From NCBI GenBank assembly GCA_012837615.1, contig DUQX01000102.1, forward strand, positions 1 through 54,519: a stretch of 54,519 bases of DNA, given 5' to 3'. The stretch comes from Bacillota bacterium (GTDB taxonomy: Bacteria > Bacillota > Dethiobacteria > DTU022 > UBA8154). The notes beneath the pieces are model-generated. The model saw only the letters and a list, made by a program, of their open reading frames with translations. It was not told where the DNA came from and searched no databases. Positions 1 to 54,519 of the stretch are shown here, one piece after another; position 1 is the first letter of the stretch; every line of letters starts with the position of its first letter. Position numbers and translations under genes: made by a program.

Positions 1-49
1 AAGCGGGTTAAAGCTCGCTTCGTGGGTTCGAATCCCACTCTCTCCGCCA
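1..49 (+). tRNA. tRNA-Ser, 3' part (5' end outside the window)
   Basis: Long variable-arm stem, T-arm GGGTTCGAATCCC, acceptor 3' strand and CCA end at 49. Confidence 0.85.
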
Positions 50-55
50 TAATAT

Positions 56-132
<77 letters not shown>

Positions 133-232
133 TAATTAATAAAGGCTGAAGGCTTGGAAAAAATCCAAGCCATTTTTATTGAAAAGAATGCTCTGGTCAT
201 ATAAAAATTAAAATGGCTTCGCTTGAAATAAA

Positions 233-283
233 TTGTGTAATATATTTTTATTGTGTAATATGCAATGTGAAATAAATTACACA
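233..283 (+). promoter_or_regulatory. Candidate activator binding sites (UAS) for the sigma54 promoter
   Basis: TGTGTAAT at 234-241 and 252-259; near-palindrome TGTGAAAT-AA-ATTACACA at 266-283. Confidence 0.5.
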
Positions 284-331
284 GAAATGTTGCGCTAGCG
301 CGGGAAATGGCGCTTTTTTTTATATTTTTCT

Positions 332-348
332 TTGGCATGGTATTTGCA
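332..348 (+). promoter_or_regulatory. sigma54 (-24/-12) promoter
   Basis: TTGGCATG-GTAT-TTGCA matches TTGGCACG-N4-TTGCW with exact GG/GC spacing. Confidence 0.8.
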
Positions 349-369
349 CAATATAAGGGCGAAAGGGTG

Positions 370-738
370 GTGCCGTTGAACAGAAGGGATTTCTTTATAA
401 GCAGCATTGCTGAGGGGCTTTCAAAATTAAGCCGGGAAATTTTAAAAAGTGTCGACGAAATCAAGGAGGTTTTAGTGCATTATTACCAGCCTTCTGACCT
501 GACTGATTTCGATATCTTTTTCCTCAGCAAATCTTACTCTTCTACCCTTGCCAAAACCTCTTATAAGGAGCTGGCTGAACAAGCGAGAAAAATTGGTATA
601 GATCCGGGGAACAAATCAAAAGTGGAGCTTTTAAAAGAAATATTTGAATTTGAAGAGAGAAAAAAACAGGAGGTGATTTTTAAAAGAAACTTTAAACTGG
701 AGGAGGAAAAAAATTTTAAAAAGAAAGGAGAATTATAG
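370..738 (+). CDS. Small hypothetical protein, first gene of the sigma54 operon
   Basis: ORF 307-738 trimmed: the upstream start lies before and inside the -24/-12 element; GTG at 370 or TTG at 376 follow GAAAGGG. Confidence 0.6.
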   Translation: MPLNRRDFFISSIAEGLSKLSREILKSVDEIKEVLVHYYQPSDLTDFDIFFLSKSYSSTLAKTSYKELAEQARKIGIDPGNKSKVELLKEIFEFEERKKQEVIFKRNFKLEEEKNFKKKGEL

Positions 739-2040
739 ATGAGTGAAATTTCGGCAGAAAGCTCTACCCGCCCAGCTGAAGGGGGTTCACCAAAAGAAGG
801 TTATGATTACGGCACGAATTACCTGGAGGAAAGAAAGCTGGTCGGACGCTGGCCGGCCCCCTGGCCGCAGATTGTTAGTCTAATTTTTCTTGCAGCTATT
901 TTTTATATTTCCTGGTGGATTTTTCAGGATCCTCGCGGAGTGATGAGGATGTATACCCCCTATGTGGGTTATATGTACACCAGATGGATCCTCATCGTGG
1001 TTATCTGGATGGTTTATATTTTTGACTACTATCCATTTAAGAGGAAATGGCTGGAGGAAACACATCCAGCGTTAAAAGGATTAATTATGACGGCCATCAT
1101 GGTGGTAATTTTGCTGGTTTTAATTCACGGCTTTTTTTTCGAACTGATGGGAAAGCTGAGCATGACCTATTTCAGCGTGGAACGCACTATGGATTTGGGG
1201 ATTACCAGATTCTATGCAAAAGAATATGCCTGTTTGGCTTGCCTTATGTTCGCAGCGATCGCTTCCTGGCTAAGCCCCTCCTGGCCGGCGTGTTTTGATA
1301 ACAGGCCCTGGCACCTCCTTAAACAGCCATCACGTGGAGTAACAATTTTGGTTGTTACATTCTTTCTTTCAACGCTGATTTATCTGTGTACCATGCATTC
1401 ACACATGGCAATTTTATATTATCCATGGCAGGAATACTGTGCTGTAACAGCGCCCTGGTGGTTTGAATTCGCTGGAACTGTAAGCGGAAACTTCCATGTG
1501 TCCTGGATTATGTGCTGTACTGTGGTTCTCTGGATTTATGAAACAATCTGGGAACGTTGGCCTTTCAGCGAGATAAAAAATGAAAGGCTGAGAGGGTATG
1601 CAACCTTCTTTGGTATTGTAGCTATTGCCTTTTGTTGTCACTTTGGTTTTTATTTTATGCAGGAGCTGGCCTGGGGACCCGCCATTATGGGCGACAGGCG
1701 CCTCTGGGCCCCGGACTGGAGATGGCTGCACGTTGGGGAAATCATGGTCTTCTTTTTGGTGCCGGCTATGTTCATCACTTTCTATTGCAACAACTGGCCC
1801 CAAAAGTACAGCAAAGTAACCAACTGGCTTATTCGCAACGGTATAACCGTTGTGGCAGGTATCGCCCTTTATGCTGTTTATTACCTAACCGCGCACCATT
1901 TTCTCGGCGTACAGCAGGAGATGTCGCACCCGCAACAGTTTCCGATGATTCCTACCATTTGGTTTATAAATATTATGCTTATTCATAACTGGTTTATGGA
2001 CAACTGGCCGGGCTTTAAGAAAGTAAGAAAAGAGGTGTAG
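739..2040 (+). CDS. Polytopic, Trp-rich integral membrane protein of unknown function
   Basis: 433 aa with many hydrophobic segments; RBS AAAGGAG upstream; contiguous with the previous gene. Confidence 0.85.
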   Translation: MSEISAESSTRPAEGGSPKEGYDYGTNYLEERKLVGRWPAPWPQIVSLIFLAAIFYISWWIFQDPRGVMRMYTPYVGYMYTRWILIVVIWMVYIFDYYPFKRKWLEETHPALKGLIMTAIMVVILLVLIHGFFFELMGKLSMTYFSVERTMDLGITRFYAKEYACLACLMFAAIASWLSPSWPACFDNRPWHLLKQPSRGVTILVVTFFLSTLIYLCTMHSHMAILYYPWQEYCAVTAPWWFEFAGTVSGNFHVSWIMCCTVVLWIYETIWERWPFSEIKNERLRGYATFFGIVAIAFCCHFGFYFMQELAWGPAIMGDRRLWAPDWRWLHVGEIMVFFLVPAMFITFYCNNWPQKYSKVTNWLIRNGITVVAGIALYAVYYLTAHHFLGVQQEMSHPQQFPMIPTIWFINIMLIHNWFMDNWPGFKKVRKEV

Positions 2041-2044
2041 CTCT

Positions 2045-2143
2045 GTGTCCAAACAGGGAGTAATAATAGGCATATTGCTGGGTATAGTCGCATATTTTGT
2101 AGTCTTTGTCGGTATAATCCCCCACTGGGGTATCTTTCCATAA
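2045..2143 (+). CDS. 32-aa single-TM small protein MSKQGVIIGILLGIVAYFVVFVGIIPHWGIFP
   Basis: GTG start, RBS AGAGGTG inside the end of the previous gene, hydrophobic helix; absent from the ORF track. Confidence 0.6.
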   Translation: MSKQGVIIGILLGIVAYFVVFVGIIPHWGIFP

Positions 2144-2163
2144 AAATCTTGCGGAAAGGAGAT

Positions 2164-3276
2164 ATGAGCATGTCGGATAAGTATACTGTTTCCAGAAGAA
2201 GATTTCTTGAAGCCCTCGGGGCTGGTACTGCTTTTGGATTTTTAGGAAGCATGGGAGCTTTTTCTTACACACCCCTGAGAAACCGTTTTTTACCTGATAA
2301 GCCCAAGGGGACAACTGATATAGGGGAAGTTAAAAAGCTGACCATCACCTGTATTTCAGAAACGAGCTGGTTTGATAACGATATATTGATGAACGATATG
2401 GACGACATGGGAGGGCTTCTGGTAAATCAGTGGACCTATCCCTGGCCTCCCGAGGGGAAACCTAACAATCCCAGGGGCGATCTTCATCCTGAGAACGCCG
2501 GTGGTTATGCTGCTTTGCTGGACATTGAACTGCTTAACGGTGATCATAAATTTATTCTTTTGGATACCGGCTGGGAACATGGTTGGACGGATCAGCGCTT
2601 CAAGGAATGTGGCATCGATAAAATGCTGAAAAACAATGAAATCGATTGCCTGTTTATCAGTCACGAGCATTTTGATCATTTCTGGGGCTTGCCGGTGACT
2701 ATGAAATACAAGCCGGATATCGATATGTATATCGGTGGAGATTTTTATCCCGAGGGAAAGCAATTTATTAAAGATTCGGGGTTTAAAGGGAAATTATATG
2801 AAGCCAAGTCCAAAACGAGGCACCTGTTTGAAATCAAGGACAAAAATGGCAAGACAATACCGGGGGTTGCGGGATATTACTTTCCAGTGGCCATTATCTG
2901 CCGGGTTTTTGGCGAGCAGTCCATATTTGTTAATGTAAAAGATGCCGGCATAGTCCAGGTAACGGGTTGCTGCCATCAGGGAATCCTCAATTTTGCCGAG
3001 GCGGCCTATACAACCTTAAAAGGTGGCGACAGGCCCTATGGTGTTTATGGCGGGCTCCATATTTCTCCCTTCGAGGACTGGGATCCCAAATATGATGACC
3101 TGGTCTTCGGTCTGGGGAAATATGGTTTTCAAAAAATCGGCTGCAATCACTGCACAGGAGTATTATGTGCCAGGAAATTCGTGGAGGCAGGTTATCCCGT
3201 AGTACAGGGGACAGCCAGGTTCCGTTCCAAGACTACGGATTTTCTCGGAAACGGCGATGTAATTGAATTTCCTTAG
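2164..3276 (+). CDS. TAT-signal metallo-beta-lactamase-fold hydrolase (COG1237-like)
   Basis: N-terminal SRRRFLEALG twin-Arg signal; HEHFDH metal motif; TGCCHQGILN; RBS AAAGGAGA before ATG 2164. Confidence 0.85.
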   Translation: MSMSDKYTVSRRRFLEALGAGTAFGFLGSMGAFSYTPLRNRFLPDKPKGTTDIGEVKKLTITCISETSWFDNDILMNDMDDMGGLLVNQWTYPWPPEGKPNNPRGDLHPENAGGYAALLDIELLNGDHKFILLDTGWEHGWTDQRFKECGIDKMLKNNEIDCLFISHEHFDHFWGLPVTMKYKPDIDMYIGGDFYPEGKQFIKDSGFKGKLYEAKSKTRHLFEIKDKNGKTIPGVAGYYFPVAIICRVFGEQSIFVNVKDAGIVQVTGCCHQGILNFAEAAYTTLKGGDRPYGVYGGLHISPFEDWDPKYDDLVFGLGKYGFQKIGCNHCTGVLCARKFVEAGYPVVQGTARFRSKTTDFLGNGDVIEFP

Positions 3277-3280
3277 AATA

Positions 3281-3316
3281 ATAAAGGGGTCAGGGGTTCA
3301 ATTCCTGGCCCCTTTC
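3281..3316 (+). terminator. Hairpin/terminator after the MBL gene
   Basis: AAGGGGTCAGG-ggttcaatt-CCTGGCCCCTT strong stem; weak U-tract. Confidence 0.5.
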
Positions 3317-3331
3317 AATAGGGGGGGAAAT

Positions 3332-4234
3332 ATGAATACACTTTTAAATCAGGAAAACGACAGGTTGAGAAATGTACTTCTTTATTCTCTATTGGATGAT
3401 AAAATGAGGGAGCATATCGGCTTAAAAGGTGTCAGCCAATTTTTCCATTCGGGCGAAGGGTGGTATTTTTGGCTTCTTCAAAGAAAGGGAGTATACGAAA
3501 TAGAGTTTTTGGGAAGGGAAGAAAAAAATAGCCGCGTCTCCATTGAATTTTCCCTAAAATATTATCCTCACCCCGATGAGGCGGTATTTGCTGATTACTC
3601 GATCTTTGAGCAGCTTATGCGTTTACAATACCCTTTCGAGCAAAACTGTCCTACACCCCAGTGCAGGGAAAATTTGAGCCCCCATTTCTTTTATATCGGG
3701 AAAATTAATCTTCTATGGTATGATGAAGCTGTGCTGCTTTCTGTCTGTTCGCAGAATAGGTGGATAGAGTATCTGAAACAGGGATTAAAGATTAAAAACA
3801 ACGAGGGAGTGCTCCAAGAAGTGCTAGGGGCAGGTGAAAAAGATAGAAACATTCCGGGTTGGGACCTGTCTTTTGATTTTTATAACTGTTTAATGAAAGC
3901 TTTTTGTTTTGCTTATAGATCTGCACCCCAATTGATAAGCCTTAAGCATTCCCCGGGGAAAGTAGATTATATTGACGAAACGAAAAAAGTGAGCAAGGAA
4001 GCTGGCGGGGATATTTATAAAATAAGGTTAATAGCGGTAATTCCCTTTAGCCAGGGTCTTTCTGCTCCAGGGAAAATATCCGAAGCGGCAAAGGTGTTAC
4101 CAGAAAAGGGGGAAATAATATATCAGGAGGGTAAAAAGGATTTTCTTCATCTGTATCCGAATTTCTTTGATAAAGATTGGTGGCGGATGGCTGAAAGGGG
4201 TAGGGAAATATTGCCCGAGGGTTTGCGGGTATAA
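3332..4234 (+). CDS. Hypothetical protein
   Basis: ATG 3332 with GGGGGG RBS; earlier in-frame start would run through the hairpin. Confidence 0.65.
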   Translation: MNTLLNQENDRLRNVLLYSLLDDKMREHIGLKGVSQFFHSGEGWYFWLLQRKGVYEIEFLGREEKNSRVSIEFSLKYYPHPDEAVFADYSIFEQLMRLQYPFEQNCPTPQCRENLSPHFFYIGKINLLWYDEAVLLSVCSQNRWIEYLKQGLKIKNNEGVLQEVLGAGEKDRNIPGWDLSFDFYNCLMKAFCFAYRSAPQLISLKHSPGKVDYIDETKKVSKEAGGDIYKIRLIAVIPFSQGLSAPGKISEAAKVLPEKGEIIYQEGKKDFLHLYPNFFDKDWWRMAERGREILPEGLRV

Positions 4235-4236
4235 AT

Positions 4237-5538
4237 TTAACGGTAGTAGTTTCGTAGCTTATTATAGAGGGTTTTCCTGGAAATTCCCAGCTCCCTGGCA
4301 GCACGGGTTTTATTTCCATCGTATTTTTTAATTACCTCTTTAATATATTCAATTTCTTTTTCTTCCTTAATTTTTTTCAGTTGTGTTTTTCGGAATGAAA
4401 CTTTTTCCAAAAGATAAGGGGGAAGATCATTTACTTCGATTACGCTGCTTTGAGACTTAATAAAAGCGTGCTCAATGATATTGTGCAATTCCCTGACGTT
4501 TCCCGGAAAGTCATATTCATTTAATAACTGCAGGGCTTCTTCGGAAATATTCTGCTTTTGTTTTTTAAAAGATATATTGAATTTGTCAATAAAATGTTCA
4601 ACCAGTGGTTTTATATCGCGTTTTCTTTCCTTTAAGGGCGGAAGGTAGATAGGAAAAACATTCAAGCGGTAGTAGAGATCATCTCTAAAAAGGCCTTGCT
4701 CAACCTGTTTGTAAAGATCTTTGTTGGTTGCGGCAATGATGCGAACGTCAATCTTTATAGTTTTGCTTGATCCTACCCTTTCGAATTCTCCCTCTTGAAT
4801 AACCCGCAGAAGTTTGGCTTGAAATTTGGGGCTGATTTCTGCAATTTCGTCCAAAAAAATCGTGCCGGTATGCGCTGCTTCAAATCTGCCGATCCTTTTT
4901 GAAAGGGCGCCTGTAAAAGCTCCTTTTTCATGCCCAAACAGTTCCGATTCCAAAAGAGTGTCCGATAAAGAAGCGCAGTTGATCTTAATAAAAGGTTTGT
5001 CTTTCCTGGCGCTTAAATTATGGATGGCATCTGCAACAAGTTCTTTACCGGTTCCAGTTTTGCCCTGTATTACAACATTTGAATTTGTTCCGGCAACGGT
5101 TTCTATGAGGTGAAAAACGTTGCGCATCGATTCGCTGATGCTTATGAGGCCCATTTTAAAAAATTTCCCGTAATACGTAGGATACATTTCTCTTTGATCG
5201 GAAAACATTTCGATAACCCCGAAGGTTTTATTATCGCTATCTTTGAGGGGAATTGCCGATAGTTTAATCGGTATTGTTTCTCTCTGCTTGTTTTTTATGA
5301 GGACCGAGGACAGATGACAGGGGATTCCTTCTTTTAGAACCATCTGCACCGCGCACATTTTATTGCAGTGTGTACTTTGGAGAATGTCGCGGCATTTCTT
5401 ACCTATTACTTCGGAAGGGTCCCTACCCAGAAGATAACCGGCAGCTTTATTTATGTTTCGGATTATAAGATTTCTGTCAAGGACAATAATGCCTTCATCA
5501 ACGTTGTTAAAAATATAATCGTAGCTAAAATTTTTCAT
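4237..5538 (-). CDS. sigma54-dependent PAS-AAA+-Fis transcriptional activator
   Basis: PAS domain, Walker A GKTGTGKE, GAFTGA loop, Fis-type C-terminal HTH; ATG 5538 after GGAGGGAGA. Confidence 0.95.
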   Translation of the reverse strand: MKNFSYDYIFNNVDEGIIVLDRNLIIRNINKAAGYLLGRDPSEVIGKKCRDILQSTHCNKMCAVQMVLKEGIPCHLSSVLIKNKQRETIPIKLSAIPLKDSDNKTFGVIEMFSDQREMYPTYYGKFFKMGLISISESMRNVFHLIETVAGTNSNVVIQGKTGTGKELVADAIHNLSARKDKPFIKINCASLSDTLLESELFGHEKGAFTGALSKRIGRFEAAHTGTIFLDEIAEISPKFQAKLLRVIQEGEFERVGSSKTIKIDVRIIAATNKDLYKQVEQGLFRDDLYYRLNVFPIYLPPLKERKRDIKPLVEHFIDKFNISFKKQKQNISEEALQLLNEYDFPGNVRELHNIIEHAFIKSQSSVIEVNDLPPYLLEKVSFRKTQLKKIKEEKEIEYIKEVIKKYDGNKTRAARELGISRKTLYNKLRNYYR

Positions 5539-5673
5539 ACATTCTCCCTCCACTGATTAAGTAATATTTCGACAACTTTAGAGTTAATTCCTTTTTTTAA
5601 GAATTGCAGGATTTTCGTCATAGATATGGAAGTACTTTTGTGTATTTTGTACATAAATTAGAGGTGATGACAA

Positions 5674-6483
5674 TTGTCCATTTTACAGTATCTGAAAGAA
5701 ATGATAAATTTTTTACCGGAGCTATTCCCTCAGGATCTGTCGGCGATTACTCTTTCCGATTGCACACATTTCATCGGGGTTTGGAGTGCAAAAAGACCTT
5801 TGGGTGAAGCTTTGAGAAAGGTAATCTATCCGGGGAAGAAAATTTCGGATAAAGTAATGTTGGGGCAGGTCGTAAAGCATAAAAAGAAAATCACAAAATA
5901 TTACACTAAAGAAGAGAGCATTTTTAATTACCCTTATCTTGCTGTAGGGGTGCCGGTTTTTGAAAACGGGGAGTTGACCGGTGGCATATGCACTGTAAGA
6001 GAGGAGACCATTTTAGAAACTCAAAGCCGATGCCGGATGCTTTTGGAAGTCCAGAATATAATGGGAGACAGCATGAATAATTTAACAGAAAAAATGGATT
6101 CGCTGGTTGATAAATATAAGGAGACCAGAAAAATCAACGACCTCATGCAGGACGTCATTCAGAAGGCCTCTTTTCTGCAGGTTAACACGTTGTTAAAGGC
6201 TACTAATATGCAGGATGAGTATAAGGAAAGTTTTTTGGCCCTGGCGGATGAAATAAAAAAAATGGCTCATGATACCAAGGATGCATCGTTCAAGATAATT
6301 AAATTATTGAACGAATTTGATGTTAACGCAGCAGACTTCTTTTCTTCCATCAAACATATCGAGATTATTGTTGCCAGTATGAGTAACTCCATCAACAGTA
6401 TTATGGATTACCTTTCTAAGCAATCCGATATGATTATTCACGATGATAACAATAAAAAATTATATTTTGGTAAAGAGGATTAA
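5674..6483 (+). CDS. Soluble methyl-accepting-chemotaxis-like sensor with a degenerate signalling domain
   Basis: C-terminal coiled coil with KESFLALADEIKKMAHDTKDAS resembling the MCP hairpin tip; no TM; RBS AGAGGTGATG. Confidence 0.6.
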   Translation: MSILQYLKEMINFLPELFPQDLSAITLSDCTHFIGVWSAKRPLGEALRKVIYPGKKISDKVMLGQVVKHKKKITKYYTKEESIFNYPYLAVGVPVFENGELTGGICTVREETILETQSRCRMLLEVQNIMGDSMNNLTEKMDSLVDKYKETRKINDLMQDVIQKASFLQVNTLLKATNMQDEYKESFLALADEIKKMAHDTKDASFKIIKLLNEFDVNAADFFSSIKHIEIIVASMSNSINSIMDYLSKQSDMIIHDDNNKKLYFGKED

Positions 6484-6839
6484 CTTCAGGCAAAAGTTAT
6501 TATAAACTTTATTAAGGAAAGTTTGAATAAAAACCCTTACCGTTCGCAAATTGAGCGGTTTTTTATTATAATGATTGGCGGCAAAAGATACTATGACATA
6601 CATCAGCGGTATTTCTTGCAGCTCATCTTGTAGCTCAAACCAAGCACCTTCCTCATACTTAGCGAGAAGAAAATTACCCGCCCCAGGCATTGAACACAGT
6701 GTATATAAAACACATTCTTGCAGATTTAAGGGCAACCTGCTATACTGATTTCTGCTTACGGTTGTTTAAAGAGCGGTAAGCAAGGCAAAATATAGCTTCG
6801 CTTTTATTATCGCAGGAAGGGTGAAAATGGGTTAGAATT

Positions 6840-7304
6840 ATGGAGAAAGACGAGCAGTATATGCAGGTAGCGCTGGGGCTGGCAGAAGAGGCCTTCAAGC
6901 GCGGGGAGGTGCCCATCGGCGCGGTACTGGTAAGGGATGGAGAAATATTATCTCAAAATCATAACCGCCGTGAGGAATTGAAAGATGCTACAGCGCACGC
7001 CGAGATTCTCGTCTTGCGCGAGGCGGGGAGTCTGTTAGGAAGCTGGCGTCTGTTGGATACCACGTTATATGTTACTCTGGAACCTTGCCCGATGTGTGCC
7101 GGTGCTCTCGTACAGGCAAGAGTATCCCGCCTGGTTTTCGGGGCTCGCGATCCCAAGGGAGGCGCGGCCGTTTCACTTTATAATATTCCAGCGGATACCA
7201 GATTAAACCATCGCCTTGAAGTGGAGGAGGGCGTCCTGAGTGAGAGATGTGCTTCTTTGCTGCAGAAGTTTTTCAAAGAACGGCGTGAACGGCGTGAAAA
7301 ATAA
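6840..7304 (+). CDS. tadA: tRNA-specific adenosine deaminase
   Basis: HAE and PCPMCAGA zinc deaminase motifs, 154 aa. Confidence 0.95.
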   Translation: MEKDEQYMQVALGLAEEAFKRGEVPIGAVLVRDGEILSQNHNRREELKDATAHAEILVLREAGSLLGSWRLLDTTLYVTLEPCPMCAGALVQARVSRLVFGARDPKGGAAVSLYNIPADTRLNHRLEVEEGVLSERCASLLQKFFKERRERREK

Positions 7305-7620
7305 GCAAGGTTATTAAAATCCATGGAAGATGCAAAGCAAGCCGGGGAAAAACTCTAAAATATTTACAGTCGAAAGATAGAGTAAAATCGCAAGCAGCTG
7401 AAAGATAGAGTAAAGGTGCAATTAATTAAGTAAAAAAGTTAAGAAAATGCCGGATGACACTCCAAACCCATGCCAGTGGAGGAATGTTAAGACAACCCTT
7501 ATTAGTTATGCAAAATAATTTTTTAAAAAAAGAAGGATTAAGGTTTTGTTTAGCGAAATAAATAACTTAGTAAATTTAGAAGTAAAAAAATATTATCAGC
7601 TTTGGTATTTTTTTTGGTTG

Positions 7621-7644
7621 CGTTATGCTGCCTTGGGTATAACG
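7621..7644 (+). promoter_or_regulatory. ModE-like palindromic operator 1 upstream of modA
   Basis: CGTTATGC-tgccttgg-GTATAACG. Confidence 0.55.
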
Positions 7645-7677
7645 CTAGGCCTTCCGGTAGGTTTTTTATTTTGGTTG

Positions 7678-7701
7678 CGTTATGCAATATAGAGCATAAC
7701 A
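7678..7701 (+). promoter_or_regulatory. ModE-like palindromic operator 2 upstream of modA
   Basis: CGTTATGC-aatataga-GCATAACa. Confidence 0.55.
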
Positions 7702-8014
7702 ACACAACAAAAGAGAACTAAAGAACAGGGAAAATATTTAAACTAAGGGATAACGGGCAGTAAAGGGAAAAGTGAAATATCCAAAGGTAAAAAGAATATC
7801 ATCGGATGAAGGGGATATCATCTGAGGGAAGATGCGAAGATCCTGCTCAATTCGGAAATAAGCAGCTTTTTTGATCGAAACAGGAGGGGATGATCTATAG
7901 ATAAAGTGTACCTAGAATAGTCCTATGGGCTATAGTTTTCTAGTTTGGAAAATCTGCAGGGAGGGGTTAAAAAACACGGCTACATACACAGAAAGAAGAA
8001 GGAGGAATATTCAA

Positions 8015-8842
8015 GTGAACAGGAAACATTTATTCAGATGGATTACGGGCATGGTTTTAATTGCAGTCATGGTTTTGGCGTTGGCCGGGTGCGCATCCCC
8101 TGGGGAAGATCGGGAAGCGCTTTCCGAAGAAGGGACCCCGGAATCGGAGCCGGTTACTTTAAACCTGTCGGTAGCCGCCAGCCTTACCGATGCCATGTTG
8201 GAAATACAGCAGCTCTATGCAACAGAATGTCCACATATAAGCTTGGAATTTAACTTTGGCTCTTCAGGTTCCCTGCAGCAGCAGATTGAGCAGGGTGCTC
8301 CTACGGATATTTTTATGTCGGCCGCTACCAAACAGATGGACGAACTACAGGAACAAGATTTACTACTTGCTGAAACCCGCCTTGATTTGTTAGAAAACGA
8401 ATTGGTCCTCGTTGTCCCGCGGGGTTATACGGGTATAGCTAATTTTACTGACTTAATCAAGGACGAGATTGCCTTAGTTTCGATTGGCGATCCCGCTTCT
8501 GTACCGGCCGGCAAGTATGCACAGGAAACTTTAATAGCATTGAAAATATGGGAACAGCTTGAGTCCAAGCTGCTTTTGGCCAAAGACGTCCGCCAGGTGC
8601 TGGCTTATGTTGAAAACGAAGAGGTGCAGGTGGGTGCAGTTTATCGTACTGATGCAAATATCTCCGATAAAGTAGAGGTTGCGGCAGCCGCCCCTGAAGG
8701 TTCACACTCCCCGCTGATTTATCCAGTAGCGGTGATTAAAGATAGCCCACACCCAGAAGAAGCAAAAGCGCTACTTGCCTTTCTTGCAAATGAGCAATCC
8801 CAGGCGGTATTTGAAAAGTATGGATTTAAGGCTATGCATTAA
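8015..8842 (+). CDS. modA: Molybdate ABC transporter substrate-binding lipoprotein
   Basis: Lipobox LALAGC, ModA-like SVAASLTDAMLEIQ and FNFGSSGSLQQQIEQGAPTDIFMSA; start trimmed to GTG after AGGAGG. Confidence 0.92.
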   Translation: MNRKHLFRWITGMVLIAVMVLALAGCASPGEDREALSEEGTPESEPVTLNLSVAASLTDAMLEIQQLYATECPHISLEFNFGSSGSLQQQIEQGAPTDIFMSAATKQMDELQEQDLLLAETRLDLLENELVLVVPRGYTGIANFTDLIKDEIALVSIGDPASVPAGKYAQETLIALKIWEQLESKLLLAKDVRQVLAYVENEEVQVGAVYRTDANISDKVEVAAAAPEGSHSPLIYPVAVIKDSPHPEEAKALLAFLANEQSQAVFEKYGFKAMH

Positions 8843-8941
8843 CATAAGCAAGCAAATACAATAGCAGGCAAATACAACAGCGGACAAATACAAAATACTG
8901 CACAGACTTTTCTGTGTTTTGATTAATAGTGGGGGTAATAA

Positions 8942-9619
8942 ATGCCTGAAATGGATCTTGTCCCCGTATGGATTTCATTGAAAACTGCCGCTCTTTCGAC
9001 CGTAATTACTTTTTTTCTCGGCTGTGCTGCTGCCCGTTGGTTAGCCGGTTATCAGGGGAAGGCCAAAAGCCTCCTGGACGGCCTTTTTACCCTTCCCCTG
9101 GTATTACCCCCAACAGTGCTGGGGTTTGGTTTACTATTGTTGTTTGGAAAAAACGGCCCCTTAGGTAAGTTGCTGCTGAAACTGGGGACCACGGTTATCT
9201 TTTCCTGGTGGGCAACGGTTATTGCTGCCGTTGTCGTGGCTTTCCCGTTAATGTACCGGACAGCGCGGGGGGCGTTTGAGCAGATTGAACCCAATATTGA
9301 AAATGCCGCCCGCACGTTGGGTGCTTCTGAATGGGATATTTTTTGGCGGGTTACTTTGCCTTTGGCCTGGCCAGGCATTATGGCAGGGATCATCCTTTCT
9401 TTTGCCCGTTCTTTAGGGGAATTTGGGGCCACATTGATGATTGCCGGCAATATTCCCGGCAGAACACAGACTATTCCTTTGGCTATTTACTTTGCGGTGG
9501 CTGCCGGTGACAATGACAGGGCCTTGGCCTGGGTTGCCATTATTATGCTCATCTCCATGCTTTCAATCCTGGCACTTAATTACTGGCAGCGTTATGGAAA
9601 AAATTATGCTAATCATTAG
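8942..9619 (+). CDS. modB: Molybdate ABC transporter permease
   Basis: EAA loop (ENAARTLGASEWDIFWRVTLPLAWPG), synteny with modA/modC. Confidence 0.92.
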   Translation: MPEMDLVPVWISLKTAALSTVITFFLGCAAARWLAGYQGKAKSLLDGLFTLPLVLPPTVLGFGLLLLFGKNGPLGKLLLKLGTTVIFSWWATVIAAVVVAFPLMYRTARGAFEQIEPNIENAARTLGASEWDIFWRVTLPLAWPGIMAGIILSFARSLGEFGATLMIAGNIPGRTQTIPLAIYFAVAAGDNDRALAWVAIIMLISMLSILALNYWQRYGKNYANH

Positions 9620-9863
9620 CGCATCAGCGCATCCGAGCCCGCCGGGAGGAAACCTACCCGGGGCGATTTCGGGACCGTATGGGGACATAGCGGGAAATTG
9701 GAGGGGCGGCTATAGGAGCGGCACGCGTATGGACAACCAGCATTTTACATTACGACAAATTAAAAGCGTTTTAACATGCCAGCTTGTGAAACAATATTGA
9801 CAATATGTGCTGGGAATATGTAAGTTGCAAACATCAGACTCAGACCCGGAGGAGGTAGTGCCT

Positions 9864-11006
9864 TTGTTAGAAGTCAAAATCAAAAAGACATTTCCCGGCT
9901 TTAAATTGACAGTTGCTTTTGCCATAAACCAAGAAATATTGTCTTTAGTCGGCCCTTCCGGTAGTGGAAAAAGCCTGACCTTACAATGTATTTCCGGTTT
10001 AATGAACCCAGACGAGGGTTATCTTCAAGTGAACGGCAAAGTGCTGCTCGACACGGCAGCCGGCATAAACGTACCACCGCAAAAGCGAAAAGTGGGCTAC
10101 GTATTCCAAAACTATGCGCTTTTTCCCCACCTGACTGTCTTTGAAAATATCGCCTTTGGTCTTGCTGCCTGGGAGCGACGGAAGGTTGTGGCCAGGGTTG
10201 CTTATCTGCTGGAAAAAATGCGTTTAAGCGACTATAAAGATCGCTATCCTCACCAGCTTTCGGGGGGGCAGCAGCAGAGGGTAGCCCTGGCCCGGGCCTT
10301 GGCGCCGGAACCGGAAATTTTACTGCTGGACGAACCTTTTTCTGCCCTCGATACCCAGGTGAGGGGGGAGTTGGAGAGAGAAATTTTAGCTCTACACCAA
10401 TTTTATCGGGGCCATATTATTTTTGTTTCCCATAATTTAGATGAAGCCTACCGTTTGGGTTCTCAGATTGCAGTATACGAAGCAGGGCAGATCTTACAGT
10501 TAGGGTACAAAAAAAAGCTGATTAATGCTCCGGCCAACCAAACCGTTGCCAAATTAACAGGTACCAGGAACTTGGTCGAGGGAATAATTCGTAATATAAA
10601 TGGCGCAAAAGCAGAAGTAATGGTGCCGGCCTGGCAGGAGAAGCTGCAGGTCAACATGCTTCACCCTGAAAAATATTATCCAAACCAAAAAGTCATTATC
10701 GGGATCCGGCCAGAATATATCCGGATTAGCAATTGTTTTCCAGAAAGTGTTTCCCGACCAAATGGCCCGGGCAACCGCTCCATACAGGCGATCCATGAAT
10801 CGCCTGCACAACTATTGGCCGCACAGGTGGTGGAAGCGGTCGATGGGGTGACTTCTTATACTTACCGCTTGCGGTTAAAAAACGGTTCCGCCCAAGAATT
10901 TCACTTGGAAGCGGATGTTTCCAAGCTGACAGCCCCTTGGATACCTGCCGGAAAAACCTGTTACCTGCATTTGCCTTCCGAAAGGGTATTCCTCATCACT
11001 CCGTAA
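9864..11006 (+). CDS. modC: Molybdate ABC transporter ATP-binding protein
   Basis: Walker A GPSGSGKS, LSGGQQQR signature, C-terminal TOBE-like region; TTG 9864 after GGAGGAGGT. Confidence 0.9.
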   Translation: MLEVKIKKTFPGFKLTVAFAINQEILSLVGPSGSGKSLTLQCISGLMNPDEGYLQVNGKVLLDTAAGINVPPQKRKVGYVFQNYALFPHLTVFENIAFGLAAWERRKVVARVAYLLEKMRLSDYKDRYPHQLSGGQQQRVALARALAPEPEILLLDEPFSALDTQVRGELEREILALHQFYRGHIIFVSHNLDEAYRLGSQIAVYEAGQILQLGYKKKLINAPANQTVAKLTGTRNLVEGIIRNINGAKAEVMVPAWQEKLQVNMLHPEKYYPNQKVIIGIRPEYIRISNCFPESVSRPNGPGNRSIQAIHESPAQLLAAQVVEAVDGVTSYTYRLRLKNGSAQEFHLEADVSKLTAPWIPAGKTCYLHLPSERVFLITP

Positions 11007-11183
11007 GTAACACAATTAGTTTATTTTGCTTGCAATTATTAATTGTTTATGTTAAAGTGACTTGGAATTAAAAAGACGAGAACAACTTAAACGGACTTAA
11101 GGCCTCTTAACATAGTAAGGACGAAGTATGTTTGTGTTATTCCGCTTTTTGATTCAAAAAAAAACAAGGGGGCCTGCCAATAC

Positions 11184-11381
11184 ATGGAAGGTAAGGTAAA
11201 ATGGTTTAATTCAGAGAAAGGTTTTGGATTTATTGAAAGAAGCGAAGGTGGAGATGTATTCGTCCACTTTTCAGCAATCCAGACCGAAGGGTTTAAAACA
11301 TTGGAAGAAGGGCAGAGCGTAAAATTTGATGTTGTTGAAGGCACTCGCGGCCCACAAGCGGCTAACGTTGTTCCTCTATAA
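11184..11381 (+). CDS. Cold-shock protein (CspA family)
   Basis: [18 protein letters not shown]...[12 protein letters not shown] motifs, 65 aa. Confidence 0.97.
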
Positions 11382-11414
11382 GATTTTCAAGACGTGATAC
11401 TGCCGTAAAAAAGA

Positions 11415-11514
11415 CATGCAACAGGGGACGGGTTTGAAGTTTCTCCTGTTGCATTGTTTTTTCTTGTTGGGAATATGGTATAAGGCGCAACAAGGCGGTT
11501 CTCCCTGTTGCACT
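11415..11514 (+). repeat. Two tandem REP/terminator-like hairpins after csp
   Basis: GCAACAGGggacgg...CTCCTGTTGC and GCAACAaggcggttctccCTGTTGC, each followed by a T-rich tract. Confidence 0.6.
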
Positions 11515-11587
11515 ATTTTTTATTACTGGAATGTGCTAGCTGCAACAAAAGAACTGCCACCTGCCGCAGCCCTTCCGCAAAAAAATA

Positions 11588-11617
11588 TTGACGTATGCTC
11601 ATTAATTGGTTTATAAT
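11588..11617 (+). promoter_or_regulatory. sigmaA-type promoter for the yqeB-like gene
   Basis: TTGACG-N18-TATAAT. Confidence 0.6.
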
Positions 11618-11658
11618 CAGAACAAGTGTCAATACTTTGTGAATTGTGTTGAGCATGG

Positions 11659-12492
11659 TTGTTTGGGGAGCTGATAAGGGTGAAAAAATTACCATCAAAA
11701 GTATTGATCAGAGGTGCCGGAGACCTGGCCAGTGGGACGGCTCACCGCCTATGGCAGGCTGGATTTGATATCGTTATGCTGGAGTTGCCGCAACCGCTTG
11801 TTGTAAGGCGCAGCGTTTCTTTTGCCTCTGCCGTTTATGAGGGTTCTGCGTCTATTGAAGGGGTTGAAGCAAGATGCTGCCGGGGGATTGAAGAAGCCGA
11901 TCGAATAGGGGATTTGCTGAGAAAACGAATTATACCTGTATTTATCGATCCGGATGGTAAGTTGATACATATTTATCAACCTGATGTTCTGGTTGATGCC
12001 ATCCTGGCCAAAAGAAATACGGGCACTTCTATTGGCGATGCCCCTGTTGTTATAGGGCTGGGCCCCGGTTTTACCGCCGGGGAGGATGTCCACGCCGTTA
12101 TAGAAACCAAGCGGGGCCATGATTTGGGCAGGGTAATCTATGACGGATCTGCCGCTCCAAACACCGGTGTGCCCGGCGATATTGCAGGCTATGCATTGGA
12201 AAGGGTGCTGCGGGCACCTGCCGGGGGGATATTCAACACCTCGAAAAAAATAGGCGATCTTGTTGAGAAGGGCGAAACGGTTGCTGCTGTAAACGATGTT
12301 CCTGTTAAGGCGGCTATAAGCGGCGTTATTCGCGGTTTGCTTTATCCGGGCCTGGAGGTAAAGCCGGGGTATAAAATTGGAGATATCGATCCCCGCGGGG
12401 AGGAAATAGATGTTTATACCATTTCTGATAAAGCTAGAGCTATAGGGGGAGGCGTACTGGAAGCAATTTTATATTTGTCGCAAAACAAATAG
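11659..12492 (+). CDS. yqeB: YqeB/EF2563-type selenium-dependent molybdenum hydroxylase system protein
   Basis: VLIRGAGDLASGTAHRLWQAGF, GLGPGFTAGEDVHAVIET, biotinyl-lipoyl-like C-terminus. Confidence 0.85.
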   Translation: MFGELIRVKKLPSKVLIRGAGDLASGTAHRLWQAGFDIVMLELPQPLVVRRSVSFASAVYEGSASIEGVEARCCRGIEEADRIGDLLRKRIIPVFIDPDGKLIHIYQPDVLVDAILAKRNTGTSIGDAPVVIGLGPGFTAGEDVHAVIETKRGHDLGRVIYDGSAAPNTGVPGDIAGYALERVLRAPAGGIFNTSKKIGDLVEKGETVAAVNDVPVKAAISGVIRGLLYPGLEVKPGYKIGDIDPRGEEIDVYTISDKARAIGGGVLEAILYLSQNK

Positions 12493-12500
12493 TGTCCTAA

Positions 12501-12600
12501 TATTATATAGTAATGAATGCGTCTACATAGCAATGTGACATTCGGGGTATAGCTCGGGCGGAAAACAAAATCTTTATAACGGCTATATTACTATATAATA
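12501..12600 (+). repeat. 100-bp element bounded by a perfect 14-bp inverted repeat
   Basis: TATTATATAGTAAT (12501-12514) / ATTACTATATAATA (12587-12600). Confidence 0.7.
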
Positions 12601-12691
12601 TAATACATTATAGTCATTGAATGTATTCGGTATTTTTTATATATTTTATGTTGAAGCTTGATGGCAATAACATTTTTAGGGGTGCTGCAAA

Positions 12692-13495
12692 TTGATGGAA
12701 AAAGAAATCTTTGAACGCCTTAGCCAGATGGCAGAGAACGCGGAGCCTGCCGCGCTTGTTACGATTATCGAATCAACGGGGTCGGTTCCGGGCAAAACCG
12801 GCTTTAAAATGCTGGTGGATCTCGAGGGGAATACCCTGGGTACCGTTGGCGGCGGTCCAATTGAGGCGACAGCGATCAGGGAAGCCGTAGAGGCCATTAA
12901 AAAAAATGCCTCCCAAATAAGGAAGTACAGGCTGGATAATAAAGAAGCCGGTGGAGTGGGTATGATCTGCGGCGGGGAGGTCACTGTCTTCATTGATGTA
13001 ATTGTCCCTCCGGAATCGCTTTTAATTATCGGCGCCGGGCATATTGCCCAGCCCCTTGCAGCCATGGCGAAAATTGTTGGTTTTCATGTAACCGTAATGG
13101 ATGACAGGGAGGAATTTTGCAACAGCGAGAGATTCCCGACGGCGGACAAGTGCCTGGTTGGGGAGATACCGGAGCTGCTACAGGAATGGAAGATAACCGG
13201 GAATACATACATTACCATCATAACGCGCGGGCACGAGTACGATGAAATAGCCCTGGAAAAAACCCTCCTTTCTGGAGCCTTCTACCTGGGGATGATCGGC
13301 AGCCAGACCAAAGTTAAAAGAATTTATAGCAATCTAATTGAAAAAGGCTTTTCCGAAAAAGATCTGGAGAAAGTTCATGCCCCTATTGGCCTGGATATCA
13401 AAGCTATTACCGCAGAAGAGATCGCTGTCAGTATCCTGGCACAGTTAATATTTGTAAAAAACAGGGCAAAAGGTTTTAAGGGTTTTACAGGGTAA
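12692..13495 (+). CDS. XdhC/CoxI-family molybdenum hydroxylase maturation protein
   Basis: LVTIIESTGSVPGKTGFKMLV, GAGHIAQPLAAMA, RGHEYDEIALEKTL, IGLDIKAITAEEIAVSILAQL. Confidence 0.9.
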   Translation: MMEKEIFERLSQMAENAEPAALVTIIESTGSVPGKTGFKMLVDLEGNTLGTVGGGPIEATAIREAVEAIKKNASQIRKYRLDNKEAGGVGMICGGEVTVFIDVIVPPESLLIIGAGHIAQPLAAMAKIVGFHVTVMDDREEFCNSERFPTADKCLVGEIPELLQEWKITGNTYITIITRGHEYDEIALEKTLLSGAFYLGMIGSQTKVKRIYSNLIEKGFSEKDLEKVHAPIGLDIKAITAEEIAVSILAQLIFVKNRAKGFKGFTG

Positions 13496-13522
13496 CAAAA
13501 TAACAAGCGGGCACCTGTGATC

Positions 13523-13551
13523 TTGACAATTTTTAAAAAATAGTATACTAT
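13523..13551 (+). promoter_or_regulatory. sigmaA-type promoter in the 500-bp gap before the NTPase gene
   Basis: TTGACA 13523-13528, TATACT/TACTAT at 13544-13551. Confidence 0.45.
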
Positions 13552-13606
13552 TTGAAGGGTGTTAAAAGTCGCCAGATGATTTTTAAATAAGTCAACTATA
13601 AAGATT

Positions 13607-13648
13607 CGCTTCACCTTTAAACGGATAAAATGGAGAAGCGGTGTTTTT
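13607..13648 (+). terminator. Candidate terminator/attenuator hairpin
   Basis: CGCTTC...GAAGCG followed by GTGTTTTT. Confidence 0.4.
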
Positions 13649-13851
13649 AGGTTTTCAGGATAGTAAAGCAAACTGCAAGTGCTTGAGTTATAATCTTGGG
13701 GGTATAATGGCCGGCCTATCCTACGTTATAATAAGCTTGCATCCATTAGCGTTGTGAGTTGTCATTGGGTTATTAGATTGCTTACATGTATGGGGCGCGG
13801 CGCATGGGTTTTCTTGGGTTTTCTATTAATAAGGGGGTACTCTTATATCGT

Positions 13852-13875
13852 CGTTATTCTTATACAAGTATAACG
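13852..13875 (+). promoter_or_regulatory. ModE-like operator 3, upstream of the NTPase-MTase-ECF operon
   Basis: CGTTATTC-ttatacaa-GTATAACG. Confidence 0.55.
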
Positions 13876-13879
13876 ATGT

Positions 13880-13903
13880 CGTTATACATATATAGGTATA
13901 ACG
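13880..13903 (+). promoter_or_regulatory. ModE-like operator 4, upstream of the NTPase-MTase-ECF operon
   Basis: CGTTATAC-atatatag-GTATAACG, perfect 8-bp arms. Confidence 0.6.
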
Positions 13904-14001
13904 GCGAAGAATGATGCATAAAGATAATATACAGCTCGATTGAGCTGTTCTTACGATTGGGCTGAACTATTGAAATTAAAGACCGGAGCGTTGATGCTGC
14001 A

Positions 14002-14670
14002 ATGAAGAAGAACTTGTTTATAGAAGGAAATATCCGTCTAGGTAAATCTACACTTATTCGAGAAATCCTGCTTCCCTTTTTTCCAAAAGTGGGAGGAATT
14101 TTTGTGCAGAGAATATTTATTGGGGAGCGCTATGTCGCGTTTAAATTAAATCCGGTAAGAGAAGCGGAGGATTACCGGCTGAATAAATACGTAAACAGTT
14201 TAAGCGGGATGGACAACCTTTTTCTTTATAGCGATGTCAGGGGTAAATGGCAGGCCAAAAAGGAAATTTTTGAAAGTGGCGGGGTTGCATACATAAAGGA
14301 AAGTATCGAAGATAATAAAAAATTAATACTGCTGGATGAGTTGGGTGGGGTGGAGCTTAATTGCCCCGCTTTTATGGAGACTGTTATGACGGCATTAAAC
14401 AGCAAGATACCCGTGCTCGGTGTTTTAAAATCTTCGCGAAATGTGGGGAAATTAAATGCAGCTCTGACATCCAACCGGGCGGGTAATTGTGCGAATAGCG
14501 TTCGCGCTGTTTCGGCAGAAAAAAAAGTAAGGGGGGATAGCGGGGCCTGTTTCCTACAGCGTATCAAATCCCATCCGGAATTTGAACTTTTACGCGTTAC
14601 CGAAAACAATATTCCGGAAATCAAAAGCAAAGTAAAAAAATTTGTGGAGAGGGCCTTATCGCGAGCGTGA
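14002..14670 (+). CDS. THEP1-like nucleoside-triphosphatase
   Basis: P-loop EGNIRLGKST, LILLDELGGVEL Walker B, size consistent with NTPase_1 family. Confidence 0.75.
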   Translation: MKKNLFIEGNIRLGKSTLIREILLPFFPKVGGIFVQRIFIGERYVAFKLNPVREAEDYRLNKYVNSLSGMDNLFLYSDVRGKWQAKKEIFESGGVAYIKESIEDNKKLILLDELGGVELNCPAFMETVMTALNSKIPVLGVLKSSRNVGKLNAALTSNRAGNCANSVRAVSAEKKVRGDSGACFLQRIKSHPEFELLRVTENNIPEIKSKVKKFVERALSRA

Positions 14671-15431
14671 TGAAAGAATGGACGGACGAACAAATATTAA
14701 ATTATTACCTGGGTATCGAGCATAGCGATTATCCGTGGGTGTTCTGGGAGGCCATGCGGCCGCATCTTGGCGGTTGTGCATCTTTGATTGATATCGGCAG
14801 CGGCCCCGGAGCATTTGCACTGGCGGCTGCCCGGGATGGTTTTCATGTTCAGGCGGTAGATATAAGCAAAAAAAACCTCGATGCCCTGCATGGGAAAATA
14901 AAAGAGCTGGGGTTGAAGAAGATAAAGCTTATTTATGGCGATTGGCTGGAGGCGGAGGTGGAAAAATGCGATGTGGCTGTCTGTGCATACAGTTTTGGCG
15001 GCACAATCGGCACTGCCCAGGGGATTAACAAAATTTTTGAGATTGCCGGAAAGGCCGCTTTCTTTATTTCTCCCTATGCAAGCGTTCAAACCGATTTTTT
15101 AACCGGGGAGCTTTATATAAAAATGGGAATTGAACCCCCTTCTTTCAGCGGGGACTACCGCGATCTTTTGCGGTTGATACAAAATCAAGGGAGGGAAGTT
15201 GAGTGTAAAATATTCGAATATGATTTTGGCATGCCCCTGGCAAGTAAGGATGGGCTCGACAACTGCGTCCTTTACCTGGGAGAAAAACTGGGGCTGCCCC
15301 CTACAGATCTTTTTAAGGAGCATCTTCAAAAAATTATCACCATGCGAAACGGCCTTTACTGGGTGCCCAACCCCAGGAAAAGCGCCATGATAATCTGGAA
15401 AGGGAGAAGTGAAACAAATGACAATGATTAA
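14667..15431 (+). CDS. Class I SAM-dependent methyltransferase
   Basis: LIDIGSGPGAFALAAARDGFHVQAVDIS motif I; start overlaps the previous stop. Confidence 0.85.
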   Translation: MMKEWTDEQILNYYLGIEHSDYPWVFWEAMRPHLGGCASLIDIGSGPGAFALAAARDGFHVQAVDISKKNLDALHGKIKELGLKKIKLIYGDWLEAEVEKCDVAVCAYSFGGTIGTAQGINKIFEIAGKAAFFISPYASVQTDFLTGELYIKMGIEPPSFSGDYRDLLRLIQNQGREVECKIFEYDFGMPLASKDGLDNCVLYLGEKLGLPPTDLFKEHLQKIITMRNGLYWVPNPRKSAMIIWKGRSETNDND

Positions 15432-15999
15432 CAGATTTTTTATAAGGTTTACTACCTTTGACTTCGTAATTATTGCACTTTTATCAGCTTGCGGGATTGC
15501 TACAAAACCTTTTGTTAGGTTTTTGGCCCAGATATTTACGGGAACCCTGGTCCCCATCGGGACGGTAGCCGGTATCTTTTATATGCTCTGGATTGTCCTG
15601 GCCTGCGCTATTGTAAAAAAAAGGGGAACGGCTATTTTAGTCGGCATAGTTCAATCAGTTTTGGTAGTGGTATTTGACATGCTCGGCAACCGCGGTTTGG
15701 CTAACCTTCTGGTTTACGTCGTCCCCGGAGTCACCCTGGAGCTGGCGATGCTGGCCTTCCCGCATTATGTTTCTACGCTTTTCAGTTCGTTTACCGCAGG
15801 TGCAGTGTGTAACGCTACCGGTTCGTTTATCGTTAGCGTGGTTTTTATGCGCCTGGCCTTTATTCCCATGCTGGTTTCATTGATAGTATCAGGCATATTT
15901 GGAGGAATTGGGGGAATTGTGGGCTATAAGCTATACGATGTGGTTAACAGTTTAAAGGGTGCGGCAAGGGAATACAGCGATCAAGAACCGCAGGGTTAA
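15409..15999 (+). CDS. ECF transporter S component, substrate unknown
   Basis: About 196 aa, multiple TM segments, between the MTase and ECF ATPases. Confidence 0.75.
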   Translation: MKQMTMINRFFIRFTTFDFVIIALLSACGIATKPFVRFLAQIFTGTLVPIGTVAGIFYMLWIVLACAIVKKRGTAILVGIVQSVLVVVFDMLGNRGLANLLVYVVPGVTLELAMLAFPHYVSTLFSSFTAGAVCNATGSFIVSVVFMRLAFIPMLVSLIVSGIFGGIGGIVGYKLYDVVNSLKGAAREYSDQEPQG

Positions 16000-16035
16000 T
16001 AATATAAAAATAATGGTGGTGTATAAGTAAAAAGT

Positions 16036-16776
16036 ATGGAAAGCATGGAGCACCTGAAGGTAGAGCATTTATGGTACACATATGAAGCAGGGCGCCAGCC
16101 GGTTTTAAAAGATATTACCTTTAAGCTTCTTCAAGGGGAAGCTCTGGGGGTTATTGGGCTGAACGGCAGCGGCAAGACCACTTTGAGTTACTGCCTCTGC
16201 GGTATTATTCCCCATTATCTGAAGGGAACGCTGGAAGGGCGGGTGCTGGTTAACGGGAAAGATACCAGAGAGACCCCTTTGTACCAATTGACCACAGAAA
16301 TAGGAATTGTGCTGCAGGATCCGGGGATCCAGCTGCTGATGCCTACGGTGGAGGATGATATTGCCTTTGCCCTGGAGAACCACAACCTTCCACGTGAAGA
16401 AATCAGGGAGCGCATTTACAGGACCATGGAAATGGTGGGTATTACCAAGCTTAAAGATGAAAATCCCAATAACTTATCGGGAGGCGAGAAACAGCTGGTC
16501 GCCCTGGCCACTGTACTGGCTTTAAATCCATCCATTATTATTTTTGATGAATCGCTTTCAATGCTTGATGAGCTGGCGGCGCAAAGGATTATAGCAGTCA
16601 TGCAGAGGTTAAAAGATAAAGGAACCACCCAGGTTATTATCGACCATACTATGAAAGGCTTCGAAGTGTACGACAAAATATTTATTCTGGAAGAAGGTCG
16701 GATTATCTACCGGGGTTCAAAAGATTTTGCCCTGCAGAATAAAGAGTTGTTGAGAGAACACAGGTTTTTATTCTAG
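16036..16776 (+). CDS. ECF transporter ATP-binding protein (first)
   Basis: Walker A GLNGSGKT, LSGGEKQ signature, ECF-type QDPGIQLLMPTVEDDIAF. Confidence 0.93.
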   Translation: MESMEHLKVEHLWYTYEAGRQPVLKDITFKLLQGEALGVIGLNGSGKTTLSYCLCGIIPHYLKGTLEGRVLVNGKDTRETPLYQLTTEIGIVLQDPGIQLLMPTVEDDIAFALENHNLPREEIRERIYRTMEMVGITKLKDENPNNLSGGEKQLVALATVLALNPSIIIFDESLSMLDELAAQRIIAVMQRLKDKGTTQVIIDHTMKGFEVYDKIFILEEGRIIYRGSKDFALQNKELLREHRFLF

Positions 16777-16905
16777 CACCAATTATTGCTAAAGTAGCTG
16801 CAAAGCTTGTCGTATATTTTCGTTAATTAGACAAAAAAATTCAAACCGGAGCAATGGGAAGAAAATTTTGGTAGACGCCCGGTTTCGGGGGTTTCCATCC
16901 AAATT

Positions 16906-17616
16906 ATGCAAAGTAATTGTAAAGCCGGGGGTGTTGTGGTGACTTTCATTTCACTGCAGGAAGTGAGTTATACTTACAACGGGCGGAAAGAGGCCGCAGT
17001 AAAAAATGTTTCCCTTAGTATTGCAGAGAGGGAAAAGATATCTCTTACCGGTTTAAACGGGAGCGGCAAATCTACGCTGGCCAAGCTGATCCTCGGCCTT
17101 CTCAAGCCTCAGACGGGAAAGATCGTTCTTGACGGCCTCCCGCTGGGAAAATATTCCCTTGCAAAGATTGGGGAAAAAGTGGGTTATGTTGTTCAAAATC
17201 CCAGCCAGATGCTTTTTAACACGAGCGTCTTTAACGAAATCGCCTTTGGTCTGAAATGGAAGGGCAAGGGAAAAGATGAGATCTTCCACTTTTGCAAAAA
17301 ATACCTGGAATTTTTTGAACTCTGGCACCTGCGGGACGAGCTTCCGTTTAATCTGAGCGAGGGCCAGAAACAGCTGGTCGTGATCTGCGCCGTATTGGCC
17401 CTGCAGCCCCGTTTTCTGATCCTGGATGAACCGACGAAGAGCATTGATACTTTTCGGAAAAAAAGGTTAATAGATATTTTACAGGAAATCTGGCACCTCG
17501 GTACGGGAGTTATGGTTATCAGCCACGATATGGAATTTTTGACAGCTTTTGACGGCAGAAGGATACACATGGAAAAAGGTGAGGTTGTAGAAGATGCAGG
17601 TAGATATCAGAACTAA
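16906..17616 (+). CDS. ECF transporter ATP-binding protein (second); true start probably slightly downstream
   Basis: Walker A GLNGSGKS, QNPSQMLFNTSVFNEIAFGL, LSEGQKQ variant signature. Confidence 0.92.
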   Translation: MQSNCKAGGVVVTFISLQEVSYTYNGRKEAAVKNVSLSIAEREKISLTGLNGSGKSTLAKLILGLLKPQTGKIVLDGLPLGKYSLAKIGEKVGYVVQNPSQMLFNTSVFNEIAFGLKWKGKGKDEIFHFCKKYLEFFELWHLRDELPFNLSEGQKQLVVICAVLALQPRFLILDEPTKSIDTFRKKRLIDILQEIWHLGTGVMVISHDMEFLTAFDGRRIHMEKGEVVEDAGRYQN

Positions 17617-18319
17617 GCTCCTGATAGTGGCAATCTTTTCCGCTTTAGCCCTGGTATACCAGAATCCCTTGATCCTGGGTATTATCCTACTTTTAAACCT
17701 GTTGACCGTTATACTCTTCAGGGTGCCGCTGCAAATTTTTCGCGAGTTTAAAGGTTTTATCTATATGTATGCCGTATTAATGGTTATCCAGAGCTTTTTT
17801 GTGAGGGACGGGGAACCGCTGCTGCAGCTGGGTAATATTTATCTTTTAACAACTGATGGGGTTCTTTACGGGATATCCATTATGCTGCGCTTTTTTATTC
17901 TGGCCTGTTCGGGGATAATATTATTAAACTGTAACACATCGGAGCTAATCCTGGCGTTGGTCAAGCTGCGTATTCCTTACGAGATTGTCTTTATGATTCA
18001 GGTGGGGATCAGGTTTATCCCGGTATTCATGGGCGAGCTGCAAAATATCTTTCACGGTATACAGTTGCGGGGGGTAGACCTGCGCCGGGTGTATAAAAGA
18101 AAAGTGCTCAAAGTATATGTCAGCATTTTTTCTCCGGTTATCTACAGCGTCTTGCAGAAAGCTGAAAAGCTGTCGATACTGTTGGAACTTCGCGGCTTTC
18201 GCAAATCACCCGCCAGGACCTATTACAGGGATATCTCCCTGAGCAGAATCGATTATGTTGTAATGACCCTTTCTTTAATTGTTACTGTAGCCCTGATCTA
18301 TGCGGTAAGAAACCTGTAG
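17594..18319 (+). CDS. ECF transporter T component
   Basis: EcfT/CbiQ-type membrane protein, LRG motifs (QLRGVDLRR, ELRGFRKS). Confidence 0.9.
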   Translation: MQVDIRTKLLIVAIFSALALVYQNPLILGIILLLNLLTVILFRVPLQIFREFKGFIYMYAVLMVIQSFFVRDGEPLLQLGNIYLLTTDGVLYGISIMLRFFILACSGIILLNCNTSELILALVKLRIPYEIVFMIQVGIRFIPVFMGELQNIFHGIQLRGVDLRRVYKRKVLKVYVSIFSPVIYSVLQKAEKLSILLELRGFRKSPARTYYRDISLSRIDYVVMTLSLIVTVALIYAVRNL

Positions 18320-18320
18320 G

Positions 18321-18447
18321 CAACTTTAGGGACGGTTCTTTTTCTTGCGCTCTGGTAGGGACGGTCTCCTTCTAAGGCAACTCAGGGCAACTCAGGCAAC
18401 CCAGGGGACGGGCAACTCGGGGGACCGGTTCTTTCTCTTGCGCTTTT
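18321..18447 (+). repeat. Cluster of REP-like repeats
   Basis: GGGACGGTTCTTTTTCTTGCG, GGGACGGTCTCC, GGGACGG...GGTTCTTTCTCTTGCG. Confidence 0.6.
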
Positions 18448-18500
18448 CAATTTGATAAAGCAATGACTGGCAATGTATTTTATAATGGGGGGTATTTTTT

Positions 18501-21500
18501 ATGTTGAGTAAAGTCCGCAGAGTATTTGTGGAAAAGCGAAAGGGATACGATATTGAAGCCTGCAGCCTCTATGAAGAACTCAAAAAGTACCTGGGGATCA
18601 AAGGGCTGGAAGGCGTAAGGGTTTTGAACCGTTACGATATTTCCGGTATTACGGATGAGGAGTATGCCAGGGGGCGGGATATTATTTTCTCCGAGCCGCC
18701 CGTGGATCTGGTTTACGACGAAGTTTTTCCCGTAGCCGAAGATGAAAGGGTATTTGCTTTGGAGTACCTCCCGGGTCAGTTTGACCAGCGGGCTGATTCA
18801 GCGGCCCAGTGCGTGCAAATTCTTACCCAGAGAAAACGCCCGGATATTCTTTCCGCCAAAGTAATAATTCTAAAAGGAGACATTACCGACGAAGAATTGG
18901 AGAAGATTAAGGGCTATTGCATTAATCCGATCGAATGTCGCGAAGCCTCCCCGGACAAGCCGTCAAGTTTGGCAATGGAAACGGAGATTCCGGATGATGT
19001 GCAGATTCTTGAGGGTTTCAATGGGAAGGCTCCGGCCGAACTGCAGGCATTTTCAGATAAACTGGGCCTGGCCATGAGCTTTGATGACTTGGCGTTCTGT
19101 CAGAAATATTTCAGGGACAGGGAAAAAAGGGAGCCCACTATAACGGAGATTAGAGTGATTGATACCTACTGGTCCGATCACTGCCGTCATACTACTTTTT
19201 TTACAAAGATTGAAGATGTGGAGATCGAAAAAGGCCGCTACAGCGAGCCTATCGAAAAAGCCTACAACGAATACCTTGCCTCCAGAAAGTTTGTCTACGG
19301 TAACCAGGAAAAAGATATCTGCCTGATGGATATCGCTCTGATGGGGATGAAGGAGCTTCGAAAAAAAGGCCTGCTGCAGGATCTGGACGAGTCCGACGAG
19401 ATCAACGCCTGCAGTATCGTCGTTAATGCGGAAATAAACGGCAAAATCGAAGAATGGCTGGTTATGTTCAAGAACGAAACCCATAATCACCCCACGGAAA
19501 TCGAGCCTTTCGGTGGTGCGGCTACCTGCTTGGGCGGTGCAATCAGGGACCCTCTTTCCGGCAGATCTTATGTTTATCAGGCGATGCGGGTGACGGGCTG
19601 CGCGGATCCCAGGGCAAAGGTTGAGGATACCCTTCCCGGCAAATTGCCTCAGAGGAAGATCACTACTCTGGCTGCGGCCGGCTATAGCTCTTACGGGAAC
19701 CAGATCGGTCTGCCAACCGGCCAGGTTACGGAGATTTATGACCAGGGTTTTCTTGCCAAGAGAATGGAGCTCGGAGCTGTAATCGGCGCTGTTCCCAGAG
19801 AAAATGTTGTGCGAGAAAAACCCGTTCCGGGCGACCTGGTTCTCCTGGTAGGCGGAAGAACCGGCCGGGACGGTTGCGGGGGGGCTACAGGGTCTTCCAA
19901 GGAGCACACGGAAGACTCGCTCTTTACCTGCGGTGCTGAGGTGCAGAAAGGTAACGCCCCCACGGAGAGGAATCTCCAGAGGCTTTTCAGAGACCCTGCG
20001 GTCAGCAGGATGATAAAAAAATGTAATGATTTTGGAGCCGGCGGCGTTTCCGTAGCTGTCGGCGAACTGGCCGCCGGCCTGGATATAAACCTGGACGTTG
20101 TCCCTGAAAAATATGAGGGGCTGGACGGGACGGAGCTGGCTATTTCCGAATCCCAGGAACGGATGGCTGTGGTAGTGGCGCCTGAGAACGCGGAGGCCTT
20201 TTCGCGTGCTGTTTTAAAGGAAAACCTGGAGGTGGCCCCCATTGCCAGGGTGACCGCTGAGCGTAGGCTAAAGATGTTCTGGCGAGGTAAGCCTATCGTG
20301 GATATCTCCAGGGATTTTCTTGATACCAACGGGGTTAAGCAAAAAACACGGGTTGCGGCAGCTTCTCCAGCTGAGGATGGAAACTATTTCGATACTCTTC
20401 CCGATGAGATAGAAAAGCGGCTGCCCGATCTGAAGGAAGCATGGCTGGCAAATCTCAAAGACCTGAATGTTTGCAGCCAGAAAGGACTTGTGGAAAGGTT
20501 TGACAGCACCGTTGGCGCCTCGACAGTGCTGCTGCCCCTGGGAGGGAAGTACCAGGCGACGCCTGCCGAAGGGATGGTTGCCAAGTTGCCGGTTCTCTCC
20601 GGGGATACGCGTACGGCTACAATTATGACCTTCGGTTACAATCCGGCGCTGGCCGGCTGGAGTCCTTTCCATGGCGCGCTCTATGCCGTCATAGAAGCTG
20701 TGACTAAAGCGGTGGCACTGGGGGGAGATTACCGCAGGCTGCGCCTAACCCTCCAGGAATATTTTGAAAAACTGGGCCAGGATCCGTCCAGGTGGGGCAA
20801 ACCCTTCAGTGCCTTGCTGGGAGCTTTTTATGCCCAGAAGAAGCTGGGCATCCCGGCTATTGGCGGGAAGGACAGCATGTCCGGCACTTTTATGGACCTG
20901 CACGTGCCGCCCACGCTCGTTGCTTTTGCGGTGGGCGTGGTTGATGCGGAACGTGTCGTATCCGGGGAATTCAAGCGTCCGGGCAGTAAAGTGGTGCTGC
21001 TTCCCGTAACCAGGGATGAAAAGGCCATGCCCGATTTTAACCGGCTGGAGCGCAATTTCGCTAAAGTTATCGAACTGATAAAATCGGGGGCGGTACTTTC
21101 CTCCGGCAGCGTAAGGAATGGGGGGGTGGCGGCTGCGGTTTCCAGGATGGCCTTCGGTAACCGCATCGGAATGAATTTTGCCGTTTCTTTTGCTGACGGC
21201 GATCCTGCCTCCCTTTTTCGTGCCGATTACGGCTCCATAATTTTAGAGCTGGATGGGCAAAGGGATCTGGAGCAGGCGTTGGGCGATGTTGATTACCGCC
21301 TGCTTGGTTATACAGCGGAAAAACCGGCAATCACGTTGCATGGTACCGAGATCGGGCTTGACGAAGCATATGCGGCCTGGGAAGAACCCCTGTCGGAGAT
21401 CTTTCCAACTAAGGCGGCATCTCTTCCGGAAGAACCCCGGGAGATAGTTTACACGGCAAGAAACACAAAGAGGCCAAAAATCAAGAAGGCCAGGCCGCTG

Positions 21501-22289
21501 GTGTTTATGCCTGTCTTTCCGGGGACAAACTGCGAGTATGATCTGGCCAGGGCTTTTCAACGGGCAGGCGGAGACGTAGACATGTTGATAATAAAAAACC
21601 TTACCCCGGCAGATGTGGACGGATCTATCCGTGAAATGGCCAGGAGAATCGAAAAAGCGCAGATTATTGCGATTCCCGGTGGATCTAGCGCCGGCGATGA
21701 GCCGGACGGCTCCGGAAAATTTATCGCCGTTATGTTTAGGAATCCCCTGATCAGCGAAGCCGTGATGAAACTCCTTAAGGAACGGGATGGGTTGATCCTG
21801 GGTATCTGCAACGGCTTTCAAGCGCTGATCAAACTCGGCCTGGTCCCTTACGGGGAAATAATCGAGAGGACACCGGATAGCCCTACCCTTTCGTTTAACC
21901 GTATCGGCCGTCACGTTTCCCGCCAGGTGCGCACGAAAGTGGTCTCCACCCTTTCCCCTTGGTTCAGCAACGTGGAAGTTGGGGCGGTCCATACCCTTGC
22001 CGTTTCTCACGGAGAAGGAAGGTTTGTGGCATCTGAGGCGTTGATTAAAAAACTTATCCGAAACGGGCAGATCTGCACCCAGTATGTTGATTTTGACGGA
22101 AAGCCGAGCAGCGACATAAATTTTAATCCCAACGGCTCCGATGAGGCAATAGAGGGCATTACCAGCCCCGACGGGCGGGTGCTGGGCAAGATGGCCCATT
22201 CCGAAAGAATCGGGCGCTACGTTTCCATCAATGTTCCCGGGGAAAAAGACCAGCGCATCTTCGAGGCAGGGATAAATTATTTCCGGTAA
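18501..22289 (+). CDS. purL: Phosphoribosylformylglycinamidine synthase, single chain with PurQ-like glutaminase domain
   Basis: 1262 aa; synthase motifs (KNETHNHPTEIEPFGGAATCLGG) and C-terminal amidotransferase with GICNGFQ. Confidence 0.96.
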   Translation: MLSKVRRVFVEKRKGYDIEACSLYEELKKYLGIKGLEGVRVLNRYDISGITDEEYARGRDIIFSEPPVDLVYDEVFPVAEDERVFALEYLPGQFDQRADSAAQCVQILTQRKRPDILSAKVIILKGDITDEELEKIKGYCINPIECREASPDKPSSLAMETEIPDDVQILEGFNGKAPAELQAFSDKLGLAMSFDDLAFCQKYFRDREKREPTITEIRVIDTYWSDHCRHTTFFTKIEDVEIEKGRYSEPIEKAYNEYLASRKFVYGNQEKDICLMDIALMGMKELRKKGLLQDLDESDEINACSIVVNAEINGKIEEWLVMFKNETHNHPTEIEPFGGAATCLGGAIRDPLSGRSYVYQAMRVTGCADPRAKVEDTLPGKLPQRKITTLAAAGYSSYGNQIGLPTGQVTEIYDQGFLAKRMELGAVIGAVPRENVVREKPVPGDLVLLVGGRTGRDGCGGATGSSKEHTEDSLFTCGAEVQKGNAPTERNLQRLFRDPAVSRMIKKCNDFGAGGVSVAVGELAAGLDINLDVVPEKYEGLDGTELAISESQERMAVVVAPENAEAFSRAVLKENLEVAPIARVTAERRLKMFWRGKPIVDISRDFLDTNGVKQKTRVAAASPAEDGNYFDTLPDEIEKRLPDLKEAWLANLKDLNVCSQKGLVERFDSTVGASTVLLPLGGKYQATPAEGMVAKLPVLSGDTRTATIMTFGYNPALAGWSPFHGALYAVIEAVTKAVALGGDYRRLRLTLQEYFEKLGQDPSRWGKPFSALLGAFYAQKKLGIPAIGGKDSMSGTFMDLHVPPTLVAFAVGVVDAERVVSGEFKRPGSKVVLLPVTRDEKAMPDFNRLERNFAKVIELIKSGAVLSSGSVRNGGVAAAVSRMAFGNRIGMNFAVSFADGDPASLFRADYGSIILELDGQRDLEQALGDVDYRLLGYTAEKPAITLHGTEIGLDEAYAAWEEPLSEIFPTKAASLPEEPREIVYTARNTKRPKIKKARPLVFMPVFPGTNCEYDLARAFQRAGGDVDMLIIKNLTPADVDGSIREMARRIEKAQIIAIPGGSSAGDEPDGSGKFIAVMFRNPLISEAVMKLLKERDGLILGICNGFQALIKLGLVPYGEIIERTPDSPTLSFNRIGRHVSRQVRTKVVSTLSPWFSNVEVGAVHTLAVSHGEGRFVASEALIKKLIRNGQICTQYVDFDGKPSSDINFNPNGSDEAIEGITSPDGRVLGKMAHSERIGRYVSINVPGEKDQRIFEAGINYFR

Positions 22290-22679
22290 GAATAGCTGTT
22301 TCTTGATGCCTTTAGCTTACCCTTTGCTTAGGCCCAAAATTTCTGCCGGCTGGCTTACTTATTGTCATCTTCTTTTCAAGCGGGCAGCGGGCGACGTAAA
22401 GGAAGTAAAGTTTGTTCCGTTCATCCCGTGTCATTGATAATATCATCTTATTATTTTAGTGGCATTTCGGTATTTATGGTGCCTGTTCAACGCTTTCGGA
22501 GGGATTATCTCTGGGAGCGATGCTGTTTTTTCAGAAATATTATAGGGTGACATTATCACAGAACAAACGCACACTAATTTTTGGAGCCTTGCAAAAAGAG
22601 CCGGCTTGGGTTAAAATAAAGGAGTAGTTTTGTAGCATGTAGCTTTATGAAGCTAATCAAATATTGAATGAAGTTCTGC

Positions 22680-22772
22680 GGAGAGATGGCTGAGTTGGAC
22701 GAAGGCGCTCGCCTGGAAAGCGAGTAGACGGCGAACACCGTCTCGAGGGTTCGAATCCCTCTCTCTCCGCCA
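22680..22772 (+). tRNA. tRNA-Ser (anticodon GGA)
   Basis: GGAGAGA...TCTCTCC acceptor, anticodon loop CTGGAAA, long variable arm, CCA. Confidence 0.95.
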
Positions 22773-22807
22773 TTTTTTTCTCATAATTTATGCCAATAAA
22801 TTTTGGT

Positions 22808-23076
22808 CGTGCTAGATGGGGAGGTAGCGGTGCCCTGAACCTGCAACCCGCTATAGCAGGATTGAATTCCTACCCCCGGCCCTTAGCTTTACAGGGTCTG
22901 CCTCCGGTAAGTGGTGAAGAAGCCTTGGTCCTGTGCGGCATAAGCCCATGAACCCCGTCAGGTCCGGGAGGAAGCAGCGGTAAGTGGTGACTTGTGGGTG
23001 CCACAGGGGCGCTGGGGCTGAGCAAACTGCTGGGGTTCCGCCTGGGGAGCGGGGTCAAAGGTAGGTGCACGACCAT
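22808..23076 (+). ncRNA. ffs: Signal recognition particle RNA, large Bacillus type
   Basis: Alu-type start GTGCTAGATGGGGAGGTAGCGGTGCCCTG and domain IV CCGTCAGGTCCGGGAGGAAGCAGCGG, upstream of dnaX. Confidence 0.93.
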
Positions 23077-23130
23077 TAATTATATTTAAGACGTCCTATT
23101 ACTATCTATCAAGCATTTAACGTTGATATT

Positions 23131-23180
23131 AAAAAACCGCCAAACCGGAACGGCAGCGCTGTACCCGCTGGCGGTTTTTT
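23131..23180 (+). terminator. Bidirectional terminator after the SRP RNA
   Basis: AAAAAACCGCCA...TGGCGGTTTTTT. Confidence 0.8.
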
Positions 23181-23299
23181 CAAACGAAGACCGACTTATG
23201 GCAAACAACCAACCTACAAAACAAGTAACCTAACCATTAATTGTCTGAGCGGTCGAGCTGTCCGGAAGATAATCATATTAGGAAAAGGGGTAATTTCCA

Positions 23300-25399
23300 T
23301 TGTCAACACAGAGCCCTGGGAATAGGCCATACAGAGCTCTTTACCGCAGTTGGCGGCCACAGTTCTTCTCCGAAGTTGTGGGGCAGGAGCATGTTGTCCG
23401 CACGCTACAGAACGCCCTTACTACCGGGCGTGTAGCGCATGCTTACCTTTTTTGCGGCCTCAGGGGTACCGGAAAAACAACGATGGCCAAACTTTTGGCC
23501 AAGGCTCTTAACTGCCTGGAAGGGATTAACCCGGAGCCCTGTGGCAGATGCCGTTCCTGTTTGGAAGTGATGGACGGCCGAAATATGGATGTTCTGGAGA
23601 TCGATGCCGCCTCCAACCGAGGAATAGACGAAATCCGCGATTTGCGGGATAAGGCTCGCTATGCAGCAGCCCAGAACAGGTTCAAGGTTTATATCATCGA
23701 CGAAGTGCATATGCTCACCAATGAGGCGTTTAATGCCCTGCTCAAAATTCTTGAGGAACCACCTCCGGGGGTGGTCTTCATTCTGGCCACTACCGAAGTT
23801 TACAAACTTCCACTAACGGTTGTTTCCCGCTGTCAGCGTTTTGACTTCCACCTGCTGGAAGGGAAACAGGTAGTGGAGCGTCTCCGGGAGGTTGCCCACG
23901 GAATGGATTTTGCTATAGAAGAAGAAACCCTTTATCTTCTGGCGCGCCAGGCGGAGGGTTCGATGCGGGATGCGCTTGGATTATTAGAGCAGTGCAGGGC
24001 TTATGGCGGTGAAAAGATTAGCTACGGAGAGGTGCTGGAGATCCTGGGCCTTACCGCCCCGGAAGTAATCTATAACCTGCTGCAGGCAGTTATCGAAGGT
24101 AACAACCTTTCTGGGTTGGCCGCCATCAATGAGGTAGTGAGCAAGGGCAAGGACCTGCAGCGGTTTTTGCGTGAGATGATCCTCTACCTGCGACTGCTGA
24201 TCCTGCTTCAGTCCGGCGGCGATGAAGAGAAAACCCTTCAGGATGTACCGGGATTAAAGCCCTACCTCCTCAGGCATAAAAATAAATTCAATGATCATGT
24301 TTTATTGGAAATGCTTGAAATCCTTCAAGACCTTACCGGCAGGCTAAAAAATTCCTCACAACCCTCCTTTCTCCTGGAGCTGGCTTTTTTGCGCTTGGGA
24401 CGGGCCTATCGCTTTCGCAATTATCTTTCCCCGGAGACACTTCTTAGCCGCTTGGAGGAACTGGAGGAGAAGCTCCAATTAGTTGGATTAAGAAAAGAAG
24501 AATTAGAAGTGCCGGCAGAAGAGGTTTCGGCCCTGGGGGATACAGTCAAAGATGGGGATACAGTCAAAGATAAAAATAAAACGGGAAACAAAAGAGAATC
24601 AGGCACAACGGACATAATAAATAAGACAACCAACATCCGGGAGGTTTTTCAAGCCCCGGAAGGGGGCCGGGATTCCTTAAAAGGGCAAACCCATTTTCCT
24701 GCAGCTAGCTCCGGCAAAGGGGAATTTCAGGAACCGCCGGAACCGCCAGAATCGGAGCGGACGTTGGGGTTGGAGCCGGAGCAAGAGCAAGAGCTGGAAT
24801 CGGAAAGGCTAAGGGAAATATGGGATAAAGAGTTGCTGCCGGAAATAAAAAAACAGCGCAAGCACAATATATATGCCCTGTTGCAGGACGGACGTCCTTT
24901 TTCCTGCAAAAAGGGGGTTTTTACCATTTGCCTGCCTTTGGGATACAGTTTCCATAAGGGGAGAATAGAAGCAACCCACAATAAAAAATATATAGAGTCC
25001 CTGCTGAAAAATTTGCTCGGCTATACCGTAGATCTGAGGGTTATTTTGCAGGAGATGCCTAAAGGCGATTATAATAAGCCCGAGCCGTTGGGGAAAAATG
25101 TACGAGAAATGAATACGGTAGGGAAAAACGCACAAGATAAAAACCTTCAGAGTAATAATAGACAGGGAATAACTAATACCCAACCTTTTTATTCCGGTAA
25201 TAAGAATAAACCGCCTAATAAAAATAGCATGGATAAAGGCGCCGGGGTTACCAGGTTAAGCGGGGATGATGACCATTTCATCCGGGAAATGCTTGATCTT
25301 TTTAACGGCAAGCTCATAGAGGCCGGTGGAGAAGAACTAAAATCCCGCGATTTTTGGTCCTTTAGCGTTGATTCCGTACCTAGTGAACCGGACGATTAG
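23300..25399 (+). CDS. dnaX: DNA polymerase III subunits gamma/tau
   Basis: YRSWRPQFFSEVVGQEHV, GLRGTGKTTMAKLLAKALNC, Zn Cys cluster, IDEVHML. Confidence 0.97.
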   Translation: MSTQSPGNRPYRALYRSWRPQFFSEVVGQEHVVRTLQNALTTGRVAHAYLFCGLRGTGKTTMAKLLAKALNCLEGINPEPCGRCRSCLEVMDGRNMDVLEIDAASNRGIDEIRDLRDKARYAAAQNRFKVYIIDEVHMLTNEAFNALLKILEEPPPGVVFILATTEVYKLPLTVVSRCQRFDFHLLEGKQVVERLREVAHGMDFAIEEETLYLLARQAEGSMRDALGLLEQCRAYGGEKISYGEVLEILGLTAPEVIYNLLQAVIEGNNLSGLAAINEVVSKGKDLQRFLREMILYLRLLILLQSGGDEEKTLQDVPGLKPYLLRHKNKFNDHVLLEMLEILQDLTGRLKNSSQPSFLLELAFLRLGRAYRFRNYLSPETLLSRLEELEEKLQLVGLRKEELEVPAEEVSALGDTVKDGDTVKDKNKTGNKRESGTTDIINKTTNIREVFQAPEGGRDSLKGQTHFPAASSGKGEFQEPPEPPESERTLGLEPEQEQELESERLREIWDKELLPEIKKQRKHNIYALLQDGRPFSCKKGVFTICLPLGYSFHKGRIEATHNKKYIESLLKNLLGYTVDLRVILQEMPKGDYNKPEPLGKNVREMNTVGKNAQDKNLQSNNRQGITNTQPFYSGNKNKPPNKNSMDKGAGVTRLSGDDDHFIREMLDLFNGKLIEAGGEELKSRDFWSFSVDSVPSEPDD

Positions 25400-25429
25400 A
25401 ATTACTATATTTGAAAGGAGAAAAAGAAA

Positions 25430-25750
25430 ATGGCAAATGGAAAAATGGGCAAAATGCTCAAAAAGATGCAAAAAGTACAGGCTGAAATGTTAAAGATGCA
25501 GGAAGAGTTAAGCAAACGCACTGTGGAATCCACCAGCGGAGGGGGCGCGGTGCGTGCCGTCGTCAGCGGTTCCAGGGAGCTGGTTGGGCTGGAGATCGAT
25601 CCCCAGATTTTGCAGGAAGAAGAGGCAGAGATGATCCAGGACCTTGTGATCAGCGCAGTCAACGAAGCTCTCCGCCAGGCCGATAAAATGATCAGCTCGG
25701 AAATGCAGAAAATTGCCGGTATGCCGGGCATGCCTAAGAATCTTTTTTAA
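25430..25750 (+). CDS. YbaB/EbfC nucleoid-associated protein
   Basis: Short Met/Lys-rich protein between dnaX and recR. Confidence 0.95.
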   Translation: MANGKMGKMLKKMQKVQAEMLKMQEELSKRTVESTSGGGAVRAVVSGSRELVGLEIDPQILQEEEAEMIQDLVISAVNEALRQADKMISSEMQKIAGMPGMPKNLF

Positions 25751-25783
25751 TCGGCTATGTCCTATGGAAAGTAGGTAAACTAT

Positions 25784-26380
25784 ATGTTTTTTTCTCCTTC
25801 AATTACAAGATTGGTGGAAGTATTTCGACGCCTGCCGGGCATTGGGCCAAAAACGGCCCAGCGCCTGACCTTTTTTGTTTTATCCATGGGAAAGGAAGAA
25901 GTGCAGGAGATGGCCCGCGCTCTAGTGGAAGCGAAGCAGCGGGTAAGGCTTTGCTCCCGCTGTCGCAACCTCACCGAAGAAGAGCTCTGCTCCGTTTGCA
26001 GAGATGAGCGCCGCGACAAAACCCTGCTCTGCGTGATCCAGGAACCACGGGATATGATGGTGATTGAAAAGACCGGGCAGTACAGAGGGAGATATTTTAT
26101 CCTTCATGGGGCCCTCTCCCCGGTGGAAGGCATTGGCCCCAATGAATTAATGATTCCGCAGCTGCTGCGACTTATAGAGGATGAAAGGATTAAAGAGGTC
26201 GTTATTGCTACTAATCCCAACGTTGAAGGCGATGCCACGGCTTATTATATCGCCGATGCCGCCAGGCCTTTGGGGGTTAGGGTTACGCGAATTGGCTTCG
26301 GGCTGCCGGTGGGCGGAGACCTGGAATATGCCGACGAACTGACAATGACCCGTGCCCTGGAAAGCAGAAGAGTAATTTAA
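25784..26380 (+). CDS. recR: Recombination protein RecR
   Basis: LPGIGPKTAQRL HhH, C4 zinc finger, Toprim domain. Confidence 0.97.
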   Translation: MFFSPSITRLVEVFRRLPGIGPKTAQRLTFFVLSMGKEEVQEMARALVEAKQRVRLCSRCRNLTEEELCSVCRDERRDKTLLCVIQEPRDMMVIEKTGQYRGRYFILHGALSPVEGIGPNELMIPQLLRLIEDERIKEVVIATNPNVEGDATAYYIADAARPLGVRVTRIGFGLPVGGDLEYADELTMTRALESRRVI

Positions 26381-26383
26381 CAA

Positions 26384-26590
26384 GTCTAAAAACAAGTCTA
26401 GGGACGCAAGTCTAGCGCAAGTCTAGGGACGGTTCCTTGTCACGTTTTGCGAGGCACGGTCCGACAAGTCTACGACAAGTCTAGGGACGGTTCTGTTTCT
26501 TGCGTTGCGGGACGAGCTCAGGGGGCAAGCTTAGTCAAGGCAAGTTTACAAGGCAAGTTTCAGGACGGTTCCGTTTCTTGACCTGTTATC
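26384..26590 (+). repeat. REP-like repeat array upstream of the RAYT gene
   Basis: AAGTCTA repeated six times with GGGACGGTTC cores; 26476-26503 is an inverted match to 27460-27486. Confidence 0.65.
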
Positions 26591-26637
26591 ATGGTTTAGT
26601 AATCTGTGGTTACAAGTTGCCAAATGGAGTGATTCGA

Positions 26638-27456
26638 ATGCCAAGAGTCGCTAGGTTAAAGGGTGAGTTTACAACATATCACATTATCTTGAGGGGCAAT
26701 GAAAAGAAAAACATTTTTCTTGATTCCATGGATAAACAAAAGTTTTTAGAGATTTTAGGAAAGGTAAGAAAAAAATATAATTTTCATATTTATGCTTACT
26801 GCCTGATGGACAATCATTTGCATCTAATTATTTATGACAATGGTAATGATATTTCCTCAATTATGAAGAGCTTAAATGTAAGCTATGCTATGTATTTTAA
26901 TAGAAGACACAAGAGGGTAGGGCACCTATTTCAAGATCGATTTAAAAGTGAAATAGTGGATGATGATACATACTTACTGGAATTAAGTAAATATATACAT
27001 AATAATCCTGTTAAGGCAGGCATGGTTACAGATGCTCTAAAGTATAAATGGAGCAGTTTTGCACACTATGTGGATGGGAATTCCAATGATAAGGGTGGCC
27101 TTTTGTCTACGTCAAAAATACTAGGTTTATTATCGAACAAACAATCTGTTGCTCAGAAGGAATATTATCAGTATGTTACGAACAAGGAAGAAAATACAGA
27201 ATTAACTCCAAGAAACGATTTTATTTCCGCTGAAGAAGAAAATAGAAATGAACTTTTATTAACTTATGCAAAGGAGAAAATTAGTAGTATTGCTCGAAAT
27301 AAAGGACTAACAGTTGAAGAATTAATAAACAATAAAAAAGACCGGGATGATGCAATTAAGGAATTAAGGGAAAATACCTCATTAAAGTTAAAGGAAATTG
27401 GGGAACTTTTAGGGGGATTAAGTGAATCTCAGGTGAGTAGAATTTTAAGACAATAA
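26638..27456 (+). mobile_element. REP-associated tyrosine transposase (RAYT, IS200-like Y1)
   Basis: MPRVARLKG...YHIILRGNEKKNIF, MDNHLHLII (HUH), RVGHLFQDRFKSE, YIHNNPVKAG. Confidence 0.9.
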
Positions 27457-27459
27457 AAA

Positions 27460-27620
27460 GCAAGAAACAGAACTGCCTCGGACTTGCCAAGGCAATAAAA
27501 AGCAAGAACAAGAGCTGCCCCCGGACTTGCCCGGGTGGGCGGCGGAAAGCGTGCCGGAGAACCGTCCCCGAACTTGCGAACTTGTGTGCCGGAGAACCGT
27601 CCCCGAACTTGTGCGCCTCA
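27460..27620 (-). repeat. REP-like repeats downstream of the RAYT gene
   Basis: GCAAGAAACAGAACTGCCTCGGACTTG; GTGCCGGAGAACCGTCCCCGAACTTG twice. Confidence 0.65.
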
Positions 27621-27676
27621 TGGTATAAAGTGTTTTTCTCCCGTCAATAATAAATTTAAAAAGGGAGGAAATTGCC

Positions 27677-28516
27677 ATGAGGCGCTTTTTATTATCAGCT
27701 ATTATTTTATCTGTCATCTGCGGTATTTTTTTTATGCATCCCGAGCAACATGCCCCAACTCAGGAGAACCCTTTCTTGACCCTCCAACATATAATGGAAT
27801 TGGCAGAGGCTTCTATTGTTGAAGGTGAGATTCATTACTGGGCTTCCCTGGGGCCATCCCCAAAAAATCTTTCCCTGGAAGATCTTGAATCCAGGGCGGA
27901 TGAACTCCTTGGTCGTATTGCCATTTTCGAAGAACCCGAAGAACCCAAAGAATTCAAAGAGCCCGAAGACCAAAAGGGATTTGCCCACGCTGTATATTAT
28001 TCCAAAGAATCCGTCGTAAAGGGCGGAAAAGATTCTTTTCCCGAATATATGGTGGTTGAAAGGGAGCAAGAACTGCAATCCGGGGCGCGCGCCAGGCTCT
28101 TGCTGCAGCAGATGGATGAGGACGGCCGGAAAACAATGCACCTGCTTCTTACCGTAACCCGGGAGGGAGAGATAGCGCCGCTAAGCGATCTGGTTTCCCG
28201 GATCCCGGCAGCCTTCAGGTCAGAAGCAGAGAACAGCAATCTTTCCTTCTGTCTGACAGGTCATATTGACGGGGAATTGCTTCCCGGGCAGATGGAACAA
28301 CTGGCCCGGGAGATTACCCGCGAAATCGGCGGGGATAAGGTACAAAGCGTTCAGGATGGGGGTATGGTAAGCGTTACCGGCTATACTCCGGATCTGGGAG
28401 ATTATTTAAAGGCGGAAAACCTGCGTATCAATCTCAACCTGGCTATGCGTTACGATGATTACCTTGGGAAAACCGTCATCTGGGCGGGAACTCCACTTAT
28501 CGCCGGGCAGTACTAA
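27677..28516 (+). CDS. YwmB-like exported protein
   Basis: Signal peptide, size and position upstream of murA/spoIID. Confidence 0.65.
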   Translation: MRRFLLSAIILSVICGIFFMHPEQHAPTQENPFLTLQHIMELAEASIVEGEIHYWASLGPSPKNLSLEDLESRADELLGRIAIFEEPEEPKEFKEPEDQKGFAHAVYYSKESVVKGGKDSFPEYMVVEREQELQSGARARLLLQQMDEDGRKTMHLLLTVTREGEIAPLSDLVSRIPAAFRSEAENSNLSFCLTGHIDGELLPGQMEQLAREITREIGGDKVQSVQDGGMVSVTGYTPDLGDYLKAENLRINLNLAMRYDDYLGKTVIWAGTPLIAGQY

Positions 28517-28603
28517 CTTTTCGAGGACCCGGGAAATTGCAGTTTATCTTGCCTAAAAAAGCTGGGAAAATATTGAGCCACTTGCTCCAGCGGAGGTGTT
28601 TTT

Positions 28604-29866
28604 TTGGAAAGGATATTGGTTGAGGGGGGAATTCCGCTCATGGGCAGAATAAGGGTAAAAGGTGCAAAAAATGCGTGTCTGCCCATGATGGCTGCTTCGC
28701 TTTTAACTTCAGAAAGCGTGATCCTGGAAGATGTACCCGACCTGGAGGATGTCCGCACAATGTCTCGCCTTTTAAAAGCCCTTGGTGTAGAAGTATATCA
28801 TGATCGTAAAAACGAAAAAATTTTTTTGAATTCCCGCCGTTTGACTACCTCAACGGCTCCATTCGGCCCGGTGCGTCGCATGCGGGCTTCCTTTTTGGTT
28901 ATGGGTCCTTTGTTGGCAAGGGAAGGCCGCTCACGTGTTTCCTTCCCCGGAGGCTGCGCCATAGGGACGAGGCCCATAGACCTGCATCTCAAAGGGCTGG
29001 AGGTAATGGGGGCGCAGTTTACAATGGACGAGGGTTATATCGAAGCCGAAACGCCCCGCCTGCAGGGAGCTACCGTTTACCTGGACTATCCCAGCGTGGG
29101 AGCTACCGAAAATATCCTCATGGCCGCAGTCCTTGCCGAAGGGACTACCGTTATTGAAAATGCCGCCGCCGAGCCGGAGATTGTTGATCTCACCAACTTT
29201 TTGAACAGCCTGGGAGCCAGGATTATTGGTGCAGGGACGCCTCTTATTCGGGTTGAGGGTGTTACCTCCCTAAAAGGCGGACGTTACAGGGTTATCCCCG
29301 ATCGCATCGAAGCGGGTACTTTTATGGTTGCCGCTGCTATTAGCGGCGGAGACATAATCCTCGAAAACGTTATAACAGAGCATTTAACTGCGGTGATCGC
29401 CAAGCTCCAGGAAACAGGAGCGCTTATAGAAGAACCCCGGAAAGGGACGCTGCGCGTGAGATCCCGAGGGCGCCCCGAGCCGGTGGATATTAAAACCCTG
29501 CCTTATCCTGGTTTTCCCACAGATTTACAGCCCCAGTTTATGGCTCTGCTTTCTCTGGCCTATGGTACCAGCGTTATCACGGAGACAGTCTTCGAAAAGC
29601 GCTACATGCATGTAGCGGAAATAGCCCGCATGGGAGCAAAGATTCGCATCGAGGAGCGCTCGGCTATCGTTACCGGGCAACAGCTGCTGCAGGGGGCTGT
29701 AGTGCGTGCGCCCGATCTCCGGGGCGGGGCCGCCTTGGTGCTGGCGGCTCTTGCAGCAAGGGGTTTTTCAGAAATCAGAGGCGTTAGCCATATCCGGCGT
29801 GGTTACAGCCGCCTGGCCGGGCGCCTCAGGTCCCTGGGCGGAAGAGTCTATATCCTGCCATCCTGA
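28604..29866 (+). CDS. murA: UDP-N-acetylglucosamine 1-carboxyvinyltransferase
   Basis: GIPLMGRIRVKGAKNACLPMMAA, FPGGCAIGTRPIDLHLKGLEVMGA. Confidence 0.96.
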   Translation: MERILVEGGIPLMGRIRVKGAKNACLPMMAASLLTSESVILEDVPDLEDVRTMSRLLKALGVEVYHDRKNEKIFLNSRRLTTSTAPFGPVRRMRASFLVMGPLLAREGRSRVSFPGGCAIGTRPIDLHLKGLEVMGAQFTMDEGYIEAETPRLQGATVYLDYPSVGATENILMAAVLAEGTTVIENAAAEPEIVDLTNFLNSLGARIIGAGTPLIRVEGVTSLKGGRYRVIPDRIEAGTFMVAAAISGGDIILENVITEHLTAVIAKLQETGALIEEPRKGTLRVRSRGRPEPVDIKTLPYPGFPTDLQPQFMALLSLAYGTSVITETVFEKRYMHVAEIARMGAKIRIEERSAIVTGQQLLQGAVVRAPDLRGGAALVLAALAARGFSEIRGVSHIRRGYSRLAGRLRSLGGRVYILPS

Positions 29867-30937
29867 TAGGGGAAAATGTTCTACCTCCGTTCCCGGATAA
29901 TAGTGTTTTAAAATAGCGATAAAATCCTTTCCTTCTCCGGCCATCCCGTCAGCGCCGTACTGGCACATTCCCACTCCGTGGCCGTACCCCCTGGTGCTGA
30001 AGATGATTTTATCTCCCTCCGTCCTCCACTGGAAAAAGGTAGAGGGCAATCCCAGCAGATTGCGGACGTCCGTTCCTCTATATTTTTGTCCGGGTTTACC
30101 GATGTTCAGAAGCAGGTTGCGCCCGCTTTTACTCCGCTGGACCACCTCCATCAACGGGACGTTTCCCTCCGCTACCACCGGAATCGCTTCCCTTTCAGTT
30201 TTAAGTGCAGCCACGAACGATGCCAGATCCATCACTATTTCCTGCCTGTAGTGCGGCGAATGCCGGCAATAGTTGCACTCCACCCCCTGCAGGTAGAAAG
30301 CGCCTCCCCCGCTCCAAACATTTTCCGCATCTTCGGTCATTCCCCCACAGGTGGAATGATAAACTGCCGGGATAAGATTTCCCCCATATGTTAAGACGAG
30401 CCCGCCGGTTGAGCCAACCGCCTCCCGAATTTTCTCTAGGTAAGCAGTGGCCCCTGCAGAGGGCCATTTCTCCAGCGCCTGCCGATCGTTTTCCCAGCCC
30501 TGACAGCATGCAGCGTCCGTACATAGATCTGCCTCCGGATGATTGCGACAGCCTTCGCCTCCCAGGCTCAGGGCCTTCTGCAGTGTATAGGTGCGCGTAA
30601 TAACGGCCTGAGCCTTTAGGGCTTCCAGGTTAAAAGACGCGGGCATCTCTGCGGTTACTACGCCTGCAACGTACTCCTCCAGCTCCATTTCCTTGCTCTC
30701 GCCCGCGTTGGCCAGATATATTTTTAAAATAAATTTTTCTTCTAAGGCCTGGGGGACAGGCTCTATGCTTTCCACTCTTGCCTCCGCCTCAATGTCCCAT
30801 TTCCACCAGTTTTCCACCAGCATAGCCGGCAGAAGTATCAGCGCCAGGGCTAAACATAGTATATAAAGCAAAAAAGCCTTCAATTTTTCCTCCGGGAAAC
30901 ATCGCTGATTTTTTCGGTTTAGATTTAATTCTGGCAA
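29768..30937 (-). CDS. spoIID: Stage II sporulation protein D
   Basis: EEYVAGVVTAEMPASFNLEALKAQAVITRTY, YHSTCGGMTEDAENVW, GYGHGVGMCQYGADGMA. Confidence 0.94.
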   Translation of the reverse strand: MPELNLNRKNQRCFPEEKLKAFLLYILCLALALILLPAMLVENWWKWDIEAEARVESIEPVPQALEEKFILKIYLANAGESKEMELEEYVAGVVTAEMPASFNLEALKAQAVITRTYTLQKALSLGGEGCRNHPEADLCTDAACCQGWENDRQALEKWPSAGATAYLEKIREAVGSTGGLVLTYGGNLIPAVYHSTCGGMTEDAENVWSGGGAFYLQGVECNYCRHSPHYRQEIVMDLASFVAALKTEREAIPVVAEGNVPLMEVVQRSKSGRNLLLNIGKPGQKYRGTDVRNLLGLPSTFFQWRTEGDKIIFSTRGYGHGVGMCQYGADGMAGEGKDFIAILKHYYPGTEVEHFPLSGWQDIDSSAQGPEAPGQAAVTTPDMANASDF

Positions 30938-31215
30938 TTCTAATCAGAGGGATGATTTTGTTTTCCAGTATTGCATAAGATGAAAAATTATTTTTTGGCC
31001 GGGCAGTTACATTTTTATTAGATGGGCTTCACGTAAGCAAAGGGTTTTATTTTATTATTTTTATTAATTTAAAATCTTAAATATGAAAAATGAACAGGTC
31101 GTTATAAGCTTTCCCTCAAGGTTTCCTGCCGGGATTGCTTAGGCTTCCGGGTTTTCTGGCCCCTATCCAATTATTATTGTTTAAAACGCTTTTAATTTGG
31201 ACATAATATCCTTCA

Positions 31216-32403
31216 ATGGAGGTGAAAACCATGTCATTTTGGACAAAATGGAAAAATGCTTTGTTAAAACGGTTAAGCTTTTTCTGCAGAAAGGACAGGC
31301 ATGACAACAAGGGGGAAAACTCTTCTCCTGCAGCCGGAGGGCTAAATGCTTCTACTGGGGAAAGAAAAATATTGTTTTCAAAGCGCAATATTATCTTGTT
31401 GGGGGTGTATCTCGTTCTGGTGGGCCTCTTTCTTTCCCTGGCGGTTGTGCGCTGGGGCAAGGTCCCTTTCCTGGAGATTCCGGGTGTTAAAGAGGAGGGT
31501 GTTAAACGGGAGACGGAAGTTGAAAGGGAGATAGGAAATATCATACCAGGCGAGGGCACCAGGGATGAAGGGTACTTCTCGGGAGCAGCCGAAGGAGAAA
31601 TTTTAGTGGAAAAGCCGGCGGGTATAAAAGAAAATCATCTATTCTTAACGGAAGAAGAAGGATTGGACCCGGATGCGGGCAGCGAAAGCCTGTGGGACAA
31701 AGAAGCCGATCGGGAAGAAGAGGGAAGGGGAATACCGGAAGAAGATGATGGCTCTTTAGCTGTACAGGCTGTAGATTTTTCTTTGTTGGAGGCCGCCTCC
31801 CCTCTCCTGGAATGGTCTTTGCATAGTCCTTTTAACTCCTATAACCGTGAGGCGCTTCCCTCCGGGGGATTCCTGCACCGGTTTTCCCGGGGAGTTTATT
31901 TCAGGGCTACGCCTGGTGCTCCCGTTTCTGCGCTATGGGACGGTTATGTCGTTAAGACAGGCGGAGAGGATAGCCCGTACAGCAATTCCGTGTTAATCGA
32001 ACACGATGGCGGGTACACGAGCTACTATGGAAATCTGTGGGAGGTTTGGGTAGAGGAAGGCAGTTTTATTAACAGGGGAGAAAGTATCGGCCTCATGCCG
32101 CATAACTCTTCCCGGGAAACCGTAGCCGTAACTACATCTAAGGAAGATCAAGGCGGTAGGCCCCGGCAGGTGCCTCTGCGTACTATTTTGCGCGGTTACC
32201 GCGACGGGGAGATTGTCGAATTGTGGAGCAATGGGGGGGCGTGTTACGGTAGCGGAAACCAGCCAAACGCAGATGAAAAAACAGGAATAAAGAAAGCACA
32301 GGCCCCGTTGTTCCATGAGGAAAGCCCTCTTCTTTATCTAGAAGTGCGTTATAGGGGCAACAGTTTTCTGGATCCCCTCAAGTTCATCCCTGTGAGGAAT
32401 TAA
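31216..32403 (+). CDS. M23-like membrane protein, SpoIIQ-like with degenerate active site; start probably 31231
   Basis: TM anchor then LytM-like fold with active-site residues replaced; next to spoIID and spoIIID. Confidence 0.7.
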   Translation: MEVKTMSFWTKWKNALLKRLSFFCRKDRHDNKGENSSPAAGGLNASTGERKILFSKRNIILLGVYLVLVGLFLSLAVVRWGKVPFLEIPGVKEEGVKRETEVEREIGNIIPGEGTRDEGYFSGAAEGEILVEKPAGIKENHLFLTEEEGLDPDAGSESLWDKEADREEEGRGIPEEDDGSLAVQAVDFSLLEAASPLLEWSLHSPFNSYNREALPSGGFLHRFSRGVYFRATPGAPVSALWDGYVVKTGGEDSPYSNSVLIEHDGGYTSYYGNLWEVWVEEGSFINRGESIGLMPHNSSRETVAVTTSKEDQGGRPRQVPLRTILRGYRDGEIVELWSNGGACYGSGNQPNADEKTGIKKAQAPLFHEESPLLYLEVRYRGNSFLDPLKFIPVRN

Positions 32404-32455
32404 TTATGCATTTAACACATATAAATTTACAAATGCCAGTGAAGGGGGCGGCTCC

Positions 32456-32734
32456 ATGCAGGAATATATTCTACAAAGAGTAATGGAAATTTCTAATTAT
32501 ATCATGGAGACAGGCTTTACCGTACGGCAAACAGCCCAGGTTTTTGGGGTAAGTAAGAGTACGGTCCATAAAGATGTTACAGAACGCCTTCCGCAGATAA
32601 ATGAACATTTATTTCGGGAGGTGCGAAAAATACTGGAAAAAAACAAAGCAGAGCGTCACCTGCGTGGGGGCGAAGCTACCCGGCGCAAGTACCTTTATGA
32701 AGGAGAAATGAAGGAAAAGGCAGCCAATAAATAA
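32456..32734 (+). CDS. spoIIID: Sporulation transcriptional regulator SpoIIID
   Basis: YIMETGFTVRQTAQVFGVSKSTVHKDVTERLP. Confidence 0.95.
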   Translation: MQEYILQRVMEISNYIMETGFTVRQTAQVFGVSKSTVHKDVTERLPQINEHLFREVRKILEKNKAERHLRGGEATRRKYLYEGEMKEKAANK

Positions 32735-32895
32735 ATCTTCCCCAGAGCAACTTTAAAATAAATCTTCCCTTTAGCAACCTTGTTTAAAAAAGGAAAACTT
32801 GCCATGAATGGAGAATTAAATTATCTAATGGAATTTTTTACTCAGGAGGGGAATAATTCCAGTAACTATTCTGTAAAGGGGAGAGGTGCGATTTA

Positions 32896-33924
32896 ATGGC
32901 TTTTTTTACAGATATGGGCATTGACCTGGGGACAGCCACCGTACTGGTTTTTTTAAGAGGTAAAGGCATTGTTCTGCATGAGCCCTCCGTGGTAGCTATA
33001 GATCAACAGACAGGGAAAGTCCTGGCTGTTGGAACTGACGCTCAAAAGATGCTGGGCAGAACCCCCGGAAATATAATTGCTATTCGCCCCCTGCGGGAAG
33101 GTGTCATAGCTGATTTTGACGCTACTGAGGTTATGCTGAAGCATTTTATTTTCGAAGTATGCAAAAGGAGACATCTTTTCAGACCTCGCGTAGTAGTCTG
33201 CATACCTGCAGGGACTACTTCCGTAGAAAAGAAAGCGGTTATTGAAGCTGTTGCTAGGACAGGCGCAAAGGAAGCCTATCTCATCGAGGAGCCGCGCGCA
33301 GCAGCTTTAGGCGCGGGCTTGGATATATTCGAGCCCAGCGGGAACATGGTGGTAGATATTGGAGGAGGAACTACCGACATAGCCGTTCTTTCTATGAGTG
33401 AAACGGTGGTTTCGTGCAGTGTCCGCGTTGGCGGAGACAAGTTTGATGAAGCCCTCACCCGCTATCTTAAAAAAGAAAAAAATATCCTTATTGGTGAACG
33501 TTCTGCAGAAGCCTTAAAGAAAGAAATAGGTTCCGCCTACCGGGGAAGCCGTTCTTTAAAGGCGGAAGTTCGTGGCCGCGACATGGTTAGCGGTTTGCCC
33601 CGTTCCCTTGAAGTAACTACCGAAATGGTTCTGGAAGCTACCAGTGAACCCCTCTGGATAATAATCCAGGGTATCCGCCAGGTTTTGGAAAAAACTCCTC
33701 CTGAGCTGGCCGGGGATATATACGAAAAAGGAATCGTTGTTACCGGCGGCGGCGCTTTGCTGGATGGCCTGTGCAAAGTGATTGCCGAACAGACAGGCGT
33801 TCCCGTATATCTCGCGGATGATCCCGTTGCAAGTGTGGCTCTGGGAACCGGTAAAGCCCTGGAAGTCCTCGATCGCATATCCGGAACCCTTATTTCATCC
33901 AGGACACTCTCGGCAGCCCTGTGA
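32896..33924 (+). CDS. MreB/Mbl-family actin-like protein
   Basis: DLGTATVLVF, VCIPAGTTSVEKKAV, VDIGGGTTDIAVLS. Confidence 0.95.
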   Translation: MAFFTDMGIDLGTATVLVFLRGKGIVLHEPSVVAIDQQTGKVLAVGTDAQKMLGRTPGNIIAIRPLREGVIADFDATEVMLKHFIFEVCKRRHLFRPRVVVCIPAGTTSVEKKAVIEAVARTGAKEAYLIEEPRAAALGAGLDIFEPSGNMVVDIGGGTTDIAVLSMSETVVSCSVRVGGDKFDEALTRYLKKEKNILIGERSAEALKKEIGSAYRGSRSLKAEVRGRDMVSGLPRSLEVTTEMVLEATSEPLWIIIQGIRQVLEKTPPELAGDIYEKGIVVTGGGALLDGLCKVIAEQTGVPVYLADDPVASVALGTGKALEVLDRISGTLISSRTLSAAL

Positions 33925-34002
33925 TCTCCGGCATCAGTGCACCTATATTGGCGTAGCTATGTCTTAATACGTTATTCTGGATTGAAGAAAGCAGAGGAAA
34001 TG

Positions 34003-34074
34003 AGATTGTCTGTAGTATAAGAGGAAATAGGATTATCCTAGTATAAGAAGAAAAGGGATTGTCTGTAGTATACG
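34003..34074 (+). repeat. Three imperfect direct repeats of about 27 bp
   Basis: GATTGTCTGTAGTATAAGAGGAAATAG / GATTATCCTAGTATAAGAAGAAAAGG / GATTGTCTGTAGTATACG. Confidence 0.6.
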
Positions 34075-34155
34075 TGGCATACATAAATAGTATAAGCGGC
34101 CGATTTGCCAAACATATGTACCTTCTTCTTTTTTCAGAAAATAAGGCGGGCAGCG

Positions 34156-35028
34156 ATGTCCGTTCTTTCATTTGAGGGGAATAGGGGAATAATGGCTACT
34201 ATCAATAAACTCGTTGCACCTGTAGTAAAATGGGTTGGCGGAAAAAGGCAGATTATAGATCAAATAATAAGGCGCGTTCCTGATACCTATTGCACGTATT
34301 ACGAGCCCTTCCTCGGCGGCGGGGCGGTATTGTTTAAACTGCAGCCCGTAAAGGTTGTAGCAAGTGACATCAACGCCGAGCTGATAAATCTTTACCAGGT
34401 TATTAAGAATAACGTTGAAGAACTAATTAATGACCTTAAACGGCATAAAAATGAAGAAGAATATTACTATATGATCAGAGGGCTGGATAGAAATAAAAAT
34501 AAGTACAACAAGCTTACGCCAGTCCAGAGAGCATCCAGGATAATTTTTCTCAACAAGACCTGTTTCAACGGCCTGTTCAGGGTGAATAAGGCCGGTGAAT
34601 TCAACACTCCTTTTGGCAGCTATAAAAACCCGAATATCGTGAACGAAGCGGTTTTAAGAGCTGTTAGCGTTTATTTTAACCGGGCCGAGGTTACTTTAAC
34701 CAGCAGGGATTTTGAGGAGGTGCTGGCAAAGGCGCGAAAAGGCGATTTTGCATATCTTGATCCCCCGTACGACCCCGTCTCGAAAACTGCATATTTCACC
34801 GATTACAATAAGGGAGGTTTTGACAGTAGCGAGCAGATAAGGCTGAAAACGGTCTGTGATAAGCTGGATCGGAAAGGAGTTAAATTTTTACTCTCCAATT
34901 CCGCCACAGCTTTTATTAAAGATCTTTACAGGGATTACCATATCGAAGTAATACAGGCCAAAAGGCCGATTAACTCCAGGGCTGACAAGCGGGGGGCAAT
35001 CGACGAGGTGCTGGTGATGAATTATTAA
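34156..35028 (+). CDS. Dam-type D12-class DNA adenine methyltransferase
   Basis: VKWVGGKRQI, YEPFLGGGAVLF, FAYLDPPYDP (DPPY), TCFNGLFRVN. Confidence 0.93.
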   Translation: MSVLSFEGNRGIMATINKLVAPVVKWVGGKRQIIDQIIRRVPDTYCTYYEPFLGGGAVLFKLQPVKVVASDINAELINLYQVIKNNVEELINDLKRHKNEEEYYYMIRGLDRNKNKYNKLTPVQRASRIIFLNKTCFNGLFRVNKAGEFNTPFGSYKNPNIVNEAVLRAVSVYFNRAEVTLTSRDFEEVLAKARKGDFAYLDPPYDPVSKTAYFTDYNKGGFDSSEQIRLKTVCDKLDRKGVKFLLSNSATAFIKDLYRDYHIEVIQAKRPINSRADKRGAIDEVLVMNY

Positions 35029-35211
35029 CGCAGGCGCCATTAGTTTTGCTTTAGTAACTAATCAGCCATACAGCACGGGGACGCGCTCCATCGTCTTCCC
35101 TTCGGACCCCCGTTTTGCTACGGTGACCCTTGAGCCGTCCCCACGGCCTGGTTTATTGCTTATCACAATCGTATTAGCTTCCTGAGTAGTTATTTGCTTT
35201 ATTTGCTTTAT

Positions 35212-37503
35212 TTAGTTATTTTGTTTAGACGAAGTATTTATTGAAGCGCTAAGCGAGGCGTACACCCTTGCTGCTAGATAAAAAAGAACCAGCCCTGCCA
35301 GCAGCCCCAGCGCCGCTCCGTAAAAAGTTCCCAGCAGGGAGAGGCTTACCGGCCGGTGCAGGTGCATGAAGGTGTTAAAAAGGGAGATCTGCCCCAGCAA
35401 TCCGAGTACCAGCGCCAGCGTTTTTGCCCCTCTGACGCCTGCGGGGCAGAGCGCTGCCATCAGGAAAAGCCCGGGGTGTCCGATGAGAAACTCTTTAAAT
35501 CTGGGCCTCGCTATGAAGATGAGCTCCAACTGGCGCCGCAAGGTAAGCTCTATCTCGCTCACCGGAAGAAGGGGAATGTTTCCTCCCCGCACGAGATAGA
35601 CCAGCAATACCCCTCCGGCCAGAATAAGGGCGAGCAAATACTTGACCTTTACCTCTTTATTCAGCAGCGCAGTTATTTCGTTCCAGAGCTTTCCCCTTTT
35701 CTGCTGCAGGATAAAAATCCCGAGCAGGATAAAAGGCCCGACCTGGGATATCTTTACCCCTCCGAAAGCCTCTATTTTTAAAATGTATGTTGTGTCTCCC
35801 AGGATGCCGGATGCTGCAAGCGCTCCCCCTGTGGTGAAAAGTGTGCAGCATAAAAAGCCCTTCACGGTTTCCGTTAAATACCCCCGCTTCCGCTGCCTTG
35901 AAAGGGCAGGTTCGAGAAAAAGAATGACGCCCAGGGTTGGAAAAACAAGGGATGCCAGCAGCGCTGCAGCCTTCTCCAGAAAAACCGGCGAGGGCAGGCG
36001 GCTCAGCAGCGGTACCTCCCCGCCGGTAGCGATAGCCGGCACGAAGATTTTGTAGAACAGCGGCAAAGCAGCGGCTGTGAGAAGCAGGCAGAGGCTAAAA
36101 GCGATAAAGATCCTTTTATTTTGTCGATCCAGTCGCGCCTTCAGACGCTGTGACTTTGTTGCGAAAATGCCCGGAGGGTTTGGTGTTCCGCCCGGTAAAC
36201 CTGCTGCCCCCAAAATTTCCGGCGATGTTGTATCCGGAAATGTTTCCGGCGTTCCCGGAGTTTCAGTTGCTCCGGCCGCTCTTAGTTTTCTTTTTTTCTT
36301 CCCCCTCGGGGGTATCAGTTTGTTTTTACCCAGGAAAAAGAGCCCCACGAGAAAAGCCGCTGAAGCAGCTGTTCCGGCAAAAAGCAGCGCTTGAACCCCT
36401 GCAGGGACGCTAAAAAAGGGGAAGGGAGAGCATTCTCCCACCTCAAAGCCTGCTTTTTTCAGGTCTCCGGCTACTTTGCTTACGAATTGGAGATAAGCGG
36501 GAAACTTCCCGCGGGGGTCGAGTTCCGGGAAGGGATTGAGCAGCAGCAGCCTCACGCTGCGCTCCTGTACTGCTCGCAGGAACCGCTCGCTCGAGCGCTC
36601 TTCTCCCAGCTGCCCGAGCTCGGCGGTAGCGATCTGGTGTGCACGCACAATCCGGTAATTAAGGCGTGCGGCCAGTTTCCCCAGGGCTTTCCCTGCGGTA
36701 AATTCCACAGCTCCCAGAGTTAGCCCCTTTTCGGCAAAAAATACTCCGGCGCTCCCTTCGGGTGCCGGGTAGGTGAATGATGGGGAGGGGAAAGCTACCG
36801 GCCCCATGGAGATATCTTCTTCTTCAATAATATTTTCCAGCTGTGAGGCGAGCGCTCCCCAGTACTGTTCGCTCAACTCCGGTGAAATCTGGGGAGGAGC
36901 ATAGAAATACGGAATTATCTTTAGCCCTGCAGCGCTCCAGAGCAGCATCTGTTCCCGCGGCATGATCAGGGGCAGATCTTTCATAGCGGAGACAAAACTC
37001 CGGGGTATAAAGACGGCACCGCCACCGGAAAAAACGGAGGCGTTTCTCTCCGCCCGGGAATCGACGGTATCCCTGAGAAGCGGCGATAGGGCGGCCTGTA
37101 GCGCCTTGTGGAGCTCTCTGTCTTCTGTGAAAACAAATAAACCGCCGCTACCGGGCAGCTCCCTCCCGTCCCTTCCGCTAAATCCGTCCAGCAGGCCCAG
37201 CATCTGCAGGCGCTGGATTTCAGCCGTATCCAGAAGTGTTACTTGCCCCATGCTTTCCAGATCTGTTATAGTGAGGGGGCGAACTCCCACCGCCGTGCAG
37301 CCGGCCTCTTGAAGCTCCTCCAACTGCTCTGGGGTGTTTAGCCCATCGTGCAGGCTTTGGGCAAGCAGTAAACGGGAATCGATGGCAAGTTCAACTTTCC
37401 GGTTGTCTTTGAGCGATAAATGTCGCTGTACGGCAGCCCAGGCTCCCGCTGCTACAACCAGAACAAGGAGCAGTGCGAAAAAATTCTTGATTCCCAGCCG
37501 CAT
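35212..37503 (-). CDS. DUF5693-like polytopic membrane protein
   Basis: N-terminal TM, VELAIDSRLLLAQS...ELQEAGCTAVGVRPLTITDLE, C-terminal TM block. Confidence 0.7.
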   Translation of the reverse strand: MRLGIKNFFALLLVLVVAAGAWAAVQRHLSLKDNRKVELAIDSRLLLAQSLHDGLNTPEQLEELQEAGCTAVGVRPLTITDLESMGQVTLLDTAEIQRLQMLGLLDGFSGRDGRELPGSGGLFVFTEDRELHKALQAALSPLLRDTVDSRAERNASVFSGGGAVFIPRSFVSAMKDLPLIMPREQMLLWSAAGLKIIPYFYAPPQISPELSEQYWGALASQLENIIEEEDISMGPVAFPSPSFTYPAPEGSAGVFFAEKGLTLGAVEFTAGKALGKLAARLNYRIVRAHQIATAELGQLGEERSSERFLRAVQERSVRLLLLNPFPELDPRGKFPAYLQFVSKVAGDLKKAGFEVGECSPFPFFSVPAGVQALLFAGTAASAAFLVGLFFLGKNKLIPPRGKKKRKLRAAGATETPGTPETFPDTTSPEILGAAGLPGGTPNPPGIFATKSQRLKARLDRQNKRIFIAFSLCLLLTAAALPLFYKIFVPAIATGGEVPLLSRLPSPVFLEKAAALLASLVFPTLGVILFLEPALSRQRKRGYLTETVKGFLCCTLFTTGGALAASGILGDTTYILKIEAFGGVKISQVGPFILLGIFILQQKRGKLWNEITALLNKEVKVKYLLALILAGGVLLVYLVRGGNIPLLPVSEIELTLRRQLELIFIARPRFKEFLIGHPGLFLMAALCPAGVRGAKTLALVLGLLGQISLFNTFMHLHRPVSLSLLGTFYGAALGLLAGLVLFYLAARVYASLSASINTSSKQNN

Positions 37504-37902
37504 ATAATCCTACCTTTCCCTTTTTCCCTATTTTTCGCGGAAAGTAATAAATTAAGAAGGGAAAAATAGGGCATAAGGATAAATAATTAATTATTCTTAA
37601 CTTCACTGCACAAAGTTATTTTTTTGAAATACCCCCGCTTTCCCCACTTGTCGGGAAAAAAGGAATTTATTTTGACTTTGGAATGATGATTTGCCTCAAA
37701 TCAAGTATTAGGCTCACTATATTTCGGGGGATAGAATAAATAAAAGCTTTTTCGCAGTGGAATCATACTTTAATATTATACTTCATTATACTTCTAGATT
37801 TCTAAATGTAGTATATATCAACAACAGCTAATGTAGCAAGGGCGTGTTAAATATTACCTGGAACAGTTTAAGCGCTATTATTAGGAAACATTATGCTTGG
37901 GG

Positions 37903-38024
37903 CACTTATAGCGCTTCATTTAGGATAATGCCCTGCCGGAGCACTTATAGCATTTCGCTTGCGGGAAGCGTTTCTCCTGGGGAAGCATTGCACTTGGAAT
38001 ACCTTGCAGCACTTTATAACATTT
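37903..38024 (+). repeat. Three imperfect copies of CACTTATAGCRYTTC
   Basis: 37903-37920, 37942-37957, 38010-38024. Confidence 0.5.
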
Positions 38025-38040
38025 AGGAGGGATCCGGTAA

Positions 38041-39095
38041 TGAATGAGCACGAATATACAGGGCATTTGCATATTCACTCCACCTATTCCGACGGCAGCG
38101 CCACAGTGCCTGAGATTGCCGCGGATGCCGCGAAGGCGGGCCTCGACTTTATTACTATTACCGACCATAACACGCTGGAAGGGTTGGATCGGGGGTTGGA
38201 AGGGTGGCATGAAGGTGTTCTCGTTCTTTTCGGTACCGAAATAAATTTACGCAAAAATCATTACATAGCTTTTGGAGTGAGGAATACAGTCCCCCAGAAC
38301 GAGGAGGATCCCCAGCAGGTCATAGACGCTGTCAACGGCCTGGGCGGGTTCGGTTATCTGGCTCATCCCGTTGAGAAGGGCAATCCGGCCTTTTTGCAGG
38401 GGCGCTTCTACCCCTGGGACAAATGGGACGCGGTCCGCTATACGGGGCTGGAAATCTGGAATTTTGGCTCGCTCTGGAGATACGCTTATCGGAGCAAACT
38501 GCAGGCCTTTTTCTGGTATTTTGTCGATCCTTACAGGGGAGCCCGCTACCCCGATCCCCGTGGCCTTGCCATATGGGATTCGCTGAGCAGCGAGCGGCCC
38601 TTGGTTGCCTTTGCGGGAAGCGACGCCCACGGGATTAAGCTGCGGTTTGGCCCCTTCAAGCTAAAAATATTTCCGTACGACTTTCTTTTTCGCACTTTGA
38701 ATACGCATATCCTCCTCGAGGAAAAACTGCATACCGGGGTTGAACGGGCGCGGGAGCAGGTTTTTGGAGCCCTGCGTACGGGGCGTTTTTTTATCGGCAG
38801 CGATTACCTGGGCCGGACCCGGGGGTTCCGGTTTACCGCTGTCAGCAACGAGAACCGGGCTTCCATGGGGCAGGAGATATCCCTTTCTCCATCTGCCGGG
38901 CTGCGCGTCGTTTCTCCTTCCCGGTGGGGGCTGATCCGCATCTTCAAAAACGGCCGCCTCCTTCACGAAAGCCGCCGGCAGGAGATTTATTATAATGTTA
39001 CAGAACCGGGTACCTATCGCGTGGAGGTGCACCGCCGCACCCTGTTGGGGAAGTTGCTTCCCTGGATTTACAGCAACCCGATCTATATTAGATAA
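38041..39095 (+). CDS. PHP-domain metal-dependent phosphoesterase
   Basis: HLHIHSTYSDGSATVPEIAADAAKAGLDFITITDHNTLEG, later GSDAHG. Confidence 0.9.
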
Positions 39096-39150
39096 AATCC
39101 CGCAAAATCCCGAGATATATTTCGGATTAAAAATAAAGTGAGGTGTAACG

Positions 39151-40974
39151 ATGAATCTCCAGGAAAGAAAAAAGTTGATTGGAACAGCCGCCGGCCGGGA
39201 GAAGGCAGATCTGGCGATTCTTAACGGAACGCTGGTCAATGTCTATACCGGGGAGCTGCTGGAAGGGCACGGGGTAGCCGTTAAGGGGGAGCGGATTGCC
39301 TATGTAGGAAAGGATGCCGGGCAAATGGTGGGATCTGATACGGCGGTAATCGATGCTGCGGGTAAAGTTCTCGTTCCGGGTTTTATCGACACTCATGCAC
39401 ATATGTGTTTTTACTGCTCGGCCAGCGAGTATCTCCGCTATTCCATGAGGGGGGGCACTACCACCATTGTCACCGAGCTGATAGAGATATCCTTCCCGCT
39501 CGGATACCGGGGAATTGTTGAATACCTGGAGTCATGCAGAAACCAGCCGGTAAAGATCTTTGGCGTTATCCCTCCCATGCTTACCCCCAGCTCAAACGTC
39601 AGGGAAAAAACAATTAATAAAGAACAGCTCAGGAAGCTCCTCCGCCGCGATGATGTTTTGGGGCTGGGGGAATCCTACTGGCTGCCTGTACTGGAAGGGG
39701 ACAGCAGGTTGCTTGAACTTTTCCAGGAAACAATTCAAGCCGGAAAAATAGTTGTCGGGCATTCCGCCGGGGCTAAGGGCAGCAAGCTTGCTGCCTATAC
39801 CTCCAGCGGCGTTCGCTCCTGCCACGAGCCCATTACAGCGGAGGAAGTGCTCGAACGGCTGCGTTTGGGGTTGTATGTCCTGGCCAGAGAGGGTGAAACC
39901 CGCCAGGATCTCGAAGCTATTTCCAGGATAAAGGATATGGATGTAGATTTGCGGCACCTTGCCCTGGTTACGGATGGCATAGCGCTCAGGCAGCTGGTTG
40001 AGAAAGGGCATATGGAGGCCGTTTTGCAAAAAGCTATTGATCTTGGTTTTGACCCCGTTACCGCCGTTCAGATGGTGACGATCAATCCCGCCGAGTATTT
40101 CAACCTTGATGATCGCGTCGGCGGGATCGCCCCGGGGAAATACGCCGATATCGTCGTTCTTCCGGATCTGCGGAACATCAAGGCGGAGTACGTTATCAGC
40201 AACGGGCGAGTAATTGCGAAGGATAGAGAGCTGCGCGTGCAGCCGAAAAAATATGTTTTCCCCGATTGGATGCGCTGTTCAATCCGCCTGGCAAAAAAGT
40301 ATACGCCGGACGATTTTTTGATTCGTGTTCCCACCCGGGTTCCCGGCGACGGCGCTTCCCGGGCCGGTTCTGGGGATGGCCCTTTCACCGGTTCAGCCGG
40401 TACGGCGGGCGGCTCCGTGGAGGTCAGGGTTATTGAACAGGTTACGGAGCTGGTAACGCAGGAGGGACGTATCGCAGTGCCTCATAACGGGGGAATAATT
40501 GCAGCGGATCCCGCAAGGGACCTTTTAAAAATATCCTGCATAGATTTTCAGTCCGCCCCCGGAAAACAGTTCGTGGGCCTAATTAAGGGCTTCAAATTAA
40601 AAAGGGGAGCGATAGCGAGCAGCATGGCCTGGGACTTAACCAGTATCGTCGCGGTTGGAGCTTCCGATGAGGACCTTGCGCAGGCGGTCAACCGGGTGAT
40701 AGAGCTGGGGGGCGGGGCGGTGGTTTGCGCCGGCGGCAGGGTCCTGGCTGAAGTGCCCCTGCCCGTCGGAGGTTATTTCAGCGACTCCCCGATCGAAGAG
40801 ATTCTCCGACAGGGTGAAGAGCTGCAGAAGTCGGCTGCCGGCCTGGGTTCTCCCTTTGCCAATACGCATTTGACCCTGATGACTTTGACCTCCCCTGCCA
40901 TTCCCTTTTTTCGCATCTGCGAAGAGGGCCTTTTCGACGTTCGCACTAACAGCATGGTCGAATTTGTTGTATAA
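39151..40974 (+). CDS. Divergent adenine-deaminase-like amidohydrolase
   Basis: PGFIDTHAHM, TSSGVRSCHEPITAEEVLERLRLGLYVLAREG, IAPGKYADIVVLPDL; active-site segments differ from canonical Ade. Confidence 0.8.
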   Translation: MNLQERKKLIGTAAGREKADLAILNGTLVNVYTGELLEGHGVAVKGERIAYVGKDAGQMVGSDTAVIDAAGKVLVPGFIDTHAHMCFYCSASEYLRYSMRGGTTTIVTELIEISFPLGYRGIVEYLESCRNQPVKIFGVIPPMLTPSSNVREKTINKEQLRKLLRRDDVLGLGESYWLPVLEGDSRLLELFQETIQAGKIVVGHSAGAKGSKLAAYTSSGVRSCHEPITAEEVLERLRLGLYVLAREGETRQDLEAISRIKDMDVDLRHLALVTDGIALRQLVEKGHMEAVLQKAIDLGFDPVTAVQMVTINPAEYFNLDDRVGGIAPGKYADIVVLPDLRNIKAEYVISNGRVIAKDRELRVQPKKYVFPDWMRCSIRLAKKYTPDDFLIRVPTRVPGDGASRAGSGDGPFTGSAGTAGGSVEVRVIEQVTELVTQEGRIAVPHNGGIIAADPARDLLKISCIDFQSAPGKQFVGLIKGFKLKRGAIASSMAWDLTSIVAVGASDEDLAQAVNRVIELGGGAVVCAGGRVLAEVPLPVGGYFSDSPIEEILRQGEELQKSAAGLGSPFANTHLTLMTLTSPAIPFFRICEEGLFDVRTNSMVEFVV

Positions 40975-41278
40975 GGTTGTATAAAATAGAAAAATGCTCT
41001 TGCATTTATAGAAAAAAATGAGATAATATGGCTTGTACAGCGCAACCAAAATCCATGTAAATACGTTTATATTTATTGAGATGGCAAACTCAGGGAATTG
41101 AGGGAATTGATGAAATCTTTGATGAAAATGTTTTCTTGATTTACGGACCTAAAAAGCTTTAGAAAAGCCTGAGCGCCGTACATATCAAGGACGGTCCTAA
41201 ATTGGCAAAGATTACCCTACGCTGTTGCAGGATTTTACATTGCCGTAAAGAACCTTAGTATTAAAGAATCTCAGCAGT

Positions 41279-41310
41279 AAAAATCTTTACCACTAGTGGT
41301 AAAGATTTTT
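41279..41310 (+). terminator. Perfect 32-bp palindrome, bidirectional terminator-like
   Basis: AAAAATCTTTACCACT|AGTGGTAAAGATTTTT. Confidence 0.75.
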
Positions 41311-41379
41311 AGCAGCAAGGATTTAGCAAGGATTTTTTGTTTAATTATATATTATTTAACCGAGATCATCGAAAGATAG

Positions 41380-42474
41380 GTGGTATATTTTATGTTAGAA
41401 TTTCTAGCACCGGCCCTTGCTTTTGGACTTGCTTTTTTTCTTACACCCTGTTTTAAGCGATTGGCTTGCAGGATCGGGGCCATGGATCAGCCCAATTCTC
41501 GGAAAATACACAGGCAGGCGATGCCACTTCTCGGTGGAGCAGCGATTTATGTGTCCTTCTGGGTTTCAGCAGGAGCAGTACTTTATTTTTTTGACGGCGG
41601 CAGCTGGTTCTGGGGACTCTTCTGGGGCAGCAGCCTGATCTTTGCGCTGGGGCTCTATGATGACCTGCGGGGTCTTTCTTATAAGGCCAAATTTGCCGGG
41701 CAGTTTGCAGCTGCTCTCATCCTGCTGGCCTATAATATCAGAATTGAATTTATCAGCCTTCCATATCAGGAAATTATTTTTTTGGGTATTTTTATCATCC
41801 CCCTTACCCTTTTATGGGTGGTGGGGATTACAAATGCCGTTAACCTGATCGACGGTATTGATGGGCTCGCTACCGGGGTTTCAGTAATCGCCGCCGTGGT
41901 TATTTTTGCCCTTACCTGGGACGAATTTCACCTGGTTCCGGTTTTGGCGCTCATTTTGGCCGGAGCCGCGCTGGGTTTTTTGCCGCACAACTTTTCACCG
42001 GCGAGTATTTTTCTCGGAGATGCCGGCAGCCTCTTTCTGGGCTTTATGCTTTCCGGGTTTGCTATTATGGGACTGACCAAGCAGGCCACCTTGACCACCC
42101 TGGTTATTCCCGTGCTTGTTTTTGGGCTTCCCATTACAGATACTTTTTATGCCATGTGGCGGCGTTTCAGGAACAACAAGCCAATCTTTCAGGCGGACAA
42201 CGGCCACATTCACCACCGGCTGCTGAATGTGGGGCTCACAACCCGCCAGACGGTCATGGTCCTCTATACCTGCAGCATTTATTTCGGCGCTGCCGCAATC
42301 CTGTTCCACTATTTTTCAGGTATCGGTAGCTATCTCTTCCTTGTTATTTTTGCCCTCTTTCTCCTGGGGGTTAAACATCTGGACAATCTCAGCAGTATCT
42401 TAACTGCGGTAAACGGCTCCCATTATTCCGGCAAGGCCGAAAAGCAGCATAAAGATTATAATCAAGGGTTATAA
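41380..42474 (+). CDS. MraY/WecA/TagO-type glycosyl-1-phosphate transferase
   Basis: DDLRGLS, NAVNLIDGIDGLATGV, FLGDAGSLFLGF, HIHHRLL. Confidence 0.95.
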   Translation: MVYFMLEFLAPALAFGLAFFLTPCFKRLACRIGAMDQPNSRKIHRQAMPLLGGAAIYVSFWVSAGAVLYFFDGGSWFWGLFWGSSLIFALGLYDDLRGLSYKAKFAGQFAAALILLAYNIRIEFISLPYQEIIFLGIFIIPLTLLWVVGITNAVNLIDGIDGLATGVSVIAAVVIFALTWDEFHLVPVLALILAGAALGFLPHNFSPASIFLGDAGSLFLGFMLSGFAIMGLTKQATLTTLVIPVLVFGLPITDTFYAMWRRFRNNKPIFQADNGHIHHRLLNVGLTTRQTVMVLYTCSIYFGAAAILFHYFSGIGSYLFLVIFALFLLGVKHLDNLSSILTAVNGSHYSGKAEKQHKDYNQGL

Positions 42475-42487
42475 ATAAGATATGTTC

Positions 42488-42623
42488 AATATACGTATAT
42501 ACCGTCGATATATACATGAATCTACGCTGTCCATGAGCCATGAGCATATTTAAATAGATATGGCATCCTTGCTGCTAATATATATACGTGTATATATATG
42601 TGAATCTGCGCTGTCCATGAGCC
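42488..42623 (+). repeat. Direct repeat TGAATCTRCGCTGTCCATGAGCC, 84 bp apart, each preceded by an AT-palindromic stretch
   Basis: 42517-42539 and 42601-42623; ATATACGTATAT-like sequence before each. Confidence 0.7.
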
Positions 42624-42702
42624 TGTACTATCTAGGATATATTGCATGACATATTGAGTTTTATATAAGAGCAAATTACGAAATGGAAAAGGAATATCCA
42701 CC

Positions 42703-43857
42703 ATGCAAGAGTTAAAAATATTGAGTATTGTGGGGACCCGCCCCGAGGGCATCAAGATGGCCCCGTTAGTTCATCTTTTGAAAGAGACTGCGGAAATTAA
42801 ATCCGTCCTCTGCCTTACCGCCCAGCACCGGGAGATGCTTGACCAGGTGCTTTCGCTTTTTGAGTTAAAAGCCGACTACGATCTCAATCTTATGAAAGAA
42901 AGCCAGAGCCTGACCCATATCACGGCGCGGGCGCTCGAAGGGCTGGAAAAAATAATTCTGCAGGAGAAACCGCATATGGTGCTCGTCCAGGGAGATACGA
43001 CCACTACCATGGCAGGATCGCTTGCGGCATTCTACCATAAAATCCCGGTCGGGCACGTAGAGGCAGGTTTGCGTACCTGGGATAAGTACGCCCCCTTTCC
43101 GGAGGAGATCAACCGCCGCATCAACAGCGTCATTGCCGAGCTGCACTTTGCCCCGACGGATCTTTCCCGTAAAAACCTGCTGCGGGAGGGCACCCCGCCG
43201 GAAAAAGTTTATGTTACCGGAAATACGGTTATCGATGCGCTGAAAACCACCGTACAGCCGGGATTTGTATTTGATGACCCTTTCCTGAGGGGATTCGACT
43301 TTGATTCCTCGAGAGTGCTTCTGGTGGAGGCCCATCGCCGCGAGAATATTGGCCGCCCGCTGCAGGAAATCTGCCTTGCCCTTCTCGATTTGTTGCAGGC
43401 TTTCCCCGATACTTTTTTGCTTTTTCCCGTACACAAAAACCCCGCTGTGCGGTGCACGGTTTATCGATACCTGGAGGGGCACCATAGAGTCCGCCTCCTG
43501 GAACCGCTGGACACTTTTTCATTCCACAATCTCATGGCTCGCTCCCACCTGATCCTTACCGATTCCGGGGGGATCCAGGAAGAGGCCCCCGCCCTGGGGC
43601 GCCCGGTGCTTGTTTTGCGCGATGTTACCGAACGCCCCGAAGCGCTGGCGGCCGGCACCGCTCTTTTAGCCGGAACAAACCGGGAAGCGATCGTTAAAAT
43701 GGCCTCCGACCTGTTGCACGACAGCTCCGCTTATGCCGCCATGGCCCGCGCCGCCAATCCCTATGGCGACGGCAGGGCCTCGGAACGTATCCGCGACGTC
43801 ATTCTTTACTACTTTGGGCGGCGCCCGTCACCTCCCGAACCCTTTAGCCCGATTTGA
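42703..43857 (+). CDS. wecB: UDP-N-acetylglucosamine 2-epimerase
   Basis: VGTRPEGIKMAPLV, VQGDTTTTMAGSLAAFY, HVEAGLRTWDKYAPFPEEINRR, TDSGGIQEEAP. Confidence 0.95.
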   Translation: MQELKILSIVGTRPEGIKMAPLVHLLKETAEIKSVLCLTAQHREMLDQVLSLFELKADYDLNLMKESQSLTHITARALEGLEKIILQEKPHMVLVQGDTTTTMAGSLAAFYHKIPVGHVEAGLRTWDKYAPFPEEINRRINSVIAELHFAPTDLSRKNLLREGTPPEKVYVTGNTVIDALKTTVQPGFVFDDPFLRGFDFDSSRVLLVEAHRRENIGRPLQEICLALLDLLQAFPDTFLLFPVHKNPAVRCTVYRYLEGHHRVRLLEPLDTFSFHNLMARSHLILTDSGGIQEEAPALGRPVLVLRDVTERPEALAAGTALLAGTNREAIVKMASDLLHDSSAYAAMARAANPYGDGRASERIRDVILYYFGRRPSPPEPFSPI

Positions 43858-43871
43858 TGCAGTAATATTTG

Positions 43872-43939
43872 CAGCACCGTCAGGGGAGAGCTGTAGCCGC
43901 ACAGCACCGCCGGAGGAGATCTGTAGCCGCACAGCACCG
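43872..43939 (+). repeat. Two 30-bp tandem units plus a partial third
   Basis: CAGCACCGYCRGRGGAGAKCTGTAGCCGCA repeated. Confidence 0.65.
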
Positions 43940-44125
43940 TATCAGGATGCTTCAGTGTGCAACGGGGTGCGCTGTAAGCAAGCTGTAAGCAATAAGTAAA
44001 AGTGGAAGAGCATCAAAGGAAGTAATTCTAATCCTGATACTAAAGAAGGGTTATTAGCTAGAAGGGTTATTAACTATAGATACAGAATAATTAATAAGTT
44101 AATAGAAAACAGGAAGATTTCAAAT

Positions 44126-45340
44126 ATGAATAACTTTTATAAAACTTTAACTATTGCATTTTTATCAGCTTTTGTTTTTGGGTTGGTTATGCAATCAATT
44201 CCTCCCATACTTCCCATTTTAATCGAGGAGATGGGGCTTTCCCATACACAGGGGGGAGCGTTGATGAGTCTTTTTGCCCTGCCCGGTATATTTTTTTCCA
44301 TACCGGGAGGTGTGCTTGCCGACTTTTATGGGCCGAGAAAAATAGGCATCTATTCCCTGTTAATTATGTTTGCCGGTATGCTCATCGTTGCAACGGGGAC
44401 ATCCTATACTACTCTGGCCCTGGGAAGGTTTATCGCCGGCATCGGCGGCACCACCATCATCATCATTGCCGCCCAGTCCATCTCCGGGGGATTTGAAGGG
44501 AATAAGAGCAGGGGAATAGGGCTGGGGATTTTCAATGCCGGGGTTCCTGCAGGAGTAATATTTTCCCTGAATGTTTTCAATCGCCTTGCCGTTGCCTGGG
44601 ATAATTGGCAATTGCCTGTTCTGGTTTCGGCTTTTTTCTGCCTGGTTGTGCTGCTTCTGCTCTGGAGATACAGGGAATTTGAATCAGCTATTAATAGTTC
44701 TGAAGAAAAAGCCGGTTTTCATAAAGAGCGTCCCGATTACCTGGAAAGCTTTAGAAACCTGGGAAGCTACGGAATCGTTTGGATAGTCGGCCTTATATGG
44801 TTTCTTTTTATGTGTGCCAGAACTGCCTCGCTGACTTTTGGGCCGGACTTTTTCATAACCGTTGGTTACGGCTATGCCTACGCCGGATTTTTGGCCAGCC
44901 TGTTTACCCTGGGCTCACTGTATGTTTCCCCCATCGCCGGCTATATTATTGATAAAACCGGAAGAACGGAGCTGTACCTGATTGCGGGGGGAGCCATACT
45001 CACCCTTCTGCATGTACTTCTTGTAACCTCCCCCTGGCATTTTCCCATAGCGTTTATCATCGGGGTGGCAGGTGCGCTTTTTCCTTTTTCTGTCTTTTAC
45101 CTTATCCCCCTGCTGCTTCCGCAAGAAAAACTGGGAAAGGGTTTGGGTGTGCTGCGGATCTGTGAAAATGCCGGCATACTGATCGGGCCCTTTTTTGTCG
45201 GCCTTGTCTATGACCTGACCATATCTTATTTTTACTGCTTTATGCTGATAGCCGCCTTCTACCTGGGAACAGCTGCAAGCTCCGTAGCGCTGAAATTTTC
45301 CTTGAAAAAAACCCCTTCTCTTGAAAAGAACTATGAGTAA
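44126..45340 (+). CDS. Major facilitator superfamily transporter
   Basis: 12-TM pattern, GVLADFYGPRKIG motif. Confidence 0.92.
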   Translation: MNNFYKTLTIAFLSAFVFGLVMQSIPPILPILIEEMGLSHTQGGALMSLFALPGIFFSIPGGVLADFYGPRKIGIYSLLIMFAGMLIVATGTSYTTLALGRFIAGIGGTTIIIIAAQSISGGFEGNKSRGIGLGIFNAGVPAGVIFSLNVFNRLAVAWDNWQLPVLVSAFFCLVVLLLLWRYREFESAINSSEEKAGFHKERPDYLESFRNLGSYGIVWIVGLIWFLFMCARTASLTFGPDFFITVGYGYAYAGFLASLFTLGSLYVSPIAGYIIDKTGRTELYLIAGGAILTLLHVLLVTSPWHFPIAFIIGVAGALFPFSVFYLIPLLLPQEKLGKGLGVLRICENAGILIGPFFVGLVYDLTISYFYCFMLIAAFYLGTAASSVALKFSLKKTPSLEKNYE

Positions 45341-45419
45341 ATCTTAGCAGGGGGAAGAATCAATAAATCTTCGGTGGACAGGGAGTTAATAATGTGATAT
45401 TCTTAGGAAAAGTGAATAT

Positions 45420-45610
45420 ATTGCATCTGGGTGTCAAAGACTTAATAGGGAAGCCGGTGAAATTCCGGCGTGGTCCCGCCACTGTAAGCGGCGAGTTCTC
45501 CCGCAAAAGCCACTGGTCCGAGAGGGACTGGGAAGGTTGGGGGAAAACGTTGACCCGTAAGCCAGGAGACCTGCCCAAATGCGAGTTCGGCCCCCTTCGG
45601 GTAAAAGGGC
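45420..45610 (+). ncRNA. Cobalamin riboswitch
   Basis: AATAGGGAAGCCGGTGAAATTCCGGCGTGGTCCCGCCACTGTAAGCGG B12 box; GTAAGCCAGGAGACCTGCC. Confidence 0.95.
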
Positions 45611-45660
45611 AAGGCGAGTGGTAAAACCGCGCGAATTTCCCGTGGTTTTTTAGTATATAA

Positions 45661-45701
45661 ACCCCAGCCAAAGGGCTTACCTCAGGAGGCTGGGGTTTTT
45701 T
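45661..45701 (+). terminator. Riboswitch-associated rho-independent terminator
   Basis: CCCCAGCC...GGCTGGGGTTTTTT. Confidence 0.88.
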
Positions 45702-45807
45702 GGGTGGAGCGCCGCGGTGTAGCTCGTTTCCGGGTTTGCGCAAGCAAGTTCTGCCGCCCGTCCCGGCTAAGGGCTATTATGCTTGGGAGCGTGATGAAGG
45801 ATTGGAT

Positions 45808-46773
45808 GTGAAGAAGCTTACAACAGCGATGCTGGTTCTGTTGATGTTGGTTTTGTTGATGTTGGCCCTGTTCTGCGGAGGTTGCGGCGGGTCGGCGAGT
45901 GTTGCCGGCGAAAATGCCGGAAGCGGAAGCGGAGCTGACGGCCCCCGGGCGAAGGTTGTAGACCAGGCGGGCAGGGAGCTGGCCCTTTACGGGGTTCCAC
46001 AGAAAATAGTTTCCCTTTCGCCGGCCAATACGGAGTTTGCCTGTGCACTGGGGCTTGAGGAACGGCTGGTGGGGGTGACCGATTACTGCAACTACCCTCC
46101 ACAGGTTGAGTATAAGCCGAAAGTGGGGGGGTTTTCCGACCCGAACGTGGAGCAAATTGTCGCCATGGAGCCGGAACTCGTCCTGGCGGGTGACATGCAT
46201 GCGGATGTGACGGAAAAGCTCGAGGATATGGGGATAGCGGCGCTGGTTTTAGCCCCGGAAAACCTGGATGACATTTACATATCATTGGAACTGCTGGCGG
46301 AGGTTACGGATTCCGGCGAGACGTTTGCTGAGCTGAGAGCAAAGACGGATGAGCGGATTAAAGCGGTGCAGGATGCGCTGGCCTCCCTGGATGAAAGAGA
46401 GCGGGTGCGCGTTTATTTCGAAATATATCCCGATCCGCTGATGAGCGTGGGGAGCAGGTCTATCATTCACGAGATTATTTCCCTGGCCGGCGGGGTGAAC
46501 ATCTTTGCCGATGTTAATGAAACTTATCCCACCGTCAGCTCGGAAGCGGTGGTCAACAGGGACCCGCAGGTGATTCTTTTTCCCAACTTTCACGGATCGG
46601 AGGAATTATTATCCGGGCTGTTGCAGGCGCGCCCGGGTTGGGGTAAGATCTCCGCGATTGTTGACGGTCGGGTACACGGCGTGGATAATGATGCTTTTTC
46701 CCGCCCGGGACCGCGGATTATCGATGCTGTGGAAGAGGCGGCGATGTTCTTTTATCCCGCACTCTTTGAATAG
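45808..46773 (+). CDS. btuF: Cobalamin/corrinoid ABC substrate-binding lipoprotein (BtuF-like)
   Basis: Lipobox LFCGGC, KIVSLSPANTEFACALGLEERLVGVTDYCNYP; GTG 45808 in frame. Confidence 0.88.
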   Translation: MKKLTTAMLVLLMLVLLMLALFCGGCGGSASVAGENAGSGSGADGPRAKVVDQAGRELALYGVPQKIVSLSPANTEFACALGLEERLVGVTDYCNYPPQVEYKPKVGGFSDPNVEQIVAMEPELVLAGDMHADVTEKLEDMGIAALVLAPENLDDIYISLELLAEVTDSGETFAELRAKTDERIKAVQDALASLDERERVRVYFEIYPDPLMSVGSRSIIHEIISLAGGVNIFADVNETYPTVSSEAVVNRDPQVILFPNFHGSEELLSGLLQARPGWGKISAIVDGRVHGVDNDAFSRPGPRIIDAVEEAAMFFYPALFE

Positions 46774-46782
46774 GAGGAACAA

Positions 46783-47532
46783 ATGAAGGATGCAAGAGGC
46801 AAATTAATACTGGTTACAGGGGGGGCGCGCAGCGGCAAGAGCACCTTTGCGGAAAGTTACGCCCGGGAGGCCTCCAAAAGGGTAATCTATATCGCCAGCG
46901 CGGCCGGCGATGACGAAGAGATGCGCCGGCGGATAGAGGCTCACCGGCAGCACCGCCCCAAGCATTTTATTACGGTGGAGGAGCGCTATTATCCCCACCT
47001 GGTCCTGGAAAGGGAAGGCCGGGCCGATACCTTTATTCTCCTGGATTGCCTGACGCTGTTGCTGAGCAATCATCTCATAAAGGAGGCTTGCAGGGAAGGC
47101 GGGGGAGAAAGTGCCGCATTGCCTTTACCCGCAGGGCAGGAGAATGCTCTGGAACGGGGAAAGGTTGTGGAGGATGATGCCGTTGGTCGGAAGAAGAGAG
47201 GTGCAGGCACGGACGGCGCAGAGGAACGGAACGAGAGCGAAACGCCGGTAGAAGCTGTGGATTGGGCTGAAGGTGAAATGCTGGCAGACGCTGCGGAACA
47301 GGAGAGGGTGATGGGGCGCATACTGGAGTATATCGACAGCCTCTCCCTTTTAATGCGCAGCAGCCCTGCCGATGTTCTCGTGGTGACAAACGAGGTCGGC
47401 ATGGGCCTGGTCCCGGAACACCCCCTGGGACGGATCTTTCGCGACCTCTCCGGAAAGGCTAACCAGATCGTGGCCTCCCGTGCAGACGAGGTCTGGTTCA
47501 CGGTCTGCGGGATTCCCCAAAGGATCAAGTAG
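46783..47532 (+). CDS. cobU: Adenosylcobinamide kinase / adenosylcobinamide-phosphate guanylyltransferase
   Basis: LVTGGARSGKSTFAE, YIASA, LLDCLTLLLSN, VTNEVGMGLVPEHPLGRIFRD. Confidence 0.95.
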   Translation: MKDARGKLILVTGGARSGKSTFAESYAREASKRVIYIASAAGDDEEMRRRIEAHRQHRPKHFITVEERYYPHLVLEREGRADTFILLDCLTLLLSNHLIKEACREGGGESAALPLPAGQENALERGKVVEDDAVGRKKRGAGTDGAEERNESETPVEAVDWAEGEMLADAAEQERVMGRILEYIDSLSLLMRSSPADVLVVTNEVGMGLVPEHPLGRIFRDLSGKANQIVASRADEVWFTVCGIPQRIK

Positions 47533-47722
47533 CTGCCAAGTAGCTGCGGGGGAATGTTTTACAGAAATCCTGGACGGTAATCAGCTCATGAACAGCTGCG
47601 GTCATCAGGATGGAATCGTTTTACAGAAAACTGGACGGTAAGCATAGATAGACTTTTTTGCTTAAACTTTTTTGGATAAAGAGCCGGTAAATAAAACTTG
47701 ATAGACCGGGGAGGCAAAAGGC

Positions 47723-48709
47723 ATGGAAGTCTGGTTTAATTCAGTGGCCCTTGTTTTGGCGTTTGGGCTTGATCTCCTTCTAGGTGACCCCCGTTGCCTG
47801 CCTCACCCTGTCAGGGCCATCGGCAGGGCTGTCCTCTTGCTCGAGGGGCTTGCCCGCAGGTTTTTTCATAGCGCCGCGGGCCTTAGGTTTGCCGGGGCGG
47901 CGATTGTCCTTCTGGTCGCCGGCGGCAGCGCTGCGGCGGTCCATTATGCCTTAAAGTATGCGTTTATTTTGCATTTCCTGGCGGGGATGCTGCTTTTGAT
48001 CTACCTTTACTATGCGATGCTCGCCGTCGGCGATATGCTCCGGCATGTGCGGGCGGTGGAGGCCGCCCTTGCCGGGGAGGACCTACCCCTGGCCAGAAAG
48101 CGGGTAAGCCTGCTTGTCAGCCGGGATACCGCCCTCCTTGGGGAAGAAGGGGTTGTCAGGGCTGCCCTGGAAAGCCTGTTTGAAAACGCTGCCGACGGTG
48201 TGGTTGCCCCCCTTTTTTATGCAGCCCTGGGGGGTCCTGCTCTGGCGGTTTTATACAAAGCGGTAAACACCATGGATTCCATGTTGGGGTACAGGACGCC
48301 GCGCTACTATTACCTGGGCTGGGCTGCGGCGCGGGCGGATGATCTACTGAGCTATATTCCCGCCCGCCTCACCGCTCTGCTTTTTATCCTGGCCGGGATG
48401 CTTGGCCGTCTTAACTGGAAAAAGGGCTGGAGAACGCTCCTGCAGGACAGAAAAAAGCACGACAGCCCCAACAGTGCCTGGCCGGAAGCTGCCGCTGCCG
48501 GGGTCCTGGATATCCGGCTCGGCGGGCGGGATCGTTATCACGGGAAGGAGATCAGCCGCCCGGTTCTGAACAACTCCGGCAAGCCCCCGTGCTGTCGGGA
48601 CTTTGCCCGGGCGTTTGCCCTTTTCAAAGGCGTATCCCTTTTGGCGTTGATCGCGTCGCTGGCGCTGATTTTGGTTATTTGGCAGGGGGCAATACCGTGG
48701 TTCGCGTAG
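47723..48709 (+). CDS. cbiB: Adenosylcobinamide-phosphate synthase CbiB
   Basis: DLLLGDPRCLPHPVRAIG, FENAADGVVAPLFYAALGG, YKAVNTMDSMLGYRTPRY. Confidence 0.95.
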   Translation: MEVWFNSVALVLAFGLDLLLGDPRCLPHPVRAIGRAVLLLEGLARRFFHSAAGLRFAGAAIVLLVAGGSAAAVHYALKYAFILHFLAGMLLLIYLYYAMLAVGDMLRHVRAVEAALAGEDLPLARKRVSLLVSRDTALLGEEGVVRAALESLFENAADGVVAPLFYAALGGPALAVLYKAVNTMDSMLGYRTPRYYYLGWAAARADDLLSYIPARLTALLFILAGMLGRLNWKKGWRTLLQDRKKHDSPNSAWPEAAAAGVLDIRLGGRDRYHGKEISRPVLNNSGKPPCCRDFARAFALFKGVSLLALIASLALILVIWQGAIPWFA

Positions 48710-48775
48710 TTCGCGTGGTTCGCTTAAAGTTTACGCAGGCAGTTTTACTGCCGGTTCCAGTATAGGAGATAGCTC

Positions 48776-48907
48776 ATGAGATATTCCAATGAAAAAGCCT
48801 ATCTAAATTGTTTGGGAAATGGCCTTCCTGAGAAGCTCCTGCCCGTGTGTTTTTCAGCCGGTTGCCGATATCCGGTCAACAAGGATTTTTTGGGCCTTTT
48901 GTTTTAA
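48776..48907 (+). CDS. Candidate 43-aa small protein MRYSNEKAYLNCLGNGLPEKLLPVCFSAGCRYPVNKDFLGLLF
   Basis: ATG with RBS TAGGAGAT 6 nt upstream; uninterrupted; not in the ORF track. Confidence 0.35.
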   Translation: MRYSNEKAYLNCLGNGLPEKLLPVCFSAGCRYPVNKDFLGLLF

Positions 48908-48981
48908 ATAAGCCTATCATGGGTTGTTATTTGCAATTTAATGATCATGTTGCTACTAAATTGTTGTGAGGAGGCGGGGTA

Positions 48982-49734
48982 GTGAGAAAATTTTGTCTGG
49001 CGCTCTCCTTTTTAACGGTTATCCCCTGCAGCCCGCGCCCCCCTATCGAACGCGGGGAACTGGCTGCTGCCGCGGCTTATTTCCCCCTGGTTGGCGCGGT
49101 GCTGGGGCTGCTCTTGGGAGGCGTTGCTTACCTGCTGTACCCGCTGGTAACCCCCGGGCCGCTGGCGGTAATGATCTTTGTCGCGGCATTTTTCTTAACC
49201 CGCGGGCTGCATCTTGACGGACTGGCCGATACCGCCGACGGCCTTATCGGAGCGATGGACAGGGAAAAAGCGCTGAAGATCATGCGGGACAGCGTTGTCG
49301 GCCCGATGGGGGTATGCGCGCTCCTTTTTGTCTACCTCTTTAAATATGCTGCCCTGCTTGCCATAAACGCCCCCTTTTTCCCCCTGGCCGTATTCTCACT
49401 TCCATTCTGCGGACGCTGGGCCATGGTCCTGGCCGGCGCGGCATTCGCCCCTGCCAGGCCGGAGGGTCTGGGGAACCGGTTTATTGGCGAGCTGGGGTGG
49501 AGGCATTTTCTGTATGCCTCCCTTTTAGGAGCCGCAGTGATTGCGGCGCTGGCCTGTTTTTATAGTAATTTTATTCCCCCCATGCTCTGCGGAATTGCGG
49601 TAGCCATTATTTTCTCGCTGCTCCTCTCCTCCTATGCCGCCGGAAGGCTTGGCGGCCTGACCGGGGATATCCTCGGCGCGGTGAACGAGATCGCCGAGGC
49701 GGGCTTTCTGCTGGGGGTGATTATATGGAGCTAA
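48982..49734 (+). CDS. cobS: Adenosylcobinamide-GDP ribazoletransferase
   Basis: GLHLDGLADTADGL, MRDSVVGPMGV. Confidence 0.95.
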   Translation: MRKFCLALSFLTVIPCSPRPPIERGELAAAAAYFPLVGAVLGLLLGGVAYLLYPLVTPGPLAVMIFVAAFFLTRGLHLDGLADTADGLIGAMDREKALKIMRDSVVGPMGVCALLFVYLFKYAALLAINAPFFPLAVFSLPFCGRWAMVLAGAAFAPARPEGLGNRFIGELGWRHFLYASLLGAAVIAALACFYSNFIPPMLCGIAVAIIFSLLLSSYAAGRLGGLTGDILGAVNEIAEAGFLLGVIIWS

Positions 49735-51137
49735 AAGGTAAAAGAATTCCAGTAAGCGGGAAAGGCAGCAGAAAAACCAACGGCAGAAAAACTAACAGAA
49801 ACATTTATAGAAGAAATAACGGGAAAAGGGAGGACGCTGGTGAACATGCCCTTGGCAGGGAGTTCATGGGGGAGTTCATAAATGACAGAGATTCCGTAAA
49901 AGGTGGGAGGTACATAAACGGGGATTCCCAAATCAGGAAGATCGCGGACGGGGAGGCCGGCGGCCATGGGGGCAACGTCTATGCCGCCGCCGCGGCACAC
50001 GGCCTCAGGCCGGAGGATTTTTGCGATTTCAGTAGCAATATCAACCCGCTCGGTCCGCCCCCCGGGCTGCTTTCCGAGCTGAAAAAGCACCTGGAGCAGG
50101 AAATCTGCCGCTATCCCGCTCCCCAGGCCGCACCTTTCCGCGCTGCCCTGGCCCGGGATCTGGGCATCCCCGAGGAGCGGCTGCTCATCGGCAACGGCGC
50201 CAACGAGCTTATTCACCTGTTCTTTCTCTGGAAGAGGCCGAAAAAGGTGCTTATCCCCGCGCCGACTTTTTCTGAATACGCAAGGGCGGCGCGGCTGGCC
50301 GGGGCAAAGGTGGAATATTTCCGCCTTCTTCCCGAAAAGGCGTTCTCCAAAGAAAAACTTGTTGCACAAGTACAGATGAGCGGCAGCGATTTAATTGTCT
50401 TTTGCAACCCCAACAACCCCACGGGGATGTATTACCCGCGAGAGCTGCTGGAAGAGATAGCCCTGGCAGTGGCAGAAAAAGGTGTGGCGGTTTTCATTGA
50501 CGAGAGCTTTTTCCCCTTTACGGGGCGTTCCGCTTCGGAGAGCTTCTCCGGATCAGTTTTCCGTTCTGCCTCCGGTCCGGGTTCTGCTGTCTCCTGCCCG
50601 GTTCCCGGCGCTCCCTGTTCGGGCCATAGCGCCGAACCCGAAAATGCGGGGAGCAGCTGCGGCGACCTCTGGGCGGTCGCCTCGCTTACCAAGCTCTGGG
50701 CGCTGCCGGGCCTTCGCCTGGGCTACCTGCTTGGCCCCCCGGAAGGTATCAGGAGCCTAACCGAAAACGGCGATCCCTGGAGGGTTAACGCTCTTGCCCA
50801 GCGGGCGGGGAATTACTGCCTTTTCCAAAAGCAGCACATCAGGGATTCGCTGGAGCTGGTCAAAGGCGAGCGGGAGTTCCTGCTGCGGGAGCTGGAAAAA
50901 ATTGATGGGTTGAAGGTTTACCCGGGGGAGGCCAATTACCTTCTCCTCAGAGGATTATCCGGCGGCTTCTCCAGCGCGGATCTCTGCCGGAAGCTCGCTT
51001 CCCGCGGGATTCTGATCCGCGATGCCTCGAACTTCCCCGCCCTCGACCGCAGCTATTTCCGCATTGCGGTGCGCCCGCGCCGGGAAAACCTCCGCCTGCT
51101 TTCCGCATTACGGGATTATGTATGCGGAGTTATGTAA
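49725..51137 (+). CDS. cobD: Threonine-phosphate decarboxylase-like aminotransferase with N-terminal extension and internal insert
   Basis: HGGNVYAAAAAHGLRPEDFCDFSSNINPLGPP, CNPNNPTG, SLTKLWALPGLRLGY; start overlaps cobS. Confidence 0.9.
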   Translation: MELKGKRIPVSGKGSRKTNGRKTNRNIYRRNNGKREDAGEHALGREFMGEFINDRDSVKGGRYINGDSQIRKIADGEAGGHGGNVYAAAAAHGLRPEDFCDFSSNINPLGPPPGLLSELKKHLEQEICRYPAPQAAPFRAALARDLGIPEERLLIGNGANELIHLFFLWKRPKKVLIPAPTFSEYARAARLAGAKVEYFRLLPEKAFSKEKLVAQVQMSGSDLIVFCNPNNPTGMYYPRELLEEIALAVAEKGVAVFIDESFFPFTGRSASESFSGSVFRSASGPGSAVSCPVPGAPCSGHSAEPENAGSSCGDLWAVASLTKLWALPGLRLGYLLGPPEGIRSLTENGDPWRVNALAQRAGNYCLFQKQHIRDSLELVKGEREFLLRELEKIDGLKVYPGEANYLLLRGLSGGFSSADLCRKLASRGILIRDASNFPALDRSYFRIAVRPRRENLRLLSALRDYVCGVM

Positions 51138-51253
51138 ATAGTTATGTAAATAAGTGTTTATTAGAATCGGCATGTCCACAGAAACGGTGCAAACTTAGTT
51201 TGCAAACCGGAAGTGTGGAACAGCTGTACCGATGCAAAATTTTGGAGGTACAT

Positions 51254-52387
51254 ATGAAATTAAATGAAAGAATAAGAAAAACGCTTTCCCAGATCAAGGC
51301 ACTGGATCAGGAGGCAATGGAAAAAGTACGGCAAAGGCAGGATATGCTTACCAAGCCGCTGGGCAGCCTGGGGCGCCTGGAAGCGCTCTCCGTGCAGCTT
51401 GCCGGGATTACCGGCGGAAGTTTTCCCCCGGGAGCAAAGAAAAAGGTGGTCCTCTTTGCCGCCGACCATGGGGTGGTCAGCGAGGGCGTCAGCGCTTACC
51501 CGCAGGAGGTTACCGTGCAAATGGTCGCCAACATCGTCAACGGGGGCGCGGCGATCAATGTCCTTTCCCGTCAGGCCGGAGCGGAGGTCCGGGTGATCGA
51601 TATCGGTGTGGGCGTTCCCCTGGATATTGACGGCGTTACCGCGGCGAAGGTAAGGCCCGGCACGGGCAATTTCAGCAGGGAAGAGGCTATGACCCGCCGG
51701 GAAGCTGAAGAGGCGTTGCTGGTGGGTATATCCGCTGCCGAAGAGGAGGTGGCCTCCGGTACCGGGCTTCTGGCAACGGGCGAGATGGGGATCGGCAATA
51801 CGACGGCCAGCAGCGCGGTTATGGCCGCCCTCACCGGTTACGATCCCGCGCTGGTTGTGGGCAGGGGGACGGGGCTGGATGACGCGCAGCTGGAGAACAA
51901 GGTGCGCATCGTGGAAAGGGCCCTGGCCCTTCACAAGCCCGATCCCGCCGACCCGGTGTCCGTTTTGAGCAAGGTGGGCGGGTTGGAGATCGCCGGCCTG
52001 GCCGGCCTAATCCTGGGCGCCGCTTCTTTACGCTGCCCGGTAGTTATCGACGGCTTTATTTCCACGGTAGCTTCCCTGCTGGCGGTAAAGATGAACCCCC
52101 TGGCGGCGGGTTACCTGATCCCCTCTCATCTTTCCCAGGAGTCGGGGCATGCCCTTCTGCTGAACTACATGGATCTCAAGCCCTATTTCAACCTGGAAAT
52201 GCGATTGGGAGAGGGAACGGGCGCTGTTCTGGCGATGCACCTTGTCGAAGCGGCGGCGCGGATCCTGCAGGAGATGTCCACCTTTGACGAGGCCGGTGTC
52301 AGCAATAAAGATTCTGTTGAAAAAGAGGCCGGCTGTAAGAAAGGGGCAGGTGTAAAGAAGGGCGTGCCTAACATAAAGGAACAATGA
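51254..52387 (+). CDS. cobT: Nicotinate-nucleotide--dimethylbenzimidazole phosphoribosyltransferase
   Basis: LTKPLGSLGRLE, FAADHGVVSEGVSAYPQEVT, GEMGIGNTTASSA; ATG 51254 after TTGGAGGT. Confidence 0.96.
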   Translation: MKLNERIRKTLSQIKALDQEAMEKVRQRQDMLTKPLGSLGRLEALSVQLAGITGGSFPPGAKKKVVLFAADHGVVSEGVSAYPQEVTVQMVANIVNGGAAINVLSRQAGAEVRVIDIGVGVPLDIDGVTAAKVRPGTGNFSREEAMTRREAEEALLVGISAAEEEVASGTGLLATGEMGIGNTTASSAVMAALTGYDPALVVGRGTGLDDAQLENKVRIVERALALHKPDPADPVSVLSKVGGLEIAGLAGLILGAASLRCPVVIDGFISTVASLLAVKMNPLAAGYLIPSHLSQESGHALLLNYMDLKPYFNLEMRLGEGTGAVLAMHLVEAAARILQEMSTFDEAGVSNKDSVEKEAGCKKGAGVKKGVPNIKEQ

Positions 52388-52444
52388 GTAACATTGAAGA
52401 ATAGTTATGATCAATACAAAGTCTAGAATTGTGAGGAAGCAGCA

Positions 52445-53038
52445 ATGAAAATCTATCTTATCCGGCACGGGTTAACGGAATCGAACAAACAAAAGCTCTA
52501 TACCGGGTGGACCGACGTGGATCTCGCACCCGAAGGGGTTGCACAGGTGGAAGCGCTGGCCTCCGGCTTCTCCGGCGAGGAGATCACCGGGCTTTTCAGC
52601 AGCGACCTGCGCCGCGCCGTAAAGACGGCGGAGATCATCGGCGCCGGCCACGGCCTGAAGCCGGAGCCGAGCCCGCTGCTGCGGGAGATAAACTTTGGGG
52701 CTTGGGAAGGACTACGCTACGAGGAAATACTGGCATCGTATGAAGATGAACTGCACCGCTGGTACAACGATCCCTTTATGTGCGCTCCCCCGGGAGGTGA
52801 AAGCCTGCGCCAGGTCTTCACCAGGGTCAATTCATTCCTGGACGACCTCTGGGAACAGGAAAACAAAGGCACCTTTGTCATCGTCAGCCACGGTGGGGCG
52901 ATCCGCAGCGTCCTTCACCACTATCTGGGGTTGGAAAAGGACCGTTTTTTTGAGCTGGCCGTAGACAACGCCGCGGTGAGCCTGCTGGAAAAAGACGCTC
53001 AGGGAATCCGGGTATCCTATATGAACAAACGTCTGTGA
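52445..53038 (+). CDS. cobC: Alpha-ribazole phosphatase-like histidine phosphatase
   Basis: LIRHGLTESN, FSSDLRRAVKTAEII, VSHGGAIRSVLHH. Confidence 0.9.
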   Translation: MKIYLIRHGLTESNKQKLYTGWTDVDLAPEGVAQVEALASGFSGEEITGLFSSDLRRAVKTAEIIGAGHGLKPEPSPLLREINFGAWEGLRYEEILASYEDELHRWYNDPFMCAPPGGESLRQVFTRVNSFLDDLWEQENKGTFVIVSHGGAIRSVLHHYLGLEKDRFFELAVDNAAVSLLEKDAQGIRVSYMNKRL

Positions 53039-53129
53039 GCCGGGTTCGCAGCTTATTAAAGGGCTGAAATATCTGATAACAGGGCTGCAATAATGTGGTA
53101 ACAGCCGTTGTATTAGGCATCATGCGCAA

Positions 53130-53831
53130 GTGGAGGGGGTTCGCTGGTCTATGAAAGGAAAATCGGAAGGAAAATCCGGAGAAAAAGTCTTTGTATCCTG
53201 GAGCGGGGGGAAGGATGCCTACCTGGCGCTGCTTAAGGCCAGGGAGCAGGGGCTGAACGTTTATACACTGGCAACTTTCATCAGCATGGATGGAAAGAGT
53301 ATGTCCCATGCCCTCCATCCGGGGCTGCTGCAGGAGCAGGCCGCTGCCCTGGGCCTCCCGTTGGAGGTGGAAAGGGTGACCTGGGAAAGTTACGAAGATG
53401 GATTTATGCGGCTTACAAGCAGGTTAAAAGAAAAAGGGATCCGCGGCGGGGTTTTTGGCGATATCAACCTGTCCCAGCACCGGGAGTGGGTGGAGAAAGC
53501 CTGCGGGCGCGTTGCCCTGGCGCCTTACCTGCCGCTGTGGGGAATGAAAGAAAAGGAAGTGCTTGCGGAACTGCTGGGCAGGGGGGCGCGGCTGGTCGTG
53601 GTCTCTTTGCGCAGCGATCTGCTGGACGAAAAGTGGCTGGGGAAGGAAATTGATGACGATTTTTGTGAAATGTGCGTGCGCAAAGGTATCTCGCCCTGCG
53701 GGGAAAACGGAGAGTACCATACCCTGGTGGTGGACGGCCCGCTCTTTAAAAGCCCCGTGCGGTTCAGGCGCGGCGGTACCTTTAAAGAAAAAGACCACCT
53801 TTTTTTAAAAATCAAACCCGGGAGCGGATGA
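53130..53831 (+). CDS. DUF71/COG2102 Dph6-like ATP-pyrophosphatase
   Basis: VSWSGGKDAYLALLKA, FGDINLSQHREW, GENGEYHTLVVDGPLF; starts at 53130 or ATG 53151. Confidence 0.9.
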   Translation: MEGVRWSMKGKSEGKSGEKVFVSWSGGKDAYLALLKAREQGLNVYTLATFISMDGKSMSHALHPGLLQEQAAALGLPLEVERVTWESYEDGFMRLTSRLKEKGIRGGVFGDINLSQHREWVEKACGRVALAPYLPLWGMKEKEVLAELLGRGARLVVVSLRSDLLDEKWLGKEIDDDFCEMCVRKGISPCGENGEYHTLVVDGPLFKSPVRFRRGGTFKEKDHLFLKIKPGSG

Positions 53832-53832
53832 A

Positions 53833-53994
53833 ATGATCTCCAATGTAGAAAGAGTTATTAAAAAGTCATTAGAAGATGCCAAAAACGAAGGGTTGGAAAA
53901 AGTGGCTAAACAAATGCTCTTAGATGGCGAAAACATTGAAAAAATAATAAAATACACCGGCCTTTCCAAAGAAAAAATTGAAAAGCTGAAATAG
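53833..53994 (+). CDS. 53-aa protein resembling the C-terminal tail of Rpn/PD-(D/E)XK transposase-like proteins
   Basis: MISNVERVIKKSLEDAKNEGLEKVAKQMLLDGENIEKIIKYTGLSKEKIEKLK; starts 1 nt after the previous stop. Confidence 0.6.
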   Translation: MISNVERVIKKSLEDAKNEGLEKVAKQMLLDGENIEKIIKYTGLSKEKIEKLK

Positions 53995-54057
53995 CTATTA
54001 AAATATTATTTAAGTTACCTTGCTTATAACAGTATTTTTGATTATTATAATAAAACG

Positions 54058-54085
54058 CCCGGGAGAAGTTCTTGCTCCCGGGTTT
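54058..54085 (+). terminator. Terminator at the end of the cobalamin cluster
   Basis: CCCGGGAG-aagttcttg-CTCCCGGG then TTTA. Confidence 0.65.
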
Positions 54086-54231
54086 ATAGGTTTATATCTG
54101 TAATGCTTTTGCAAAAATAAAACAGTATTATTTTACCTCTGCACCGGCTGGAAAAAACTTCTTGCTTTACCGGGGGGGCAGTATTTATTATAATAATGCC
54201 ATGACGCTAGTGACAAAAGGAGATGAAGTAT

Positions 54232-54519
54232 TTGCTTTCCCCCCCCCGGAGACATCATGCCCGCCCCCACAGGGCTCTTAATTACATACTGATATTTTTG
54301 CTGCTGCTATCCGTTGTATCCGCCCTTTACGCCGCTGCTATTTTCCATTCCCCTTCAAAAGATATGCGCGAATTGGAGATCACCGTGCGCTACAGCGACG
54401 CGGAGATCTTTGCCGCGCGCGCGGGTCTCTCCATCGACGATACCCTGCTTTTCCTAAAGGAGCGCGGGGTGACCTCCATCGGGGTCGCCGAGTACTACCT
54501 CTGGAAACTGCGGCGCGAT
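54232..54519 (+). CDS. DUF5693-like membrane protein, N-terminal part (runs off the window)
   Basis: TTG after AAAAGGAGATG; TM segment then LEITVRYSDAEIFAARAGLSIDDTLLFLKERGVTSIGVAEYYLWKL, similar to the protein at 35212-37503. Confidence 0.7.
   Translation, partial: MLSPPRRHHARPHRALNYILIFLLLLSVVSALYAAAIFHSPSKDMRELEITVRYSDAEIFAARAGLSIDDTLLFLKERGVTSIGVAEYYLWKLRRD

Follow-up and report, generated by a model that had tools for sequence, protein, structure and literature searches.

What does an ECF transporter import when the palindromes upstream of its operon are of the same kind as those upstream of the molybdate transporter genes modABC? The question is raised by a contig of a Bacillota bacterium (GenBank assembly GCA_012837615.1, contig DUQX01000102.1), the whole 54,519 nucleotides of which are called the window here. 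A review describes how pterins cross bacterial membranes as unknown (PMC13259868), and the literature searched contained no ECF transporter assigned to molybdopterin and none with a Moco riboswitch.

Boxes and genes of the molybdenum island

Four palindromes in the window follow the pattern CGTTAT-N12-ATAACG, two upstream of modA and two upstream of an NTPase–methyltransferase–ECF operon; three have perfect arms and one carries a single mismatch. A scan of the window allowing up to two mismatches returned exactly these four, compared with a mean of 0.13 in shuffled sequences, and no shuffle reached four. The E. coli modA operator has an identical layout; the ModE consensus given in PMC545781 is ATCGNTATATA-N6-TATATANCGAT. 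An RNA hairpin was rejected in favor of a DNA operator: arm positions 7–8 are often mismatched while the outer arms are perfect, and a riboswitch search called none near the boxes. A promoter scan beside the boxes of the window found none. At two loci, L037 and L183, sigma-70-like promoters lie directly upstream of the boxes.

YqeB and XdhC sit between modABC and the ECF operon, and the region from about 7.6 to 18.3 kb is therefore taken as one molybdenum island (Table 1). With S, T and two A components all present, the operon meets the criterion for ECF membership. A search for a solved structure of the S component with its sequence profile found no PDB relative.

Table 1. Features of the molybdenum island, with positions counted from the first letter of the window.
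Feature	Position	Strand	Basis or remark
ModE-type operator 1 of modA, CGTTATGCTGCCTTGGGTATAACG	7621..7644	.	Both arms perfect; layout of the E. coli modA operator
ModE-type operator 2 of modA	7678..7701	.	One mismatch in arm
modA, molybdate-binding protein	7925..8842	+	TIGR01256, 200.6 bits (cut-off 62.5); listed ORF, true start perhaps further in
modB, permease	8942..9619	+	TIGR02141, 273 bits (cut-off 182.6)
modC-like ATPase	9807..11006	+	TIGR02142, 201.6 bits, under cut-off; assigned by position
YqeB, Se-dependent Mo-hydroxylase maturation protein	11659..12492	+	TIGR03309, 370 bits
XdhC, Mo-hydroxylase maturation protein	12692..13495	+	PF13478 and PF02625
ModE-type operator 1 of the ECF operon	13852..13875	.	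Perfect arms; kept upstream of orthologous operons
ModE-type operator 2 of the ECF operon	13880..13903	.	Perfect arms; pairing also in sister genome G054 (L036)
THEP1-type P-loop NTPase	14002..14670	+	PF03266, 1.7e-15; model best on THEP1 (1YE8) and human NTPase (2I3B)
Class I SAM-dependent methyltransferase	14667..15431	+	PF13649 and others
ECF S component, substrate-specific membrane protein	15421..15999	+	PF09819, 9.3e-12
ECF ATPase 1	16036..16776	+	PF00005; best NCBIfam match ECF_ATPase_1, under cut-off
ECF ATPase 2	16906..17616	+	PF00005; best NCBIfam match ECF_ATPase_1, under cut-off; first ATG, true start perhaps further in
ECF T component	17594..18319	+	PF02361, 4e-29

The first-pass annotation, made from the sequence alone, had proposed the four boxes, including the mismatch in the second one, and the gene content of both operons; all of this held, the genes by profile matches and modC by position. 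YqeB and XdhC had not been mentioned. Its remark that no regulator gene is visible in the window also held, but three ModE-type HTH genes were found elsewhere in the genome.

The box regulon and its probable regulators

Perfect sites of the pattern number 55 in 71 genomes of the same order, versus about one for the reversed pattern. Any other arm spacing gives about seven perfect sites, and spacing 12 accounts for 55 of the 190 hits over spacings of 4–24. Sites with one mismatch are at background level, equally many being found in the reversed control, and the order-wide counts use perfect sites. Outside the source genome, 39 of 51 sites precede modA/tupA, Mo-hydroxylase or NTPase–ECF operons (31 of 51 without the eight NTPase–ECF sites), and five of 51 have no molybdenum gene nearby; xanthine-dehydrogenase-type operons also have boxes upstream in this survey. 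Two outcomes would have refuted the proposal of shared ModE-like operators, random scatter of the boxes through the genome and lack of conservation at ECF orthologues, and neither was met: a pattern search of the 151 contigs (2.1 Mb) gave only one further perfect-arm site, at a contig edge (C131:341-364), the sites are enriched across the order, and boxes are conserved almost throughout ahead of the ECF operon's close orthologues, L039 being an orthologue without a box.

An order-wide ModE-box regulon is shown, and the matching boxes place the ECF operon in it; the link to molybdenum is strong. As in the ModE regulons of the E. coli and G. sulfurreducens type, modABC and genes for Mo enzymes and their maturation are among the targets. 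Unlike in those regulons, an ECF transporter is also a target, and the regulators have no fused TOBE domains.

The three ModE-type HTH genes of the genome (E values 1.8e-20 to 2.2e-16) all fall under the curated cut-off of TIGR00637, and their products consist of the HTH alone or, in one case, of the HTH with a periplasmic-binding-protein-like domain. Molybdate-binding TOBE/Mop domains were not found on these proteins, the only TOBE protein found being a separate 81-residue Mop, which is why we name the regulator ModE-type and not canonical ModE. ModE-type HTH genes are present in 34 of 38 box-carrying genomes versus 12 of 33 others (Fisher p = 3.7e-6, 71 genomes); one of the four box-carrying genomes without a hit is an ECF carrier (G014). 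A single paralogue could not be assigned as the reader of the boxes, since ECF carriers have differing subtypes. Of the claim of one Mo/W-responsive regulator for both operons, the shared control is supported.

Relatives of the S component and the NTPase–methyltransferase pair

We surveyed 80 relatives of the S component in named genomes. The Mo/W (Moco) riboswitch, which controls molybdate transport and Moco genes (PMC2408646), was found as RF01055 in 21 of the 25 remoter loci tested, and in 19 of those 21 it precedes, in the same direction, the run of genes that leads into S; the window and ten close loci gave none. A cultivable carrier of the family, with the riboswitch version, is Alkaliphilus peptidifermentans. 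The remoter operons are thereby preceded by the riboswitch like other members of the RF01055 regulon, whereas the clade of the window uses ModE boxes; no ECF target appears in the passages of PMC2408646 that bear on this. Shared Mo/W control is well supported because the order-wide regulon and the boxes kept at ECF orthologues are joined by this unrelated sensor at the remoter relatives.

PF00174 proteins occur in 64 of the 80 S loci, MobB in 45, a phosphodiesterase in 38 and a kinase in 34, and the conserved operon of the remoter relatives combines the latter three with tethered sulfite-oxidase-fold proteins. The predicted structure of the tethered domain matches best the PruR pterin-binding proteins (7KOS, 7KOM and 7RKB), followed by sulfite oxidases. 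Its conserved D-G-Y aligns with the pterin-contact motif of PruR, N-x-Y (PMC13259868), giving D/N-x-Y in common. No conserved cysteine was found in the tethered domains, which for this reason resemble binders and not enzymes awaiting a cofactor. Full Moco reportedly does not fit into the pocket of PruR (PMC13259868). PruR also differs in that PruR–DcpA serves c-di-GMP signalling in Proteobacteria, whereas the domain of the relatives occurs together with an ECF transporter and MobB.

The S component is tied to pterin-binding-type proteins in the relatives and in the second PF09819 S protein of the source genome, which is fused to a PF00174 domain, and not in the operon of the window; throughout its close group the operon lacks a tethered pterin-binding protein as well as phosphodiesterase, MobB and kinase. 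The pterin argument is transferred from relatives at about 30–44% identity, and no ligand was modelled. The PF09819 (YkoE) vitamin-type ECF transporters share the set of a PF09819 S protein, two ATPases and a CbiQ-like T protein; they differ from the present system in its control by Mo and not thiamin, its molybdopterin-type partners and the PF00174-fused second S protein. Moco auxotrophy with obligate salvage was rejected: in a search of the 71 genomes, nearly all of which have MoaC, the source genome was found to possess MoaC and a divergent MoaE, and it is therefore no cofactor auxotroph.

The first gene of the ECF operon has the fold and sequence of THEP1 nucleoside-triphosphatases, and unlike these it has a methyltransferase as partner or fused domain in molybdenum contexts; its reaction is unknown. 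The two domains are fused in one protein in other Mo-hydroxylase clusters, one such fusion lying at L127:4442-5695. That the pair is coupled, as had been suggested at first, is supported by these fusions; the target molecule is unknown. Nothing relevant linking THEP1 with molybdenum was found in the literature searched.

Proposed working and rival readings

By a modest margin, we favor the ECF operon as a ModE-repressed importer of a molybdopterin-type pterin, perhaps metal-bound. Of the substrates first considered (oxyanion, pterin precursor or chelate), a pterin is favored and an oxyanion is less likely. The boxes would be operators of a ModE-type Mo-sensing repressor encoded elsewhere in the genome. 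With sufficient molybdenum the repressor would occupy the transcription start or the stretch immediately after it, keeping both operons off; when molybdenum is scarce, both would be on. Repression is inferred from box position, and molybdate-dependent binding and expression are inferred as well. The molecule brought in by the transporter may be dephospho-molybdopterin, a breakdown product or the whole cofactor with its metal, and would give the cell a supplementary supply of molybdenum or cofactor; the direction of transport, the exact substrate and ligand binding by the S component are inferences. In the relatives, pterin outside the cell would be caught by the surface-tethered sulfite-oxidase/PruR-fold proteins, and nucleotide or phosphate would be trimmed off by a phosphodiesterase/nucleotide pyrophosphatase; once the pterin is inside, MobB and the kinase would rebuild the cofactor. 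In the window version, the NTPase and methyltransferase may process the imported molecule as one functional unit, these enzyme reactions again being inferred.

A bolder reading, which could as readily fail as hold, is that a widespread ECF family, with members in Bacillota, Cloacimonadota and Heimdallarchaeota, has Moco-pterin uptake as its dedicated role, with the Mo/W riboswitch or ModE-type operators according to lineage and PruR-like surface proteins as pterin catchers. If true, this would be the first identified import route for Moco or molybdopterin in prokaryotes, anaerobes could share or scavenge molybdenum cofactor, and two unrelated Mo sensors would control one transporter family. 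The gene set is defined (S, T, A, PruR-like domain, MobB, phosphodiesterase, kinase and NTPase–methyltransferase), making the idea testable at once.

The strongest rival, which we still regard as unlikely, is that molybdate, tungstate or a small chelate of Mo/W is taken up directly, much as metal ions are by CbiMNQO-type systems, with the NTPase and methyltransferase aiding release or use. The boxes common to the ECF operon and modABC speak for it, as do three boxes that separate an NTPase orthologue from a FecCD-type importer (G056) and a related ECF operon with modABC one gene further on (G053). Against it, modABC and a MOT1-like carrier are already present in the genome, and an oxyanion requires none of the PruR-fold proteins, phosphodiesterase, MobB and kinase of the relatives, nor the S fusion.

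Export by the complex, with pterin or Moco delivered to sulfite-oxidase-fold proteins outside the cell, is very doubtful. An analogy exists in Gram-positive extracellular electron transfer, for which ECF proteins that supply flavin have been proposed; many relatives have FMN-binding lipoproteins and surface PF00174 proteins in the same operon, and how pterins get to the periplasm is noted as unknown (PMC13259868), which counts in favor. Against this stand the lack of a conserved cysteine in the tethered domains and the absence of any extracellular client from the window operon. Nearly every ECF transporter studied is an importer, which also counts against it.

About as remote is import of an ordinary vitamin precursor (HMP/thiamin-like) or a Mo-hydroxylase substrate (purine or nicotinate), co-regulated only through a Mo-needing enzyme. 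The PF09819 match favors it, that family including YkoE, as do the boxes before xanthine-dehydrogenase-type operons. However, no THI riboswitch was found in the window or close loci, and thiamin or purine genes are not the recurring partners, a role taken by MobB, PF00174 proteins and the Mo/W riboswitch.

It can be all but ruled out that the palindromes arose by chance or serve a regulator of an unrelated kind: the few sites without a molybdenum gene and the four genomes without a detected ModE speak for it, against the enrichment, spacing, target genes, ModE co-occurrence and E. coli operator match.

Probable ModE-type operators in the window and its order

All four palindromes on which the first-pass annotation had built its claim, that paired ModE-like boxes join the NTPase/methyltransferase/ECF operon to the modABC regulon, lie where it placed them. 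They are the only matches to CGTTATNC-N8-GNATAACG in the window with up to two mismatches allowed (shuffle mean 0.13), and their arms and spacing equal those of the E. coli K-12 modA operator, CGTTATATTGTCGCCTACATAACG, with which the published ModE consensus agrees (PMC545781). Beyond the window, the genome holds one more site with perfect arms, at a contig edge (C131), where no target gene is recognisable. A search of 71 genomes from the order gave 55 matches to the perfect pattern and about one to the reversed control; with spacing left free from 4 to 24 bases, 190 perfect hits were obtained, of which the 20 other spacings account for 135 (about 7 each). One-mismatch sites, unlike perfect ones, are at background. 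We consider the boxes, with high confidence, to be ModE-type operators.

A ModE-type HTH protein is encoded in 34 of the 38 genomes with a perfect box, versus 12 of 33 without one (Fisher p = 3.7e-6, which is optimistic because related genomes are not independent), and, judging by coordinates, some 17 of the 55 boxes are no more than 5 kb from such a gene. The window's genome has three such genes: that on contig C66 combines the HTH with a PBP-like domain, and those on C25 (adjoining ModD and FmdE) and C123 (adjoining a YqeC-MobA-like fusion) encode the HTH alone. "ModE-type" is the fair name, since none of the three reaches the TIGR00637 cut-off and all lack TOBE domains.

Target classes were assigned to 51 perfect sites, leaving out the window's own genome. 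Downstream lies a molybdopterin-binding protein, XdhC or xanthine-dehydrogenase-type gene at 21, modA or tupA at 10, an NTPase-ECF operon at eight, a type II importer (FecCD/Peripla_BP_2) at four and a DUF364 protein at one; two sites are at contig edges and five have no Mo gene nearby. Individual settings are listed in the table.

Boxed ECF operons and the NTPase/methyltransferase pair

Among orthologous operons, the NTPase gene is preceded by a perfect box in genomes G054 (two boxes), G045, G068, G014, G032 and G057, and by a one-mismatch box in G030 and at loci L183 and L186; the operon of G027 (L039) has none upstream. In G069 a perfect box precedes an NTPase-methyltransferase-ATPase operon in which no match to the substrate-specific component (S) was found. 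The G068 row reads ModE-type gene, Tup-like ABC system, MOT1-like molybdate carrier, YqeB, box and an ECF operon without the methyltransferase. That the ECF operon belongs to the molybdenum regulon, the core of the earlier claim, is in our judgement very likely.

A box near the start codon with a promoter just upstream points to repression: the box ends 24-33 bases from the start codon in the six cleanly measurable operons outside the window's genus, and at loci L037 and L183 about 10 bases separate it from the end of a sigma-70-like promoter upstream. The window's own boxes lie at least 98 bases from the start codon and no promoter adjoining them was recognised; repression is thus an inference.

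The window's NTPase models as a THEP1 fold. Single proteins join an NTPase_1 and a methyltransferase domain in G016, between MoeA-like and XdhC-like genes, and in G083, flanked by a ModE-type gene and a xanthine-dehydrogenase-type iron-sulfur subunit (neighbours read from sequence). Because these fusions sit in Mo-gene settings, the NTPase and METHYLTRANSFERASE probably act as a unit in Mo metabolism, by a reaction that is unknown.

Remoter relatives and the substrate

An S-component alignment scan of 84,980 named genomes returned 80 loci of strikingly uniform order: [FMN-binding] - PF00174 protein - S - phosphodiesterase - tethered PF00174 domain - two ATPases - T component - MobB - kinase. 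Of the 80, 64 contain PF00174-type proteins, 45 MobB, 38 the phosphodiesterase and 34 the kinase; the NTPase and the methyltransferase each occur in 14. Rfam searches of 25 remoter loci found the Mo/W riboswitch RF01055 in 21, of which 19 have it upstream of and co-directional with the genes leading into S; searches of the window and ten close loci gave none. Two unrelated kinds of regulator, ModE boxes in the close group and RF01055 in the remoter loci, thus tie one transporter family to molybdenum.

The predicted structure of the tethered PF00174 domain (pLDDT 87), which has no conserved cysteine, matches PruR pterin-binding proteins first and sulfite oxidases next. An alignment pairs the domain's D-G-Y motif with N-D-Y of Vibrio PruR, in keeping with residues named at the PruR pterin site in a review (PMC13259868). 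The window's genome has a second ECF operon, split over C52 and C25. It encodes a PF00174 protein, an S protein with a fused PF00174 domain, a double ATPase and a T component; the T component of G070 is the basis for inferring that the two contigs join, across a probable break. From the C25 edge onwards follow a kinase, ModD, FmdE and a ModE-type gene.

On balance we lean slightly towards import of a molybdopterin-type pterin. The argument for a pterin rests on a second S protein and on relatives at ~30-44% identity; a tethered domain, phosphodiesterase, MobB and kinase are all missing from the window's own ECF operon. The genome retains MoaC and MoaE, so the system would be accessory. Nearly all studied ECF transporters are importers, and import is assumed on that ground; export by the complex is possible and not excluded. 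For pterin import, no ECF transporter assigned to molybdopterin was found in the open-access literature searched; earlier subscription-journal proposals may have been missed. The table also lists two window features unrelated to the boxes and ECF operon.

Coordinates of features discussed and of side observations
Feature	Location	Setting
Perfect box	L018:341-364 (G000:C131)	Contig edge
MOT1-like molybdate carrier	3374-4492 (G000:C131)	Same contig as the preceding box
NTPase-methyltransferase fusion	L127:4442-5695 (G016)	
NTPase-methyltransferase fusion	L301:721-1911 (G083)	
Second ECF operon, C52 part	L308:1-3890 (G000:C52)	
Second ECF operon, C25 part	L015:14089-18339 (G000:C25)	
Calcineurin-like phosphoesterase protein, weak C-terminal PF00174 match	L323:6080-7675 (G026:C63)	Directly upstream of S; downstream of ModE-type, Tup-like and MOT1-like genes
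Three perfect boxes	L144:6134-6552 (G056:C138)	Divergent NTPase orthologue on one side, FecCD-type importer on the other
Perfect box	L149:5080-5911 (G060:C87)	Upstream of a DUF364 (putative heavy-metal chelation) gene and an NMT1-like binding protein
Perfect box	L142:5416-6625 (G051:C66)	Upstream of a Peripla_BP_2/FecCD importer; no ModE detected in genome
DVU_1553/1555/1556-type cluster (CoA ligase, C-GCAxxG-C-C protein, methyltransferase)	L127:11919-16237 (G016:C82)	Adjoins a boxed Mo hydroxylase gene
Cobalamin riboswitch	window:45412-45592	
Bacterial large SRP RNA gene	window:22807-23072
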